From: a virus
Length of the DNA stretch: 56,792 nt
Direction: 5' to 3' (one strand)
IMG/VR virus record: IMGVR_UViG_3300036906_000230
Location: 1 to 56,792 of that record
Shown piece by piece: positions 1 through 56,792 of this stretch. Made by a program: the position numbers and the translations under genes. Numbering within the stretch: position 1 is the stretch's first letter; every line of letters starts with the position of its first letter. The notes beneath the pieces were generated by a model, which saw only the letters and a list, made by a program, of their open reading frames with translations, was not told the origin of the DNA and made no database searches.

Positions 1-801
1 ATGAGCGACCGCGATCCCACCACCGAACAAGCGATCGAGGAAGTCGCGGAGATTCTCGCAAAGGCCTATTTGCGGCTCCTGGAGAAGCCTCCCGAAACAA
101 CTGCCGAGCCTGCGGGGCCGTCAAACACGGCGGAGAAGAAACGCGCGGCACCGTCAAAGCGGAAGAGTGACCAGAGGTCGAATGCGGAGCCTGTTCAACT
201 TCCCGAACCGTTGCCGGCGCCGCCTCAGGTATCGACCAGTGGCCGTCCAGCGGTACCGGAGTCCGTGCGCGCGGAGATTACCGAGAGGCTGCAGAAGCTT
301 GCAAAAATGAACTTGAGTGAGCTGCGCACAGAATACCAACGTGTCTTCAGCACCGCGCCGAGGTCCACCAATCGACAACATCTATTGCGCCGAGTAGCCT
401 GGGAGATCCAGGCTCAATCGGAAGGGCGTCTGCCGGAGGAGGTCCGAGAATATGCGTGCCGGATTGCCGAGCAGACGGACATGTTTCGGCGCATCGACGA
501 AGCTCTGCAGAAGAGGCGGGCGGCGCCAACTCCATCTGGATCGACAGTCGCCCCAAGACCAGCGCATCGAGCAAGGCACGGCCGAACCAAGCAGCGCGAC
601 CCGCGGATTCCGGCACCAGGATCGCTAATTATCGTCAAGCTCGGGCGTCAAACCGTGCGAGTAACAGTTCTCCAAGCTGGCTTCGAATATGCTGGCAAGC
701 AGTACCGGTCGCTGACTGCGGTTGCTCGGGAGGTGACGGGTCGGAATGTCAACGCCTACGAGTTCTTCGGTCTAGGATCGACAACTGAACCTACTGTATA
801 A
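1..801 (+). CDS. DUF2924 domain protein
   Basis: 266 residues starting with ATG at base 1. The first ~90 residues are low-complexity, rich in Pro, Lys and Glu. Residues ~95-150 carry the family signature (a Leu/Arg-rich helix leading to LLRRVAWEIQAQ). The C-terminal part has the small beta region GSLIIVKLGRQTVRVTV, then GFEYAGKQYRSL and the closing FFGL, all typical of DUF2924. The family is often found with phage and integrase genes, but its function is unknown. The stop overlaps the convergent integrase stop by 11 bases, so the two genes share a 3' end. The upstream context is outside the window, and a longer start cannot be excluded. Confidence 0.8.
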   Translation: MSDRDPTTEQAIEEVAEILAKAYLRLLEKPPETTAEPAGPSNTAEKKRAAPSKRKSDQRSNAEPVQLPEPLPAPPQVSTSGRPAVPESVRAEITERLQKLAKMNLSELRTEYQRVFSTAPRSTNRQHLLRRVAWEIQAQSEGRLPEEVREYACRIAEQTDMFRRIDEALQKRRAAPTPSGSTVAPRPAHRARHGRTKQRDPRIPAPGSLIIVKLGRQTVRVTVLQAGFEYAGKQYRSLTAVAREVTGRNVNAYEFFGLGSTTEPTV

Positions 802-1936
802 CGGCGGCTTCAACAACCATAGCCGTTTTCTGCTGCCGCTCGGCATTTTTCGCGCGCTTCTCGTCGGCCGCGTTCTGGCGCGCGGCGATTTCGTCGAGGG
901 CGCGCCGCTTCGCCTCCATCCGTACGTGGGAGTACCGGGAGAGCATGGCGCGAGAGACGTGGCCCGCGATGCTCATGATCACCTCATCGCCCGCGCCCGA
1001 TTCGGCAAGCTCCGTTACCAGCGTATGGCGGTTATCGTGCCACCGGCCGACGACCTTCGCCTTGTCGCGCACCTTCGTCCACGCCGTCCGCAACGTCGTT
1101 ACGGGGCGGGTGGGATCATTCGGTTGCCCCTTCCCCGCCGGGAAGACGTACCACTCCGGCTTGCATTCGCCGAACCGGCGGCTGTACCACGCGGCGTGCG
1201 CCTCAAGGGCGATCATGACCGTATCGTTCAGCGGGATCACCCGGCCCGTGCCTGCTTCGGTTTTTGACTTGCCCACTGTAAGCTGCTTCTTATGGACGAG
1301 GTCTACCTGCTGCCACCGGAGTTCCCGCAGTTCCTTGTCGCGCAGTCCGCAGTTCAAATCCAGCACGAGGGCGGGATACATGTTCTTGCTCCGCAGCTTT
1401 GCAGCCTCCGCGAGCATCCGCGCTTTCTCGTCGGCGGTGTAGGCTTTCCCCGGCGATGGCGGGGTCGCGAGCTTCATCGCCTTTTCGCGGCGCAACCTTC
1501 CCCGGATCAGATCTCCTTGGTCGCCGCAGAGCCGCAACAATAACAGTACTTCGTTGTTGATGCTCTTCGGGCCCGCCTTTTCCGCCAGCCGGGCAGTCTG
1601 GTAGCCCTTCACCACTGTCGGCGTGATTTCCACAACAAGCCTCTTGCCAAGGTGGTCTGTTATGTGGCCGAGGGCGTAAGCCGCGAATGTGGGCGATTCG
1701 TGCTTGGCCGTGTACTCGACCAGGAATTCGTCTGCCGCAAGCTGGATTGTCTTCCGCCTCTGTTCGCGCGATTCCTCTTCGATGACTTGGCTGTAGCTTT
1801 TCTCTAACCGCTCGCGTTGGACACGTTCCTCCTTAATTGCCTGTGCCTTGTTGGCAGTGCCGGTGGAGCCGCGGTGCCGCCGCCCATCCAGGAAGAACTC
1901 GTAATGGTAGAACTTGCCGTTCTTGAAAACACTCAT
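791..1936 (-). CDS. int: Tyrosine recombinase / phage integrase
   Basis: 381 residues. It catalyses site-specific integration and excision through a covalent 3'-phosphotyrosine. The N-terminal ~25 residues form the short beta region of phage integrases, followed by a SAM-like core-binding domain and the catalytic domain from ~165. Visible catalytic residues are R199 (GLRDKEL), a Lys at 223/225, H300 and R303 (WHDNRH), H326 (AGH) and nucleophile Y335 (SRYSH). I chose the ATG at 1936 because MSVFKNGKFYHYEF matches family starts; a TTG at 1990 overlapping the upstream stop would add 18 residues. It is the last gene of the leftward early operon, after an excisionase-like gene, which places one prophage end near it. 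No tRNA was seen beside it. Confidence 0.93.
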   Translation of the reverse strand: MSVFKNGKFYHYEFFLDGRRHRGSTGTANKAQAIKEERVQRERLEKSYSQVIEEESREQRRKTIQLAADEFLVEYTAKHESPTFAAYALGHITDHLGKRLVVEITPTVVKGYQTARLAEKAGPKSINNEVLLLLRLCGDQGDLIRGRLRREKAMKLATPPSPGKAYTADEKARMLAEAAKLRSKNMYPALVLDLNCGLRDKELRELRWQQVDLVHKKQLTVGKSKTEAGTGRVIPLNDTVMIALEAHAAWYSRRFGECKPEWYVFPAGKGQPNDPTRPVTTLRTAWTKVRDKAKVVGRWHDNRHTLVTELAESGAGDEVIMSIAGHVSRAMLSRYSHVRMEAKRRALDEIAARQNAADEKRAKNAERQQKTAMVVEAAVIQ

Positions 1937-1986
1937 GCGGCGGACTCTTTGCCTCGACCCCATGGGGGTCCAGTGTCGCGAGACAG

Positions 1987-2274
1987 TCAAGTCGAAGATT
2001 TGCGCGGCCGGCCTGGTCGGGCACGAGTCTGATTATCGGGCTCGACGCCACCGCCGCCACCAGGCTGCGATTCCAGAAACACCGTGATGTCGCCCATCCT
2101 GTATCGAATCGTCGTGCCATTGATGCGCCGGAAGGGGCAGCCGATATTCAGCCGGCGCTCCCTCTGCAGCACCTTCACGCTGCAGCCGCGGATTGCGGCG
2201 TATACGCGCTCATCGACCCAGGCCCAGGGAACCGAGGACACCTTCGTCAGATCGACGACTTCGGGGGCGCTCAT
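1987..2274 (-). CDS. Excisionase-like small HTH protein
   Basis: 95 residues. An N-terminal winged-helix-like segment (VDERVYAAIRGCSVKVLQRE, then RRINGTTIRYRMGDI) resembles MerR/excisionase-type DNA-binding proteins, which recognise DNA arms beside att sites. The tail is Gly/Pro/Arg-rich. The start overlaps the helicase stop as ATGA, and the integrase follows directly. The pairing with an integrase is the main argument for an excisionase or directionality-factor role. Sequence similarity alone would only support a small HTH DNA-binding protein. Confidence 0.6.
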   Translation of the reverse strand: MSAPEVVDLTKVSSVPWAWVDERVYAAIRGCSVKVLQRERRLNIGCPFRRINGTTIRYRMGDITVFLESQPGGGGGVEPDNQTRARPGRPRKSST

Positions 2275-3965
2275 ATCGCTACCGCCATACCGGTCTCGCG
2301 TTGGCAGAGATAGAGCTTCTCGCGCGTGCGCGTCACGCCCACGTAGAACTGCCGGATGACGGAGTCGCGCGCCGCGCCGCCGCGTGCGTACTGCGCGTCG
2401 CCCGCCTGCGAGAGGTCCGGAAAGAGATACACAACGTCGGCCTGGCCCCCCTTCACCGAGTGGATGGTCCCAACGATCGCCTTCGGCGTTTCAAAGAGAG
2501 CGCGCGGGCCCCGCCTGGCGGCTATGTCGGCGGGAAACTGGGACCGCGCATGGACGTCGGCGGTGACGTGATCGCGCCACCACTGGAGCAGCACCCGGTA
2601 GTCGCCCTCGTAAGCTTCCAGCAGAGAATCGAGCGCGGGGCGTTCGAAGAGATCGTCGAAGGCATCGCTGCTCACCGGATCCTCGCCGGCATAGCCCGCG
2701 AGCTTCTTCTTCGCTCCATGGCGCAGCACGCCCTTCGATTGAAGGCACTCTGCCCATTGACCCAGATCGCCGTGCGTCCACGGGCGGGCGTCGTCTCCCC
2801 ACCCCGGATGCGCCACGAGCAGCGCGGCGATCCGGTTGACCGTCGAACCGCGCCGGCCCGCGCGGATCGGATTCCAGAAGCCATTGCTGCGGCGGTACGG
2901 GTTGTGGAAAGGCACGCCATTCTTCCGAAGGACGGAAACGAGCGGGCGCAACATATAGGAGCACGACGCCAGGAACATCACGGTTTGGCCGCGCTCCATA
3001 TGCTCGTTGGCGCTTTTGAGAATGAAATACTCGGGGGAGCCATACGATCCTCGGGTAAGCCGCTCCACGCCGCCGGCCTCGCTGCGCGCCAGGTATTCCT
3101 TCTCCTGGCGGCGAGTCACCTGCTGGATCAGCCCGTTCGCCAGCCGGTGGACCGACTGTGGGACGCGGTATGACTGCTTCAAGATGATCTTGTGATCGAG
3201 GGGAATTTCGGGATCGAGCATGGCTTCCGGCGTGGCGCCCGTGAACGAATAGATCGTCTGATCGTCGTCGCCTGCCACGATGAAGTACTCGGCGCGCCGG
3301 CCCCACTTCCGGATCAGCGTCAACTGCATTTTGTTGAGATCCTGCGCCTCGTCGGCGAAGATCACGGACGGATTCTTCGGTGCGGTGTAGACGTCGCGAA
3401 GGCAGGCGTCGATCAAGTCGGTGAAGTCGAGCAGCCCGTTCGCCTGCTTGTACGTGCTCCACTGCTGTTCGAATTCCCGCAGCATGACCGGCCAAAGATC
3501 GCGCGACAGCATCATGCCGCGGAACCGCGACAACTGGGCAAGGAGTTCGTCGCCCCGCTTCTCCAGGTCGTCGCTCTCGTCTTCGGCGGTCTCTTCCCCG
3601 TCGAGCTTCGTGTGCTTCTTCACCGGCGTGATGGCGAGGTGCGGGTTGTCGCGGTTCCATTCTTCCACGTTCGCCTCCGCGATCTCCGGACCTCCCAGCG
3701 CGTGGAAGCAATGAGAGTGCAGCGTGCCTACCCTGTCCGGATCGACGGGGAGGTCGCGGCCGGCGAGCTCATGGGCGGCGGCGCGCGAAAAGGAAGTGAC
3801 CAGGATCGCGTTCGAGCCATACCGCTCGACGGCGCGCCGAATCTGGCGGGTGAGGTTGGTGGTTTTGCCCGTGCCTGGTGGTCCGAAGATCCTGTATTCC
3901 GAAGTTTCCTCGTGGTCCTGCTGGCCGATTCCCTCGAGGGTGCCGGTGGCGTCGGCGTTACTCAT
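2271..3965 (-). CDS. UvrD/Rep-type superfamily 1 helicase
   Basis: 564 residues from the ATG at 3965, which overlaps the primase stop by 8 bases. SF1A motifs appear in order: Walker A GPPGTGKT (28-35), DEAQD, the motif III region VAGDDDQTIYSFTG, motif IV KQSYRVP, motif V GTIHSVKGGQADVVY and motif VI YVGVTRTREKLYL. The family couples ATP hydrolysis to 3'-5' unwinding of DNA. The protein is shorter than host UvrD (~700 residues), as expected for a phage replication helicase. It follows a primase-like gene, so a replication-fork role is likely. A reading frame continues upstream to 4052 but overlaps the primase. Confidence 0.9.
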   Translation of the reverse strand: MSNADATGTLEGIGQQDHEETSEYRIFGPPGTGKTTNLTRQIRRAVERYGSNAILVTSFSRAAAHELAGRDLPVDPDRVGTLHSHCFHALGGPEIAEANVEEWNRDNPHLAITPVKKHTKLDGEETAEDESDDLEKRGDELLAQLSRFRGMMLSRDLWPVMLREFEQQWSTYKQANGLLDFTDLIDACLRDVYTAPKNPSVIFADEAQDLNKMQLTLIRKWGRRAEYFIVAGDDDQTIYSFTGATPEAMLDPEIPLDHKIILKQSYRVPQSVHRLANGLIQQVTRRQEKEYLARSEAGGVERLTRGSYGSPEYFILKSANEHMERGQTVMFLASCSYMLRPLVSVLRKNGVPFHNPYRRSNGFWNPIRAGRRGSTVNRIAALLVAHPGWGDDARPWTHGDLGQWAECLQSKGVLRHGAKKKLAGYAGEDPVSSDAFDDLFERPALDSLLEAYEGDYRVLLQWWRDHVTADVHARSQFPADIAARRGPRALFETPKAIVGTIHSVKGGQADVVYLFPDLSQAGDAQYARGGAARDSVIRQFYVGVTRTREKLYLCQRETGMAVAI

Positions 3966-5745
3966 GGCGCGACTCCTTGTTGGTCGAGTAATCAGCCGGA
4001 TCGAATTCCTCCGGCAGCACCCACCTCGATTGCTCTTTGAATTTCGCTCCACGATGCCGCATGCTTTTTGCGCCCAGCGCCGAGAGCATCCCGGCCACGG
4101 CTTTGACCGAAAGCGCCTGGAACGTGGTCTTGTTGACGTACACCTGGAGATCGCCAGCGCAGACTGTGATCTTCCCGTCGATCACCATGGGCCTGCGCTG
4201 GTCCTGAATACGCTGGTCCTCGACGGACGGGATGAAGCCAGTCTCGGAGAGGTAATGCTGCAAATACATCCGGGCGGCACCTTCCCACTCGACTTCTTCA
4301 GTGCCTTCTTCGATCTGGCAGGCGTCAAGAAGCATCTGCGCCAACTGGTCCCAATGCTTGGGCTTCAGCTTCACAATCAATCTGCCCACCGTGGCTGCGA
4401 TGGCGACCCGTACGGCATCCTGGGAAATGAGCTTTACCACGGAAGGGAACTCGATCTTCCCCTCCGCCAGTTCCATCCGGTACTGAGGCTCCTTGCCGGT
4501 GATCTTGATGAGGCGCAGCACCCGGATTCCGAGGACCTGCGACACCTTTTCGCACAGCTTCGCCCTGGCGCGCGCCGGATCGAGGGTGGCGTTCTGCTTC
4601 GGCTGGCCGTTCTCCGGCGCGCCTGAGGCACCCTGTTCGCCAGAGGGGCCGGTCTGTGCCGATCCGGGCGGCGCCGGGAGTGCGGGCGCTGGGACGCCAG
4701 GAGTTCCGAGTGGCGCGGCGAATGGGTCTATTCCTTGGACCCGCCTCGCCGCCTTCGTGATGGTCCGCTGAAAGTAGTCAACCCTGGTGCGAGGCCTCTG
4801 GCCGTGAAGATGGCGGTGGTGGATGATGAGATCGACGATCTGGCCTTCGGAAAGGCTGGCATCCAAACCGAAGCACGCCAGGGCGAGATCGTAACCGCTC
4901 TGGCTTTGGTCCTTCAGGTCGTGCCTCTGGCGATTCCAAGTGTTCCGGAATCGCATTCCCGCGACGTCGCCGCAGTTGGCCCACGCCTCAATCACGTCAT
5001 CAGGAATCCGTGCGTTCAGATCGATGACCAGGGGCTTGTCCGCGAACCGTTCGGCCCACTGTCGCGAGGCCTTCTCATCGGCTTCTGGATCGGGGATCGC
5101 GGCGTCGTCCAGGAATTCTTCGAAGTCCGAGATGTTGTATCGGCGGTCGGTAAAGGAGTAAAGCTCGACCGGTTTCGGATGCGCGCCGTCCTTGAAGTTG
5201 GTGGTGGACGGCAGGCGCAACACGCGCGCCAGGTCGGAAAGCCGATCATATGCCCAGCCGTGCGTCGCGGCGGTCAACTGCAACATGGTGTGCCACCGCG
5301 TTACGACGCGAGCCACGTCCTCGCGGTCCTCCTCGCCATCGAAGATGTACGGCTCCTTGAACAGCCACCAGCAGTGCAGGCCATTGCCGGTCGCGATAAT
5401 GATCGTGGGCGGCATCGAAGCGGGCAGGATGGCGAGGGCCTGCTGAACGGTCTGCGGGAGCGCCTTCTTGCTGTGCGCGTCGGACAGGAGATCCAAATCC
5501 GACCACATGCCGGTCAACCCGGTGATCTCTTCCGAGGCACACCGGTGCGTGGGCCCGTGGTCCTTACCGGCCAGCCCGACGCCGACGTACACGTCCCTGC
5601 CGCCGTTGACGGACCCCACGTATTCGGCCGCGGAGCCAACGCTGGTGAACCACCGCGACCGCTTATCGGGGTGCGTCCATATAAGGATGTGATGATCTTC
5701 GGGCTTCTCCTGCCAAAGTTGATTGAGGAATTCAAGCGGGGTCAT
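3958..5745 (-). CDS. AEP/RepB-type DNA primase
   Basis: 595 residues. The N-terminal ~230 residues look like an archaeo-eukaryotic primase domain of the RepB/prim-pol type: an acidic metal motif SDLDLL, the GNGLHCWWLFKEP strand-turn, and DLARVLRLPSTTNFKDG. A Pro/Ala/Gly-rich linker lies near residue 350. The C-terminal ~170 residues, with many Arg and Lys, look like winged helices. It probably lays down primers for phage replication. It sits directly before the UvrD-like helicase with overlapping ends (ATGAGTAA). The exact primase subfamily is my judgement from motif layout. Confidence 0.75.
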   Translation of the reverse strand: MTPLEFLNQLWQEKPEDHHILIWTHPDKRSRWFTSVGSAAEYVGSVNGGRDVYVGVGLAGKDHGPTHRCASEEITGLTGMWSDLDLLSDAHSKKALPQTVQQALAILPASMPPTIIIATGNGLHCWWLFKEPYIFDGEEDREDVARVVTRWHTMLQLTAATHGWAYDRLSDLARVLRLPSTTNFKDGAHPKPVELYSFTDRRYNISDFEEFLDDAAIPDPEADEKASRQWAERFADKPLVIDLNARIPDDVIEAWANCGDVAGMRFRNTWNRQRHDLKDQSQSGYDLALACFGLDASLSEGQIVDLIIHHRHLHGQRPRTRVDYFQRTITKAARRVQGIDPFAAPLGTPGVPAPALPAPPGSAQTGPSGEQGASGAPENGQPKQNATLDPARARAKLCEKVSQVLGIRVLRLIKITGKEPQYRMELAEGKIEFPSVVKLISQDAVRVAIAATVGRLIVKLKPKHWDQLAQMLLDACQIEEGTEEVEWEGAARMYLQHYLSETGFIPSVEDQRIQDQRRPMVIDGKITVCAGDLQVYVNKTTFQALSVKAVAGMLSALGAKSMRHRGAKFKEQSRWVLPEEFDPADYSTNKESRHE

Positions 5746-5969
5746 TTGGTCAACTCCCGGCAGCGGATCGCCTCCTCGATCAACCGCTTCTCATGCGACC
5801 AATCCGAAAGCGCCAGCAGCAGCCCTTGGAGATCGGCGTGGCCGGCACGGAGCAGGGCTTCAATCGCGGCAATCTCGGCGTCGCAGCGGGCGAGGTCGTC
5901 CAAGTCAGCCATTCGCCGCCTCCGCGCGGGCTTCTTGGCCAGATGAATCCCCGACATTGCCGCTTCCAT
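5742..5969 (-). CDS. Small helical hypothetical protein
   Basis: 75 residues, basic N-terminus (KKPARRRR) and then a predicted helical hairpin rich in Leu, Ala and Glu. I do not recognise a family. The 3' end overlaps the primase start as ATGA. The 5' end overlaps the preceding gene by 65 bases, more than elsewhere in the operon. A second in-frame ATG at residue 5 shortens the overlap slightly. Packing in the replication operon supports that it is translated. Confidence 0.55.
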   Translation of the reverse strand: MEAAMSGIHLAKKPARRRRMADLDDLARCDAEIAAIEALLRAGHADLQGLLLALSDWSHEKRLIEEAIRCRELTK

Positions 5970-6414
5970 TTCTCTTTCCTTCGGCGCGCCAACCGTTCAC
6001 TGGCGCGCCGTACCAGAACTCTGCCGTCCGAATCGCGTGCCCCAGGAAGGGCGAGGCAAAATCGCGCCGCCGGCCGTTGGCTTTCCGCGATCCCACATGC
6101 ATCAACCAGCGGTCGCCATCGCGCACGAGCCACACCAGAGTGCCGCCGCAAGTCCCGGTAACACATGTGGCGTCGGCAGGGATTGGCGTTTGCTCGACGG
6201 CTACCGACTCGACGCTGATCGGCCGCGAAGCGACCCATTTCGCGTATGGGATGAATTTGTCATCGACCCACACGTGGAGTAGAGCATCCGCATCTTCGTA
6301 CGGCGCGTCGGCTGGCACGTCTGCCAGCGTGATCAGGCGGGCCGAGACCGTGTTTCCGGCCTCGCGTTCCTGACGCGCTTCGCGCATGGCCGCACGGCTG
6401 TAAAAGCCGTTCAT
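5905..6414 (-). CDS. Phage hypothetical protein, early operon
   Basis: 169 residues. The N-terminus MNGFYSRAAMREARQEREAG is followed by a mixed alpha/beta stretch with two Cys close together (TCVTGTCGG) and a basic C-terminus. I do not recognise a domain. It starts with ATGA overlap on the cytosine methylase stop and overlaps the next gene, so it belongs to the coupled early operon. Confidence 0.65.
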   Translation of the reverse strand: MNGFYSRAAMREARQEREAGNTVSARLITLADVPADAPYEDADALLHVWVDDKFIPYAKWVASRPISVESVAVEQTPIPADATCVTGTCGGTLVWLVRDGDRWLMHVGSRKANGRRRDFASPFLGHAIRTAEFWYGAPVNGWRAEGKRNGSGNVGDSSGQEARAEAANG

Positions 6415-7928
6415 GCCGCCTCCGTGAGGACGCGGTCGACGTGGTCAATGCGCTGGCCGATCCAGCGCATGACCGGAACTGCCATGGAGTTGCCGATTGC
6501 CTTGTACCGGGGCCCGTCCGGAGTGGCGCCCAATCGAATGGCTTCCTCGATCGGGATTCCCAAATAGCAGGCCATCTCCTCGATCTCTTCCGCGCGGAGT
6601 CTCTGCCGGTAGTTCGGGATAAGCGTCCAGTCGTCGGGAAATCCCTGCAGCCGCTCGCACTCGCGCGGTGTGAGCCTTCTGACGGCGATCCACGTGGCCA
6701 ACAGCGGTGCGCCGTCGCCCCGGCCGGAACTCCCCGACTGCGCCTTCAATGGCGGGGCGACGACATCGGGCGCGCCGCGACCGTTGCGCGCGAAGCGGGA
6801 CTCGAAGACCATGGGGACGCCGATGTTGCCGCCATCGGTGGCCAGGATCGGCGGTGTCACCTCGCGTGGAACGAACCCGTCCTGGCCGCAGCCGCGGAAT
6901 GCCACCGCGATCTGTCCGCCCGCGTTCGGATGCGAGGCGTCGTGGCCCATGGCACGCAGCGTCGGCGCAAGGTCGTCCATGGCATCGGCGCCATGGTCCT
7001 TGCACGAGAACGCGATTGGTACCAGCAGGTTGGATTCGGCGTCCTGCTGAGTCGCACTGCCCGCCGCCTTACCGTTTGAGTTCAACGTTCCACAGGGTTC
7101 GCAAACCGGGAGGATGGGAATGCCGCGCCCGCTGCCGTCCTCCGTTGCGTCGAATCCCTCGCCACGGAGTGTATGCGCGACGAGGTTGTGGTGCTCGTTG
7201 CCGCTGGGCCCGCTGGTCCGCTTGGCCCACTTCGCGCTTACGGAGTGCTGGACGACTTCGGCGGGGAGGATGTGGCCGGCCTGGGCTTGCTTTGGATCGC
7301 CGCCACACGTTCCAAGGCTGTTCGCAGTGATGGCGGTAACGACCTCCCGCGGCTTCCGGCGCGGCGCAAGATCCCGGCGCAGGCTTTCGCGCTCAAAAAG
7401 TACCGCAGCGGCAGCCTGCCATGCTCCAGCAAATCCAACAACGAAGACGCGGCGGCGGCGCTGGGGCACTCCGAAGTGCTGAGCGTCCAGAATTCGGTAA
7501 GCGGTCCCATACCCGAGTTGAGCCAGGGTCCGGAGGATGGTTCCAAACGTCCGTCCTGAGTCGATCGACAGCACACCAGGGACGTTCTCCCAGACGACCC
7601 ACCGAGGTCGAAGGCGCTTAACAGCGCCGAGGAATTCCAGCGTGAGGTTGCCACGCGGGTCATCCATTCCAAGCCGGTGGCCCGCGACGCTAAAGGCCTG
7701 GCAGGGAGTTCCTCCGACGAGAAGCTCAACTGGAGTTGTTCCGATGCGCCTGAGCCAGTGCCCCCGAATCGCCGTGAAATCGCCAAGGTTCTTTACCTCC
7801 GGATAGCGGTGCGCCAGGACCGCGCGCGCGAACGGATCGATCTCGGCGAACCACGCGGGGCGCCAGCCCAGGCTGTGCCAGGCGACGGTGGCCGCTTCGA
7901 TGCCCGAGCACACCGACCCGTAGGTCAC
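6411..7928 (-). CDS. C5 cytosine DNA methyltransferase
   Basis: 505 residues, GTG start overlapping the VRR-NUC stop as GTGA. Motif I is GSVCSGIEAATVAWHSLG near the N-terminus. The catalytic Cys is C76 in GGTPCQAFS, and motif VI is WENVPG near 113. QHFGVPQRRRRVFVVGF forms motif VIII. A long variable target-recognition region fills ~200-400, with motif X (YKAIGNSMAVPVMRWIG) near the end. It transfers methyl from AdoMet to cytosine C5. As an early phage gene without a partner nuclease, the likely role is protecting phage DNA from host restriction. The recognition sequence cannot be read from the protein. Confidence 0.92.
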   Translation of the reverse strand: MTYGSVCSGIEAATVAWHSLGWRPAWFAEIDPFARAVLAHRYPEVKNLGDFTAIRGHWLRRIGTTPVELLVGGTPCQAFSVAGHRLGMDDPRGNLTLEFLGAVKRLRPRWVVWENVPGVLSIDSGRTFGTILRTLAQLGYGTAYRILDAQHFGVPQRRRRVFVVGFAGAWQAAAAVLFERESLRRDLAPRRKPREVVTAITANSLGTCGGDPKQAQAGHILPAEVVQHSVSAKWAKRTSGPSGNEHHNLVAHTLRGEGFDATEDGSGRGIPILPVCEPCGTLNSNGKAAGSATQQDAESNLLVPIAFSCKDHGADAMDDLAPTLRAMGHDASHPNAGGQIAVAFRGCGQDGFVPREVTPPILATDGGNIGVPMVFESRFARNGRGAPDVVAPPLKAQSGSSGRGDGAPLLATWIAVRRLTPRECERLQGFPDDWTLIPNYRQRLRAEEIEEMACYLGIPIEEAIRLGATPDGPRYKAIGNSMAVPVMRWIGQRIDHVDRVLTEAA

Positions 7929-8251
7929 GACGCCTCCGTTTCGACCGGCCGCCCCAAACCGAGAATGACCAGAGCCTCCTCAACACTGCGCGCCACGCCG
8001 GTGATCGCGCCCGCCGCTTTCCATTCCATGAGCCTCTGCGTCTGGAGCTCGGTCAACTGCGACGACGAATCGTTGGGCCGCTTCACCTCGATCTCGAAAT
8101 GGCGCCCGTTGATGGTGCCGTAAAGGTCGGGGTCGCCGGCCATCCCCATCGCGGTACCGTGGCGCTTCCGGACGACCACGTGCGGCCTGCTCTTCAGCGT
8201 TTTGATGATCCTGGTAACGATGGCCTTTTCAAGAACGGCTTGGTGCTTCAT
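7925..8251 (-). CDS. VRR-NUC domain nuclease
   Basis: 108 residues from the ATG at 8251, with the strong Shine-Dalgarno sequence GGGGGAGG six bases upstream. The PD-(D/E)xK core is visible as GDPDLYG followed by HFEIEVKRP, the pattern of VRR-NUC nucleases. Phages often carry such a stand-alone nuclease with an SNF2 helicase, and one is present in this operon (13.5-15.2 kb); together they may process branched DNA. It overlaps the zinc-ribbon gene by 23 bases and the methylase by 4. Confidence 0.85.
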   Translation of the reverse strand: MKHQAVLEKAIVTRIIKTLKSRPHVVVRKRHGTAMGMAGDPDLYGTINGRHFEIEVKRPNDSSSQLTELQTQRLMEWKAAGAITGVARSVEEALVILGLGRPVETEAS

Positions 8252-8447
8252 GGCTTGCCTCCCCCATTTCCCGTGCACCGACAACCTGTTCGCGCATCCG
8301 CCCAAACTGCACCACCGACCGCCGCCGCGCCCCGCACTTCGTGCAGGTCTGCACGTCGACGTTGGCTTGGCCTTGGAACGCGGGCCACCGGCGCGGAAAA
8401 CTCCAGCGATGCCGGCAAAGCGAACTGGGGAGCGCGGCGAACTTCAT
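8229..8447 (-). CDS. Small zinc-ribbon-like protein
   Basis: 72 residues. Cys and His residues near the N-terminus (LCRHRW) and the pair CTKCGARRR suggest a small zinc-binding fold. The start codon follows the previous stop with no gap (TAGATG), a strong sign of coupled translation. I see no more specific family. Its tail overlaps the VRR-NUC start. Confidence 0.6.
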   Translation of the reverse strand: MKFAALPSSLCRHRWSFPRRWPAFQGQANVDVQTCTKCGARRRSVVQFGRMREQVVGAREMGEASHEAPSRS

Positions 8448-10178
8448 CTACTTGCCCTCCGGCTTCGCGCGCTCCTTCAGGTAGTGGAAGGGCGACGGCG
8501 CTGCGGCCGGCTCCTTGTCATCGAAGCCCGGATAGCTGCGCAGCCTTTCCAGATTGAGGTTGTCTTTGTGGTAGACCGCGCAGCCCGCTTGCATCGCGCG
8601 GTGCGTGACGTCAATTACCCAGCGACGCGGCGGGCGCCAGGCCGGGGTCTGCGACGATGCTCTTGCGCCGCCGATCACGACCCACTGGACGACACTGAAA
8701 TCCATCGCGATCGGCTCGATCATTGGCTCGATGGAGACCCACTTGACCGAGGCTTTAACCTGCCGCATGGCGCGCTCCGTAATCGCCGCGCGCGCCTGGC
8801 AGTCGACAGTGGCGCCGGTCCAGACGTTGTCGGGGAATTCAAACTCGGCCAAGCGCTGAGGAAACTTGGTGAGCATCAGGAAATTCCATTGCTTTGCGAG
8901 ACGCGCGATGCCAAGGACCGTGTCGATCCACTCTTTCGGCACCCAGTTGCCGAACAAATCCGCCATAGAGCAGGTGAAGATGTTCTTCAGTCCAAGGTCC
9001 GTCCCGGCTTCCTTCGGCGGTGTGACATTCAAGGGTGCGCTCAACGCATCCGGCACGATGGAAGGTTCGAACTTCTGCGGGTAATACTTTTCGGCGAGAT
9101 CCCGTGCGTAACAGTAAGGGCAGTTGTGTAAGCAGCCAGTGACCGGGTTCCACGACCATCGCGCCCACTCGATGGCGTCGTTGTCCTGCTTGTTGGGTTT
9201 GGCTTTCGGATTCGTCACCCGGCACGCAGCCTCTTGTTCCGCCGCAGTCAGCGTCTTCCATTCGGCCAGCGTTACCGCGCGTTTGAGCTTGGCGACCTTG
9301 GCCTCGCTGTCCCGCCGAAGGGCCCGCTGATTGTCGAGGAGCTGCTGCGCCTTCTCGGTGATCGCGCGTTCATCCCAGGCGCCGAATTCCACCAGCCATT
9401 GTTCGAACTTGGCGGCATGCTCTTCGACCGCGAACTGGACGTCGCGAATGTCGGCCCTGCCACGCTCGATCGCGCGAACGCAAAGCCGAGTGACCTCGTT
9501 CGGGTCCTGGCCGGCGGCCGCCATTTCCTGGAGCCTTTCGCTGGCGAAGAACTTCTCGTAGCCTCGCGGCGACTTAACGGCGACGAGCGCCTTGACGGCT
9601 GCGTTGGTCTGCTCCACCGTCCATTTGCCATCGAGCAGGCGCGTGATCAGCGCAGGCCAGCAGGACTCGGGCGAGGCGTGAATTTCAGCGAGGTGCTTGC
9701 TGCTGCGGACCAACTGGGATTTGTCCACCTGAGTGGACAAGGCCACTCGCGCCGCGCTCAATTCCACCTGCACCATAGATTTCGAGAGCCCTACGCGGTC
9801 GGCGTAGTCACGAACAGTGCAGCCGGCATCCGTTGCCGCCAGCGCGTGCATCCCGCGCTCCAGCGGCGCGAGTTCGCCCTGGGTGTTCGATAGCAGCAAC
9901 TGCATGAACGCGGTGTCATCGTCCATTTCGCGGACCCACGCCGGGATCTGCTTCAATCCGGCGCGCCGCGCGGCCGCGGTCCGGTTGTGCCCGCTGACGA
10001 TCTGGTAGGCTGCGTCCAGAGGTCGGACCATGATCGCGTGACTGGGGTCGAAACCAGCGGATTTGATCTGCTGCTCGATAGTGGCGATGACATCCTCGCG
10101 TTCCACGATGCGCGGGTTTGCGGGGTGCGGCGTGAGGGAATCGAGATCGATGAGCACCGGGGATAAGAGCGTGCTCAT
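8448..10178 (-). CDS. ParB-like N-terminus fused to DUF5131 radical-SAM-like domain
   Basis: 576 residues. Residues 1-~110 are a ParB/Srx-fold domain: a DSLTPHPANPR start and the nucleotide-binding signature SGHNRTAAARR. A helical HTH-like middle follows. From ~330 comes a DUF5131 domain of the phage Gp37/Gp68 type (WSWNPVTGC) with Cys349, Cys353 and Cys356 in a CX3CX2C radical-SAM-like motif. After it come YCYARDLAEKYYP, FTCSMADLFG and WVSIEPMIE. DUF5131 proteins are common in phages and of unknown reaction; an Fe-S/AdoMet enzyme is inferred from the Cys motif. The start overlaps the upstream stop by 4 bases. The fusion could direct a modifying enzyme to DNA. Confidence 0.85.
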   Translation of the reverse strand: MSTLLSPVLIDLDSLTPHPANPRIVEREDVIATIEQQIKSAGFDPSHAIMVRPLDAAYQIVSGHNRTAAARRAGLKQIPAWVREMDDDTAFMQLLLSNTQGELAPLERGMHALAATDAGCTVRDYADRVGLSKSMVQVELSAARVALSTQVDKSQLVRSSKHLAEIHASPESCWPALITRLLDGKWTVEQTNAAVKALVAVKSPRGYEKFFASERLQEMAAAGQDPNEVTRLCVRAIERGRADIRDVQFAVEEHAAKFEQWLVEFGAWDERAITEKAQQLLDNQRALRRDSEAKVAKLKRAVTLAEWKTLTAAEQEAACRVTNPKAKPNKQDNDAIEWARWSWNPVTGCLHNCPYCYARDLAEKYYPQKFEPSIVPDALSAPLNVTPPKEAGTDLGLKNIFTCSMADLFGNWVPKEWIDTVLGIARLAKQWNFLMLTKFPQRLAEFEFPDNVWTGATVDCQARAAITERAMRQVKASVKWVSIEPMIEPIAMDFSVVQWVVIGGARASSQTPAWRPPRRWVIDVTHRAMQAGCAVYHKDNLNLERLRSYPGFDDKEPAAAPSPFHYLKERAKPEGK

Positions 10179-11014
10179 TCCGTAGCCTCCGGAAAGTTGG
10201 GCGGCTTAATGAAGTCGACATGATTCAGGTGCGAGATCACGTACGGCTTGGGAGGCTCCTGGCCGGTGGCCAGCTTCCAGGCGACGTGGTGGTAGTGCGC
10301 CAGGAAGAGCTTCACAGCCCAGCGCTTTGCGCGCGCGTGAACGTGGGCCGGGGGCAGCTTCCCCTGGGCGTACCACTTGTACGCCTCCGTGTTTTTGCCG
10401 ATGTTGAAGCGCTGCAGTTTGGCGCGGGCCTGATCCGCGAACTTGCCAGCCTCGTTCGCGGCGGTCTCCTGCTGCTTGCGCTGCTGATACAGTTGCCCAT
10501 AGAAGTCGCCCTCGCGGCACGATTGCTTGACGAACGATTCGCCGATTTTCCAGCACAAGGTTTTGAGCGCAGCATTCCAAGGCCGTTTGGTCTTCGGCAG
10601 CCATTCCTGCGTGGGGTCGAGGCCAGCGAAACGCCAGATGCGGCCCACGGTCGGACACCGGGCGATATCGATGTGCGCCGCCAGGCCGGCCGAGATCACC
10701 GGGCCGATGCCCACGATCCCTTTGGCCCACACCGCCGCCGGGATGGAGTCGGTCCAGGAATCGAGGGCGCGCTTAATTTGCTTTTCCAGAACCTCGTTCT
10801 GATCGAAGAACCACAGGATCACCATGTGCGGCTCTTTCGATTCCGCGAGCGCGCGGACCTGGTTGCCCGCCGCCTTTCTGTTCTCCTGGATCGCGTAGTA
10901 AGCGTCAACGAGGTACCGCGCTTCGTTGGTACTCAGTGTTGCTGCGGCCGTAACGAGGTCGCGTTTGAGACGCTGGATTGCCTCCGGCGCCTCGATGATA
11001 GTGGTGGTTTCCAT
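10175..11014 (-). CDS. IS110/IS116-type C-terminal (HhH) domain protein, phage early gene
   Basis: 279 residues from the ATG at 11014, preceded by AGAGGGAG at five bases. The centre (GIVGIGPVISAGLAAHIDI followed by IWRFAGLDP) is the helix-hairpin-helix pattern of the Transposase_20 domain of IS110/IS116 transposases. No N-terminal DEDD RuvC-like domain is visible; that position holds a helical stretch instead. Position within a coupled phage operon and lack of element ends argue against an active insertion sequence. A DNA-junction-binding role in phage replication or recombination is an inference. A repeat array lies directly upstream. Confidence 0.7.
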   Translation of the reverse strand: METTTIIEAPEAIQRLKRDLVTAAATLSTNEARYLVDAYYAIQENRKAAGNQVRALAESKEPHMVILWFFDQNEVLEKQIKRALDSWTDSIPAAVWAKGIVGIGPVISAGLAAHIDIARCPTVGRIWRFAGLDPTQEWLPKTKRPWNAALKTLCWKIGESFVKQSCREGDFYGQLYQQRKQQETAANEAGKFADQARAKLQRFNIGKNTEAYKWYAQGKLPPAHVHARAKRWAVKLFLAHYHHVAWKLATGQEPPKPYVISHLNHVDFIKPPNFPEATE

Positions 11015-11025
11015 ATCGACTCCCT

Positions 11026-11143
11026 CTATTCGCTCTTGCCCATTGGTGCTCTCGCGCCCATTGGCTCGCTCCGACACGATGGTTCCTTCTGGCTGCGTGG
11101 CTCGCTCGGCCTCGATGGTTCTCTCGGTCTCCTTGGCTGCGTT
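11026..11143. repeat. Array A of 18-base-period repeats
   Basis: Six 10-base cores start at 11044, 11062, 11080, 11098, 11116 and 11134, exactly 18 bases apart, with a weaker one at 11026. On the plus strand the core is TGGYTCNCTC-like, so on the minus strand GAGMGARCCA; the eight bases between cores vary. The array fills the gap between the DUF2303 stop (11147) and the ATG at 11014. In one minus frame it would encode a hexapeptide repeat with Glu-Pro. Confidence 0.85.
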
Positions 11144-11146
11144 CCG

Positions 11147-11980
11147 CTACTTCGCCGCGCCCGCTAATACGTCGAGCCCCGTTTCTTGCCCGATGCGTTC
11201 CCGGATCTCGCGGAGCGCGTCTTCGATAAACCGGTGCGGGCGCACGACCTCGTACCAGAAGACTGCCTTCCCTTCCTGCAGCCGCCACCGGAACCGCACC
11301 GGAATGCGGTAAGCCGGCCCGCCGACATGAATGGGAATGCCGAGAATGAACTGCTCAGGCACCTCGAGCGTTCCCTTCTGGGCGGCGCCGCGCACCACCT
11401 CGTCGTAGGCAAACTGAATCTGCCCGTTGTTCAGCCGCACGCCAGAGGAGAACTCGACCGACTTCTTGGCTTCGAACGTAAGAGCAACCTGAAGCAACTC
11501 CGCGCTGTTCGGCTCCACCACGTCGGGCATGTTGTCTTCGAGGAATCTTGCGAAATCGACCTGGGTCATCTGCTTGCGGTTCTGGTTCATCCAGGTGGTG
11601 AATTCCACGGAGCGGCGCGCGGCGAACCCGGCAACGTGCTCGCACCAGCCCGGCACCCCGTTGCCGGCGTGATAGTCGATCACTACCTGGAACTGTTCGT
11701 GCTCCTGATCGAAGAAGATGCGGCTGACCTCGCGATCGCCGAACTCCCCCACATACGCGATGAAGGATGCGGCGTCGTGGAGTTCCACCTTCTGCTGGAT
11801 GCGCAGCGGGCGGGGCATGAAGTCTTCGAGCGATTCGACCTTGTAGTTCTCCGGCACCACGGTGTAGAAGCCCACCGGCACCGCTGATTCCGGAATCGCG
11901 CGCGGATCGCCCAGTGCGGCTCCGGCGGCGATCGCGGACTGGACGTCCCCGATTTTGCTGTTGTCGTCGTTATACGGCAT
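11147..11980 (-). CDS. DUF2303 family phage protein
   Basis: 277 residues, similar in layout to the YfdQ/DUF2303 family of prophage proteins. It has an N-terminal FYTVVPENYKVESLEDF, a central DYHAGNGVPGWCEH, and a C-terminal beta-rich region with YRIPVRFRWRLQEGKAVFWYEV. Function is unknown; the family normally sits in early phage operons. It overlaps the preceding gene by 11 bases. After its stop comes repeat array A. Confidence 0.85.
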   Translation of the reverse strand: MPYNDDNSKIGDVQSAIAAGAALGDPRAIPESAVPVGFYTVVPENYKVESLEDFMPRPLRIQQKVELHDAASFIAYVGEFGDREVSRIFFDQEHEQFQVVIDYHAGNGVPGWCEHVAGFAARRSVEFTTWMNQNRKQMTQVDFARFLEDNMPDVVEPNSAELLQVALTFEAKKSVEFSSGVRLNNGQIQFAYDEVVRGAAQKGTLEVPEQFILGIPIHVGGPAYRIPVRFRWRLQEGKAVFWYEVVRPHRFIEDALREIRERIGQETGLDVLAGAAK

Positions 11981-12314
11981 TCGTCTTTACCTCCCTGAGA
12001 TCTCTCGGCTGGTCAAACTCGACCACGCGAAGCGGCAGCATTTGCTGTTTCGGATCGTTGCGGACGAGCAGGTTGTTGTCGGTGGCATAGAAAATCGTCA
12101 TGCCGCGCTCGGGTTCCGGCAGCTTGGTTTTCACCTGCGACTCGATGAGCAGCACGTCGGCGTTGCCCTTCGAAGCGGGCGCCACCTTCAACGTGAGCGT
12201 GATCGAGCCGCTCTTGCCGGTTTCCCGCACGGACGCGACGACCTTCCTGAGCGCGTCGGAAAGTTCCGCGACCGCCGCGCCGTTGTTGATTTGAACGATG
12301 GTTTCCTGGAACAC
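11970..12314 (-). CDS. Conserved early phage protein
   Basis: 114 residues starting at a GTG (12314) seven bases after AAAGGAGGAG, which decides this start over an upstream in-frame one. N-terminal helix VAELSDALRKVVASVRE is followed by a beta-rich region (GSITLTLKV, ADVLLIESQVKTKLPEPE, MTIFYATDNNLLV). I associate such proteins with DUF2303 neighbours in prophages but know no function. The stop overlaps the DUF2303 start by 11 bases. Confidence 0.75.
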   Translation of the reverse strand: MFQETIVQINNGAAVAELSDALRKVVASVRETGKSGSITLTLKVAPASKGNADVLLIESQVKTKLPEPERGMTIFYATDNNLLVRNDPKQQMLPLRVVEFDQPRDLREVKTNAV

Positions 12315-12324
12315 GTCTCCTCCT

Positions 12325-13041
12325 TTACTCCGTGGTCCGGACGCGGCCGGCGAAGCTTTTGGACAGTTCGTGGAACTCAACCGCCCGCTGCGATTCTTCG
12401 GTGTTCAGCCGGCGAACGAATCGCAAGCTGGCTTTGCCATAGATCTGGTTGCCGTTCTGCGCTTTCTCCAAGGGGATCTGGACGAGCGCATGGAAATAAG
12501 GAACGCCCTGCGACGCCAGCTTCAGGAAGAACTGGCGCGCGTTCTTCAGGCTTGTGGGCGGCAGCGAGGCGACTTCGGGAAACATCGACTCGCCGCGAAG
12601 CATGAACAGTTGCTTCATTTGCTTGCACGCTTGCCCCTCCCCCGCCTGCCCATCCGCATCCACGGCGCTGCCGTACTGCGCCATCGGGCACTTCGCGCAC
12701 TCGCCGCCCAGGTTGATTCCTGGCCTCGCCGCGCCCGTAATTGCATCCGGCGACGAGCAATCCGGCGGCACGCTCCCGGCATTTTTGGCGGCGTAGTAGG
12801 CGCGGGTATCGCGGGCATAAACGATCACGCCCTCGATGCTGGGCGCCGTCTCATCCCCTTCGAGCTTCGGGATGAGCCAGAGGGCAGCCCCGCTCATGAT
12901 CTTGATCCGCGGCAGGTCGAATTCCGAGACCGCACCGCTGGCGATGTTGATGGCGAACGCTTCTTGGACCGCCACCGCTTCTTCTTTTGCGAGCGTGAGC
13001 GCCTTGGGCGCTTCGCTCATCCTTACAAGTTCCTGCGACAT
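12325..13041 (-). CDS. Early phage protein with Cys cluster
   Basis: 238 residues, ATG with GAAAGGAGAG upstream. Near the middle there are closely spaced cysteines (DCSSPDA, GECAKCPMAQYG, QACKQMKQLF), compatible with a metal site. The C-terminal half is alpha/beta (YFHALVQIPLEKAQN, KASLRFVRRLN). I do not recognise the family. Its place between helicase and replication genes would suit a single-strand DNA-binding or annealing role, but that is only context. Confidence 0.65.
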   Translation of the reverse strand: MSQELVRMSEAPKALTLAKEEAVAVQEAFAINIASGAVSEFDLPRIKIMSGAALWLIPKLEGDETAPSIEGVIVYARDTRAYYAAKNAGSVPPDCSSPDAITGAARPGINLGGECAKCPMAQYGSAVDADGQAGEGQACKQMKQLFMLRGESMFPEVASLPPTSLKNARQFFLKLASQGVPYFHALVQIPLEKAQNGNQIYGKASLRFVRRLNTEESQRAVEFHELSKSFAGRVRTTE

Positions 13042-13052
13042 CGTCTCTCCTT

Positions 13053-13511
13053 TCAGGTTTTCTTCCGGCTGCTGAGTTTATGGACCAGGGAGATCTTGAG
13101 GACCTCGCCCAGCGGTTTGGGCAGTGCGGCGCGGACGTCCTCCTCCCCGGCCACGCGATTCTGCTGTTTGGCGAGCAGCAGGACTTCGCGCCACACTTCG
13201 CGCACGTAAGCCGTGAGCGAGTTGCTGTTGTAGTTTTCCGCGACGTACTGGCCCAACTCCGAAGCCTTCAGTGCGGCGGCGACCTCGGTGCGGCCGTTGA
13301 GCGGGCTGGCGTAAACGTCCGGGTAAATGGAAAGCGTGCGGGTGCTGCCATCGACCGTGACGGCGATCGAAGGGACGCCCGCCTCGATGAACTGCGGGAT
13401 GATGAGATCCTCCAGTTCATCGAGCCTCTGGTTCGCCGCTTTCAATTCGGCGTCCAGATCGCGTTTGCGGTTCTCCAGGGACACAAACTCCCTGAGTTGC
13501 TCCATGTTCAT
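13053..13511 (-). CDS. Early phage protein with N-terminal coiled coil
   Basis: 152 residues from MNMEQLREF (13511), preceded by AGGAGG. The first ~45 residues form a probable coiled coil (ENRKRDLDAELKAANQRLDE). A beta stretch (SIAVTVDGSTRTLSIYPD) and a helical C-terminus ending in basic residues follow. The family is not recognised. An open frame continues upstream inside the helicase gene but is a shadow. Confidence 0.7.
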   Translation of the reverse strand: MNMEQLREFVSLENRKRDLDAELKAANQRLDELEDLIIPQFIEAGVPSIAVTVDGSTRTLSIYPDVYASPLNGRTEVAAALKASELGQYVAENYNSNSLTAYVREVWREVLLLAKQQNRVAGEEDVRAALPKPLGEVLKISLVHKLSSRKKT

Positions 13512-13530
13512 GAGCGGCTTGGCCTCCTGG

Positions 13531-15228
13531 CTAGTTCGTGATTTCCGCGAGGATCGACTGCACGACTTCCGCGCGCTTCTCCAACGCGCGCATGATCCTG
13601 GCATCCACGGTGTTCCTCGCGACAAGGTGGATGTGTTCAACTGGGCGCGTCTGGCCGGGGCGGTGGACGCGGGAGAGCGCTTGATCGTACTCGCCCAACG
13701 AGAACGACAGCGAGTAGTACATCGAAAAACGCGCGCGAGTGAGATCGACTCCGATGCCGCCTGCACTGATTTGCGCCGCGAGGACCTGGCCCTCGCCATC
13801 CTGCCAACGTTTCAGTTCATCGCGGCGTCCGGACAGTTCGAGGCTGATGCACTTACTCTGCTCGCACGCCGCATGGATGGCGTCCAAGTCCGCGTGGAAG
13901 CGGCAGAAGACCACCACCGGTTCGTCGCTGCCGATGTCTTCCAGGGTGTCGGCAAAAAGCTTCTGCTTCGAGTTGTCGATGCGGTGCACGACGCCATCGT
14001 CTGTCGGAACGCAGCCCCCGGTGATCTGCTGAAGCCGCAGGAGCTTCACCATGGCGTTCGCCGCCGTCACGGTGCCGTTGTTCACGCGAGCCACCAAGTC
14101 CTGGTCTTCGTCCCGATAGATCCGCGCAGCTTCCGGCGTCAGATCGCAATGATAAGTAACGTGGGTTTCCGGCGGCAGGTCCAAAACTTCTTTCCCGACC
14201 CGAAACGTGATCCTGCTCATGAGGCGTTCCAGTTGGTCGAGCTTCTGGAAGCCGGTGATCTGCTTGTTCTGGTAGCCGCCCATCACGGCGTATGTTTGCC
14301 GGAAGGCGCTGAAAGACGGCCCGAAAATCGAAATGTCGAGAAACCTGAAGATGGCGTAGATGTCCATCGGCCCGTGCGGCATCGGCGTCCCGGTAAGCGC
14401 AACCCGGTACACGGAGTGCATCCGCAGCCGCTTAAAGCAGAGCGAGGCCTTGCCGCCGGGGGCCTTGATCCGATGGGCCTCGTCGGGAATGATCAGATCC
14501 CACTGGACCTTCTCTGCCCAGGATGCAAAGGGCTCCCGCCACACGCTGTCGAAGTTGATCACCGCGATGAACGGCACGCCGCGCGCGTGGGCCAGGCGCA
14601 TCCGCTCCTCTGCCAGTTGGCGTTTCTCTTCGACCGAGCCGGCGTCTTCATCGAGCGCGACAACCACGACATCGATGCCCACATGCCGTTCGATCTGGGT
14701 GACCCAAACCTGAACCACGCGGAGCGGGCACGCGATCATCACGCGGCGCGCCCGTAGGAACAGCAGCAGCATGATGGCGACCAGCGTCTTGCCGGTGCCC
14801 ATGCCCATGGCCAGAAGGATCGCGCGCACGCCGGTGGCGAACTTGTCGAGGCAAAACGTATAAGCCGCCACCTGATGACGCCAGGGACGCGTGCGCATTC
14901 CCTCCGGAATCGCCGCCTCGGGTTCCGGTGCATTCACGGGCGCCAGTGCCGTTTCCGGATGGCTGCCCGGGAGTCCGCTCGTACCACTTGGTTCTCTCCT
15001 GACATGTGGCTCGGCACCCGCGAGCAATACATCGAACTGTTCGGTGGCGTTCAGGTGGCGCACCTTCGCGCGGATCGCCGCCGCAACCTGCATCGTCGCC
15101 GGGAACGACCATGCCCGCCGAGTCCTATCCCAGGCGCCGCCGGGAATCTGTCCGCACAGCAGCATGTCCGCGAGGGACGGCCGCAGCACGATCCGACCGG
15201 CGTCCACCTCAACGCTCGTGCCGGTCAT
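13531..15228 (-). CDS. SNF2-family DEAD/DEAH helicase
   Basis: 565 residues. Superfamily 2 motifs appear in order: Walker A LAMGMGTGKT, motif II IIPDEAHRIK, motif III ALTGTPMPHG, motif V SAGGIGVDLTRAR and motif VI DQALSRVHRPGQTRP. This is the Snf2 translocase set used to remodel protein-DNA complexes or branched DNA. Phages often pair such a helicase with VRR-NUC, present downstream. Residues ~75-110 form a Pro/Ser/Glu-rich linker whose DNA contains a copy of the 18-base repeat family. The start overlaps the small HTH gene stop as ATGA. Confidence 0.92.
   Translation of the reverse strand: MTGTSVEVDAGRIVLRPSLADMLLCGQIPGGAWDRTRRAWSFPATMQVAAAIRAKVRHLNATEQFDVLLAGAEPHVRREPSGTSGLPGSHPETALAPVNAPEPEAAIPEGMRTRPWRHQVAAYTFCLDKFATGVRAILLAMGMGTGKTLVAIMLLLFLRARRVMIACPLRVVQVWVTQIERHVGIDVVVVALDEDAGSVEEKRQLAEERMRLAHARGVPFIAVINFDSVWREPFASWAEKVQWDLIIPDEAHRIKAPGGKASLCFKRLRMHSVYRVALTGTPMPHGPMDIYAIFRFLDISIFGPSFSAFRQTYAVMGGYQNKQITGFQKLDQLERLMSRITFRVGKEVLDLPPETHVTYHCDLTPEAARIYRDEDQDLVARVNNGTVTAANAMVKLLRLQQITGGCVPTDDGVVHRIDNSKQKLFADTLEDIGSDEPVVVFCRFHADLDAIHAACEQSKCISLELSGRRDELKRWQDGEGQVLAAQISAGGIGVDLTRARFSMYYSLSFSLGEYDQALSRVHRPGQTRPVEHIHLVARNTVDARIMRALEKRAEVVQSILAEITN
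14971..15016. repeat. Array E, three units of the 18-base repeat inside the helicase gene
   Basis: Cores at 14971 (weak), 14989 (TGGTTCTCTC) and 15007 (TGGCTCGGCA) keep the exact 18-base spacing. In the helicase frame they encode the linker around AEPHVRREPSGT. A further off-phase match lies at 14960. Confidence 0.6.
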
Positions 15229-15440
15229 GCCACGCGCCTCCGCGATCGTTCCAATTGCACCCGCGCTTCCTCGATAGCCCGCGATACCGGCGCGGATACT
15301 GCGCGCTCATTCAGTACCGCGTACACCATCGAAGCGGAGGTGCCGGAAAGTTCCGCCGCGAGCCTGACGAGATCGGAACCCCGCCGTTCATACGACCGCT
15401 TTTTGGTCCGCTTCCGGGCAGACCTCTCCCGTTGAGTCAC
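15225..15440 (-). CDS. Small HTH DNA-binding protein, first early gene
   Basis: 71 residues, GTG start with GGGAAGG upstream. A basic N-terminus (RERSARKRTKKR) precedes an HTH-like pattern: LVRLAAELSGTSASMVYAVLNERAVSAP, similar in spacing to LacI-type or Lrp-type HTH motifs. It is the first gene after the control region, so it may regulate the early operon. Function is inferred from fold and place only. Confidence 0.6.
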   Translation of the reverse strand: MTQRERSARKRTKKRSYERRGSDLVRLAAELSGTSASMVYAVLNERAVSAPVSRAIEEARVQLERSRRRVA

Positions 15441-15511
15441 TATCGCTGACCTTCCCAGTCGAGTTCAGGCACACGAATGGCGTTGTGCCCGAATTGTATT
15501 TGTGTGTTGTC

Positions 15512-15525
15512 CCGCTCTGGAGCGG
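15512..15525. promoter_or_regulatory. Inverted repeat downstream of the early promoter (operator candidate)
   Basis: CCGCTC-TG-GAGCGG, a perfect six-base dyad about 25 bases downstream of the -10 candidate on the minus strand. It could bind a dimeric repressor or form a 5' leader hairpin. Confidence 0.4.
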
Positions 15526-15549
15526 TTTCTAATTGCGAAGTACAGTCGC

Positions 15550-15578
15550 AGAATAGCCCCAAAAATAAGGCGGTTCAA
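15550..15578 (-). promoter_or_regulatory. Leftward promoter candidate for the early operon
   Basis: Minus-strand -35 TTGAAC (15573-15578), 17-base spacer, -10 TATTCT (15550-15555). It points at the gene starting at 15440 and lies in the AT-rich control region. Match to the sigma-70 consensus was judged by eye. Confidence 0.5.
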
Positions 15579-15660
15579 GCATATTCGCGATTTCCAACTT
15601 TGCGATTTTGATCGGAACCGTCTGAGTGAAATAGGGGTTATGAGATTGAAAATAAATCTG

Positions 15661-15674
15661 TTTATAGCTATAAA
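15661..15674. promoter_or_regulatory. Perfect 14-base palindrome TTTATAGCTATAAA
   Basis: A fully symmetric AT-rich palindrome about 85 bases upstream of the promoter candidate. It may be a regulator site or a melting element. Nothing else supports a specific role. Confidence 0.4.
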
Positions 15675-15732
15675 GTTGGACGGGCGAAATTCCGAAAACG
15701 GCGAGGCCCGCGCATCTTGGTGAGCCCACTGA

Positions 15733-15757
15733 GTTTGCGGTTAGTGAATCCGCAAAC
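15733..15757 (-). terminator. Hairpin over the last late-operon stop codon
   Basis: GTTTGCGG (15733-15740) pairs with CCGCAAAC (15750-15757) around a nine-base loop that includes the TAA stop of the gene at 15741. It marks the end of the leftward late transcript. It lacks a clear U-tract, so it may be a weak terminator or an RNA-stabilising hairpin. Confidence 0.4.
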
Positions 15758-16379
15758 GTGCGAGGGTAAGGTCTGCCGCGGAGAGAAAAAAGCCCGCAAA
15801 ATACGCTCTCGTGGGATACAGCCGGTACGGAGTGGTGGCGAGGATGTTGCGAGCTACCATCTCCTGCGCGCGGTAGACGGCGTGAAAGAAGGAGCCGCGG
15901 TATAGCGGGCGGGCCAGCCGGAGGCGGGAGTTCACGTGCGGGACTGCGACCTTCCATTCCTCACCGGCGAGGAAATGGAATTCGAAGACAGCCAGTTCAA
16001 CAGGCCGGCCGGCAAGCGCGCGCCGGGCGGTCATGACGAAATCGGCTGAGAATTCGGCCCGCTTGAACGATGCCGTGATGGCACACTTCCCCTGCGCGTG
16101 GCCCACCCGTTCGAAGGCACAGCCGCCGCTGCCGGTCATGTTGGCCTGGCAGTGGCGGTAGGTGTCGAGGCACGCGCGGAAGACAGCCCGGTGGACGCAC
16201 GCGCAGGTTCGCCAGTCGCGATACTTCCGCACCGCACCCCGGCCGCCGCAGCGGCGGCACAAAGGCGAGGCGAGGGCGAACGCTTCCACATCGGCCGGAA
16301 GGCCCAGCGGGGTGCGCCAGGCATCCGCGTCCATGGTCCGGACAGAAGCCGGGTGTAAGCGCGGCGGCAGTGCGGCCAT
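15741..16379 (-). CDS. Hypothetical protein with zinc-finger-like CxxCGGRG motif
   Basis: 212 residues. Near residue 40 there is LCRRCGGRG, then TCACVHRAVFRAC and a later HCQANMTGSGGC, so at least six cysteines with DnaJ-like CxxCxGxG spacing. The C-terminal half is rich in aromatic residues and Arg. I do not recognise the family. It is the last gene of the late operon after the lysis genes. The zinc motif resembles that of some phage antitermination proteins, but this is only a loose analogy. Confidence 0.55.
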   Translation of the reverse strand: MAALPPRLHPASVRTMDADAWRTPLGLPADVEAFALASPLCRRCGGRGAVRKYRDWRTCACVHRAVFRACLDTYRHCQANMTGSGGCAFERVGHAQGKCAITASFKRAEFSADFVMTARRALAGRPVELAVFEFHFLAGEEWKVAVPHVNSRLRLARPLYRGSFFHAVYRAQEMVARNILATTPYRLYPTRAYFAGFFLSAADLTLARLRIH

Positions 16380-16391
16380 TTGCGCCCTCGA

Positions 16392-16748
16392 TTACCCCTG
16401 TTCCTCGGGCGCGTGTTCAGGAGCTGGGTGGAAGACGCAGCCAGTTGCCCCCCGATCTTCGCACCGCCGCTCGATGCGGTCCAGCACCTTGTCGATCCGC
16501 GAAACGTCGTGCGCGATACCAGTCCGGATCTCCGCGACCAGCGTGGCGGTCACGTACTTGCCGTTCAGCAGTTGCAGCATGTCGTCCTTCCACTCGACGA
16601 ACTGCTTCACCAGGGCAATCTCGGCCGCCGCGGAGTCGGCCTTGATCTGCGCCTGGAGTGCGGCCAGTCGAAGGCCGACGTACACGTTGATTGCCCCGGA
16701 CACCACAGTCAGGATGGAAACCGCGATAGTGATTTCTTGCGCGCTCAT
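16392..16748 (-). CDS. Small membrane protein of the lysis module
   Basis: 118 residues from the ATG at 16748, which overlaps the endolysin stop as ATGA. One N-terminal membrane segment (ITIAVSILTVVSGAINVYVGL) is followed by a long charged helix (IALVKQFVEWKDDMLQLL) and a Cys-containing tail. The topology and the position after an endolysin suggest a lysis accessory protein (holin-like or spanin-like). One membrane segment fits neither canonical holins nor spanins well. Confidence 0.6.
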   Translation of the reverse strand: MSAQEITIAVSILTVVSGAINVYVGLRLAALQAQIKADSAAAEIALVKQFVEWKDDMLQLLNGKYVTATLVAEIRTGIAHDVSRIDKVLDRIERRCEDRGATGCVFHPAPEHAPEEQG

Positions 16749-17227
16749 GCTGGTATCTCCTGTCGCGCGTCCGCGATGGATTGTGCCACGTCTTCCTGGC
16801 CGGCGATCGCCGCCGCCACGCGAGCGTAGTTTGGATCGGTAGCGTAAACGCGTGCCACGGACGCAATGAGCGCGTGCAGATCGCGGTCGTTCAGATACTG
16901 CTGCCAAGCGGCGTGGTACGGCGCGCCGTTGGTGATCAGCCACGCGTAGTCGCGGCACGAATCCTCAAGGGAATCGTAGTCGGCGAACTGCAACTCCTGC
17001 ACGATGGCTTTTCCGTTGACGACCTCGCGCGTGGTCACTGTACAGCACAGCTTGTGACGCGCGCTCTTCTTTATCCCGAAGAAATTGTTGTTCCCGGCGG
17101 GCTTCGCGCCCCACTCCGATTCCAATGCCCACTGCGCAATGAGCAATTGCGCGGGGCAGCCGGTCTGCGCTTCGAGCGCAACGGCTATACGCGCGACTTC
17201 CTTCAGGCGCTGTTCGCGATCTTCCAT
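16745..17227 (-). CDS. Endolysin, GH73-type glucosaminidase
   Basis: 160 residues. PAQLLIAQWALESEWG contains the probable catalytic Glu, and AGNNNFFGIK is the GH73/FlgJ-type signature. Further conserved-looking parts are FADYDSLEDSCRDYAWLI and VYATDPNYA. The family cleaves N-acetylglucosaminyl bonds of peptidoglycan. No signal peptide is visible, so export would need a holin. Its place after the tail genes and before a small membrane protein fits host lysis. Confidence 0.88.
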   Translation of the reverse strand: MEDREQRLKEVARIAVALEAQTGCPAQLLIAQWALESEWGAKPAGNNNFFGIKKSARHKLCCTVTTREVVNGKAIVQELQFADYDSLEDSCRDYAWLITNGAPYHAAWQQYLNDRDLHALIASVARVYATDPNYARVAAAIAGQEDVAQSIADARQEIPA

Positions 17228-17247
17228 GTGACACCTCTTGGGTTGAA

Positions 17248-20200
17248 TCAGTAAATGAATGAGCGGTCATCGCTCGTGGGCAGTGGTAGCGGCCATGCAA
17301 ACAGGCAGAGATGGTCGTAGGCCCACAGCTTGATGACCGGAACTCCGAGACGGCTGGCGTTTACGAATTCCCGCGTCCACGGCCACGTGCCGTAATAGAG
17401 TCCCATCAGGTAGCGGCAGTGGGCCTGGTCCCAGGAGAGTTCCTTCCACGGGTACGCGGCGCACCGGGTCGCCTGGTCGAGGTTGTGATCGATGCCCGGA
17501 TACTGGTAGCCCTCGATCAGAAACGTGTCGAAGCCGGAGCCCGCGCGGGCTGCCCACTGGGAGGGTAGGTTGATGTACCGCAGCAGCTTGCAGTTATCCG
17601 GGTCGTTCACGTCCATCGGCCACAGCAGTTCGAAGATGGCCGAGGGGCACTGGGTTAGGACGTAGCCTTGGATCGCGGCGACATAGTTGTACAGGCGCGT
17701 CCGCAGGAAGTTCGCATCGCCGTAAGTGTTGACCGACGGATCGTCGTTTGGTGTGTGGAAGGTCGCCAGTGCGCGGCCGAGCGCCGATTGCGCGGCGGCT
17801 TTCGTGTCGGCGTCGTAAAACGCCATCCCAGAGGCGTTCGCCTGGAACCACCAGAGAATCTCACCGAACTGGAGCTTGGGCGTAAGGCCCGCCGCCAGCA
17901 TTAAGCCAGCCATCGCGGCATGCGCCTGGCCCATGTAGGCCTGCGGTCCCGAACTGAAGGCGATCTGCGAACTGTTCAGCGTCCCGAAGCCGGTGGCGGT
18001 CTCGACCGGGGTACCGTCAGGGAAGCGCTGAACCCACACGGCGCCACCGGCGGGATTGTCCGGCGGCTGCACCAGTTCCTGCGAGAACGAGCAGACAGCG
18101 CTCATGCCGTTGGCCTTCAGCAGGGCGAAGAAGTCCGTGTTCCAGTCGCGGAAGGCCCGGTTGAGCACCGGCACCTGGGTCGGATCGATAACCCACTTCA
18201 CGCCATACGTCCCGCCTTGCAGATCGCCGGCCACCGCCGCGTGGCCGCTGCCAGTATTGGATGCGGGCAGTTCCGTGTACACGTGAAACTGCCACCCGCT
18301 TGCGAACGAATGGGAGGTGATCGTGAGGACGCTGCCGGTGGCCGAGGCCCACACTCCATCGAAAATCGCGTTGGTGAAGTTGGCGAAGTGCCGCGCAATC
18401 GTGTTGCTGCTGTCCTGCCCGCCGAAGACCGTCTTGCCGATCGCAGAGCCGCCGATGTGCAGCCACACGACATCCTGATCGTTCCAGGTCCCCGAGAATG
18501 TGACCGTGCATTGCGGGTACGACGGATTCGACGCCACCGCCTGCTTCCACCAGAAGACGCCGCAGTAGTGATCGATCTCGCCGAGCAGCCCAAGCTTCTG
18601 GATGTTCCACACCAGCCTCTGCGGGGAGAGCTTGTACGTGTTGTCGGTGTCGAAGTCGGTAGCCACGCCAACAGCGGTGGTCGTGACCGCCGGATCTGGC
18701 AGGTCGCTCTTCACGGCGCATTCGAGAAAATCGAAATAGAAGTACCAGCCCTGGCTCGATGGGTTCTTGTTGCCCGAGAGCGTGATCACAACTTTGTGCT
18801 GACCGGCGGCGACGCCCGGGAACAGCAGGCGCCGCGTCTGGGACGTGGTCGCCAGCGGGTAGTAGCAGTCGAGCGTCACCGGCCCGCCGCCGTCGAGCGT
18901 GGCGCTCACGATTCCGCAGTTCGTGTCCAGCCGGGTGCCCACGTAGATGTCGTGCGTGGACTGGCAGTGCGTCTCAATGGTGACGCTGGCCCCGGCAGCC
19001 ACCGCGCGGACCGCCCGCCCCTGGCTCCAGAAGGCGAACGCGCCGTTCACGGGATCGTTGCCGGGAGCTGGCTCCCAGTAACCCGACATGCCGACCCACG
19101 TGCTGTCTTCCTCGATACGAACCGATCCTGGCCCTGCCACCTTGAGAGCACGCTTGCCGGCCGGATTGCTGGTCACCGTCCAATTGGTGACCACCATCTT
19201 CCACTCGGTGGACTGGTAAGCCTGGCTGTTCGGGAGCGCGGGGGCGATGGTCCACCAAACCTTATCAACATTGCTCCAACCGAGCGCCGTGAAATCGATC
19301 CGCACGTGCCAGGACACGTTGTCGGAGGAGCCGCCGGACAAATTCCAATGGGCGGCGGTGAAGTACAATCGGCTGCTGCTGTTGTTATCCGTCTGGTAGA
19401 AGGCCACCATGTTGCCGTCGGCTCCCGGCGCGGCCGTAACGACCAACTGATTCGGTAATACCACTGCGGCGCTGAGCACGACCGGGCCGTTCTGCACCCA
19501 GTTCGTTCCGTTGATCTGGCCGGCGATGTTGTTCAGGGCGGTCGCGGCATTCGTGCCTGGGGTCAGCGATGCAGCCGCGGAGCCGTCCGAACTCGACACC
19601 GCCACTGGGCCCGCGATGCCGGCCTTCAAGGTAATCAGGATCTCGTTGTTGTACTGGCCTCCCACTGTGGCAGTGCAGTTTGGGTCGGAAGCGTTGATCT
19701 GCGCCGCTACGTTGGCCGCTATCTGCGCACTGTTCAACGATCCTTCGTAGCAGGAATACGTGACGCTACCGATCGTCACCCAGTGCTGGTAGTTCGACAG
19801 CGTGGCGCCGCCGGAACCGTCGGAGCTGGACACCGCCACGGGGCCGTACTTACCGGACCTCAGCGAAATGAAGATCTCGTTGCCATAGGCGCCTCCCGTG
19901 GTGCAGGAGCAATTAGGATCGGAGGTGTTGATCTGGCCGGCGATATTGCTGGCAACGCCAGCGCTGTTCAGGGAATCCTCGAGGCAGGAATAGGTGGCCG
20001 AACCGATCCTGACCCAATGGTTGTAGGCCGCGTTCCCTTGCCACCACAGGGCCTGGTCGGTAGTCCCCACCGAACCCTGCCACCACAAGGCCTGGTCGGT
20101 GATCGGATTGCCGGTAACGATCGCTGGGCTGATGAATGACTGATTCTGATACCAGAGCGTGACCTTGTCGCCAGCCTGCGGATTTGCCATGTTCAGCGTG

Positions 20201-20616
20201 AAGGTGGCCGACGCTCCCACGCGGCCTGTAGTGTTGCACGTGACCGTGATGCCAGGAGTGCCGATCCAGTTCACGTCGTTGTGGCCGATGCCGTTGATGG
20301 AGTAGTCGAGCGTGTTCCAGTCGGTCCACGCGCTCTTGAGCGATTCCCAGGCCTGAATGCCCTGCCACGTGATGTCGAAGTCGAGCACGAGGCCGGTGAG
20401 GTCGCCGTCGGGAAGATACGAGAACAGCGGGTGTCCGAACGGATCGTCTTTCTGGAACAGGACCAGCACTGCGAAATCGGCCAGATCGCGGAACACACCG
20501 GAGACGGTGAATCCAGTGTCGGACGCACCCCACAGTGCAGCCGACGCGCCGTAGTCGTCAAAGCCCTGCAGAGCCATCGTGCGATGCGGCTGCAGCTTGT
20601 TGATGGTATCCACCAT
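17248..20616 (-). CDS. Tail fibre/virion protein with internal repeats
   Basis: 1122 residues, rich in Ser, Thr, Gly, Asn and Trp. After an N-terminal region lies a doublet of DQALWWQG (~174-193). Two tandem repeats of ~77 residues follow (~198-274 and ~276-352, each with HWVxIGSxTYSC, DPNC and GPVAVSSSDGS) and a shorter third copy (~353-405). The middle looks like beta-sandwich carbohydrate-binding modules. The last ~300 residues resemble a TIM-barrel glycosidase, with possible acidic catalytic residues in KLQFGEILWWF and IFELLWPMD. It probably binds and perhaps degrades surface glycans. The family was not identified; the assignment rests on composition and place between the tail tip and endolysin. 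Confidence 0.65.
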   Translation of the reverse strand: MVDTINKLQPHRTMALQGFDDYGASAALWGASDTGFTVSGVFRDLADFAVLVLFQKDDPFGHPLFSYLPDGDLTGLVLDFDITWQGIQAWESLKSAWTDWNTLDYSINGIGHNDVNWIGTPGITVTCNTTGRVGASATFTLNMANPQAGDKVTLWYQNQSFISPAIVTGNPITDQALWWQGSVGTTDQALWWQGNAAYNHWVRIGSATYSCLEDSLNSAGVASNIAGQINTSDPNCSCTTGGAYGNEIFISLRSGKYGPVAVSSSDGSGGATLSNYQHWVTIGSVTYSCYEGSLNSAQIAANVAAQINASDPNCTATVGGQYNNEILITLKAGIAGPVAVSSSDGSAAASLTPGTNAATALNNIAGQINGTNWVQNGPVVLSAAVVLPNQLVVTAAPGADGNMVAFYQTDNNSSSRLYFTAAHWNLSGGSSDNVSWHVRIDFTALGWSNVDKVWWTIAPALPNSQAYQSTEWKMVVTNWTVTSNPAGKRALKVAGPGSVRIEEDSTWVGMSGYWEPAPGNDPVNGAFAFWSQGRAVRAVAAGASVTIETHCQSTHDIYVGTRLDTNCGIVSATLDGGGPVTLDCYYPLATTSQTRRLLFPGVAAGQHKVVITLSGNKNPSSQGWYFYFDFLECAVKSDLPDPAVTTTAVGVATDFDTDNTYKLSPQRLVWNIQKLGLLGEIDHYCGVFWWKQAVASNPSYPQCTVTFSGTWNDQDVVWLHIGGSAIGKTVFGGQDSSNTIARHFANFTNAIFDGVWASATGSVLTITSHSFASGWQFHVYTELPASNTGSGHAAVAGDLQGGTYGVKWVIDPTQVPVLNRAFRDWNTDFFALLKANGMSAVCSFSQELVQPPDNPAGGAVWVQRFPDGTPVETATGFGTLNSSQIAFSSGPQAYMGQAHAAMAGLMLAAGLTPKLQFGEILWWFQANASGMAFYDADTKAAAQSALGRALATFHTPNDDPSVNTYGDANFLRTRLYNYVAAIQGYVLTQCPSAIFELLWPMDVNDPDNCKLLRYINLPSQWAARAGSGFDTFLIEGYQYPGIDHNLDQATRCAAYPWKELSWDQAHCRYLMGLYYGTWPWTREFVNASRLGVPVIKLWAYDHLCLFAWPLPLPTSDDRSFIY
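19561..20025 (-). repeat. Tandem ~77-codon repeat in the tail fibre gene
   Basis: Two adjacent copies of about 231 bases encode closely similar segments, each with SATYSC/SVTYSC, a QIN(T/A)SDPNC block and GPVAVSSSDGS. Such repeats can recombine to change fibre length. Confidence 0.75.
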
Positions 20617-20792
20617 TGTTGACAGCCTCGATCAGACTCGCTGCGGCGATGGCCATTGTCGGGCCGAGTATTCCGCTAATCACGAAAACTCCTGCTCTGA
20701 CAACAACCTCCATCGGGACCGAGCAGCGCTTCGGAGTCGTCTCGGCGGCTAATATGAGAGCTTCGCGTTGTGCGGCGATATCCTAGAGCTCT

Positions 20793-21293
20793 ATGCAGCC
20801 AACAAAGGTGCCTCACGCCCGGCTAGTTCTGCAGGATGCGATGTATGTCCGCGAGAAGCTTGAGAATGAAACAGGCCGCATTGAATGGCGACTGTTTTGG
20901 ATCCTCGCCGTCGTTCTCCTTCGAGCCGTGGGGCACGTACTCGACAAGGTAGATGGAGCGGCTGATCCCAAAGTGAAGAAAGCGGCGAATGATTTACACC
21001 GCTCTTGGCGAACTGGTGCCGACCATGCAATCTTTCGCGATTTCATCGAACATGAGCGCAACAACATTCTGAAAGAATATGAGTTCGAGATGACGGAAGG
21101 CCCAGTTCCAATCATGGCTATCCTCCAGAGTCACGACGGTTTCGACGTCGTACGGCAATTCCTGATTGAGGAGAATATTTATCGTCCAATGTCTTCGGGT
21201 GCGTTCGAGGGAGAGGATGGCCGCACGCTCCTAGATGAGGCGATTGCATGGTGGGCTGCTCAACTTGAGGCGGTCGATCGGGCTGTCTTGTAG
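20793..21293 (+). CDS. Plus-strand moron, conserved hypothetical with ERNNILKEYEF
   Basis: 166 residues, opposite in direction to all surrounding tail genes and with lower GC. It is all-helical in appearance, with a hydrophobic helix (FWILAVVLLRAVGHVLDKVD) and the block DFIEHERNNILKEYEFE. I recall this block from widespread bacterial hypothetical proteins of unknown function. Its isolated position between tip and fibre genes is typical of a moron expressed from a prophage. No clear Shine-Dalgarno precedes the ATG. A role in defence or exclusion is possible but unproven. Confidence 0.75.
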   Translation: MQPTKVPHARLVLQDAMYVREKLENETGRIEWRLFWILAVVLLRAVGHVLDKVDGAADPKVKKAANDLHRSWRTGADHAIFRDFIEHERNNILKEYEFEMTEGPVPIMAILQSHDGFDVVRQFLIEENIYRPMSSGAFEGEDGRTLLDEAIAWWAAQLEAVDRAVL

Positions 21294-21311
21294 CCTCGAT
21301 AGTGCTTGAAA

Positions 21312-24300
21312 TCATGAATACAGAAAGACCGAGAGGCCTGCACCTGGAAACGTGTTTCCCACGGCGGTTATGCCAATCGACACTGCTGTGTTCGCCGGAA
21401 TCTCGGTAAGCGTGCCGATCTGCGACGGTGTGGCCACCACCACGGTCTGGCCGGCGGGAATAGTCAAAGTGAGCCACGCGGCACCTCCCACGTAGATCGT
21501 GAACGTGATCGGCGCTCCGGTGGGCGCCGCCTGGACGTAAGCCTTCACGTCGCCCACGGTGACCGGGCGATTCAAATAGAGAGGCTGGGCGGCGTTGGAC
21601 TCGATGCCCAACGTGCCCTGCATCTGGAACACCAGGCCCGCGACTTTCGAGAGTCCCTCCGCACCGAACACCCAATCCTCCCGGATCGGCGCGTCGCCGT
21701 CTGGTGACTCATTCCCATTGATATCCACGGTGAAACCTGCGATGACGAGGGTCTCGTCCACGAAATTGCCGGTGGGCATGTTGATCGTCGCCACCGCCAG
21801 CGGATTGGCGTTATCAAGAGAGGTCGTGTCGCAGGAATAGGGCCACGTCGGCTCCTCCACAATCCAAACGTCGCCGGGGTTGATGACCATTGGGAGGTCC
21901 CACGCGATGGCGGTTGCGGTGTTGGAGACGATCTTCCGCGGCGGCGTCCCGCGCGATGCTCCCTGAATTACCCGGACCAGATTGCCGACCTCGGCACCGG
22001 GCGTCATGCCGCCGGGATAGACGATGTTCTGGCAGCCGGAATCCGTGATGGATGTGGGGCTGGCAGAGTTCGACGCATCCGCGTTGAACCGGATGACGAA
22101 GCAGTCGCCCTCCTGCACGATGCCGTTCGGGTCGGGAGTGACGCCGATGGTGCCGGTGGTCTGGTCCCACGAGGTGATCCTCCCGCTGAAGAACGGCGTG
22201 GCGCTCTCCGGTCTGCCAATGATCGAGACTATGCGGCCGACCGGCGTGAACGAGGGATTGCTGGCCGGCGGCGCGCCCTTCAGGTACCCGGACACCAACG
22301 TCCCGGCCGAGACGCTGTCCACGGACGCGCCGATAATCCCGCCGTGAATCTCGTGCTTCGCCTTCAGCCGGACGCTGCTCACGTACGGCGACGGCAGCGC
22401 AAACGTTGAGCGCTGCAATGGCCCGGCAAAAGTGATCGTACCGGGCGTGTACACGGTGCCGTCGCCGGTTGAAGTGAGCGCGCCGCTTGCGATCACGCCG
22501 CCGAAGGTCCCGAGCTGCTGGCCACAGATCAGGTCGTCCTGCGCCGCCGCGAAGATCGCGTAATTCTTCAGTCCGGCCACGGCAGGCCAGACGACGTTGT
22601 TCAGAGTGATCGAGTACGTCGTCACGTTCGTGGGCGTCACCACGGGCAGCGGAACGATTGCGATGGCCATCGGCGCGGACGGCAGTCCATTGCTGTCCAG
22701 AGCGCACAGCGTGAGCCGAATCGTGGTACCGCCCACGAGCGACCCGCCGGTGGCGCTCACGGCGATGCTCCCGGCAACGGGTGCGCCGACGCCGGGACTG
22801 AACGTATTCGTCGGTAGCTTCCCTGTCACCAGCAGATTCGCCAGCATGCTACCGTCGGCCATCTGCGCGTAGGACTGGTTGGTGTCGAATGTCCACTCGC
22901 CCGGAAACAACGCATCGTCCGCGCGCGCCTGAATTTGGTAGGGCGCCCACGCCGGGCCGAACGGGATCGGGTAGAAAAGCGCCGGCAGCGGGGAGGGCGC
23001 CACATCTAGCGGCTTGGGCCCGACCGTCAGATCGTACATCGACGCCGTCACGGTTTTCGCCGTGATGTTGATCGACCAGTCTTTGTTGAGCCGCCACGAC
23101 TGGATACGGAAATCGCCGGTAATGAACTGGAACGTTGCGTTGGACGAATTGGCTGGTGCCGGCGAAACAGCGAATCCCGTGACGGTCTTGTAGTCTGCCG
23201 ACGTGAAGATCTGCGTCACGGTGCACTGCACACCGTTGATCAGCACCTCCTTGTTGACGATGAACGTGTCGAGCGCATCGCCCGTCAGGTTGCCGCACTG
23301 GCCGCTTGTGACGGAGCATGTGCCCTTCATGCCGGGCACATCGGGATGGGTGATCGAGACTACCTGCCCGACCTCGGTGCCGAGAGCCAGGATCGTCGTC
23401 TTCCAGGACGCGTTGCGGGCATTGCGCCACTCGGCCGCGTTGACGCCGCCGATCTCTTCACGCGTTCGCACGGCAGCCAGGCGAAGGGCCTGGGACAGCG
23501 TGGCGCATCCCACGAGATGCTGCCGCGCGGTCACCGGAGCCCCGGACCTCGAGTAGTATGCCGCGTGGGTCTTGTCCTGGTACTCGGCGGTGTTGGCCTG
23601 ATACTGATACGCCTGGTCGGCGAAGTCGATGATGAGGTGCTCAAACGATGCGTCGACCGGCTCCAGCCGTAGGCTCTGGAAGAGGAAGTTGCCGATGGTG
23701 AAGGCGTCGGTTGCGGAGGCGTTGATCCGGCAGCCGAGCTTCAGCTTGCCGAACTCCCACGTGAAATAGCCCAGACCGCACGCCAGGATCTCCGTGAGCC
23801 AGTCGCGGAAGGGTTTCTGCTGCGCCAGCACGCCCTGAAACCGAAACTGCTTCTCCACGCCAAGCCCGAGGATCGGCGTCACCAGGTCGTCGGCAATCTC
23901 GGCAGTGCCGCTGCCGTCGCCAACGAATAGAGAAGGCAGCACGAACATCCCAACCTGAACTGTCGAGTTGGCTCCAGATGAACCGAGCGCGCGCAGCAGG
24001 CTGTTTACCGCGATCCAGAACGGATTTGTCAGGCCGGTGACCGCCGTGCGGTTGCCGTTCTGGTCCCAGGTCCAGCCGGTGAGGCCCTGCGCGATGGGCA
24101 CCTGCATCTGGTGCTGGTCAGTGGTCGTCGGCTGAATCCCCGATTGATCCGTGCGCCGGATTTCGACGAACGCGGTGCCCGCCGCCGTTTCTGGTCCCCA
24201 CACCTGCGGCGATCCCTGGCCGAGCGAGAAGGAATTCGACTGCGGATCGTTGCCGGCCACTTCGCGTAGCCCCATCGTGGGGTTGTCCGAGGTGACGTTG

Positions 24301-25697
24301 AGCCCGCCGTCGACCTTGAAGCCCTGCGGCGGCTGGCCGTCGAGCATGGGCGCGATGATGTAGCGGTAGCCGTCAGCGTTCTGGTAGACCAGCATGCCGG
24401 TATACCCGCCGATTGGGCCTGCGCCCACGATGCCCAGGGCGTCGTAGAAATCGGATTCGTCCCGGCCCGCCGCGATCATGCAATTGACCCAGAACGCCTT
24501 GCCCGGGTCGCCATCGTCGTTGCACCAGATCTCCTGGAGAGCGTTGCCCCAGATGGTGTCCGAGATGATCGAGGTCGCCGTCACCGTGCTTCGTCCAAAG
24601 CCCCACAGCCCGGTCGAGTTGTCCTTGATGACTACGCCCTGCGGTTCGGCGGGATGGCCGCCGAAGTAGGGAGTCATCCCGTGCGCCTGGCAGCCGTTGG
24701 TGGAATCGAAGTAGTAGTCGCAGGAAGCCGGGTCGCCGCCGTGACCGTGCGTTGCGTAGGGACAGTTCACGCCATCGCTGAAGGTTTTCCAGCACTGCCG
24801 CGAGATCGCGCGCGGCGGGTACATCTGCGTGATCTGGTACAGGCCGTCGCTGGCGCGCACGGTGAATTGCGGCGAGCCATCAGACACGAAACCGACGATG
24901 AACCCCGACCACAACTGGAGCAGGATGCCGGTATTGACGTGGTACAGCGACAGGTCGATGCTGGCGAACTTCAGATCCGTGTCGTTGGCGAGGGCGGTCA
25001 TCGCGCGGTCGGCGTTTCCGAACGTGAATTGGACGTTGTCGGCGGTTCCCTTGATGTCCTGGGAGATGATGACATCCGAACCGGGCTCGCCCAGACCGAG
25101 CACACGTGGCAGGTATAGTTGGCCGCCGACCGTGCAGCGACGGTCCGAGAGATAGATGTCGGGTACGGCCTGCTCGCGCACGCGGATGTGGATCAGCGGA
25201 ATGATTTGCTGGACCTGAGAAAGAAGCGCAGTTTGGAGCGTGCTGGACGGGAATCGCAGGCAGGTGGAATTGACGGGATAGCTGGGCGCGGCCGACGGAT
25301 TGGGGACCTCTATGAAGTTGAACCCGACCTGGCAGGCGTTCGCCAGATACTGGATTGAGAGAGGCGCGTACTCCCAGGTCACCTTCGTGGAGCTGGTGGT
25401 CTGGTCGGCGTTCGGCACGTTGTAGGTGAAGGACTTCCAGGCACCTTGCAGGCTCTCCCAGAAGGAGACCAACGACGCGCGGTCGCGCATGCTGAGGTGT
25501 TGCCGGCGGAAGGCGAACTTGCGCGAACCGATGCCGACGGCGAATCTCTGTTCGGCTTTGGCGTCCAGCTCGCCGAACTGATGCACGACGACGGGACGCT
25601 CCTGGGTGAACCCGTAGCCGAAATCGCCGGTGAACGGGAACGTCAGGCCCGAATCGACGAGCGAGGGCACACTGATGCGGCCGATGGTGTCGGACAT
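21312..25697 (-). CDS. Giant tail tip protein with M-, L- and J-like parts
   Basis: 1461 residues. Residues ~30-130 resemble the minor tail protein gpM type (VHQFGELDAKAEQRFAVG, LVSFWESLQGAWKSFTYN). Residues ~160-340 resemble gpL/DUF2163, ending with Cys302, Cys312, Cys326 and Cys336 in the spacing of the Fe-S-binding C-terminus of lambda gpL. The remainder looks like a gpJ-type hub with beta-rich, fibronectin-like domains. It would form the tail tip and contact the receptor. It sits after the tape measure and a separate gpM-like gene. The fusion reading is from pattern recognition, not a search. Confidence 0.75.
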   Translation of the reverse strand: MSDTIGRISVPSLVDSGLTFPFTGDFGYGFTQERPVVVHQFGELDAKAEQRFAVGIGSRKFAFRRQHLSMRDRASLVSFWESLQGAWKSFTYNVPNADQTTSSTKVTWEYAPLSIQYLANACQVGFNFIEVPNPSAAPSYPVNSTCLRFPSSTLQTALLSQVQQIIPLIHIRVREQAVPDIYLSDRRCTVGGQLYLPRVLGLGEPGSDVIISQDIKGTADNVQFTFGNADRAMTALANDTDLKFASIDLSLYHVNTGILLQLWSGFIVGFVSDGSPQFTVRASDGLYQITQMYPPRAISRQCWKTFSDGVNCPYATHGHGGDPASCDYYFDSTNGCQAHGMTPYFGGHPAEPQGVVIKDNSTGLWGFGRSTVTATSIISDTIWGNALQEIWCNDDGDPGKAFWVNCMIAAGRDESDFYDALGIVGAGPIGGYTGMLVYQNADGYRYIIAPMLDGQPPQGFKVDGGLNVTSDNPTMGLREVAGNDPQSNSFSLGQGSPQVWGPETAAGTAFVEIRRTDQSGIQPTTTDQHQMQVPIAQGLTGWTWDQNGNRTAVTGLTNPFWIAVNSLLRALGSSGANSTVQVGMFVLPSLFVGDGSGTAEIADDLVTPILGLGVEKQFRFQGVLAQQKPFRDWLTEILACGLGYFTWEFGKLKLGCRINASATDAFTIGNFLFQSLRLEPVDASFEHLIIDFADQAYQYQANTAEYQDKTHAAYYSRSGAPVTARQHLVGCATLSQALRLAAVRTREEIGGVNAAEWRNARNASWKTTILALGTEVGQVVSITHPDVPGMKGTCSVTSGQCGNLTGDALDTFIVNKEVLINGVQCTVTQIFTSADYKTVTGFAVSPAPANSSNATFQFITGDFRIQSWRLNKDWSINITAKTVTASMYDLTVGPKPLDVAPSPLPALFYPIPFGPAWAPYQIQARADDALFPGEWTFDTNQSYAQMADGSMLANLLVTGKLPTNTFSPGVGAPVAGSIAVSATGGSLVGGTTIRLTLCALDSNGLPSAPMAIAIVPLPVVTPTNVTTYSITLNNVVWPAVAGLKNYAIFAAAQDDLICGQQLGTFGGVIASGALTSTGDGTVYTPGTITFAGPLQRSTFALPSPYVSSVRLKAKHEIHGGIIGASVDSVSAGTLVSGYLKGAPPASNPSFTPVGRIVSIIGRPESATPFFSGRITSWDQTTGTIGVTPDPNGIVQEGDCFVIRFNADASNSASPTSITDSGCQNIVYPGGMTPGAEVGNLVRVIQGASRGTPPRKIVSNTATAIAWDLPMVINPGDVWIVEEPTWPYSCDTTSLDNANPLAVATINMPTGNFVDETLVIAGFTVDINGNESPDGDAPIREDWVFGAEGLSKVAGLVFQMQGTLGIESNAAQPLYLNRPVTVGDVKAYVQAAPTGAPITFTIYVGGAAWLTLTIPAGQTVVVATPSQIGTLTEIPANTAVSIGITAVGNTFPGAGLSVFLYS

Positions 25698-25709
25698 GGA
25701 GGTTGGGGA

Positions 25710-26102
25710 CTACGCAACTTCTGCGAGTTCGATCTGCGGCACATCAGTGCGCAGCAGGCCGGTATTTTGCGACCAGGTGCCACGGAACACGACCGTGTAC
25801 CGGCCTGGCGTCGAGTTGCCCGAGGGATCGTAGGCACCTTCGGCGAGGTTGTAGAACAGAAACGGCACCACACCGCCCTGCTGACCGTCCCAGAAGGCCT
25901 TTAGGGCGATTGCGCCTGCGGCGGTTAACCGCTGTGCAAGCTTGAACGTTTTTCGCGATGTCTGCGCAAGCTGCGACCGCTCAGCGCTCCCATCGTGGTA
26001 CTGGGCTTGGAGTTGGACAAACTCGCGCGATTCCGAGAAGGCGGTACAGAGCGCAGAAGGCATCACACCGCTCGGTAGCACTGTCAGGATATTTCCCGGC
26101 AT
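25710..26102 (-). CDS. Minor tail protein, gpM-like
   Basis: 130 residues. SREFVQLQAQYHDGSAERSQ, then ALKAFWDGQQGGVVPFLFYN and RYTVVFRGTWSQ, fit the minor tail protein M/DUF2460-type fold that joins tape measure to tip. The order tape measure, M, then tip matches lambda. There is no good Shine-Dalgarno sequence before the ATG, perhaps because a foreign plus-strand gene was inserted directly upstream. Confidence 0.7.
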   Translation of the reverse strand: MPGNILTVLPSGVMPSALCTAFSESREFVQLQAQYHDGSAERSQLAQTSRKTFKLAQRLTAAGAIALKAFWDGQQGGVVPFLFYNLAEGAYDPSGNSTPGRYTVVFRGTWSQNTGLLRTDVPQIELAEVA

Positions 26103-26215
26103 TTTCGAATGGCCAATGACGATTCGCAGACAGCACCCGGCCAGGCGTGCATCGTTACAACACTCGGCGGATAATTAGACGTTCGGGCAAACCGTTCAAT
26201 CGCGAGGAGCGTTCT

Positions 26216-28018
26216 ATGCCACTTCTGATCCCTCCAGAGACTTGCAAGATCCTCGAGAATGTCGATGCGGGGTTGCAGCCACTTGCTGAATTCGAACTCG
26301 CAGACCAACTCTCGGTCGTGCTCAACGACGCTGGGCTTTCTTCGAACGAACGCAGGGGAGCGTCCGCTGAATGGGCAGCATTCTTCTTTCGGGCGCTCGG
26401 CGACGAAAACGCCGGCCCCTGGAACACCTATTACGGTCCAACACTTACCGCCAGTAACGCGCAAGGGCACCCAGTTTATATACCAGACCTCGCTCAAGTC
26501 GACACGGAAACAGTAGCCCACTGGGAGCAACGCTCGACCGCCGCAAAGCACCCCATTCTTCGCGCTCGATACGCGGACTTGGTATGGGACCTCAAGCCGC
26601 ACGCGATCCAGCAACGGGCAGACGTACAGTTTGCACGCATAGCCATCGATGCCTACATCGACGCCATCCGCGCAAGGTTGTACAAACATTCAGTTTCCTC
26701 CGTGCAATCCCTCCAGCGAGCATTAGCTCTCGCGCTGATCACGAAAGATTCGGCACGCCTACAAATGTGCAAGGGGGTGATGCTCGTGAGTTTCGATGCA
26801 GTAACCGAGTCACGGGAGTTCGGGAACTGGACAATGGTTGTTGATAAAACCCTTCGCAACAAGAAGCTCGATCTTACCCAGGAGGAAACCGCACGCTTCG
26901 TTACCGGCCTCGAGCGACTCCTGGCGGCTTGCACGATCGCAGGAAGTCCCCAGTTCGACCCGTGGGCCGCAGAAGCCGCAGCTACGGTACTCGCTTCACA
27001 CTATGACCGCACCAGCCAAAAAGACCAGGTCCATCGCGTCATCCGTGCCTATGGCACCGCGTTCGAGTATATCGCCGCAAACGCGAGCGCGACGTTTGCC
27101 ATGGGGTGGCTTCAGCCGATCTTCGACGAGTACCGATCCCGCGGCATGACAGCCGATGCAGACCGGGTATTGCAGGCTTACACAGACAAGGGCAAGCACG
27201 CCGCCGACGACCTCAAGAGCATCCACGCACCTATCGAGATTCCTGAAGCGGAGTTCGAGAAGTTTCTCGACGCGATCAGCGAGGGCACTGTCCCCGAGTG
27301 CCTCGCGAGAGTCGCAGTCCGATTCATACCCAAGGCCGGGAAGATCAGGGACCTCCTCCAAGAGATGCTGAGTCGCACGCCGATTCTGGCACGCATCGAA
27401 GTAACCCGAATTGTTGACGGCCACTTCGCCGCGCAGGCCGGGTCAATAGAGACCGACCCCGATGGGCGACTCATAATGCAACTTGCGCAGTACATCGATG
27501 GTGAGGATCTCTTTCTTATCCCGGCCCTTGAGAGAATACGGCAAAGGCACCAGCCTGATGCTCGGACAATCCTATCCGTCTTGGAGGCATCTCCCATTTT
27601 TGACCCGGAACGGCGCGCGCTACTCGAAGGTGGCATACAGGCCTACCTGGCTGGAGATCACGTCAAGGCTATCCATGTCTTCATACCGCAAGTGGAACAC
27701 ACGCTGCGAAGACTTCTCACTCTGCTGGGAGTGCCGACCCTCAGAGCGGGCAGAAGTGGCCTCATGCAGGTTAAGAACCTCAATGAGATTCTGCGCGAAG
27801 CTGCGATTCAAACTGCACTGGGAGAGGACCTGCAGCTTTACCTTTTAACGCTTCTTGTCGATCAGCGCGGCCAGAACATCCGAAACATGATCTGTCATGG
27901 GTTCGCTAGTCCCGTACACTTTAACCAGCGGGTGGCGGATCGCATGCTCCACGTTCTACTAACCCTGTCACTGGTCCGAGAAAGGACCAGTCCGAATGCG
28001 CCGACATCTACTTTGTAG
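26216..28018 (+). CDS. DUF4209-type HEPN protein, plus-strand moron
   Basis: 600 residues from the ATG at 26216, with GAGGAG seven bases upstream; a GTG at 26147 is less likely. The N-terminal ~200 residues form a helical domain, and more helices follow. The C-terminal ~130 residues end in the DUF4209 signature DQRGQNIRNMICHG. Here Arg556 and His561 form the Rx4H motif of HEPN ribonucleases. HEPN proteins often act as RNases in abortive infection and toxin systems. The gene runs against the late operon, between tape measure and gpM-like genes, with AT-richer sequence, so it is probably acquired cargo. Its stop lies two bases from the convergent tape measure stop. Confidence 0.8.
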   Translation: MPLLIPPETCKILENVDAGLQPLAEFELADQLSVVLNDAGLSSNERRGASAEWAAFFFRALGDENAGPWNTYYGPTLTASNAQGHPVYIPDLAQVDTETVAHWEQRSTAAKHPILRARYADLVWDLKPHAIQQRADVQFARIAIDAYIDAIRARLYKHSVSSVQSLQRALALALITKDSARLQMCKGVMLVSFDAVTESREFGNWTMVVDKTLRNKKLDLTQEETARFVTGLERLLAACTIAGSPQFDPWAAEAAATVLASHYDRTSQKDQVHRVIRAYGTAFEYIAANASATFAMGWLQPIFDEYRSRGMTADADRVLQAYTDKGKHAADDLKSIHAPIEIPEAEFEKFLDAISEGTVPECLARVAVRFIPKAGKIRDLLQEMLSRTPILARIEVTRIVDGHFAAQAGSIETDPDGRLIMQLAQYIDGEDLFLIPALERIRQRHQPDARTILSVLEASPIFDPERRALLEGGIQAYLAGDHVKAIHVFIPQVEHTLRRLLTLLGVPTLRAGRSGLMQVKNLNEILREAAIQTALGEDLQLYLLTLLVDQRGQNIRNMICHGFASPVHFNQRVADRMLHVLLTLSLVRERTSPNAPTSTL

Positions 28019-28020
28019 CG

Positions 28021-31000
28021 TCATGCGATCACCAGCCCCGGCTGCTGAATGATCGCTGAGTTCTGCAATCGCCCGTTGCTGGCTGATGCCGCGCTCGACC
28101 ACTGGGACTGAACGAACTCCGGCGTGACGACTTGGCCGGCCACGAACTGCGCGGCACCCTGGCCAGCAACGTTCACCTGCAACGTCATCGGGCCAGGAGC
28201 GGGATACGTGCCGGTCGAATAGCCGCCTGCCACCGGTAGGTTGCTCTGGAACGTGTACGGCGTACCGTTGACATAGGTCGCCTGCTGGTAGAGCTTGCCG
28301 CCCATTTCCGCAAGACTCCCCGACTGCGGGGTCGTGGCCGACAATGGCATCTTCTGCCCCGTGGATTCCGAATAGAGCATCAGCATCTTCCGCACGTCCG
28401 GATCGCGGACCGCGATGCTTACGTGGCCGGCGTATTTCTGCTGCGCGATGCCAGCGATCTGCTTGGCCATCGAGTTGTCGATGCTGATGGAGTAAAGCTG
28501 CTTGACCAGCCGCTTGGCCTCATTCTCCGGGGACTCAACTCCGAACACCTTTTCCCCGACACCGGCCAGGAAGCCCGCGCCCGCGCCGATTGCCGCGCCG
28601 AGCGGACCGCCAATCTGCTCCCCGATCAGCGCGCCTCCGGCGGTGCTTTCCGCGATACCACCCCACGTACCGCGCTGCGAGCCGAACAGGCCGTTCATCG
28701 CGAGCATCATTCCGGCGGCACCGGCGGCAGGCGATTTCGCGACACCCTGTACGCCACCCGAGAGCCCGCCACCGGCGTCGTCAAAGACCTTCTGGTTCCA
28801 TACAGTGCCTTTCAAGTTCTGAAGCGTCTTTGAGAGGCCATCTTTGGAGAACAGGCTGTAGACGCCCGACGTTCCGCCCTTCTGGCTCGCACCCAGGATC
28901 ATGCCCAGGGGATTCATGTTGAAGCCGGAGTGCGTAATGGGAAGGTTGAAGATGTCGGCGGGTGGAACACCCGATGCGCCAGGACTGGCCGCGCCTCCGA
29001 TGCTGATCGGAATGGACGCCCCCGGTCCAGTACCACCTGCGCCGCCCGAAACAGAGCTACCGCCAGCCGCCGGAATCGAAATCGCCGGAAGCGAGATGCC
29101 GCCTGGGATGCCGGTCGGCGCGGCAATGGCGGGCGCACCCATGCCCATCGCAGCCGCGAAAACAGCCGTCAACGATGCAATCGCCATCGAGTTCTGCGCC
29201 GTGACTGCTGTATTCAGATCGGTAGCCGCCTTGATGGGGTCCTGCTTGCCGGCGCCGAAGATCCCTTTGAAAACACCCGCGATCCCGCCGTGCCCGTCGC
29301 TGCCATATATCAGAGGATGGATCGCACCCGCTACCATGCCTCCCAGACCCTCCGTGATCGGCTTGAGCACAGCCTCGCGAATCGTGCCGGCAAGCTGCTT
29401 CCCAAATTCCTGCGGCTTCGTAAACAGCGTATGGAAGAGGCCCGAGGAGACCTTCTGCAACCCGTCGATCTCCTGCTGCAACTCCTGTACCCGCTTTTGC
29501 GCGATTTGCGCGCGCTTTTCTTCGAACTGATCCTGAGCCTGCGCCAGGTCCGTGTAGAGGCCCTTCTGCGCCTGCGCCGCCAGCACCGCCCGCTTCGCGG
29601 CATTTTCCTCTTTCGAGATCCGCACCGCCTCGATGCCCGCCAATTGGACAGCCAGATCGACTCTGACTTGGTAGGCTTGTTGCGCTGCGGTCTGTTCCTT
29701 TCGAGCCGACCGCTCGCGCTTTTCGGCCTCCGACATCGCCATCGGCGTTTCCTGGCCCGCGGTCAGTTCCGCCATGCGCCCGGAGCGCGCCGCCCGGCGC
29801 CGCAGCTCTTCCCGCTGTGCCTGCACACCGATGTCTTCAATCCGTTCCTGGGCCGCGAACCCCTCTTCCCACTCTTTCATCTGCTGCTTGCTGGGCATCA
29901 TCAGCATGGCCATCTTGTGCGCCCGATCCGCGGCCTGCTTCTGGTCGTACTTCTCGAACTCTTCCCACGCCTTCTTCGATATCACCGACGCCTGCTCATC
30001 CGCCGACTTCCGGATGGCTGCTATCTCCGCTTCCGAAGCCTTCACCTGCGTAGCCTGCTTGAGCAACAGATCGCGCTGGTAGTAAATCTTCTCGATGGCC
30101 GAGAGGTCTGCTTCGTCGCCCTTCTTGGTGAACGCCGAGGCTTCCGTCGTGAACTTCTTCCGTTCCTGCTCGAGGTCGAGAGCCCCTTTCAACCGCGCCT
30201 CGTTGCGCTGTGCGGCGGCGAGGCTCTTGCCGATGTCGGTGGCCTCGGATTTGGTCAACGGTTTTTCGGGGTCGCCCTCGAACAACTCCTTCCGGTACTT
30301 CTCCACATCCTTCTTGGCCTGCTGGTACGCCTGCTCCAGCCCATCGTGAGTGGCGAAGAACTGTCCGCGCAGCCCGTCGATGTACTGCTTGCCCTGTTTC
30401 AGTTCGGTGCGCCGCGTCGCCTTGCCGGCCGCATTGAGCAACTGTTGGAGGCTGTCAATTTCCTTGTGGATCTGGTCAGCCTTCTTCATGCGCGCAAGTT
30501 CGTCTTCCGTGGGTGCGATAGCTTGCAGGATGCCGAAATCGCCTGTGAGTTGCTGCTCCTGCCCCCGCAGCGCTTCCATGCGCTTTAACGTGGCATCGCG
30601 GTTGCGCATGATCTCCGGCGCCTGCCGCTCCATGTCGGCCTGCTGCTTTCGATGCGCGCTCAGCGATTCCTTTGCGCCGATTCCGCCCGCTGCCCAAATC
30701 TGGCGCGCTTCCTCTTCCTCCTGACGTGCCCGCTCGTCATCCCCGGCGGTGCCGACGTTGTCGAGGAACCACTTCACGCCCGCGCCGATCCATTTGATGG
30801 AAACGGAAAGCGTGGTGACCAGGCCCTCCTTGAACTTGCGCATCAGGCCGTCCCACTTGGTCTCCAGTTCGGCCACGTCGCGCTGGTATTCCGTGAAGCG
30901 CCGGATGTCGTCCTCGGTGGGGCCGAAGCCTTGCTCCCTGGCTATGCGCAGGTTCTCGGTCAATTCGGTGATCATCGGCACGGCTTCGATGCCTGCCCGC

Positions 31001-31872
31001 TTGAAGATGTCCATCGCCGCGCGGTTACGGTCGATCGCATCCGGAAGGCGATTCAGACCCTCCCCGAGTTCCTGGAGGATCTCGGAGGTGGGGCGCAGGT
31101 TCCCGAGCTCGTCGCGAGTGGAGACGCCGAGGCTGCGCAGCGTGGTGCGCGCCTTCTCGCCCTCGCTGGTGTTTTCCGTGAGGGCGTTCGTCAGCCCGCG
31201 CATCATGCGCTCGACGAGAGAGATATCCTGACCGACGGCTTTCGCCGCGAAGCTGAACTGGCCGACCTCTTTCGCGGTGAGGCCGGTGCGGAGTTCGGCA
31301 TCCTTCACCCTCACGCCGTATTCGCCCAGGCTTTTGGCCGCTTCCCATCCGGCAGTGGCGACCGCCGCGAGCGCGGTCGCGCCGATGGCAAGGCTACCGC
31401 CCATTGGCCCGATCTTTTCGAGGAGGCCTGTGGCCGCTTCCTTCGACGCGTTCAGCGGATCTCTGAGGAAGCCCTCTATGTTCCGGCCGAGAGCCTGAAA
31501 GCTCCCGCCGGACTTGCCGCTCTCGACGTCGATCATCTTCGCGTAGGAGGCAGTAACGCGGTCGATCATGCCCTGCTCATCGCCGAGCTTTTTGATGATC
31601 CGGTCGCGGTCGGCAATGAGACGGTCCACGCCGGTCTTGCCATAAGCGGCCGCCTGCTTTTCGATGGACTGCGTAAGCCGCTCCATGGAACTCCGGGAAC
31701 GGTCGTTCATCTTCAGCAACATGTCGGCCATCCGCTCCAGCGACTTCTGCATCTTGTCGCCGGAACCGATGGTCTGTTTCTCCCAGCCCTCCACGGCCTG
31801 GTTGGCCTGCTTGATAGCAGTCAGCACGCTGCGCGGATCGACGTCGAGGACGATAGATTCCTGGTCTGGCAT
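28021..31872 (-). CDS. Tail tape measure protein
   Basis: 1283 residues, the longest helical protein in the tail cluster. It is Gln/Glu/Lys/Ala-rich with long coiled coils throughout. There is a hydrophobic stretch near residue 160 (GGSLAIGATALAAVATAG) and a Gly/Ala/Pro-rich region from ~930 on. This is the pattern of tape measure proteins, whose length sets tail length and which is ejected ahead of DNA. The start codon follows the previous stop without a gap. Confidence 0.9.
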   Translation of the reverse strand: MPDQESIVLDVDPRSVLTAIKQANQAVEGWEKQTIGSGDKMQKSLERMADMLLKMNDRSRSSMERLTQSIEKQAAAYGKTGVDRLIADRDRIIKKLGDEQGMIDRVTASYAKMIDVESGKSGGSFQALGRNIEGFLRDPLNASKEAATGLLEKIGPMGGSLAIGATALAAVATAGWEAAKSLGEYGVRVKDAELRTGLTAKEVGQFSFAAKAVGQDISLVERMMRGLTNALTENTSEGEKARTTLRSLGVSTRDELGNLRPTSEILQELGEGLNRLPDAIDRNRAAMDIFKRAGIEAVPMITELTENLRIAREQGFGPTEDDIRRFTEYQRDVAELETKWDGLMRKFKEGLVTTLSVSIKWIGAGVKWFLDNVGTAGDDERARQEEEEARQIWAAGGIGAKESLSAHRKQQADMERQAPEIMRNRDATLKRMEALRGQEQQLTGDFGILQAIAPTEDELARMKKADQIHKEIDSLQQLLNAAGKATRRTELKQGKQYIDGLRGQFFATHDGLEQAYQQAKKDVEKYRKELFEGDPEKPLTKSEATDIGKSLAAAQRNEARLKGALDLEQERKKFTTEASAFTKKGDEADLSAIEKIYYQRDLLLKQATQVKASEAEIAAIRKSADEQASVISKKAWEEFEKYDQKQAADRAHKMAMLMMPSKQQMKEWEEGFAAQERIEDIGVQAQREELRRRAARSGRMAELTAGQETPMAMSEAEKRERSARKEQTAAQQAYQVRVDLAVQLAGIEAVRISKEENAAKRAVLAAQAQKGLYTDLAQAQDQFEEKRAQIAQKRVQELQQEIDGLQKVSSGLFHTLFTKPQEFGKQLAGTIREAVLKPITEGLGGMVAGAIHPLIYGSDGHGGIAGVFKGIFGAGKQDPIKAATDLNTAVTAQNSMAIASLTAVFAAAMGMGAPAIAAPTGIPGGISLPAISIPAAGGSSVSGGAGGTGPGASIPISIGGAASPGASGVPPADIFNLPITHSGFNMNPLGMILGASQKGGTSGVYSLFSKDGLSKTLQNLKGTVWNQKVFDDAGGGLSGGVQGVAKSPAAGAAGMMLAMNGLFGSQRGTWGGIAESTAGGALIGEQIGGPLGAAIGAGAGFLAGVGEKVFGVESPENEAKRLVKQLYSISIDNSMAKQIAGIAQQKYAGHVSIAVRDPDVRKMLMLYSESTGQKMPLSATTPQSGSLAEMGGKLYQQATYVNGTPYTFQSNLPVAGGYSTGTYPAPGPMTLQVNVAGQGAAQFVAGQVVTPEFVQSQWSSAASASNGRLQNSAIIQQPGLVIA

Positions 31873-32322
31873 CTATGCCGCCTTGGCGACGCGCACGACC
31901 CGCGCCTGTTTGAGGACCGCCAGCACAATGGCGTTCAGCGCAAGCCGGTCCCTGGGCGAAACACCGAACTGCCGCTCGCGCAGATTATTCACGTGCGCGA
32001 TGCGATCCGCGTTCGGATCGACAAAGCCGATCACCACGCGGTTCTCGCTTGCGCTCTTGACCTTGAGCGAGCGCATCGTGCGCCCGGTCCAGAACCAGTC
32101 GCGGAACGGTTGCAACCCGCGCGCCGCCTTGTAATCCGGATAACCGCGATGGCCGTTCCTGCCCGGCTTGAGTGGCCGCGCCTCCGCGTCGCTCACGTTG
32201 ACGGCTTTCCGGATGCGCGCGGAAATGCTGTCCACGAGAACGGTCCCGATGGTCTGCATGTCCTCGGCGGTGAAGGGCCCCAGGACCCACCGGGCGCGCG
32301 TGATCTTAGGTTGGAAGGGCAT
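31873..32322 (-). CDS. Phage virion morphogenesis / tail completion protein
   Basis: 149 residues. Helical N-terminus (MQTIGTVLVDSISARIRKAVN), then WTGRTMRSLKVKSASENRVVIGF and HVNNLRERQFG. This is the pattern of small virion morphogenesis proteins (HK97 gp10-like or Mu gpG-like) that bind at the tail terminus. It lies between the chaperone genes and the tape measure, an unusual place for this family. Identification is moderate. Confidence 0.6.
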   Translation of the reverse strand: MPFQPKITRARWVLGPFTAEDMQTIGTVLVDSISARIRKAVNVSDAEARPLKPGRNGHRGYPDYKAARGLQPFRDWFWTGRTMRSLKVKSASENRVVIGFVDPNADRIAHVNNLRERQFGVSPRDRLALNAIVLAVLKQARVVRVAKAA

Positions 32323-32344
32323 AGCATTCCTCTAAAATGAAGGC

Positions 32345-32611
32345 GTGAAGAACATTGCGGAAATCAAAGCGGCTTTCGATCTGACGGGCATCATGCAGCA
32401 TTATGCGAAAGGCGAACACAAGGACAAGATCGGCCTCCAATACGACGTCCTCGCGTGGATTTTGTGCGATGGCGAGAGCGCGGAACCGTTCGAATCGTTC
32501 TTGGACATCGGCCGGAAGTTCATGGAGAAGAACAATGCGACAATTACCCGCGTGATGCCCGATGGCCGGACCGAGCAGGGTGCCGATTTCCGGCGAAAAC
32601 CAAACACGTAA
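32345..32611 (+). CDS. Small plus-strand gene between tail genes
   Basis: 88 residues, GTG start. Composition (NIAEIKAAFDLTGIMQHYAKG, DVLAWILCDGESAEPFESF) and codon use look like a real protein, unlike the minus-strand frame opposite it. A three-codon frame (ATG AAG GCG TGA) overlaps the GTG start. I do not recognise the protein. It is the third gene running against the late operon and probably moron-like. No promoter is obvious. Confidence 0.55.
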   Translation: MKNIAEIKAAFDLTGIMQHYAKGEHKDKIGLQYDVLAWILCDGESAEPFESFLDIGRKFMEKNNATITRVMPDGRTEQGADFRRKPNT

Positions 32612-32634
32612 ATGGGGACGATGGAATGCCGCAA

Positions 32635-33075
32635 TCACACGATTGGCGGTTTCTGCGATTGCTCCCGCTGATACCGTTCGCGTTCTTCCTTCAGGATCTG
32701 CAACCCACGGACCTCTTCCGCGGTGACGTCGCTCCAGGGAATACTGAAGTGCGCGGCGTCGAACTCCAGTTCCAACAGCCGCTCAAAGAGGCGGCCGGCG
32801 TTGGAATGCGTCCGCGCGTAATCCAGATCGTCCAGTTTGCAGTGGGCACAGCGGTTCACCATGAATTGCCAGCCGCCGCACTGCGGGCAGGCGCCAGGCG
32901 CGTTGGTGTCCTCCACCGTTCGAACCACGCCGCACTTTCCGCAGGCGACGTCGTTGGCGTCGGGGCAGCCGCGCGGGCCGTCCGCACCGCCATCGCACAA
33001 CTCGCACGCGCGCACCGAACGATGGATCAATAACCGGAGAGGGACCGGCGCGGGCCACTCATCCGGCGCTAAGAG
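32635..33075 (-). CDS. Tail chaperone GT extension (-1 frame), zinc-ribbon protein
   Basis: About 146 codons open from the slippery site at 33075 to the stop at 32635, in the -1 frame of the upstream gene. It reads LLAPDEWPAPVPLRLLIHRSV, then a cysteine-rich region with CELC, CGKCG, CPQCGG and CAHC pairs (two probable zinc ribbons). It ends with a helical part (WSDVTAEEVRGLQILKEERERY) that resembles T-domain ends. There is no good ribosome-binding site before the in-frame TTG at 33030, so it is probably made as a fusion to the upstream protein. Lambda gpGT is the model: a tape-measure chaperone. Confidence 0.7.
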   Translation of the reverse strand, partial: LLAPDEWPAPVPLRLLIHRSVRACELCDGGADGPRGCPDANDVACGKCGVVRTVEDTNAPGACPQCGGWQFMVNRCAHCKLDDLDYARTHSNAGRLFERLLELEFDAAHFSIPWSDVTAEEVRGLQILKEERERYQREQSQKPPIV

Positions 33076-33683
33076 TTTGGGTCGAGCGCCGGGTCGAGGT
33101 CGTCGATGGCCTGCACCAACTCCACGGTGACCGCCGACTTGTGATGCGGCGGGACATCCGCCGGCTTGAACGACTCCGCGTATCCCTCGATTTTGCCGGC
33201 GACCGAATCATACAGATCCACTGCCGGTTCAATCCGGTATCGCAACTCTTCCTGGCCGTGGGGGAGATCGGTGGAGGAAACCACCGTGCGCCGGTACACG
33301 GTGATGTCCCGCTGCGTCGGGATTTTCACCGTGTGGACGGTCGTTCCAAACGGCGTCTTCAATGTGACCTGGTACTCGTCGCCGGCCCGCTGGCAATCGG
33401 CTACCTCGCAGTACGTCAGTTTCGAGACGGCGTTCCCCGCCTCGAATTCGTCGAACTCCGCGCCGCCCTTGTCCAGCCGGATCTGGTTGAACAGGTCGAG
33501 GTCGGCCTTCGGATTCGGCACGAATTCCGTCTGCGATTTCCGCCGGCCAATCGTGCGCCGGATCGATTTCTGCTGGGCCAGGCGGTCCAGCATCTCCTGG
33601 CTGGTCGGCAACCGCACCATCGCAGTTTTCGGCGGGTTTGGCACCCGGATCGTAATGCCCTCGGCGGGAATGTCTCCGTACAT
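33069..33683 (-). CDS. Tail assembly chaperone, gpG-like
   Basis: 204 residues, ATG after AAAGAGGAG. It has a basic N-terminal region and a beta-rich middle (YQVTLKTPFGTTVHTVKI, RDITVYRRTVV). It ends DDLDPALDPNS. It lies between the tail tube and tape measure, where G-type chaperones are encoded. The last codons read GAC CCA AAC TCT TAG, including the heptamer CCCAAAC in the X XXY YYZ frame. So a fraction of ribosomes can shift into the downstream zinc-ribbon frame. The G assignment comes from position and frameshift, not from clear sequence similarity. Confidence 0.75.
   Translation of the reverse strand: MYGDIPAEGITIRVPNPPKTAMVRLPTSQEMLDRLAQQKSIRRTIGRRKSQTEFVPNPKADLDLFNQIRLDKGGAEFDEFEAGNAVSKLTYCEVADCQRAGDEYQVTLKTPFGTTVHTVKIPTQRDITVYRRTVVSSTDLPHGQEELRYRIEPAVDLYDSVAGKIEGYAESFKPADVPPHHKSAVTVELVQAIDDLDPALDPNS
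33075..33081 (-). other. Programmed -1 frameshift site CCCAAAC
   Basis: On the minus strand the heptamer C CCA AAC is in the zero frame two codons before the stop TAG. After slippage, translation continues CCC AAA CTC TTA GCG and stays open for about 146 codons. No strong downstream stem was found by eye. Confidence 0.75.
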
Positions 33684-33699
33684 ACCGTTCTCCTCTTTC

Positions 33700-34713
33700 C
33701 TACTGCGCGATTCCTGCGATGCCGCAAAGCGTCGTCACGGACATCACCGTGTTCTGCGAGTTGCTGTACTGCGGCGCGCCCGTTACCGTCACGGCCACGA
33801 TGCCATCCGCCTCCGCATTTTCCGCGACCTGAAATGCCATCTGCGGGAACGTGAACGTCACCGAGTTGTTGGCGTCGTGCTGCACGCTGAGCGTCGCGGT
33901 CCCGGTGGTCTGGCTCACCAGCGTGTTGTACTCCGGTGATCCGGCAAGCAGCCGGGCGGTGAACTGGAACGACGGCACGCGCGCGCCCACTTCCATCCGG
34001 CCGCGCACCTGCAATCCGTTCTGCAAGCCGGATCCGGGGAAGAAGCCTGCGTTCAGCAGGAGGTTATTCTTCCAGCCCACCGATCCTGACAGGATGCGTT
34101 TCGTCGCGACGTAATCGACGCCGTTAACTGAGAGCGTCATGCCCGCCGCGAGCATGTTGTTTTCGCTGGTGAGCGCGGGGACGGTAATGCCGCTCGGCGT
34201 GGTCAGCAGCCCGGAGCCGACCCAGTTGACCGTCAGCTTCGAGGACGCGCGGCCGGGCCCGTAGGTGAACTGGTACGTGAAATCTTCAATGGCGCAGCCG
34301 ACGTACAGGTTGTCCACCGCGCTGCCGCCGCCTTCCGCCACCTGCTCGACGATTGAGAAATACGGCAGTTCGAGCGTGGTTCCCGGATTGATCGGCAGGA
34401 TCGTGTACGTGTAGGGTGCTGCCGAACCGGTCTGCGCCACGTTGCCGAGACCGAACGCGCAGGCCCAGGTCACGAATTCCGCGCTGGCGTATTTCTCGAT
34501 GCGGTTGGCCACCTCGTAGTGCGATGGGAAGGTCTGCGTGATGAATTCATGCCCCTTGCCGATTTCCGCCGCATCGTTCTCAAAGATCGGTTTCGGCGTC
34601 GTCAGCACCGTGTCCAGTTTCTTCAACCGCAGGAACGTGGCGCCTGCGGCCGAGATGCTGGCCTGCTTACCTTTGCCAAGCCCGAGGATGAGTTGCTGAA
34701 TTCTTGCCGGCAT
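33700..34713 (-). CDS. Major tail tube protein
   Basis: 337 residues, Gly/Ser/Thr/Ala-rich and beta-rich, with few Cys. Segments such as ASSKLTVNWVGSG, MTLSVNGVDYVATKRI and FQFTARLLAGSPEYN fit tail tube folds, and the C-terminus has GIVAVTVTGAPQY, similar to an Ig-like end. It follows the terminator-like genes and precedes the chaperones, as lambda gpV does. It would polymerise into the non-contractile tube; no sheath gene is present, consistent with a siphovirus. Confidence 0.8.
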   Translation of the reverse strand: MPARIQQLILGLGKGKQASISAAGATFLRLKKLDTVLTTPKPIFENDAAEIGKGHEFITQTFPSHYEVANRIEKYASAEFVTWACAFGLGNVAQTGSAAPYTYTILPINPGTTLELPYFSIVEQVAEGGGSAVDNLYVGCAIEDFTYQFTYGPGRASSKLTVNWVGSGLLTTPSGITVPALTSENNMLAAGMTLSVNGVDYVATKRILSGSVGWKNNLLLNAGFFPGSGLQNGLQVRGRMEVGARVPSFQFTARLLAGSPEYNTLVSQTTGTATLSVQHDANNSVTFTFPQMAFQVAENAEADGIVAVTVTGAPQYSNSQNTVMSVTTLCGIAGIAQ

Positions 34714-34716
34714 CCT

Positions 34717-34923
34717 TTACTCTCCTTTGTATTGCTCGTATCCGAGGCCCATCAGCGGAATCATCGCCGCTGGCACGGCGTCCACTTCCTGGATATCGCC
34801 GGTGTGCGGGTGCCGGAGCTTCACCTTTCCGGGCGCGGGCGCCGGGATCGCCGCGGACTCCTGTGCTTCCACCTTTTCTATAGCCGCCTGCACATCGGCA
34901 AGTTCCTGTCTCAGATCTGCCAT
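34717..34923 (-). CDS. Small structural-region protein
   Basis: 68 residues. An N-terminal coiled-coil helix (LRQELADVQAAIEKVEAQE), a Pro/Ala linker, and a compact end (LRHPHTGDIQEVDAVPAA). The start overlaps the preceding stop as ATGA and the stop is three bases before the tube gene. The family is not recognised. Confidence 0.65.
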   Translation of the reverse strand: MADLRQELADVQAAIEKVEAQESAAIPAPAPGKVKLRHPHTGDIQEVDAVPAAMIPLMGLGYEQYKGE

Positions 34924-35387
34924 CAGTTGTCTCCAATCTCCGGAATGACGAAAGCGCCCGCGAACCTATCCTGCAGGTCCTCGTCGAGCGCGTGGGCCAC
35001 GCTCGGCGTGTCCATGATGTCGAGCCCCGGATAGAGCTGCATGTACCGGATGTTGACCTGGCTGCCGGTTGGCGGCTTGTTGCAAACGATCCACCACAGG
35101 TCTTCGTAGCCGACCGGATCGGTCAGTCCCGCCGCGTTCCCCATCCGGAAATACACATTGAAGCGGTGCTTCCAAATGGTCTGGCCATTGAAGTTGCCGC
35201 CAAGCGTGCCATCCCATGCGACCAGCATCGACGGCGCGGCCATCTTATATATACGTTCAGCCAGCCGGTATTCCTGGCCCAGCCGGTAGTGGAAAGCTGC
35301 AATGCGACCGTCCATTGCAGCGTTCAGATCCGTAATTGCCAGAAGGGTGCTCGCGATGGCGTCCGTAACTGGAGCGGGATTCAGCAT
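34923..35387 (-). CDS. Tail terminator / completion protein
   Basis: 154 residues. The order (after a gpFII-like protein and before the tube) and mixed alpha/beta composition (SMLVAWDGTLGG, IWKHRFNVYFRMG, VNIRYMQLYPGLD) fit a gpU/gpZ-type protein that caps the tail. The start follows the previous stop without a gap. Confidence 0.6.
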   Translation of the reverse strand: MLNPAPVTDAIASTLLAITDLNAAMDGRIAAFHYRLGQEYRLAERIYKMAAPSMLVAWDGTLGGNFNGQTIWKHRFNVYFRMGNAAGLTDPVGYEDLWWIVCNKPPTGSQVNIRYMQLYPGLDIMDTPSVAHALDEDLQDRFAGAFVIPEIGDN

Positions 35388-35705
35388 TTATGTGGTCCTC
35401 AGCTTCAGAACCGCGCCGCCCTGCGTATCAACAGAGACTTCCTGCACGGCGTAGATCGTGCCGTTGATGGTGACTGTGTCCCCGCCTCGCGGTGGCGGTG
35501 CGATGCCGGCGAACCGGACAAACAACCGGACCACAGCGGTGCCCTGGACGCTGCCTGGAACGTAGTCCTCGGCCATCGCTGGAGTCTGAATGATCCCAGT
35601 GATCTGCTGCGCTCCGGAACCATCCTGCGGATTAAACGTAACCGGCGTGCCAAAGGTGGCGATGCACGCGGTGTCCATCGCGTTGACGAGATCGGACCAA
35701 GGCAT
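35388..35705 (-). CDS. Head-tail joining protein, gpFII-like
   Basis: 105 residues. An N-terminal helix (MPWSDLVNAMDTACIATFG) and beta strands (VTFNPQDGSG, TAVVRLFVRF, DTVTINGTIYAVQEVSVD) match the Phage_attach/FII pattern. In lambda, FII completes the head so that a tail can attach. The gene lies at the head-tail junction of the operon. Confidence 0.75.
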   Translation of the reverse strand: MPWSDLVNAMDTACIATFGTPVTFNPQDGSGAQQITGIIQTPAMAEDYVPGSVQGTAVVRLFVRFAGIAPPPRGGDTVTINGTIYAVQEVSVDTQGGAVLKLRTT

Positions 35706-35708
35706 AAA

Positions 35709-36056
35709 CTACCCAGCGGGATACGTCCACGACGGCTTGTTCCAATAGGAAACGATCAAGCCCTCACCCGCGATCGCAGCGTCGATCCAGTAGTCGGAAA
35801 GATCTAACGCGTCCGAGTCCGTGCTGGCCCACACCTCGTAGGAGTCATCGACGCCGCCAGCCGAATTGGGCCAGAGCTCTTTGATGACTCCGGCCAGCGT
35901 GTTCTTGTTGACAGCGGCAGTGCCGAAATACATCTTGCCGGTCAGCCCCGCGATCACCTGCACGCGGATGCGGCAGCACGGCGTGCGCGTAGCCGCCAGG
36001 TGGACCGGCGTACCAGGAGTGGGCACGTTCACACGGCCGAGCGAAGTCGGCGTCAT
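35709..36056 (-). CDS. Hypothetical head/neck protein
   Basis: 115 residues from the ATG at 36056, overlapping the upstream stop as ATGA. It contains TPVHLAATRTPCCRIRVQVIAG, then KMYFGTAAVNKNT and EVWASTDSDALDLSDYWID. A paired Cys and beta-rich look suggest a virion decoration or neck protein. No family is recognised. Confidence 0.6.
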   Translation of the reverse strand: MTPTSLGRVNVPTPGTPVHLAATRTPCCRIRVQVIAGLTGKMYFGTAAVNKNTLAGVIKELWPNSAGGVDDSYEVWASTDSDALDLSDYWIDAAIAGEGLIVSYWNKPSWTYPAG

Positions 36057-36340
36057 AACCAGGCCAGCACGTCGAAGTGCTTCGCGTTCGTGACGGTCAC
36101 GACCACGTTCGTCGCGGTGTGGGTGCCATACGTTACGGTGCCGCCGTCCGTTGGGATACAAAGCACTCCGGCCGGCACCGCGCCCAAGCCGTGGGCGACA
36201 TTCTGACTGGCTCCCGTTCCCGCCTGCTGACTCGCGAAGAACAGCTTTTGCAGCGACAGAAACACGCCCTTCAATTTCGGGTGGGGGCCGTTGCTCTGGA
36301 ACTCTGGCGCGTTGACCGGGACCTTCTTAATTTCGACCAT
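36053..36340 (-). CDS. Hypothetical virion protein
   Basis: 95 residues from MVEIKKVPVN (36340), with AAAGGAG seven bases upstream, which decides the start. It is beta-rich with NVAHGLGAVPAGVLCIPTDGG and TATNVVVTVTNAKHFDVLAWL, a small jelly-roll-like pattern seen in phage decoration or fibre modules. No family was assigned. Confidence 0.6.
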   Translation of the reverse strand: MVEIKKVPVNAPEFQSNGPHPKLKGVFLSLQKLFFASQQAGTGASQNVAHGLGAVPAGVLCIPTDGGTVTYGTHTATNVVVTVTNAKHFDVLAWL

Positions 36341-36635
36341 ACGCTTTCTCCTTTCTGGTCTTCGCCGGGACGGCGGCTTTGTCGGCGTGCTCTGTCGGTA
36401 GCGGGGCCCGCCCCGACTTGGCCAGCGCCAACTCCAACTCTGGCCACGTGCCGATCCGGCGCTGCTCGTACATCTGGCGGGCGCGCGCCATCTGGAATTT
36501 GTCTGTGGACTCCGGAGGGGGATATTCGTCGCCCGTGGCAGGCGGCGTGAACCCGCCCGCAAGCGGACGCAGCACGTACAGCGGCGGGACGCCGTTCCGG
36601 ATCAACTGCGCCCATTGTGGTCTGCGATGGAACAT
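36327..36635 (-). CDS. Small hypothetical protein downstream of the capsid gene
   Basis: 102 residues, Pro- and Arg-rich, with a helix MARARQMYEQRRIGTWPELEL. It begins two bases after the capsid stop and overlaps the next gene by 14 bases. The position in lambda would be that of FI-type packaging helpers, but no sequence signature supports this. Confidence 0.55.
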   Translation of the reverse strand: MFHRRPQWAQLIRNGVPPLYVLRPLAGGFTPPATGDEYPPPESTDKFQMARARQMYEQRRIGTWPELELALAKSGRAPLPTEHADKAAVPAKTRKEKAYGRN

Positions 36636-36637
36636 GA

Positions 36638-37642
36638 TTACACCGCCGAGATGACGTTGTTGAAGAAGAAACCGCAGTCCTTCGAGACCACTCGCATATC
36701 GAATGCAGCATCGATCTCGACGCGGTCCGAACCCAGGTGCTCCATCCGGAACGTTTTGATGCGGACTCCCGCGCCGCCGGTCGATCCGATCATGCCGGTC
36801 CAGTTAAAGGTGTATCCGGCGCTCGGCGTCATCAGCCCGGCGTTGCGAGGCCGGTAGAAGAGAGCCGCGCTCGTGCCGCCGATGAAGGCGTTCGATTCCG
36901 TGGCGCCCTCGGCCGCCGTGTTGTACACCGCGTCCATGACGAGGACCTCTTCCAGTTCGAGGATCTCGGCGATGATGCGGCGCGTGGCCATGGCCGGGTT
37001 CGGCGCGGTCTGGCCGTACTTGGTGCGGTCAATGAAGTCGGGGTGATCTACCAGCTTGTCGAACACCGGGCGCGAGAAGACACCGATGTTGGGCACGAAG
37101 CCGCCGGAGTTCAGACGCGCCTGGGTCTTGGCGTGCCGGATGTCCGTGATCGGGCTGGCTGTGGCGTAATCCCAGAACGCCACGTGGGTGCTGTCGGAAG
37201 CAGCTTGGCCCGCCAACTCGCCGGTCCACACACCGCTCTTGAAGAAGGCTCCGGCCCACACGTTCTCGCGGCGGATGAGCGCCTTGTTGGTCAGGAAGAT
37301 GGTCGCGTCGCGATCGGGTGAGAGCGGCGAGTCGCTGTTCGCGCGGATCTGGTCGTCCACATCCTTGTGCAGCGCCCACACGTCGCAACTGTACGTGCCG
37401 GTCGAATCGAGCCCATATCCGGAGCCCGCGGACTCGGTCGCGAGCGCGCGCTTCTGCATCTCGTCGCGATTGAAGTCGGCGCGCTTGTAGGTGTAGTACA
37501 GGTCGCTTTTGCTTTCGACGGGAATTCCAGGGAAGGCGCGGTCGGCGACGAATTCGACGCCGGCCGCCTCCTGGCTGTACGCCACCGAAACGTTGGTCAA
37601 CGGGCGGTTCACGTGAACGTCGCCCAAAGTCGGTTGAGGCAT
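36638..37642 (-). CDS. Major capsid protein
   Basis: 334 residues, ATG after GAAAAGGAG. The N-terminus MPQPTLGDVHVNRPLTNVSV and later parts (AFFKSGVWTGELAG, VFDKLVDHPDFIDR, EVLVMDAVYN, SDRVEIDAAFDMRVVSKDCGFFF) match capsid proteins of the HK97 fold found in lambda-like phages. It follows protease/scaffold and decoration genes in canonical order. The protein builds the icosahedral shell. Confidence 0.85.
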   Translation of the reverse strand: MPQPTLGDVHVNRPLTNVSVAYSQEAAGVEFVADRAFPGIPVESKSDLYYTYKRADFNRDEMQKRALATESAGSGYGLDSTGTYSCDVWALHKDVDDQIRANSDSPLSPDRDATIFLTNKALIRRENVWAGAFFKSGVWTGELAGQAASDSTHVAFWDYATASPITDIRHAKTQARLNSGGFVPNIGVFSRPVFDKLVDHPDFIDRTKYGQTAPNPAMATRRIIAEILELEEVLVMDAVYNTAAEGATESNAFIGGTSAALFYRPRNAGLMTPSAGYTFNWTGMIGSTGGAGVRIKTFRMEHLGSDRVEIDAAFDMRVVSKDCGFFFNNVISAV

Positions 37643-37682
37643 TTACGTTTTCTCCTTTTCTGTGGATTGGGCTGGCTGCCGC

Positions 37683-38051
37683 TTACAGCTTGCCCTTCTG
37701 CTGGATGAGCGCTGGGATGATGACTCCGGCGGCGCCGGTCGCCAGCGCGCGGCCCAGGATCTTGTTGCCGGTGGTGGCGGTGACCGCCTTGCCATTCACG
37801 TCGGTGGCGAGCAGGTCGCCGGCAGTGACGCCCGCCGCGCCCACCACCAGTTTGCTGACGCCGAGAATGCCGACCTCGCCGTATACCCCAGCGCCGTTCG
37901 GCTTGTCCTGGAGGATGCCCTCCGCATCGCCGCCTGCGGAAGGCAGCGCGAGTTGCCCGTTCGCGTTCACCGCGACGAAGCAGAACTGAGAAGCGCTCAG
38001 ATCCGCACTCGCGGGAGCGCCGATAGTCCGAAGAGTCTGTTCGTAAGCCAT
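37683..38051 (-). CDS. Capsid decoration protein, DUF2190-like
   Basis: 122 residues, ATG after GGAAAGGAG. Small, Gly/Ala/Val-rich and beta-rich, with VAVNANGQLALPSAGGDAEG, GILGVSKLVVGAAG and AGDLLATDVNGKAV. This fits the DUF2190/head decoration pattern and the position of lambda gpD between scaffold and capsid genes. It would stabilise the expanded shell. Confidence 0.75.
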   Translation of the reverse strand: MAYEQTLRTIGAPASADLSASQFCFVAVNANGQLALPSAGGDAEGILQDKPNGAGVYGEVGILGVSKLVVGAAGVTAGDLLATDVNGKAVTATTGNKILGRALATGAAGVIIPALIQQKGKL

Positions 38052-38078
38052 TTTGAATTTCTCCTTTCCTCGAGGTGC

Positions 38079-38726
38079 TTACCGCGCCAGACGGACGCCC
38101 GCCGCTTCGAGCGTGGCGATCAGGCCCTTGGCGTTGTGCTGCGCACGGAAGGCGGCGTATGCTTCGGGATGGTCTTCGAGCATCTGGGCATAGGCGCGCT
38201 CCTTGGTGACCTTGGCCGTGGTCCCAGAGACGTAGAGTCCAGCGGTAGCCTGGCCCCGGTTCTGGCGTGCGAACGAAATGGCCTGCGCCTCCAACTCCTG
38301 GACGCCGCCTGCGCCAGCATTCGGATTCACGTGCGAACTGATCATGCGGCTCTCGCTTTCCGCGACGCGGGCAGCGGTCAGCACGTCGCTGACCTCCGCG
38401 ACGCTCAGATACTGGCCGGCGGCGTTCTTCCGGGTCAGGAACTCCGCGGCCTTTTCGGGCTGGCCGGCCATCTTGCAGAGCGCGGCGATGGCCTGAATGT
38501 CGGATTCGGCGCGCATGCCCTTCAGCGGTTCGCCGCTAATCGCCGCGACGCCGGCAGCTTTCTTCTTGCCTTCGTCTTTGGGTTTGTCCTCGGTCATGTC
38601 GTCATCCTTGTCGTCGTCCTCGGCGGGCGGCTTGGCATCCACCGGATCCGGCTTCTTTTTGGCCTTCTTTTCCTCGGACTCGCCGTCCTTCTTCGCGGCG
38701 GCGGCCTCGGGCTCAATCTGTGCCAT
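38079..38726 (-). CDS. Nested scaffold protein, Nu3-like (internal start)
   Basis: 215 residues read in the same frame as the protease from an internal ATG at 38726. AAAGGAG lies eight bases upstream, better than the protease's own signal. The product begins MAQIEPEAAAAKKDGESEEK, has a long Lys/Asp/Glu segment and a helical C-terminus (AISFARQNRGQA, AYAAFRAQHNAKG). Scaffolds of this type fill the prohead and are then removed. It is expressed by analogy with lambda Nu3; not shown directly. Confidence 0.65.
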   Translation of the reverse strand: MAQIEPEAAAAKKDGESEEKKAKKKPDPVDAKPPAEDDDKDDDMTEDKPKDEGKKKAAGVAAISGEPLKGMRAESDIQAIAALCKMAGQPEKAAEFLTRKNAAGQYLSVAEVSDVLTAARVAESESRMISSHVNPNAGAGGVQELEAQAISFARQNRGQATAGLYVSGTTAKVTKERAYAQMLEDHPEAYAAFRAQHNAKGLIATLEAAGVRLAR

Positions 38727-39650
38727 TGCTGATTCTCCTTTCGTGAGATTTGCGGCTCCCGCCGCCTTGAACGTTACGCCTGCGCCGCCCAGTAACTGGC
38801 GCAGCGCGTTCATGGCATCGTCGAACATGCCAACCTGATCGGCCAGCAGCGGCAGGGCGTTGTCTGCCCATACCACCGCCGCTTGTGTTGCGACGATGTC
38901 TTTCGTGCCGGCCTTGCGATTCCGCGCTACGGTCTCAGTGAAGATGCCGTACTCGCGATCCACCTCGTCCTGAATGTCCGCGCGCGCCCGTTCGGAAAGC
39001 GGCTGATGGGGGTTGCCATCCACCTTGCGCTCGCCCGCGAAGACGTAGGTGTATTTTGCGCCGAGTTCCTTGTCGAACCCCGATTGGTCCACGTGCAGCG
39101 CATACACGCCGACGGAACCGACGGCGCCCGTCCGGTTCAGAAATACCCGGCTGGCAGAACTGGCAATCGCGTAAGCCGCCGACAGCGCGATGTCGTTCGC
39201 GACCGCGTACACGGGCTTGATGCCCCGAATCGAATAGATGTAGTCGGCCAGGTCGAAGCACCCGGCAGTCTCGCCGCCGGGCGAATCGATATCCAGCAGG
39301 ATCGCGCGCGCGCCGCCGTCATCGACCGCGCCGGCTATCTGGCGCTGGATCTGTTCGTAGGAGCTGCACCCGCTCCACGCGGACATGAACGACTCCTTCT
39401 TGAGGAGCACTCCCTGAACTGGGATTACCGCAATTCCGTCCACGACGGCGTAATCCCGCTCACCGCCCGCTTCCATGTAGCGAGCCATCAGCGTGGCCGT
39501 CGCATCCATGCGGACTCTTCGCGCCCAGATCGCGTCCGGGTCGATCCCCAACCGCGGACCGATGGCCTTGATGATCACCTCCAGCTTCGGCGGATGGATC
39601 ATCAGCGGGCAGTTGATGAACCGCGATGCAACGTGAGTCAGATGCGTCAC
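38079..39650 (-). CDS. S49-type prohead protease, gpC-like, with C-terminal scaffold
   Basis: 523 residues from a GTG (39650) overlapping the portal stop as GTGA. Residues ~60-290 form an SppA/S49 serine protease with LLDIDSPGG, probable nucleophile Ser157 (DIALSAAYAIAS) and Lys209 (AGERKVDG). The part from ~309 is highly charged and ends in helical, scaffold-like sequence. In lambda, gpC (S49) shares its C-terminus with scaffold Nu3 made from an internal start, and the same arrangement is visible here. The protease would cleave scaffold and portal during prohead maturation. Confidence 0.88.
   Translation of the reverse strand: MTHLTHVASRFINCPLMIHPPKLEVIIKAIGPRLGIDPDAIWARRVRMDATATLMARYMEAGGERDYAVVDGIAVIPVQGVLLKKESFMSAWSGCSSYEQIQRQIAGAVDDGGARAILLDIDSPGGETAGCFDLADYIYSIRGIKPVYAVANDIALSAAYAIASSASRVFLNRTGAVGSVGVYALHVDQSGFDKELGAKYTYVFAGERKVDGNPHQPLSERARADIQDEVDREYGIFTETVARNRKAGTKDIVATQAAVVWADNALPLLADQVGMFDDAMNALRQLLGGAGVTFKAAGAANLTKGESAMAQIEPEAAAAKKDGESEEKKAKKKPDPVDAKPPAEDDDKDDDMTEDKPKDEGKKKAAGVAAISGEPLKGMRAESDIQAIAALCKMAGQPEKAAEFLTRKNAAGQYLSVAEVSDVLTAARVAESESRMISSHVNPNAGAGGVQELEAQAISFARQNRGQATAGLYVSGTTAKVTKERAYAQMLEDHPEAYAAFRAQHNAKGLIATLEAAGVRLAR
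38735..38741 (-). promoter_or_regulatory. Internal Shine-Dalgarno AAAGGAG for the nested scaffold
   Basis: Lies inside the protease gene, eight bases before an in-frame ATG. It decides the internal start of the scaffold. Confidence 0.65.
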
Positions 39651-41218
39651 TGAACACCCACCTTGTCGGCCTGCGCGTCCTTCTCGATTTCGTCCTCGGT
39701 GAGGCCTGCGTTGCGGCCCGTCAGCACCTTGCGGCCATCGGAGTCGTAGGAGAGGCCCAGCTTGTCGGCGCGCTCGTTGTCGCCCTGCTGCTGCGCATCG
39801 ATCACCGCCGCGTCGTAGCCCTGCGCGGCGCACTCAATGGAGCGAGTCGAAAGCCCGTCGCGAATCGCGCGCTCGGCAGCCTTCATGTCCTTCTCCGGAT
39901 CGACCCACGGCCAGCCAGGCGTGACCCACTGCGCCGCCTCGAAAGGCTCCGGGTCCTTGTCGTAGGCGTTCAGAAGTTCGATGCCGAACACCATCGCGAG
40001 CATTGCCTCCCGCAGCCACCGTCGATAAATCGGATGGCAAACCTGGAAGATGAACACCGAATGCTGGTACTGTTCGCACTTGCGGCGGAACTCCAGCAGG
40101 CCCGCGCGAATCGAGGAGTAGTTGATCCCCGAGAGATCTCCGCTGATCTGGTATTCTGCGAGGCCCGCGCCGCTGGCGAAGGCCTGTAGGCACGCGCGGA
40201 CGAACGCCTTGTAGTCGCCACTATCCTTGGCATCGGCAAACTGGACCTCTTCGCCGAAGCCCAGAACCGGGAACGTGCCCGGCTCCAGCTTGCTGATCTG
40301 CGTCCCCGGGTCGGTCTGACTCTGCCCGTTCGCGGGTTGATCCGGCGTCATCACCGGATTGTCCGGGCTCACCTGCTTGATGAAGCCGGTGATCATGGCC
40401 GAGATTTTCTTGCGCACGATCTCGGCGTCGGTGTACTGCTCCAGTTCGTAGAGCTTCGCCAGAACGGTGGTGAGCCACGGCTGGCCGCGGAACTGGCCCG
40501 CGCGGATCGGCTTGTACACGTGCAGCACATCCGCCGCCTGCACGCGCTCCACCTGGAGCGCCTCGAGCGGATAGAACATCGTCTCTCCCGGATGCGCTCT
40601 CCAGAAGTGGTAAGCCGCCCGCCGCCCATCGGGGCGGAACTCGACTCCGCACCGCACCCGGTTCGCATCCGGCACGTCCGGCGCGGGCTGATTGCGCCAC
40701 AGCGGCAACTGTTCCGCTTCGATCAACTGCAACTGGAGCGGCACCGCCAGGCCCTCTTTCGGCGCGCGCGGCCTGAAGCGGACAAAGCATTCGCCAGCCT
40801 CCATCACTTCGCGCGCGATGATCATCTGCTGGCCGTAGAAATCCGTCTGGCCGGACGCCGGGTTCTTCGGGTCGTACTCGACGTCCGACTCCCGAATCCA
40901 CCGCGCCCACTTCTGCCGGATCACTTCGCGGATCTGCTCGTCCGGGTGCTGCGGGATCAGCCGGATGCCTCGTCCGATGGCGTTCGCCACATACGAATCC
41001 ACCGCTCCCGCCGCCCAGGCGCTGTTGCGCACGGCGTCGCGGTTGCGGGTCAGCAGTTCCAGCCCGTGCGAGAACAGGAGCGTGTTGAGGCCCAGGTAGC
41101 TGGGATTCCATCCGTAGCCCCGACGCCCTTTGCCCGCCGCCTCGAAAGGAGTGGTTCCCATGGCCTGGCGCACGGGCGGCGCAATCGTCATCTGAGCAGC
41201 TCTACGGACGAGGTTCAT
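39647..41218 (-). CDS. Portal protein, lambda gpB-like
   Basis: 523 residues. The signatures of the Phage_portal_2 (gpB) type are present: RNAVRNSAWAAGAVDSYVAN near residue 60, an arm region IPQHPDEQIREVIRQKWARWI, and EAGECFVRFRP. Later come FEVQ-type connector parts such as IRAGQFRGQPWLTTVLAKLYEL and YSSIRAGLLEFRRKCEQYQ. Twelve copies would form the DNA channel. It is flanked by gpW-like and gpC-like genes as in lambda. Confidence 0.9.
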   Translation of the reverse strand: MNLVRRAAQMTIAPPVRQAMGTTPFEAAGKGRRGYGWNPSYLGLNTLLFSHGLELLTRNRDAVRNSAWAAGAVDSYVANAIGRGIRLIPQHPDEQIREVIRQKWARWIRESDVEYDPKNPASGQTDFYGQQMIIAREVMEAGECFVRFRPRAPKEGLAVPLQLQLIEAEQLPLWRNQPAPDVPDANRVRCGVEFRPDGRRAAYHFWRAHPGETMFYPLEALQVERVQAADVLHVYKPIRAGQFRGQPWLTTVLAKLYELEQYTDAEIVRKKISAMITGFIKQVSPDNPVMTPDQPANGQSQTDPGTQISKLEPGTFPVLGFGEEVQFADAKDSGDYKAFVRACLQAFASGAGLAEYQISGDLSGINYSSIRAGLLEFRRKCEQYQHSVFIFQVCHPIYRRWLREAMLAMVFGIELLNAYDKDPEPFEAAQWVTPGWPWVDPEKDMKAAERAIRDGLSTRSIECAAQGYDAAVIDAQQQGDNERADKLGLSYDSDGRKVLTGRNAGLTEDEIEKDAQADKVGVQ

Positions 41219-41507
41219 TGCGCTCCACCGAGATCAGCATTCCAAGCCACACCGCGATCCCACCGCCGACGATTGGCCCCAGTGGGTGATAGATCATCCA
41301 ACAGCCGCACACGACTGCTCCCATGCCGCCGAAGAACAGGGACTTTTCGAGCACCGCCGGAGTTCGCTTCCGGCACGCCGCCGCGAGAAGTCCGCCACCG
41401 CGCCGCACCGCCGCAACCGCGCGGGCCGGCGTGGACCGCGCATGCGGCTTCCGCGCCGCCGCTGCAATGGCCTGGAAGGGGTTCTCTTCCACGCTCAGTG
41501 TCCCCAT
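41202..41507 (-). CDS. Small predicted membrane protein in the head operon
   Basis: 101 residues. A basic N-terminal half precedes two hydrophobic stretches (SLFFGGMGAVVCGCWMIY and PIVGGGIAVWLGMLI). It overlaps the portal start by 17 bases and the gpW stop by 13. I do not know a lambda counterpart; possible roles are membrane anchoring or a holin-like function, without support. Confidence 0.55.
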   Translation of the reverse strand: MGTLSVEENPFQAIAAAARKPHARSTPARAVAAVRRGGGLLAAACRKRTPAVLEKSLFFGGMGAVVCGCWMIYHPLGPIVGGGIAVWLGMLISVERNEPRP

Positions 41508-41707
41508 CCGCTTCTCGTGTAAATCCGGACTTGCCGAATCTGCTGCGGCCCGGTCTGCTGCGCGATATCGTTGAGTATCAGATTCCGGAGCTTGATGTAG
41601 TCGTCCACGGAATCGAATTCAAAGTCGCGATCTTGAAACCGGATGCGCTTCGCCCCTTGCTTGCGCGCCGCGTCGAGTGCATCGAGATCGGTCTGGGTGA
41701 ACGCCAT
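41495..41707 (-). CDS. Head-tail connector gpW
   Basis: 70 residues, the size of lambda gpW (68). It shows the gpW pattern: TDLDALDAARKQGAKRIRF, then DSVDDYIKLRNLI. gpW fills the head-tail connector after packaging. It lies between terminase and portal genes as in lambda. Confidence 0.85.
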   Translation of the reverse strand: MAFTQTDLDALDAARKQGAKRIRFQDRDFEFDSVDDYIKLRNLILNDIAQQTGPQQIRQVRIYTRSGWGH

Positions 41708-43621
41708 TCAGATTTCCACCTTGAATCGGACCTGGTTGCGCGGCCGTGCCGCCGGGGCTCGCTGCTCTTGTTGCTTTTCGTCCGGTGCCGAAGGCGGTGC
41801 CACCCGGCGCTCCCATTCGGCCCAGTGCTTCTCCTGGAACCTGTCGATGCCGGCCCGCCCCGCCGCGGCGCGCGCGTAAACACGGCAGTCGAGCGCCTCA
41901 TTGCGCTCGCGCATCTTCTGCCACTCGTGCCGCCGGTAGCCCTTGACCAGCTTCGTCACCAGTTGTTCGGCGGTGATCTGCTTGAAGTACTCCTCGCCGT
42001 ACTTCGGAAAGTGGCAGTAGCCCGCCGGAAACGGCATTCCGCGGGTCAGGTCTTCATCGGTAGGCCGGTCCAGGCGCAGCCACCGATACAGTTCCTCCTT
42101 CGCCATCCCCGAGTTCACCGGCCAAATACGGATACCGCGTTTGATCCGGGCGCCCAACGGGCCCACATCGACTGGCGATGCCGCACCGAGCAGTGCTGGC
42201 GCGCGCGAATCGCCCTTGATCACCAGCACTCGGCCGCCTTGCCGCCGCGCCCACTGGTAGACCTCGGTAGTGGCGAACCCGGAATCGACGGCGAGCTGCA
42301 GGATGGGCAACTCCAGCCCAGAAGCCGTGGTGAACGTTTCGTTCAGCAAACCGGTCAGCTTTTCCCACACAAGCGGGCGCGACGTGTCGCCTTCCAACAC
42401 CCGGTAATCAACCGACCACGACTCCTTGCCGCGCCCCCAGGCAACAATCTCAACCTCGATGCGGTCCTTCTGAACGTCCGCGCCCGCCGTCAGCAGCACC
42501 CCGCCGCGCGGCACGATGCCGATCTTGTACGTCTCGCGGCGGTCGTAGAGTTTCTGCCACTCCGGCGCCTCGCCCAGCAGCGTCCAGGTCTCGCCCAGCA
42601 CCGTGTTGACGAAGACCTGAAGAAGCGCTGGGTTCTTCTGCGCCTGGTCGAACTGCTTGGCAGCGTCGCCCCAGGAGAACCACCCGACCGGCGAGTAGAG
42701 GCTGGACAGGTGAAAGCCGGCCGTCTTGTGATCCCAGTTCGCGCCGGGATTCGCGCGCCACTGGCCGCGCGCCAACATCCATTGCTTCTGGTGATTCTGA
42801 ATCTCCTGGCCGCAGTGCTCGCACACGTACACCGCTTTGTCCGGCTGTCCCTTCGGCCACCGGATCTGCGCGAACTTCAGAACCTGGAATTCCCGGCACA
42901 CCGGACATGGCACCCAATAATGCCGCCGGTCGCTCTCCTCGAAGACCGCCTCGATCCGGCTCATGCCGGTGATCTTCGGCGTCGAAACCATGAAGACCTT
43001 CCGCCGCGCGAACGTCCGCGTGCGGGCCAGCGCGAGGTTGATCGGATCGCCTTCGCCGTCCACGTCGCCCGGATAGCCGTCGATCTCGTCGAGGAACAGG
43101 TACCGCGCCGCCATCGAGCGCAGGCCGACGGCGCTGTTCGCACCGGTCATCACCAGTACGCCGCCGGGGAATTCCTTCGACAGCATCGTGTTGCCGGAGT
43201 CGCGCGACCTGGGATCGCTCACCAGCGCGCGCAGCACTTCGGACTCTTCGATCAGCGGATCGATGCGCTGCTTCGAGTTGCGTTTGGCCATCTCCACGGT
43301 CGGCTGGACCGCCATCATCGGGCCTTGCGCCTGGTGGATCACGTACCCGATCCAGTTGTTCCCGCACTCGGTGCCGCCGATCTGCGCGCCCTTCATGAAC
43401 GCGGTCCGCTCCGTCGGTGACGACGGCGACAGGCAGTCCATGATCTCGCGCAGGTACGGCGTCCGATCCGTGCGCCACGGGCCCGGCTCTGCGCTCGCCC
43501 GCTGCGATAGCTTCCGGTATTTGTCGGCCCACTGGGAGATCGTGAGCAGCGGGTCCGGGCGCATGCCGGCCGCAGCCGCCGCGGAATAGATCTCTTCAGC
43601 CGTTGGCGTCGGCAAAATCAT
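41708..43621 (-). CDS. Terminase large subunit, GpA family
   Basis: 637 residues, close to lambda gpA (641). The N-terminal ATPase has a Walker-A-like KGAQIGGTE at residue 77 and a Walker-B-like YLFLDEIDGYPGD. Two CxxC pairs follow (CPVCREF, CEHCGQ). The C-terminal nuclease region contains conserved-looking Asp residues (TAGADVQKDRIEVE, LAVDSGFATTEVY). It cuts concatemers at cos and pumps DNA into the prohead. Its start overlaps the small subunit by 26 bases. Confidence 0.93.
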   Translation of the reverse strand: MILPTPTAEEIYSAAAAAGMRPDPLLTISQWADKYRKLSQRASAEPGPWRTDRTPYLREIMDCLSPSSPTERTAFMKGAQIGGTECGNNWIGYVIHQAQGPMMAVQPTVEMAKRNSKQRIDPLIEESEVLRALVSDPRSRDSGNTMLSKEFPGGVLVMTGANSAVGLRSMAARYLFLDEIDGYPGDVDGEGDPINLALARTRTFARRKVFMVSTPKITGMSRIEAVFEESDRRHYWVPCPVCREFQVLKFAQIRWPKGQPDKAVYVCEHCGQEIQNHQKQWMLARGQWRANPGANWDHKTAGFHLSSLYSPVGWFSWGDAAKQFDQAQKNPALLQVFVNTVLGETWTLLGEAPEWQKLYDRRETYKIGIVPRGGVLLTAGADVQKDRIEVEIVAWGRGKESWSVDYRVLEGDTSRPLVWEKLTGLLNETFTTASGLELPILQLAVDSGFATTEVYQWARRQGGRVLVIKGDSRAPALLGAASPVDVGPLGARIKRGIRIWPVNSGMAKEELYRWLRLDRPTDEDLTRGMPFPAGYCHFPKYGEEYFKQITAEQLVTKLVKGYRRHEWQKMRERNEALDCRVYARAAAGRAGIDRFQEKHWAEWERRVAPPSAPDEKQQEQRAPAARPRNQVRFKVEI

Positions 43622-44084
43622 TCAAAGCCTTCCTGAGTTCGCTGGTCAGGATTTCGTAGCACTTCGCCGGTTCGGTTTCCGCGGCAAGGATCGCGGCCAG
43701 CCGGTCCGGAATGTTGAGGACGTGGTCGCGGTAGCGCCGAAAGAGATTGAACGCCGTGACCTTCACCTCGTCGGCGGGAATCAGCGTCGCGGTTCTCTCC
43801 TCGAATTCGAGCTTGGCGAGCCGCGCCTGGTAATGCTCCCGCACGGCGCGTGCTTTGTTGTACTGCGACGCGCCAAAGGCGTCGATGTCGTCGTCCTGCT
43901 GGCTGCGGCGCGACCCGGGCGGCACCGCCTGGCGCGTGTTGCGCGCCCATTCCTTGTCCGCGACATCGGAATCGATCTGTCCATCCGGCAGGGTCTGGAT
44001 GCGATTGGTGGCGATGGCCTCCTGCACCGTGCTGATCGCGCATCCGCGATGGCGGGCATAGGCCCGCTGGCTCATAATCGCCAT
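43596..44084 (-). CDS. Terminase small subunit, Nu1-like
   Basis: 162 residues, near lambda Nu1 (181). An N-terminal HTH-like part (YARHRGCAISTVQEAIATNRI) is followed by a helical oligomerisation part (HYQARLAKLEFEERTATL, NLFRRYRDHVLNIPDRLAAI). It binds the cos region and recruits the large subunit. A second ATG at 44075 is possible. It is the first gene of the late operon, divergent from the plus-strand gene at 44184. Confidence 0.85.
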   Translation of the reverse strand: MAIMSQRAYARHRGCAISTVQEAIATNRIQTLPDGQIDSDVADKEWARNTRQAVPPGSRRSQQDDDIDAFGASQYNKARAVREHYQARLAKLEFEERTATLIPADEVKVTAFNLFRRYRDHVLNIPDRLAAILAAETEPAKCYEILTSELRKALNDFADANG

Positions 44085-44105
44085 GAAAATCCTCTAAAAC
44101 ATCAC

Positions 44106-44142
44106 TTGCATTCCGGGCCAACCGGAGTGATGAATCGTCATG
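44106..44142 (+). repeat. Upstream repeat copy 1 (before the DUF3489 gene)
   Basis: TTGCAT (44106-44111) and, 15 bases after its start, a 22-base stretch from 44121 to 44142 that is identical to 44706-44727. It contains the small dyad ATGA-ATCG-TCAT. From 44130 an ATG frame continues into the DUF3489 gene, so an alternative start with 18 more residues is possible. Confidence 0.7.
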
Positions 44143-44183
44143 CAAGCGGACCGAAGCCGCAGAAAAGGAAACAGGAAACCAAC

Positions 44184-44624
44184 ATGACGAACGAAACAGC
44201 AGCCACCGTAGAAACCGCCGCCGTTGCGGAACAGGGCGCGAACGTCGCGCCGGAGAAGGCATCCTCGAAGAAGGGCGCCAGCCAGAAGAAGGGCGCGCCC
44301 AAGGCCAAGAAAGCCGCCAAGACAGCGCCGCCCAAGAAGGAAGCGAAGACCCCGCCCAAGAAGGTTGCCAAGGAGAAGGCCCCCACCAGCAAGAAGGCGT
44401 CCAAACCGGCCGCCGAATCGCGCGACGGCAGCAAGAAGGGCATCGTGATCGAGCTCCTGCGCCGCAAGGATGGTGCAACGCTGGCCGAGATCGCCAAGGC
44501 CACCGACTGGCAGAACCACAGCATCCGGGGCTTCATTTCCGGCCAACTGACCAAGAAGATGGGCCTCATCGTCGAGTCCAGCAAGAATGAAGCTGGCGAG
44601 CGGACCTACCGGTTGGCGAAATAG
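44184..44624 (+). CDS. DUF3489 protein with histone-like Lys/Ala/Pro tail
   Basis: 146 residues from the ATG at 44184, with AGGAAA upstream. The N-terminal ~90 residues are Lys/Ala/Pro-rich, like histone H1 tails. The C-terminal ~55 residues form a DUF3489 winged helix (IVIELLRRKDGATLAEIAK, WQNHSIRGFISGQL, GERTYRLAK). The protein probably binds DNA non-specifically through the tail and more specifically through the winged helix. It is divergent from the terminase and may regulate late genes or compact DNA. A 10-base-pair terminator follows. Confidence 0.85.
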   Translation: MTNETAATVETAAVAEQGANVAPEKASSKKGASQKKGAPKAKKAAKTAPPKKEAKTPPKKVAKEKAPTSKKASKPAAESRDGSKKGIVIELLRRKDGATLAEIAKATDWQNHSIRGFISGQLTKKMGLIVESSKNEAGERTYRLAK

Positions 44625-44638
44625 GTCCAGCCCACCGC

Positions 44639-44674
44639 GCCGCCGCCCGCGAGGGCGGCGGCTTCTCTGCTTCT
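44639..44674 (+). terminator. Rho-independent terminator after the DUF3489 gene
   Basis: A perfect 10-base stem (GCCGCCGCCC with GGGCGGCGGC) around loop GCGA, followed by TTCTCTGCTTCT. Confidence 0.8.
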
Positions 44675-44690
44675 GGGCCCGATTATTCCC

Positions 44691-44727
44691 TTGCCTTTCC
44701 TCCGGACCGGAGTGATGAATCGTCATG
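44691..44727 (+). repeat. Upstream repeat copy 2 (before the gene at 44729)
   Basis: TTGCCT at 44691 and the identical 22-base stretch at 44706-44727, with the same offset as copy 1. Here the inner ATG opens a five-codon frame (MNRHV) whose stop overlaps the start of the next gene, a possible leader peptide for coupled translation. Confidence 0.7.
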
Positions 44728-44728
44728 T

Positions 44729-45061
44729 ATGAAGCACGCCACCAAGAAACAAAACAACAAGCGCCACCCGCTCTTCGGACGCGTGGAAGGCGACGCCGAC
44801 CTGGGAATCGCGATGCTGATCGCGGAAACCGAAGGCGGCCAGTACGAACTGAACGGCCCGGTCGCCACGATTAACGAAGCCATCGAGTGCGCCCAGCACG
44901 ACATGGCCAGCCGGATGCGCGACGTGGAGCGTGGCGGCGAACCGGCCTGCCCCGCGATCTACAAGGTCTGGTCCCGCGATTACGAGGGCGAGTACACGGT
45001 GATCTACGAGATCGACGCCGCCACCCTGAAGCCAGCCGCGACTACCCGGAAGCGCAAGTAA
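44729..45061 (+). CDS. Small plus-strand hypothetical protein
   Basis: 110 residues. MKHATKKQNNKRHPLFGRVEG is followed by an alpha/beta domain (DLGIAMLIAETEGGQYELNG, INEAIECAQHDMASRMRD, YTVIYEIDAATLKP) and a basic tail. I do not recognise the family. It shares an upstream repeat with the DUF3489 gene and has its own terminator, so it is probably a separately regulated single-gene unit. Confidence 0.7.
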   Translation: MKHATKKQNNKRHPLFGRVEGDADLGIAMLIAETEGGQYELNGPVATINEAIECAQHDMASRMRDVERGGEPACPAIYKVWSRDYEGEYTVIYEIDAATLKPAATTRKRK

Positions 45062-45078
45062 ACCACCTCCGCATCCAC

Positions 45079-45112
45079 GCCGCCAGCGTTCTGCTGGCGG
45101 CTTTCTCTATTT
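45079..45112. terminator. Terminator after the gene at 44729
   Basis: Nine-base stem GCCGCCAGC / GCTGGCGGC, loop GTTCT, then TTTCTCTATTT on the plus strand. It overlaps the 3' end of the convergent minus-strand gene. Confidence 0.75.
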
Positions 45113-45340
45113 GGGCGCGGCATCCGGCACGGGCGGCAGCAACGCCACCAGGAACTCCGCGATGCAGGCTTTCCACGTGTTTCCCACGTGTTCATCCATC
45201 ACATCGAACGGCGCTGAGGCCGCATCCACGCCAACCGACTGCGCGATTTCAATCAACGACGCGAAGGACCGATCCGCCAGCGTCTGCAAATGCGGCGCGA
45301 CGCGCGGATCGTCACAACGATCAGACCACTGCGATTCCAT
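45107..45340 (-). CDS. Small hypothetical protein
   Basis: 77 residues, ATG with TGGAGG six bases upstream. Acidic and helical (LQTLADRSFASLIEIAQSVG, NTWKACIAEFLVALLPP). It begins inside the preceding 54-codon gene by 20 bases. The family is not recognised. The good ribosome-binding site supports translation. Confidence 0.65.
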   Translation of the reverse strand: MESQWSDRCDDPRVAPHLQTLADRSFASLIEIAQSVGVDAASAPFDVMDEHVGNTWKACIAEFLVALLPPVPDAAPK

Positions 45341-45485
45341 TCGAAGCCTCCAGGATTTCCAACGCTTCCTTCATCGGGTGCCACAGCCCGGTCTTCGGGT
45401 CGCGGTAGCGCACCCAACCACGGTCCGCATTCGTCCGGTATGCCCAGCCGGCATCGGTCAGCCTCGCGTGATTACTACGTTCCAT
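45321..45485 (-). CDS. 54-residue hypothetical protein
   Basis: A short gene starting MERSNHARLTDAGWAYRTN and containing GWVRYRDPKTGLWHPMKEAL. It has an excellent Shine-Dalgarno (GCAGGAGG, six bases from the ATG) and overlaps the methyltransferase stop by 11 bases. It is followed by the 77-residue gene in the same coupled style. Its function is unknown. Confidence 0.7.
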   Translation of the reverse strand: MERSNHARLTDAGWAYRTNADRGWVRYRDPKTGLWHPMKEALEILEASNGIAVV

Positions 45486-46812
45486 TGCGCGCCTCCTGCG
45501 AGTGGCTCACCGGATGAGCCACCTCAACTTCGACCGCCAGATCGTTGAACGCGCGGCCGGAGTCGGCGTGCCGCGCGACGTCGCCCGTGTATTCCTGCCA
45601 GCGACGAATCGCCACGTCGCAGTACCTGGGCTCCAATTCGACCAGCCGTGCCTGCCGACCCGCCTTCTCGCAAGCGATCATCGTTGTCCCGGATCCTCCA
45701 AACGGGTCGAGGACGGTGTCGCGCGTCTTGCTGCTGTTGCGGAGCGCGCGCTCGACCAACTCCACCGGCTTCATAGTCGGGTGCTCCTGGCTGCTTGCGG
45801 GCCGCTTGATGAACCAGATGTCGCCCTGGTCCCTGGCGCCGCACCAGAAGTGCTCGGTTCCCTTGCGCCAGCCGTAGAGAATCGGTTCGTACTGTCGCTG
45901 GTAATCCGATCGGCCCAGCGTGAAATGGTGCTTCGCCCAAATCACGAACGTGGACCAGTAGCCGCCCGCATCCGCGAATGCCTGGTAGAGCGTGTGCAGC
46001 TCCGACGACGACATGCAGACGTAAATTGCGCCCTTGGTGACCGCCAGCATGTTGGCGCTGGCGTCCCGCAGGAATTCATAGAACTTGCCGGCCAGAGCAT
46101 CGTTACCGATCTTGAGCTTCCTGGCGGTCTTGCCCTCGTAGTCGACGTTATACGGAGGATCGGTGAAGACCATGTCGGCCAGCCCGCCGGCCATGATCTT
46201 TTCGATATCGGCCATTTGCGTGGCGTCGCCGCACAGCAAGCGATGCTCGCCCAGCAGCCACACATCGCCGAGGACCGTAACAGCCTTCTCCTGCTCGTCC
46301 GGAACCGCATCGTCCTCGGTCAATCCGTCGTGCGTCTCTTCAGGCGCCAGGAGATCCTCAATCTCCTCGTCGGTGAAGCCAACGATATCGAGATCGAAGT
46401 TTTCTTCCTTTAGCGACGTCAACTCGACGCGCAACATCTCCTCGTCCCAACCGGCATTCATCGCCAGGCGGTTGTCCGCGAGCACCAGCGCGCGGCGCTG
46501 CGCCGGAGTAAGGTGGTCGAGGACGATGACTGGGACATCGGCCATCTTCAACTTGCGCGCCGCCGCCAGGCGCGCATGGCCGGCGATGATGACGCCATCG
46601 CCGCCCACCAGAATAGGATTCGTCCACCCGAACTCGATGATGGATGCCGCAACCTGCGCCACCTGCTCGTCGCTGTGCGTCCGTGCGTTCCGCGCGTAAG
46701 GAATGAGGCGGTCGATGGGCCAGCGTTCGACAACGAGATCGCGCAGAACACGCTCCGTGATGGTGGCGCTCACATGATGCTTGGCTGTGTCCTGCGCGAT
46801 CTGCATATTCAC
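45475..46812 (-). CDS. ParB-like domain fused to DPPY-type DNA methyltransferase
   Basis: 445 residues from a GTG (46812) overlapping the upstream stop as GTGA; the ATG at 46806 is an alternative. Residues ~25-110 form a ParB/Srx-fold domain (RLIPYARNARTHSDEQVAQ, AGHARLAAARKL). A linker rich in Asp and Glu follows. The methyltransferase has motif IV FTDPPYNVD and a later motif I DPFGGSGTTMIACEKAGR, the permuted order of beta-class enzymes. DPPY favours N6-adenine methylation. Such ParB-methylase fusions are common in phages and may protect phage DNA. Confidence 0.9.
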   Translation of the reverse strand: MNMQIAQDTAKHHVSATITERVLRDLVVERWPIDRLIPYARNARTHSDEQVAQVAASIIEFGWTNPILVGGDGVIIAGHARLAAARKLKMADVPVIVLDHLTPAQRRALVLADNRLAMNAGWDEEMLRVELTSLKEENFDLDIVGFTDEEIEDLLAPEETHDGLTEDDAVPDEQEKAVTVLGDVWLLGEHRLLCGDATQMADIEKIMAGGLADMVFTDPPYNVDYEGKTARKLKIGNDALAGKFYEFLRDASANMLAVTKGAIYVCMSSSELHTLYQAFADAGGYWSTFVIWAKHHFTLGRSDYQRQYEPILYGWRKGTEHFWCGARDQGDIWFIKRPASSQEHPTMKPVELVERALRNSSKTRDTVLDPFGGSGTTMIACEKAGRQARLVELEPRYCDVAIRRWQEYTGDVARHADSGRAFNDLAVEVEVAHPVSHSQEARNGT

Positions 46813-46988
46813 TGCTTGGCGAGGTGCGCGCCGAGGGCCGATGCGACGGCCTGCTGGTGAGAAGCCGGAGTCTGGCCGGCGGTGAAAGCGGCTTCGATGG
46901 CCTGCACGAGCGCCACCACCTCCTGCGTCAACTGAATGCCGGAGGGAGCCACGCTGAGAATCGTCTGGATGATCTGCAAGAAGTTCAT
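46809..46988 (-). CDS. Small hydrophobic-helix protein
   Basis: 59 residues from the ATG at 46988, with AAAGGA upstream. MNFLQIIQTILSVAPSGIQL and EVVALVQAIEAAFTAG form two amphipathic or weakly hydrophobic helices. The stop overlaps the methyltransferase start. The function is unknown; it is too polar to call a holin with confidence. Confidence 0.55.
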   Translation of the reverse strand: MNFLQIIQTILSVAPSGIQLTQEVVALVQAIEAAFTAGQTPASHQQAVASALGAHLAKQ

Positions 46989-47073
46989 CGTGTTGTTCCT
47001 TTCTGGTCCGCAATCGGGAAAGCCGAGAGGAGCGGTCTTGGACCGGAGGGTTCCGCAACCGCCCCACATCGGG

Positions 47074-47092
47074 CTCTCCCGTATGGGGAGAG
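47074..47092. repeat. Inverted repeat at the end of the 172-residue gene
   Basis: CTCTCCC (47074-47080) and GGGAGAG (47086-47092) around a five-base loop, directly beyond the stop codon at 47093. No U-tract follows on the minus strand, so it may be an mRNA-stabilising hairpin or a weak terminator. Confidence 0.45.
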
Positions 47093-47611
47093 TTACGCCG
47101 TCGGCTTGGCCTGGGTCTGGGAAGGGGTTGACGCACCACCCGAAGCCGTCACGACGACGGGCACCAGCGCCGCGATCGTCTGCGAGATCGCGGCAGCAAG
47201 AGCGCTCGCGATCACCGGCGTGAGCGACGTGAACAGGTTCGCAACGTTGGCCGTGACAGCCTCCGCGCTCACCGCCTCACCCGCTCCGGCCGCCGCGACG
47301 GCGCCCTTGGTGGTTTCGCTGGCCGCAGTGCCTGCGGGCGACACGGTCTGCTGACCCTCGGTCGTGCCGACCTGACCGGCCAGCACGATGCCGGCGTTGA
47401 TGGCGTGGTCGATAGTGGCCGCGTTCTGCGCGCGGCGGCTGGCGGTCTGCGCCAAGTCCAGCGAGACCGCTTCCCAAGCGCGCTGCCGCGCCAGGGTTTC
47501 GCGACGGTTGTCGAGCTCCTCGTCGAAGAGGAGTTTGATGTTCTCGGCGCCGCCCAACAGACTGGGCTGATGGGTGACACACGGAGAGAGATTCGGATTA
47601 CCTTCTGCCAT
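47093..47611 (-). CDS. Hypothetical phage-region protein with hydrophobic C-terminus
   Basis: 172 residues. A helical N-terminal half (IKLLFDEELDNRRETLARQR, TASRRAQNAATIDHAINAGI) is followed by an Ala/Val/Thr-rich half with VANLFTSLTPVIASALAAA and TIAALVPVVVTASGG, possibly membrane-active. I considered a distant RebB (killing trait) relation, but the match is too weak to assign. It is preceded by repeat array B. Confidence 0.55.
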   Translation of the reverse strand: MAEGNPNLSPCVTHQPSLLGGAENIKLLFDEELDNRRETLARQRAWEAVSLDLAQTASRRAQNAATIDHAINAGIVLAGQVGTTEGQQTVSPAGTAASETTKGAVAAAGAGEAVSAEAVTANVANLFTSLTPVIASALAAAISQTIAALVPVVVTASGGASTPSQTQAKPTA

Positions 47612-47684
47612 ACGGGAAATGTCCTTTCGGTTGAAATTCGGATTGGTTATGCGGCCTGGAACACCAGGCCGCGAAATGGAGAAG

Positions 47685-47766
47685 CGAGACGCTCGATGTT
47701 TTTGGTTCCCTCAATCTGCTTGGCTCGCTCAAGGAGCATGGCGCTCCCGATGTCGATGGCTTACGA
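47685..47766. repeat. Array B of the 18-base-period repeats
   Basis: Cores at 47703 (TGGTTCCCTC), 47721 (TGGCTCGCTC), 47739 (TGGCGCTCCC) and 47757 (TGGCTTACGA), with a weak one at 47685, all exactly 18 bases apart. It lies between two minus-strand genes and just touches the end of the methyltransferase gene. Confidence 0.8.
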
Positions 47767-49335
47767 AGCCTTTCGCTGTGGCCCATAGTGCGGGTTCGGG
47801 CCCGTGTGTTTGATGGCTCGCGAATCCTGGGTTTTGGAATTCAATGCGGCATCCGGGTCTACGCCGCGCGACTCGGCAACCTCCGCGTACGGCTGGCCGG
47901 TCGATTCAAGCACCGCCGCCGCGCCAGCCAGATTGACCAACCGCCGCACAATCACATCGCAGTAGGACGGCGAGATTTCACATCCATAGCCGACGCGGTC
48001 CAATAATTCCGCGGCAGCCATCGTGGTTCCGGAACCGAGGAATGGATCGTGGATCACGTCGCCAGCGTCGGAAAACGCGAGCACGAAGAACTCAACCAGC
48101 GCCCGCGGAAACGGAGCGGAGTGTGATCCCTGGCTGCTCTCCGACTTCACTTCGATCACGTTGCTGGGACGCGCCAGCCCCGTGTGACGGCCCTCCGAAT
48201 CGCTCGACAGACTCGACCGTGTTCGGCACCACGCTCCCTGATTCTTCCCGCCATCGGCGGCCGCGCCGCGGACTCCGGTACCCAGTAGCCCGCTTCCGGA
48301 CCGTGACTTCGGGTTGTTAGGCGAGTACTCAAAGCAGTCATCCGATTCGTGGCCCACCGCCTGGGGCCGGAACTTGATCCGCTGCTGGCGGCAGAAATGG
48401 TAAATCGGCTCGAAAGCATTCTTGAAACGGTTCCCCCAGCCGCCAGGCACGCCGTTGTCGGTCTTGCGCCAGCAAAACTCGTCTACGAAACGCCAGCCCC
48501 ACTGACGCCGATGCGCCAGCACCAGATCCATCACGTACAGATTCCGCTCGCCCTCGTCGGCGTGCGCTTTGATATTCAGGAAGTAGGAGCCGTCCGGTGC
48601 AAGGACCGACTCCACGCCGCCGGCCACCTCGCGGAACCACTCCACGTACTCCTCTGGCGGAACCGGCTTAAACCCGCTCGCCAGATCGTATTCGCGCTGC
48701 GTGGCGTAGGGCGGCGATGTGATGCAGACACTCGCGCGCGCACCGGACGGGAATAGCGTGGCGAGAACATTCCGGTCCCTGCAATCGCCGCACACCAGCC
48801 GGTGCTTTCCGATCAACCACGCGTCGCCAGGCCGGGTGACCGGCTCGGTGGGCGGCTCGGGAACGTCTTCCTCTGCGTCGTCCGGTACTTCCGGTTCGAC
48901 CAGCAGGCTTTCCAATTCTTCGTCGGAGAAGCCCACCACCGCGAGGTCAAGTCCCTCGCCCTCGAGTTCGCGCAACTCCGCGGCCAGCACCTTTTCGTCC
49001 CAGCCGGCATTAAGCGCCAGCTTGTTGTCCGCGATGATGTAGGCCCGCCGTTGAGTCTCGGAGAGATGATCCAGCACCACTACTGGGCATTCCGCGAGAC
49101 CCAACTTACGCGCCGCCAGGAGGCGGCCGTGGCCGGCCACGATCCCGGCGTCGGAGGCCACCAGGATCGGAGCATTAAAACCGAACTCGACAATCGAAGC
49201 CGCGATCTGCGCGATTTGCTCTGGAGAATGCGTCCGCGCGTTGCGCGCGTAGGGTACGAGGCGATCAAGTGGCCATAGTTCGATTCGGCGGGCCATCGAG
49301 AGAGTCGAAGCGCTCATCAATACTGGTTCACTCAT
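47761..49335 (-). CDS. ParB-like domain fused to SPPY-type DNA methyltransferase
   Basis: 524 residues from MSEPVLMSAS (49335). Other in-frame starts are 49455 (GTG), 49317 and 49296, and no Shine-Dalgarno decides between them. The ParB part has RLVPYARNARTHSPEQIAQ and AGHGRLLAARKLG. The methyltransferase has motif IV CITSPPYATQ and motif I DPFLGSGTTMAAAELLDRVG. SPPY is typical of N4-cytosine enzymes, unlike the DPPY paralogue at 45.5-46.8 kb. The N-terminal extension is built from the 18-base repeat (SEP-type hexapeptides). Likely role: modification of phage DNA. Confidence 0.88.
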   Translation of the reverse strand: MSEPVLMSASTLSMARRIELWPLDRLVPYARNARTHSPEQIAQIAASIVEFGFNAPILVASDAGIVAGHGRLLAARKLGLAECPVVVLDHLSETQRRAYIIADNKLALNAGWDEKVLAAELRELEGEGLDLAVVGFSDEELESLLVEPEVPDDAEEDVPEPPTEPVTRPGDAWLIGKHRLVCGDCRDRNVLATLFPSGARASVCITSPPYATQREYDLASGFKPVPPEEYVEWFREVAGGVESVLAPDGSYFLNIKAHADEGERNLYVMDLVLAHRRQWGWRFVDEFCWRKTDNGVPGGWGNRFKNAFEPIYHFCRQQRIKFRPQAVGHESDDCFEYSPNNPKSRSGSGLLGTGVRGAAADGGKNQGAWCRTRSSLSSDSEGRHTGLARPSNVIEVKSESSQGSHSAPFPRALVEFFVLAFSDAGDVIHDPFLGSGTTMAAAELLDRVGYGCEISPSYCDVIVRRLVNLAGAAAVLESTGQPYAEVAESRGVDPDAALNSKTQDSRAIKHTGPNPHYGPQRKAS

Positions 49336-49423
49336 CTGGCCTGGCTCGCTCTCAAAACTTGGCGCTCTCAAAGGAGATGGCTCGCTCCATTCCCCGGGTG
49401 CTCTCAACGGACGTGGCTGCACA
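49306..49423. repeat. Array C of the 18-base-period repeats
   Basis: Cores at 49324, 49342, 49360, 49378, 49396 and 49414, plus a weak one at 49306, again at exact 18-base spacing. It lies at and before the start of the SPPY methyltransferase. In its frame it encodes SEPSPL, RAPSFE, SEPGQM, SEPVLM. Confidence 0.85.

Positions 49424-56792: not shown

Follow-up and report, generated by a model that had tools for sequence, protein, structure and literature searches.

A putative programmed -1 ribosomal frameshift joining a probable tail assembly chaperone to a predicted zinc-ribbon extension in soil phages

Two overlapping reading frames lie in the tail region of a viral sequence of 56,792 nt (IMG/VR virus record IMGVR_UViG_3300036906_000230, positions 1 to 56,792), referred to here in its entirety as the window. 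The question raised by this locus is whether the second frame is translated by programmed frameshifting from the first, as an independent gene, or not at all. In lambda-type G/GT systems, gpGT is made at a low level and in a fixed ratio; G binds the tape measure protein, T binds the tube, and neither protein is found in the virion. Frameshifted tail chaperones of this type are already well known, in lambda and beyond (PMC5009743). Comparison with relatives on viral and metagenome-assembled genome (MAG) contigs, designated below by L numbers, indicated that the locus very probably encodes a tail assembly chaperone of the lambda G/GT type, whose long form arises by programmed -1 ribosomal frameshifting.

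The slippery heptamer and the frame it opens

The gene at 33683-33069 on the minus strand (204 codons) reads CTC GAC CCA AAC TCT TAG at its 3' end. Re-reading of the sequence placed CCCAAAC at 33081-33075, exactly as in the original prediction, in the zero-frame X XXY YYZ register that a canonical -1 signal requires. The -1 frame is free of stops from 136 nt 5' of the gpG stop to 32635; the predicted products are gpG (204 aa) and gpGT (203 + 146 = 349 aa), and both the open frame and the sizes first proposed, about 204 and 349 residues, were borne out. The features concerned are:

33069..33683, minus strand: gpG-like tail assembly chaperone (0 frame, 204 aa); conservation extends over 43 complete viral loci and divergent relatives, with weak fold matches to tail chaperones
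33075..33081, minus strand: slippery heptamer C CCA AAC, invariant within the window's clade
32635..33081, minus strand: T extension in the -1 frame (gpGT, 349 aa), ending in the stop TGA at 32637-32635; identified from pN/pS and conservation

Scanning viral contigs returned 45 relatives of gpG, 43 of which were complete at the junction. All 43, as well as the window, had C CCA AAC at the same codon position, with a single codon separating it from a stop. The open -1 frame of each began PKL(L/V), and xPDEWPxPVPLRLL nearly always came next. The same arrangement was present on five Acidobacteriota MAG contigs (L047-L051; Bryobacterales, Solibacteraceae and relatives), which points to Acidobacteriota as the host phylum of these phages. 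Profile scans also detected CCCAAAC at the same codon in L087, L095, L139-L141, L149 and L150, loci with 29-56% gpG identity or known by their T. In another Bryobacterales locus (L052, 8001-8587), gpG was interrupted before the slip site, probably in a decayed prophage.

The codons GAC CCA AAC were invariant in 34 distinct gpG genes of the window's clade. Single-codon columns made up 5 of the 113 conserved degenerate gpG columns in these genes, and three of the five belonged to the slip site (its D, P and N); CCA accounted for 12% of proline codons and AAC for 72% of asparagine codons. The codon between heptamer and stop varied (TCT, TCC, TTC, TTT, TTG or TCG) in such a way that the -1 frame stayed Leu-Leu or Leu-Val, the frame 0 residue shifting among Ser, Phe and Leu. 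The comparison with relatives suggested in the original prediction therefore revealed a heptamer that is kept together with both proteins, and this conservation of the heptamer and the -1 frame supported the programmed frameshift proposed there.

Over extension codons 4-27, the -1 frame had a pN/pS of 0.40, and the two remaining frames gave 1.07 and 2.23; as far as sequence comparison can tell, purifying selection therefore acts in the -1 frame only. No ATG, GTG or TTG was common to the relatives, three of which (L025, L026 and L042) had none in the first 45 extension codons. No AGGAG-like Shine-Dalgarno sequence preceded any in-frame ATG, GTG or TTG in the first 45 extension codons of 33 distinct sequences. 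The lack of a usable ribosome-binding site for the downstream frame, as initially described in the window, thus holds among its relatives. In eight loci (L003, L024, L027, L029-L031, L039 and L040), a stop in the -1 frame was found directly 5' of CCC AAA; the frame can therefore be entered only at the heptamer or downstream of it. Entry downstream is excluded because PKLLAPDEWP is conserved and a start is lacking. Frameshifting at the heptamer is the sole entry fitting the coding, start and stop evidence together, all of it comparative.

We considered the possibility that the downstream frame is an independent gene, using its own start or termination-reinitiation after the gpG stop. Candidate codons exist, since the window has an in-frame TTG at 33030 as well as GTG and TTG codons, and L002 has an in-frame ATG before DPDEWP. 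However, the conserved PKLLAPDEWPxPxPLRLL coding sits 5' of every candidate start, and initiation would leave both the invariant CCCAAAC and its homologous replacements unexplained. In clade C, described below, 35 of the 69 distinct sequences had no possible start before the conserved RFLI motif. An own start for T was ruled out by the absence of a shared start and of a Shine-Dalgarno sequence, and we consider an independent gene very improbable. A frame change by RNA polymerase slippage (transcriptional realignment) instead of ribosomal slippage, known for some prokaryotic frame transitions (PMC3711429), appears less probable still: the heptamer contains runs of three C and three A only, too short for known cases, and the X XXY YYZ codon register and stem-loop spacing suit a ribosomal site. 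Least probable of all is a sequencing or assembly error or a decayed gene, with G and T really one gene or a pseudogene; one product is indeed split over two frames and the prophage relative L052 looks broken, but the same codon is broken in dozens of independent metagenome and MAG contigs, both frames are constrained and a slippery motif lies at the break, so that conservation ruled this out.

The predicted downstream stem-loop and the expected products

Canonical X_XXY_YYZ signals have a stimulatory structure 5-9 nt downstream. The original prediction described the heptamer correctly but missed a downstream stem-loop, which was predicted here from constraint and folding:

33034..33066, minus strand: predicted stimulatory stem-loop, 8 nt 3' of the heptamer; based on synonymous constraint, pairing and folding

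Synonymous diversity in the -1 frame fell well short of the expected level at the slip codons as well as at codons 5, 7, 13, 14 and 15 (counted from 0), the Pro-13 codon being CCT in 29/32. It returned towards normal from codon 16, and the constraint thus stopped after codon 15, which is the end of the stem. The constrained codons make up both arms of the stem-loop (CCGGA-bulge-GAG / CUC-UCCGG, plus an upper helix). Stem pairing was found in 91% of cells versus 41-55% after sliding one arm, and covariation was almost nil because the arms hardly vary. The window stem-loop folded at -19.4 kcal/mol (z -1.7), and L006 and L023 gave z values of -3.4 to -3.9; single-sequence folds of three clade members spanned -19 to -27 kcal/mol (z -1.7 to -3.9). 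The upper helix proposed by RNAalifold was slightly unlike that of the single-sequence folds, the covariation being too low to choose between them. Constraint on the stem region is thus established by comparison, and the stem-loop, a structure that is well supported if not proven, would account for the synonymous constraint beyond the slip site. In L002, a 54-nt in-frame insert (5614-5670) directly after the gpG stop displaced the usual stem. The insert itself folded into a hairpin of -33.5 kcal/mol, 4 nt after the heptamer, and is possibly a replaced frameshift stimulator.

According to the model that we propose, most ribosomes would produce gpG and stop at TAG, and a minority would pause at C CCA AAC, aided by the stem-loop. 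The Pro and Asn tRNAs would then re-pair on CCC AAA, and translation would continue in the -1 frame to yield gpGT. If lambda is a guide, the coat on the tape measure protein would consist of many gpG and few gpGT molecules, with the T part recruiting the tail tube subunit. We infer the slippage efficiency, as well as the chaperone role of these products in the tail.

In the standard tandem-slippage model, both tRNAs decode frame 0 before slipping, and the joint would read DPN-LLAPDEWP. The fusion junction peptide would be expected mainly with DPNLLAPDEWPAPVPLR; LLAPDEWPAPVPLR after K would correspond to slippage before A-site decoding, making DPK-LLAP a minor or alternative joint. Compared with the P-K-L-L joint put forward originally, the main product is thus expected to differ in the residue at the joint. 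A search for P-K-L-L only would miss the main product, because tandem slippage gives DPN-LLAPDEWP.

Tail gene order and the zinc-ribbon extension

The chaperone assignment was examined in the context of the surrounding genes and of the T product:

33700..34713, minus strand: upstream gene, probable major tail (tube) protein; from its position in all clades, the tube identity being putative
32839..32997, minus strand: zinc-ribbon part of T, with Cys29, 39, 47, 50, 65, 68, 78 and 81 of the -1 frame product; from invariant Cys, a predicted ribbon and weak profile matches
31873..32322, minus strand: small conserved tail gene between T and the tape measure gene; from gene order
28021..31872, minus strand: tape measure protein, 1283 aa; PhageMin_Tail 1.8e-5, PHROG tape measure 1.5e-8

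Tape measure copies in the relatives gave PHROG matches near 1e-10, and the L174 copy of the upstream gene matched PHROG 290 'minor tail protein' (4e-12). Pfam and PHROG searches returned no family match for the 31873..32322 gene. The order seen in the window between 34713 and 28021, two overlapping frames with the tape measure gene two genes downstream, was the same in L036, L141, L149, L150, L174 and L255. In the loci checked, which came from all clades, the probable tube gene preceded gpG and the tape measure gene followed it, except in L139, whose downstream side resembles host DNA. The head genes of the window encode a gpA-type terminase, a lambda-family portal and a Phage_cap_E-like capsid protein.

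Neither gpG nor T matched a Pfam, PHROG or NCBIfam family. Searches against 50,697 phage records gave chance matches only, and PDB sequences nothing usable. The AlphaFold model of gpG (pLDDT 83) had weak viral matches (E >= 0.006) that included three tape measure chaperones, Mu FS-gp41 and the Gemini tail assembly chaperone, and against the PDB it had polo-box-like partial matches only, with Z under 5. Because no family matched and all fold matches were weak, the chaperone role is deduced mainly from gene order; the tail-chaperone identity suggested at the outset thus drew its support from synteny and weak fold similarity, not from a database match. On the sequence searches made, gpG/T is a lambda-like G/GT arrangement outside any named sequence family.

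The eight T cysteines were invariant in 27 sequences and also in 16 divergent ones. Paired CxxC knuckles are present: C47xxC50...C65xxC68 is invariant, and the model has strands at 44-47, 53-55 and 73-75. The T model (pLDDT 85) contained a zinc ribbon at residues 32-85, the rest of the extra part being helices, and structure comparison with the PDB yielded common zinc ribbons only. In agreement with the zinc-ribbon extension that had been predicted, the eight invariant cysteines and the modelled ribbon supported a putative zinc-binding ribbon in T. Archaeal zinc-ribbon proteins (HVO_2753-like, PRK14890), L40e and rubredoxin-like proteins share the CxxC...CxxC geometry with T and show weak profile and fold similarity to it; only the ribbon matches, whereas the flanking helices and the second Cys set of T do not. 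Clade B retains four of the eight cysteines only, and the second ribbon is therefore an optional module. A literature search that covered few subscription papers found no zinc-ribbon T domain, and a T of this type would connect chaperone and tail tube in a new way.

Two genes on the opposite strand were observed beside this module. An 88-aa open frame without a family match (32345-32611, plus strand) lies in the interval that separates T from the tail gene after it. Because a copy that is 81% identical is found at the same place in L023 (6340-6077), this frame probably represents a genuine moron gene. A gene for a 623-aa DUF4209/DUF7380 protein (26147-28018, plus strand) separates the tape measure gene from the tail gene that follows and is an insertion, L036 and L149 having no gene at this place. 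Its product matched the PADLOC candidate defence model PDC-S39 (E 3e-45).

Slip-site turnover and relation to known systems

Clades B and C were reached via a Solibacteraceae MAG and then found in 160 viral loci. In clade B, AAATTTT, AAATTTC, CCCAAAC or GGGAAAC was present at the homologous place in 62/77 loci with a closed gpG. The other 15 carried AGT or ACT, then TTT or TTC, then a stop, with both proteins kept. One related genome locus had AAAAAAC at the homologous place. Clade C (80 loci) kept both proteins without any XXXYYYZ motif, and C CCG GAA directly preceded the stop in 76/80. Its last gpG codon was always GAA, though GAG is twice as common, and the codons forming the downstream stem (CGCCCGG / CCGGGCG) were almost invariant. 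In crude base shuffles, z over the 60 nt downstream was modest, the means being -1.7 in clade A, -0.6 in clade B and -0.4 in clade C. Four clade C loci (L187, L226, L234 and L239) read TCG GAA TAG instead of CCG GAA TAG; their T frame is intact, and they have neither known slip motif. The retention of both proteins in clade C and in the 15 clade B loci despite the missing X XXY YYZ heptamer counts against the frameshift reading, although the CCCGGAA of most clade C loci had already been put forward as a motif (PMC10885494).

On a tree of 84 rows, the motif changed at least 15 times, and CCC/GGG exchanges altered all three X bases together. The position of the slip site was unchanged while the heptamer was swapped among clades (AAAUUUU, GGGAAAC, AAAAAAC, CCCGGAA). 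From this turnover at a fixed position, it follows that selection evidently maintains slipperiness at the putative site rather than particular amino acids. At first sight clade C was a rule-breaking exception. This was mostly explained by the hypothetical 'threetwotwo' motif of PRFect, which most commonly reads CCCGGAA and for which G:U re-pairing is the explanation (PMC10885494). Clade C has C CCG GAA directly before the stop, as in that motif; it differs in that its members are soil phages unmatched among the phage records searched, and in the support that comes from invariant codons and from constraint on a stem downstream. Repeated motif exchange at one homologous position independently supports CCCGGAA, so far only hypothesised, as a slip site.

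The locus resembles lambda G/GT in its order of tube-like gene, G, T and tape measure, in a -1 frameshift near the 3' end of G at a tandem slippery heptamer, and in the lambda-type terminase, portal and capsid genes of the window. Unlike lambda, its G and T have no sequence match to known families, CCCAAAC followed by a conserved predicted stem-loop replaces the lambda site, T carries a predicted zinc ribbon, and T is separated from the tape measure gene by an additional small gene. The related heptamers C_CCA_AAG, on which E. coli ribosomes readily shift, and G_GGA_AAC, which the haloarchaeal virus HCTV-1 uses as its g-t site (PMC5009743), follow the same X XXY YYZ logic, whereas the site described here is C_CCA_AAC, with an Asn and not a Lys A-site tRNA, in Acidobacteriota phages. 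The mechanism is ordinary, because G/GT frameshifts, C_CCA_AAG slippage and G_GGA_AAC use were already known. The novelty lies in the protein family and its occurrence in phages of Acidobacteriota, in the turnover of the motif, and in a T arm with a predicted zinc ribbon, for which the papers searched gave no precedent.

On balance, we lean towards a family of frameshifted tail chaperones that has not been described before and that has a metal-binding module as its T arm. Its slip site would have been swapped repeatedly among CCCAAAC, GGGAAAC, AAAUUUU and CCCGGAA, and possibly also for slips of a single tRNA on the last codon ahead of the stop (U_UUU_UAG, CGGAAUAG). If so, these phages are a natural experiment on the sequences that bacterial ribosomes can slip on, and the turnover allows the rules of slippage to be tested within one and the same protein. 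Programmed frameshifting of the type best known from phages would gain a large family that lacks annotation (over 200 soil-virus loci, many of them near-copies, with copies also in Acidobacteriota MAGs). Throughout the family, gene callers would miss T or call it as a separate gene.

Two contigs carried two different copies of the tail module each: L149 and L150 lie on IMGVR_UViG_3300036781_000806 (66 kb), and L201 and L245 on IMGVR_UViG_3300048503_000180 (86 kb). These are either neighbouring prophages or chimeric contigs.
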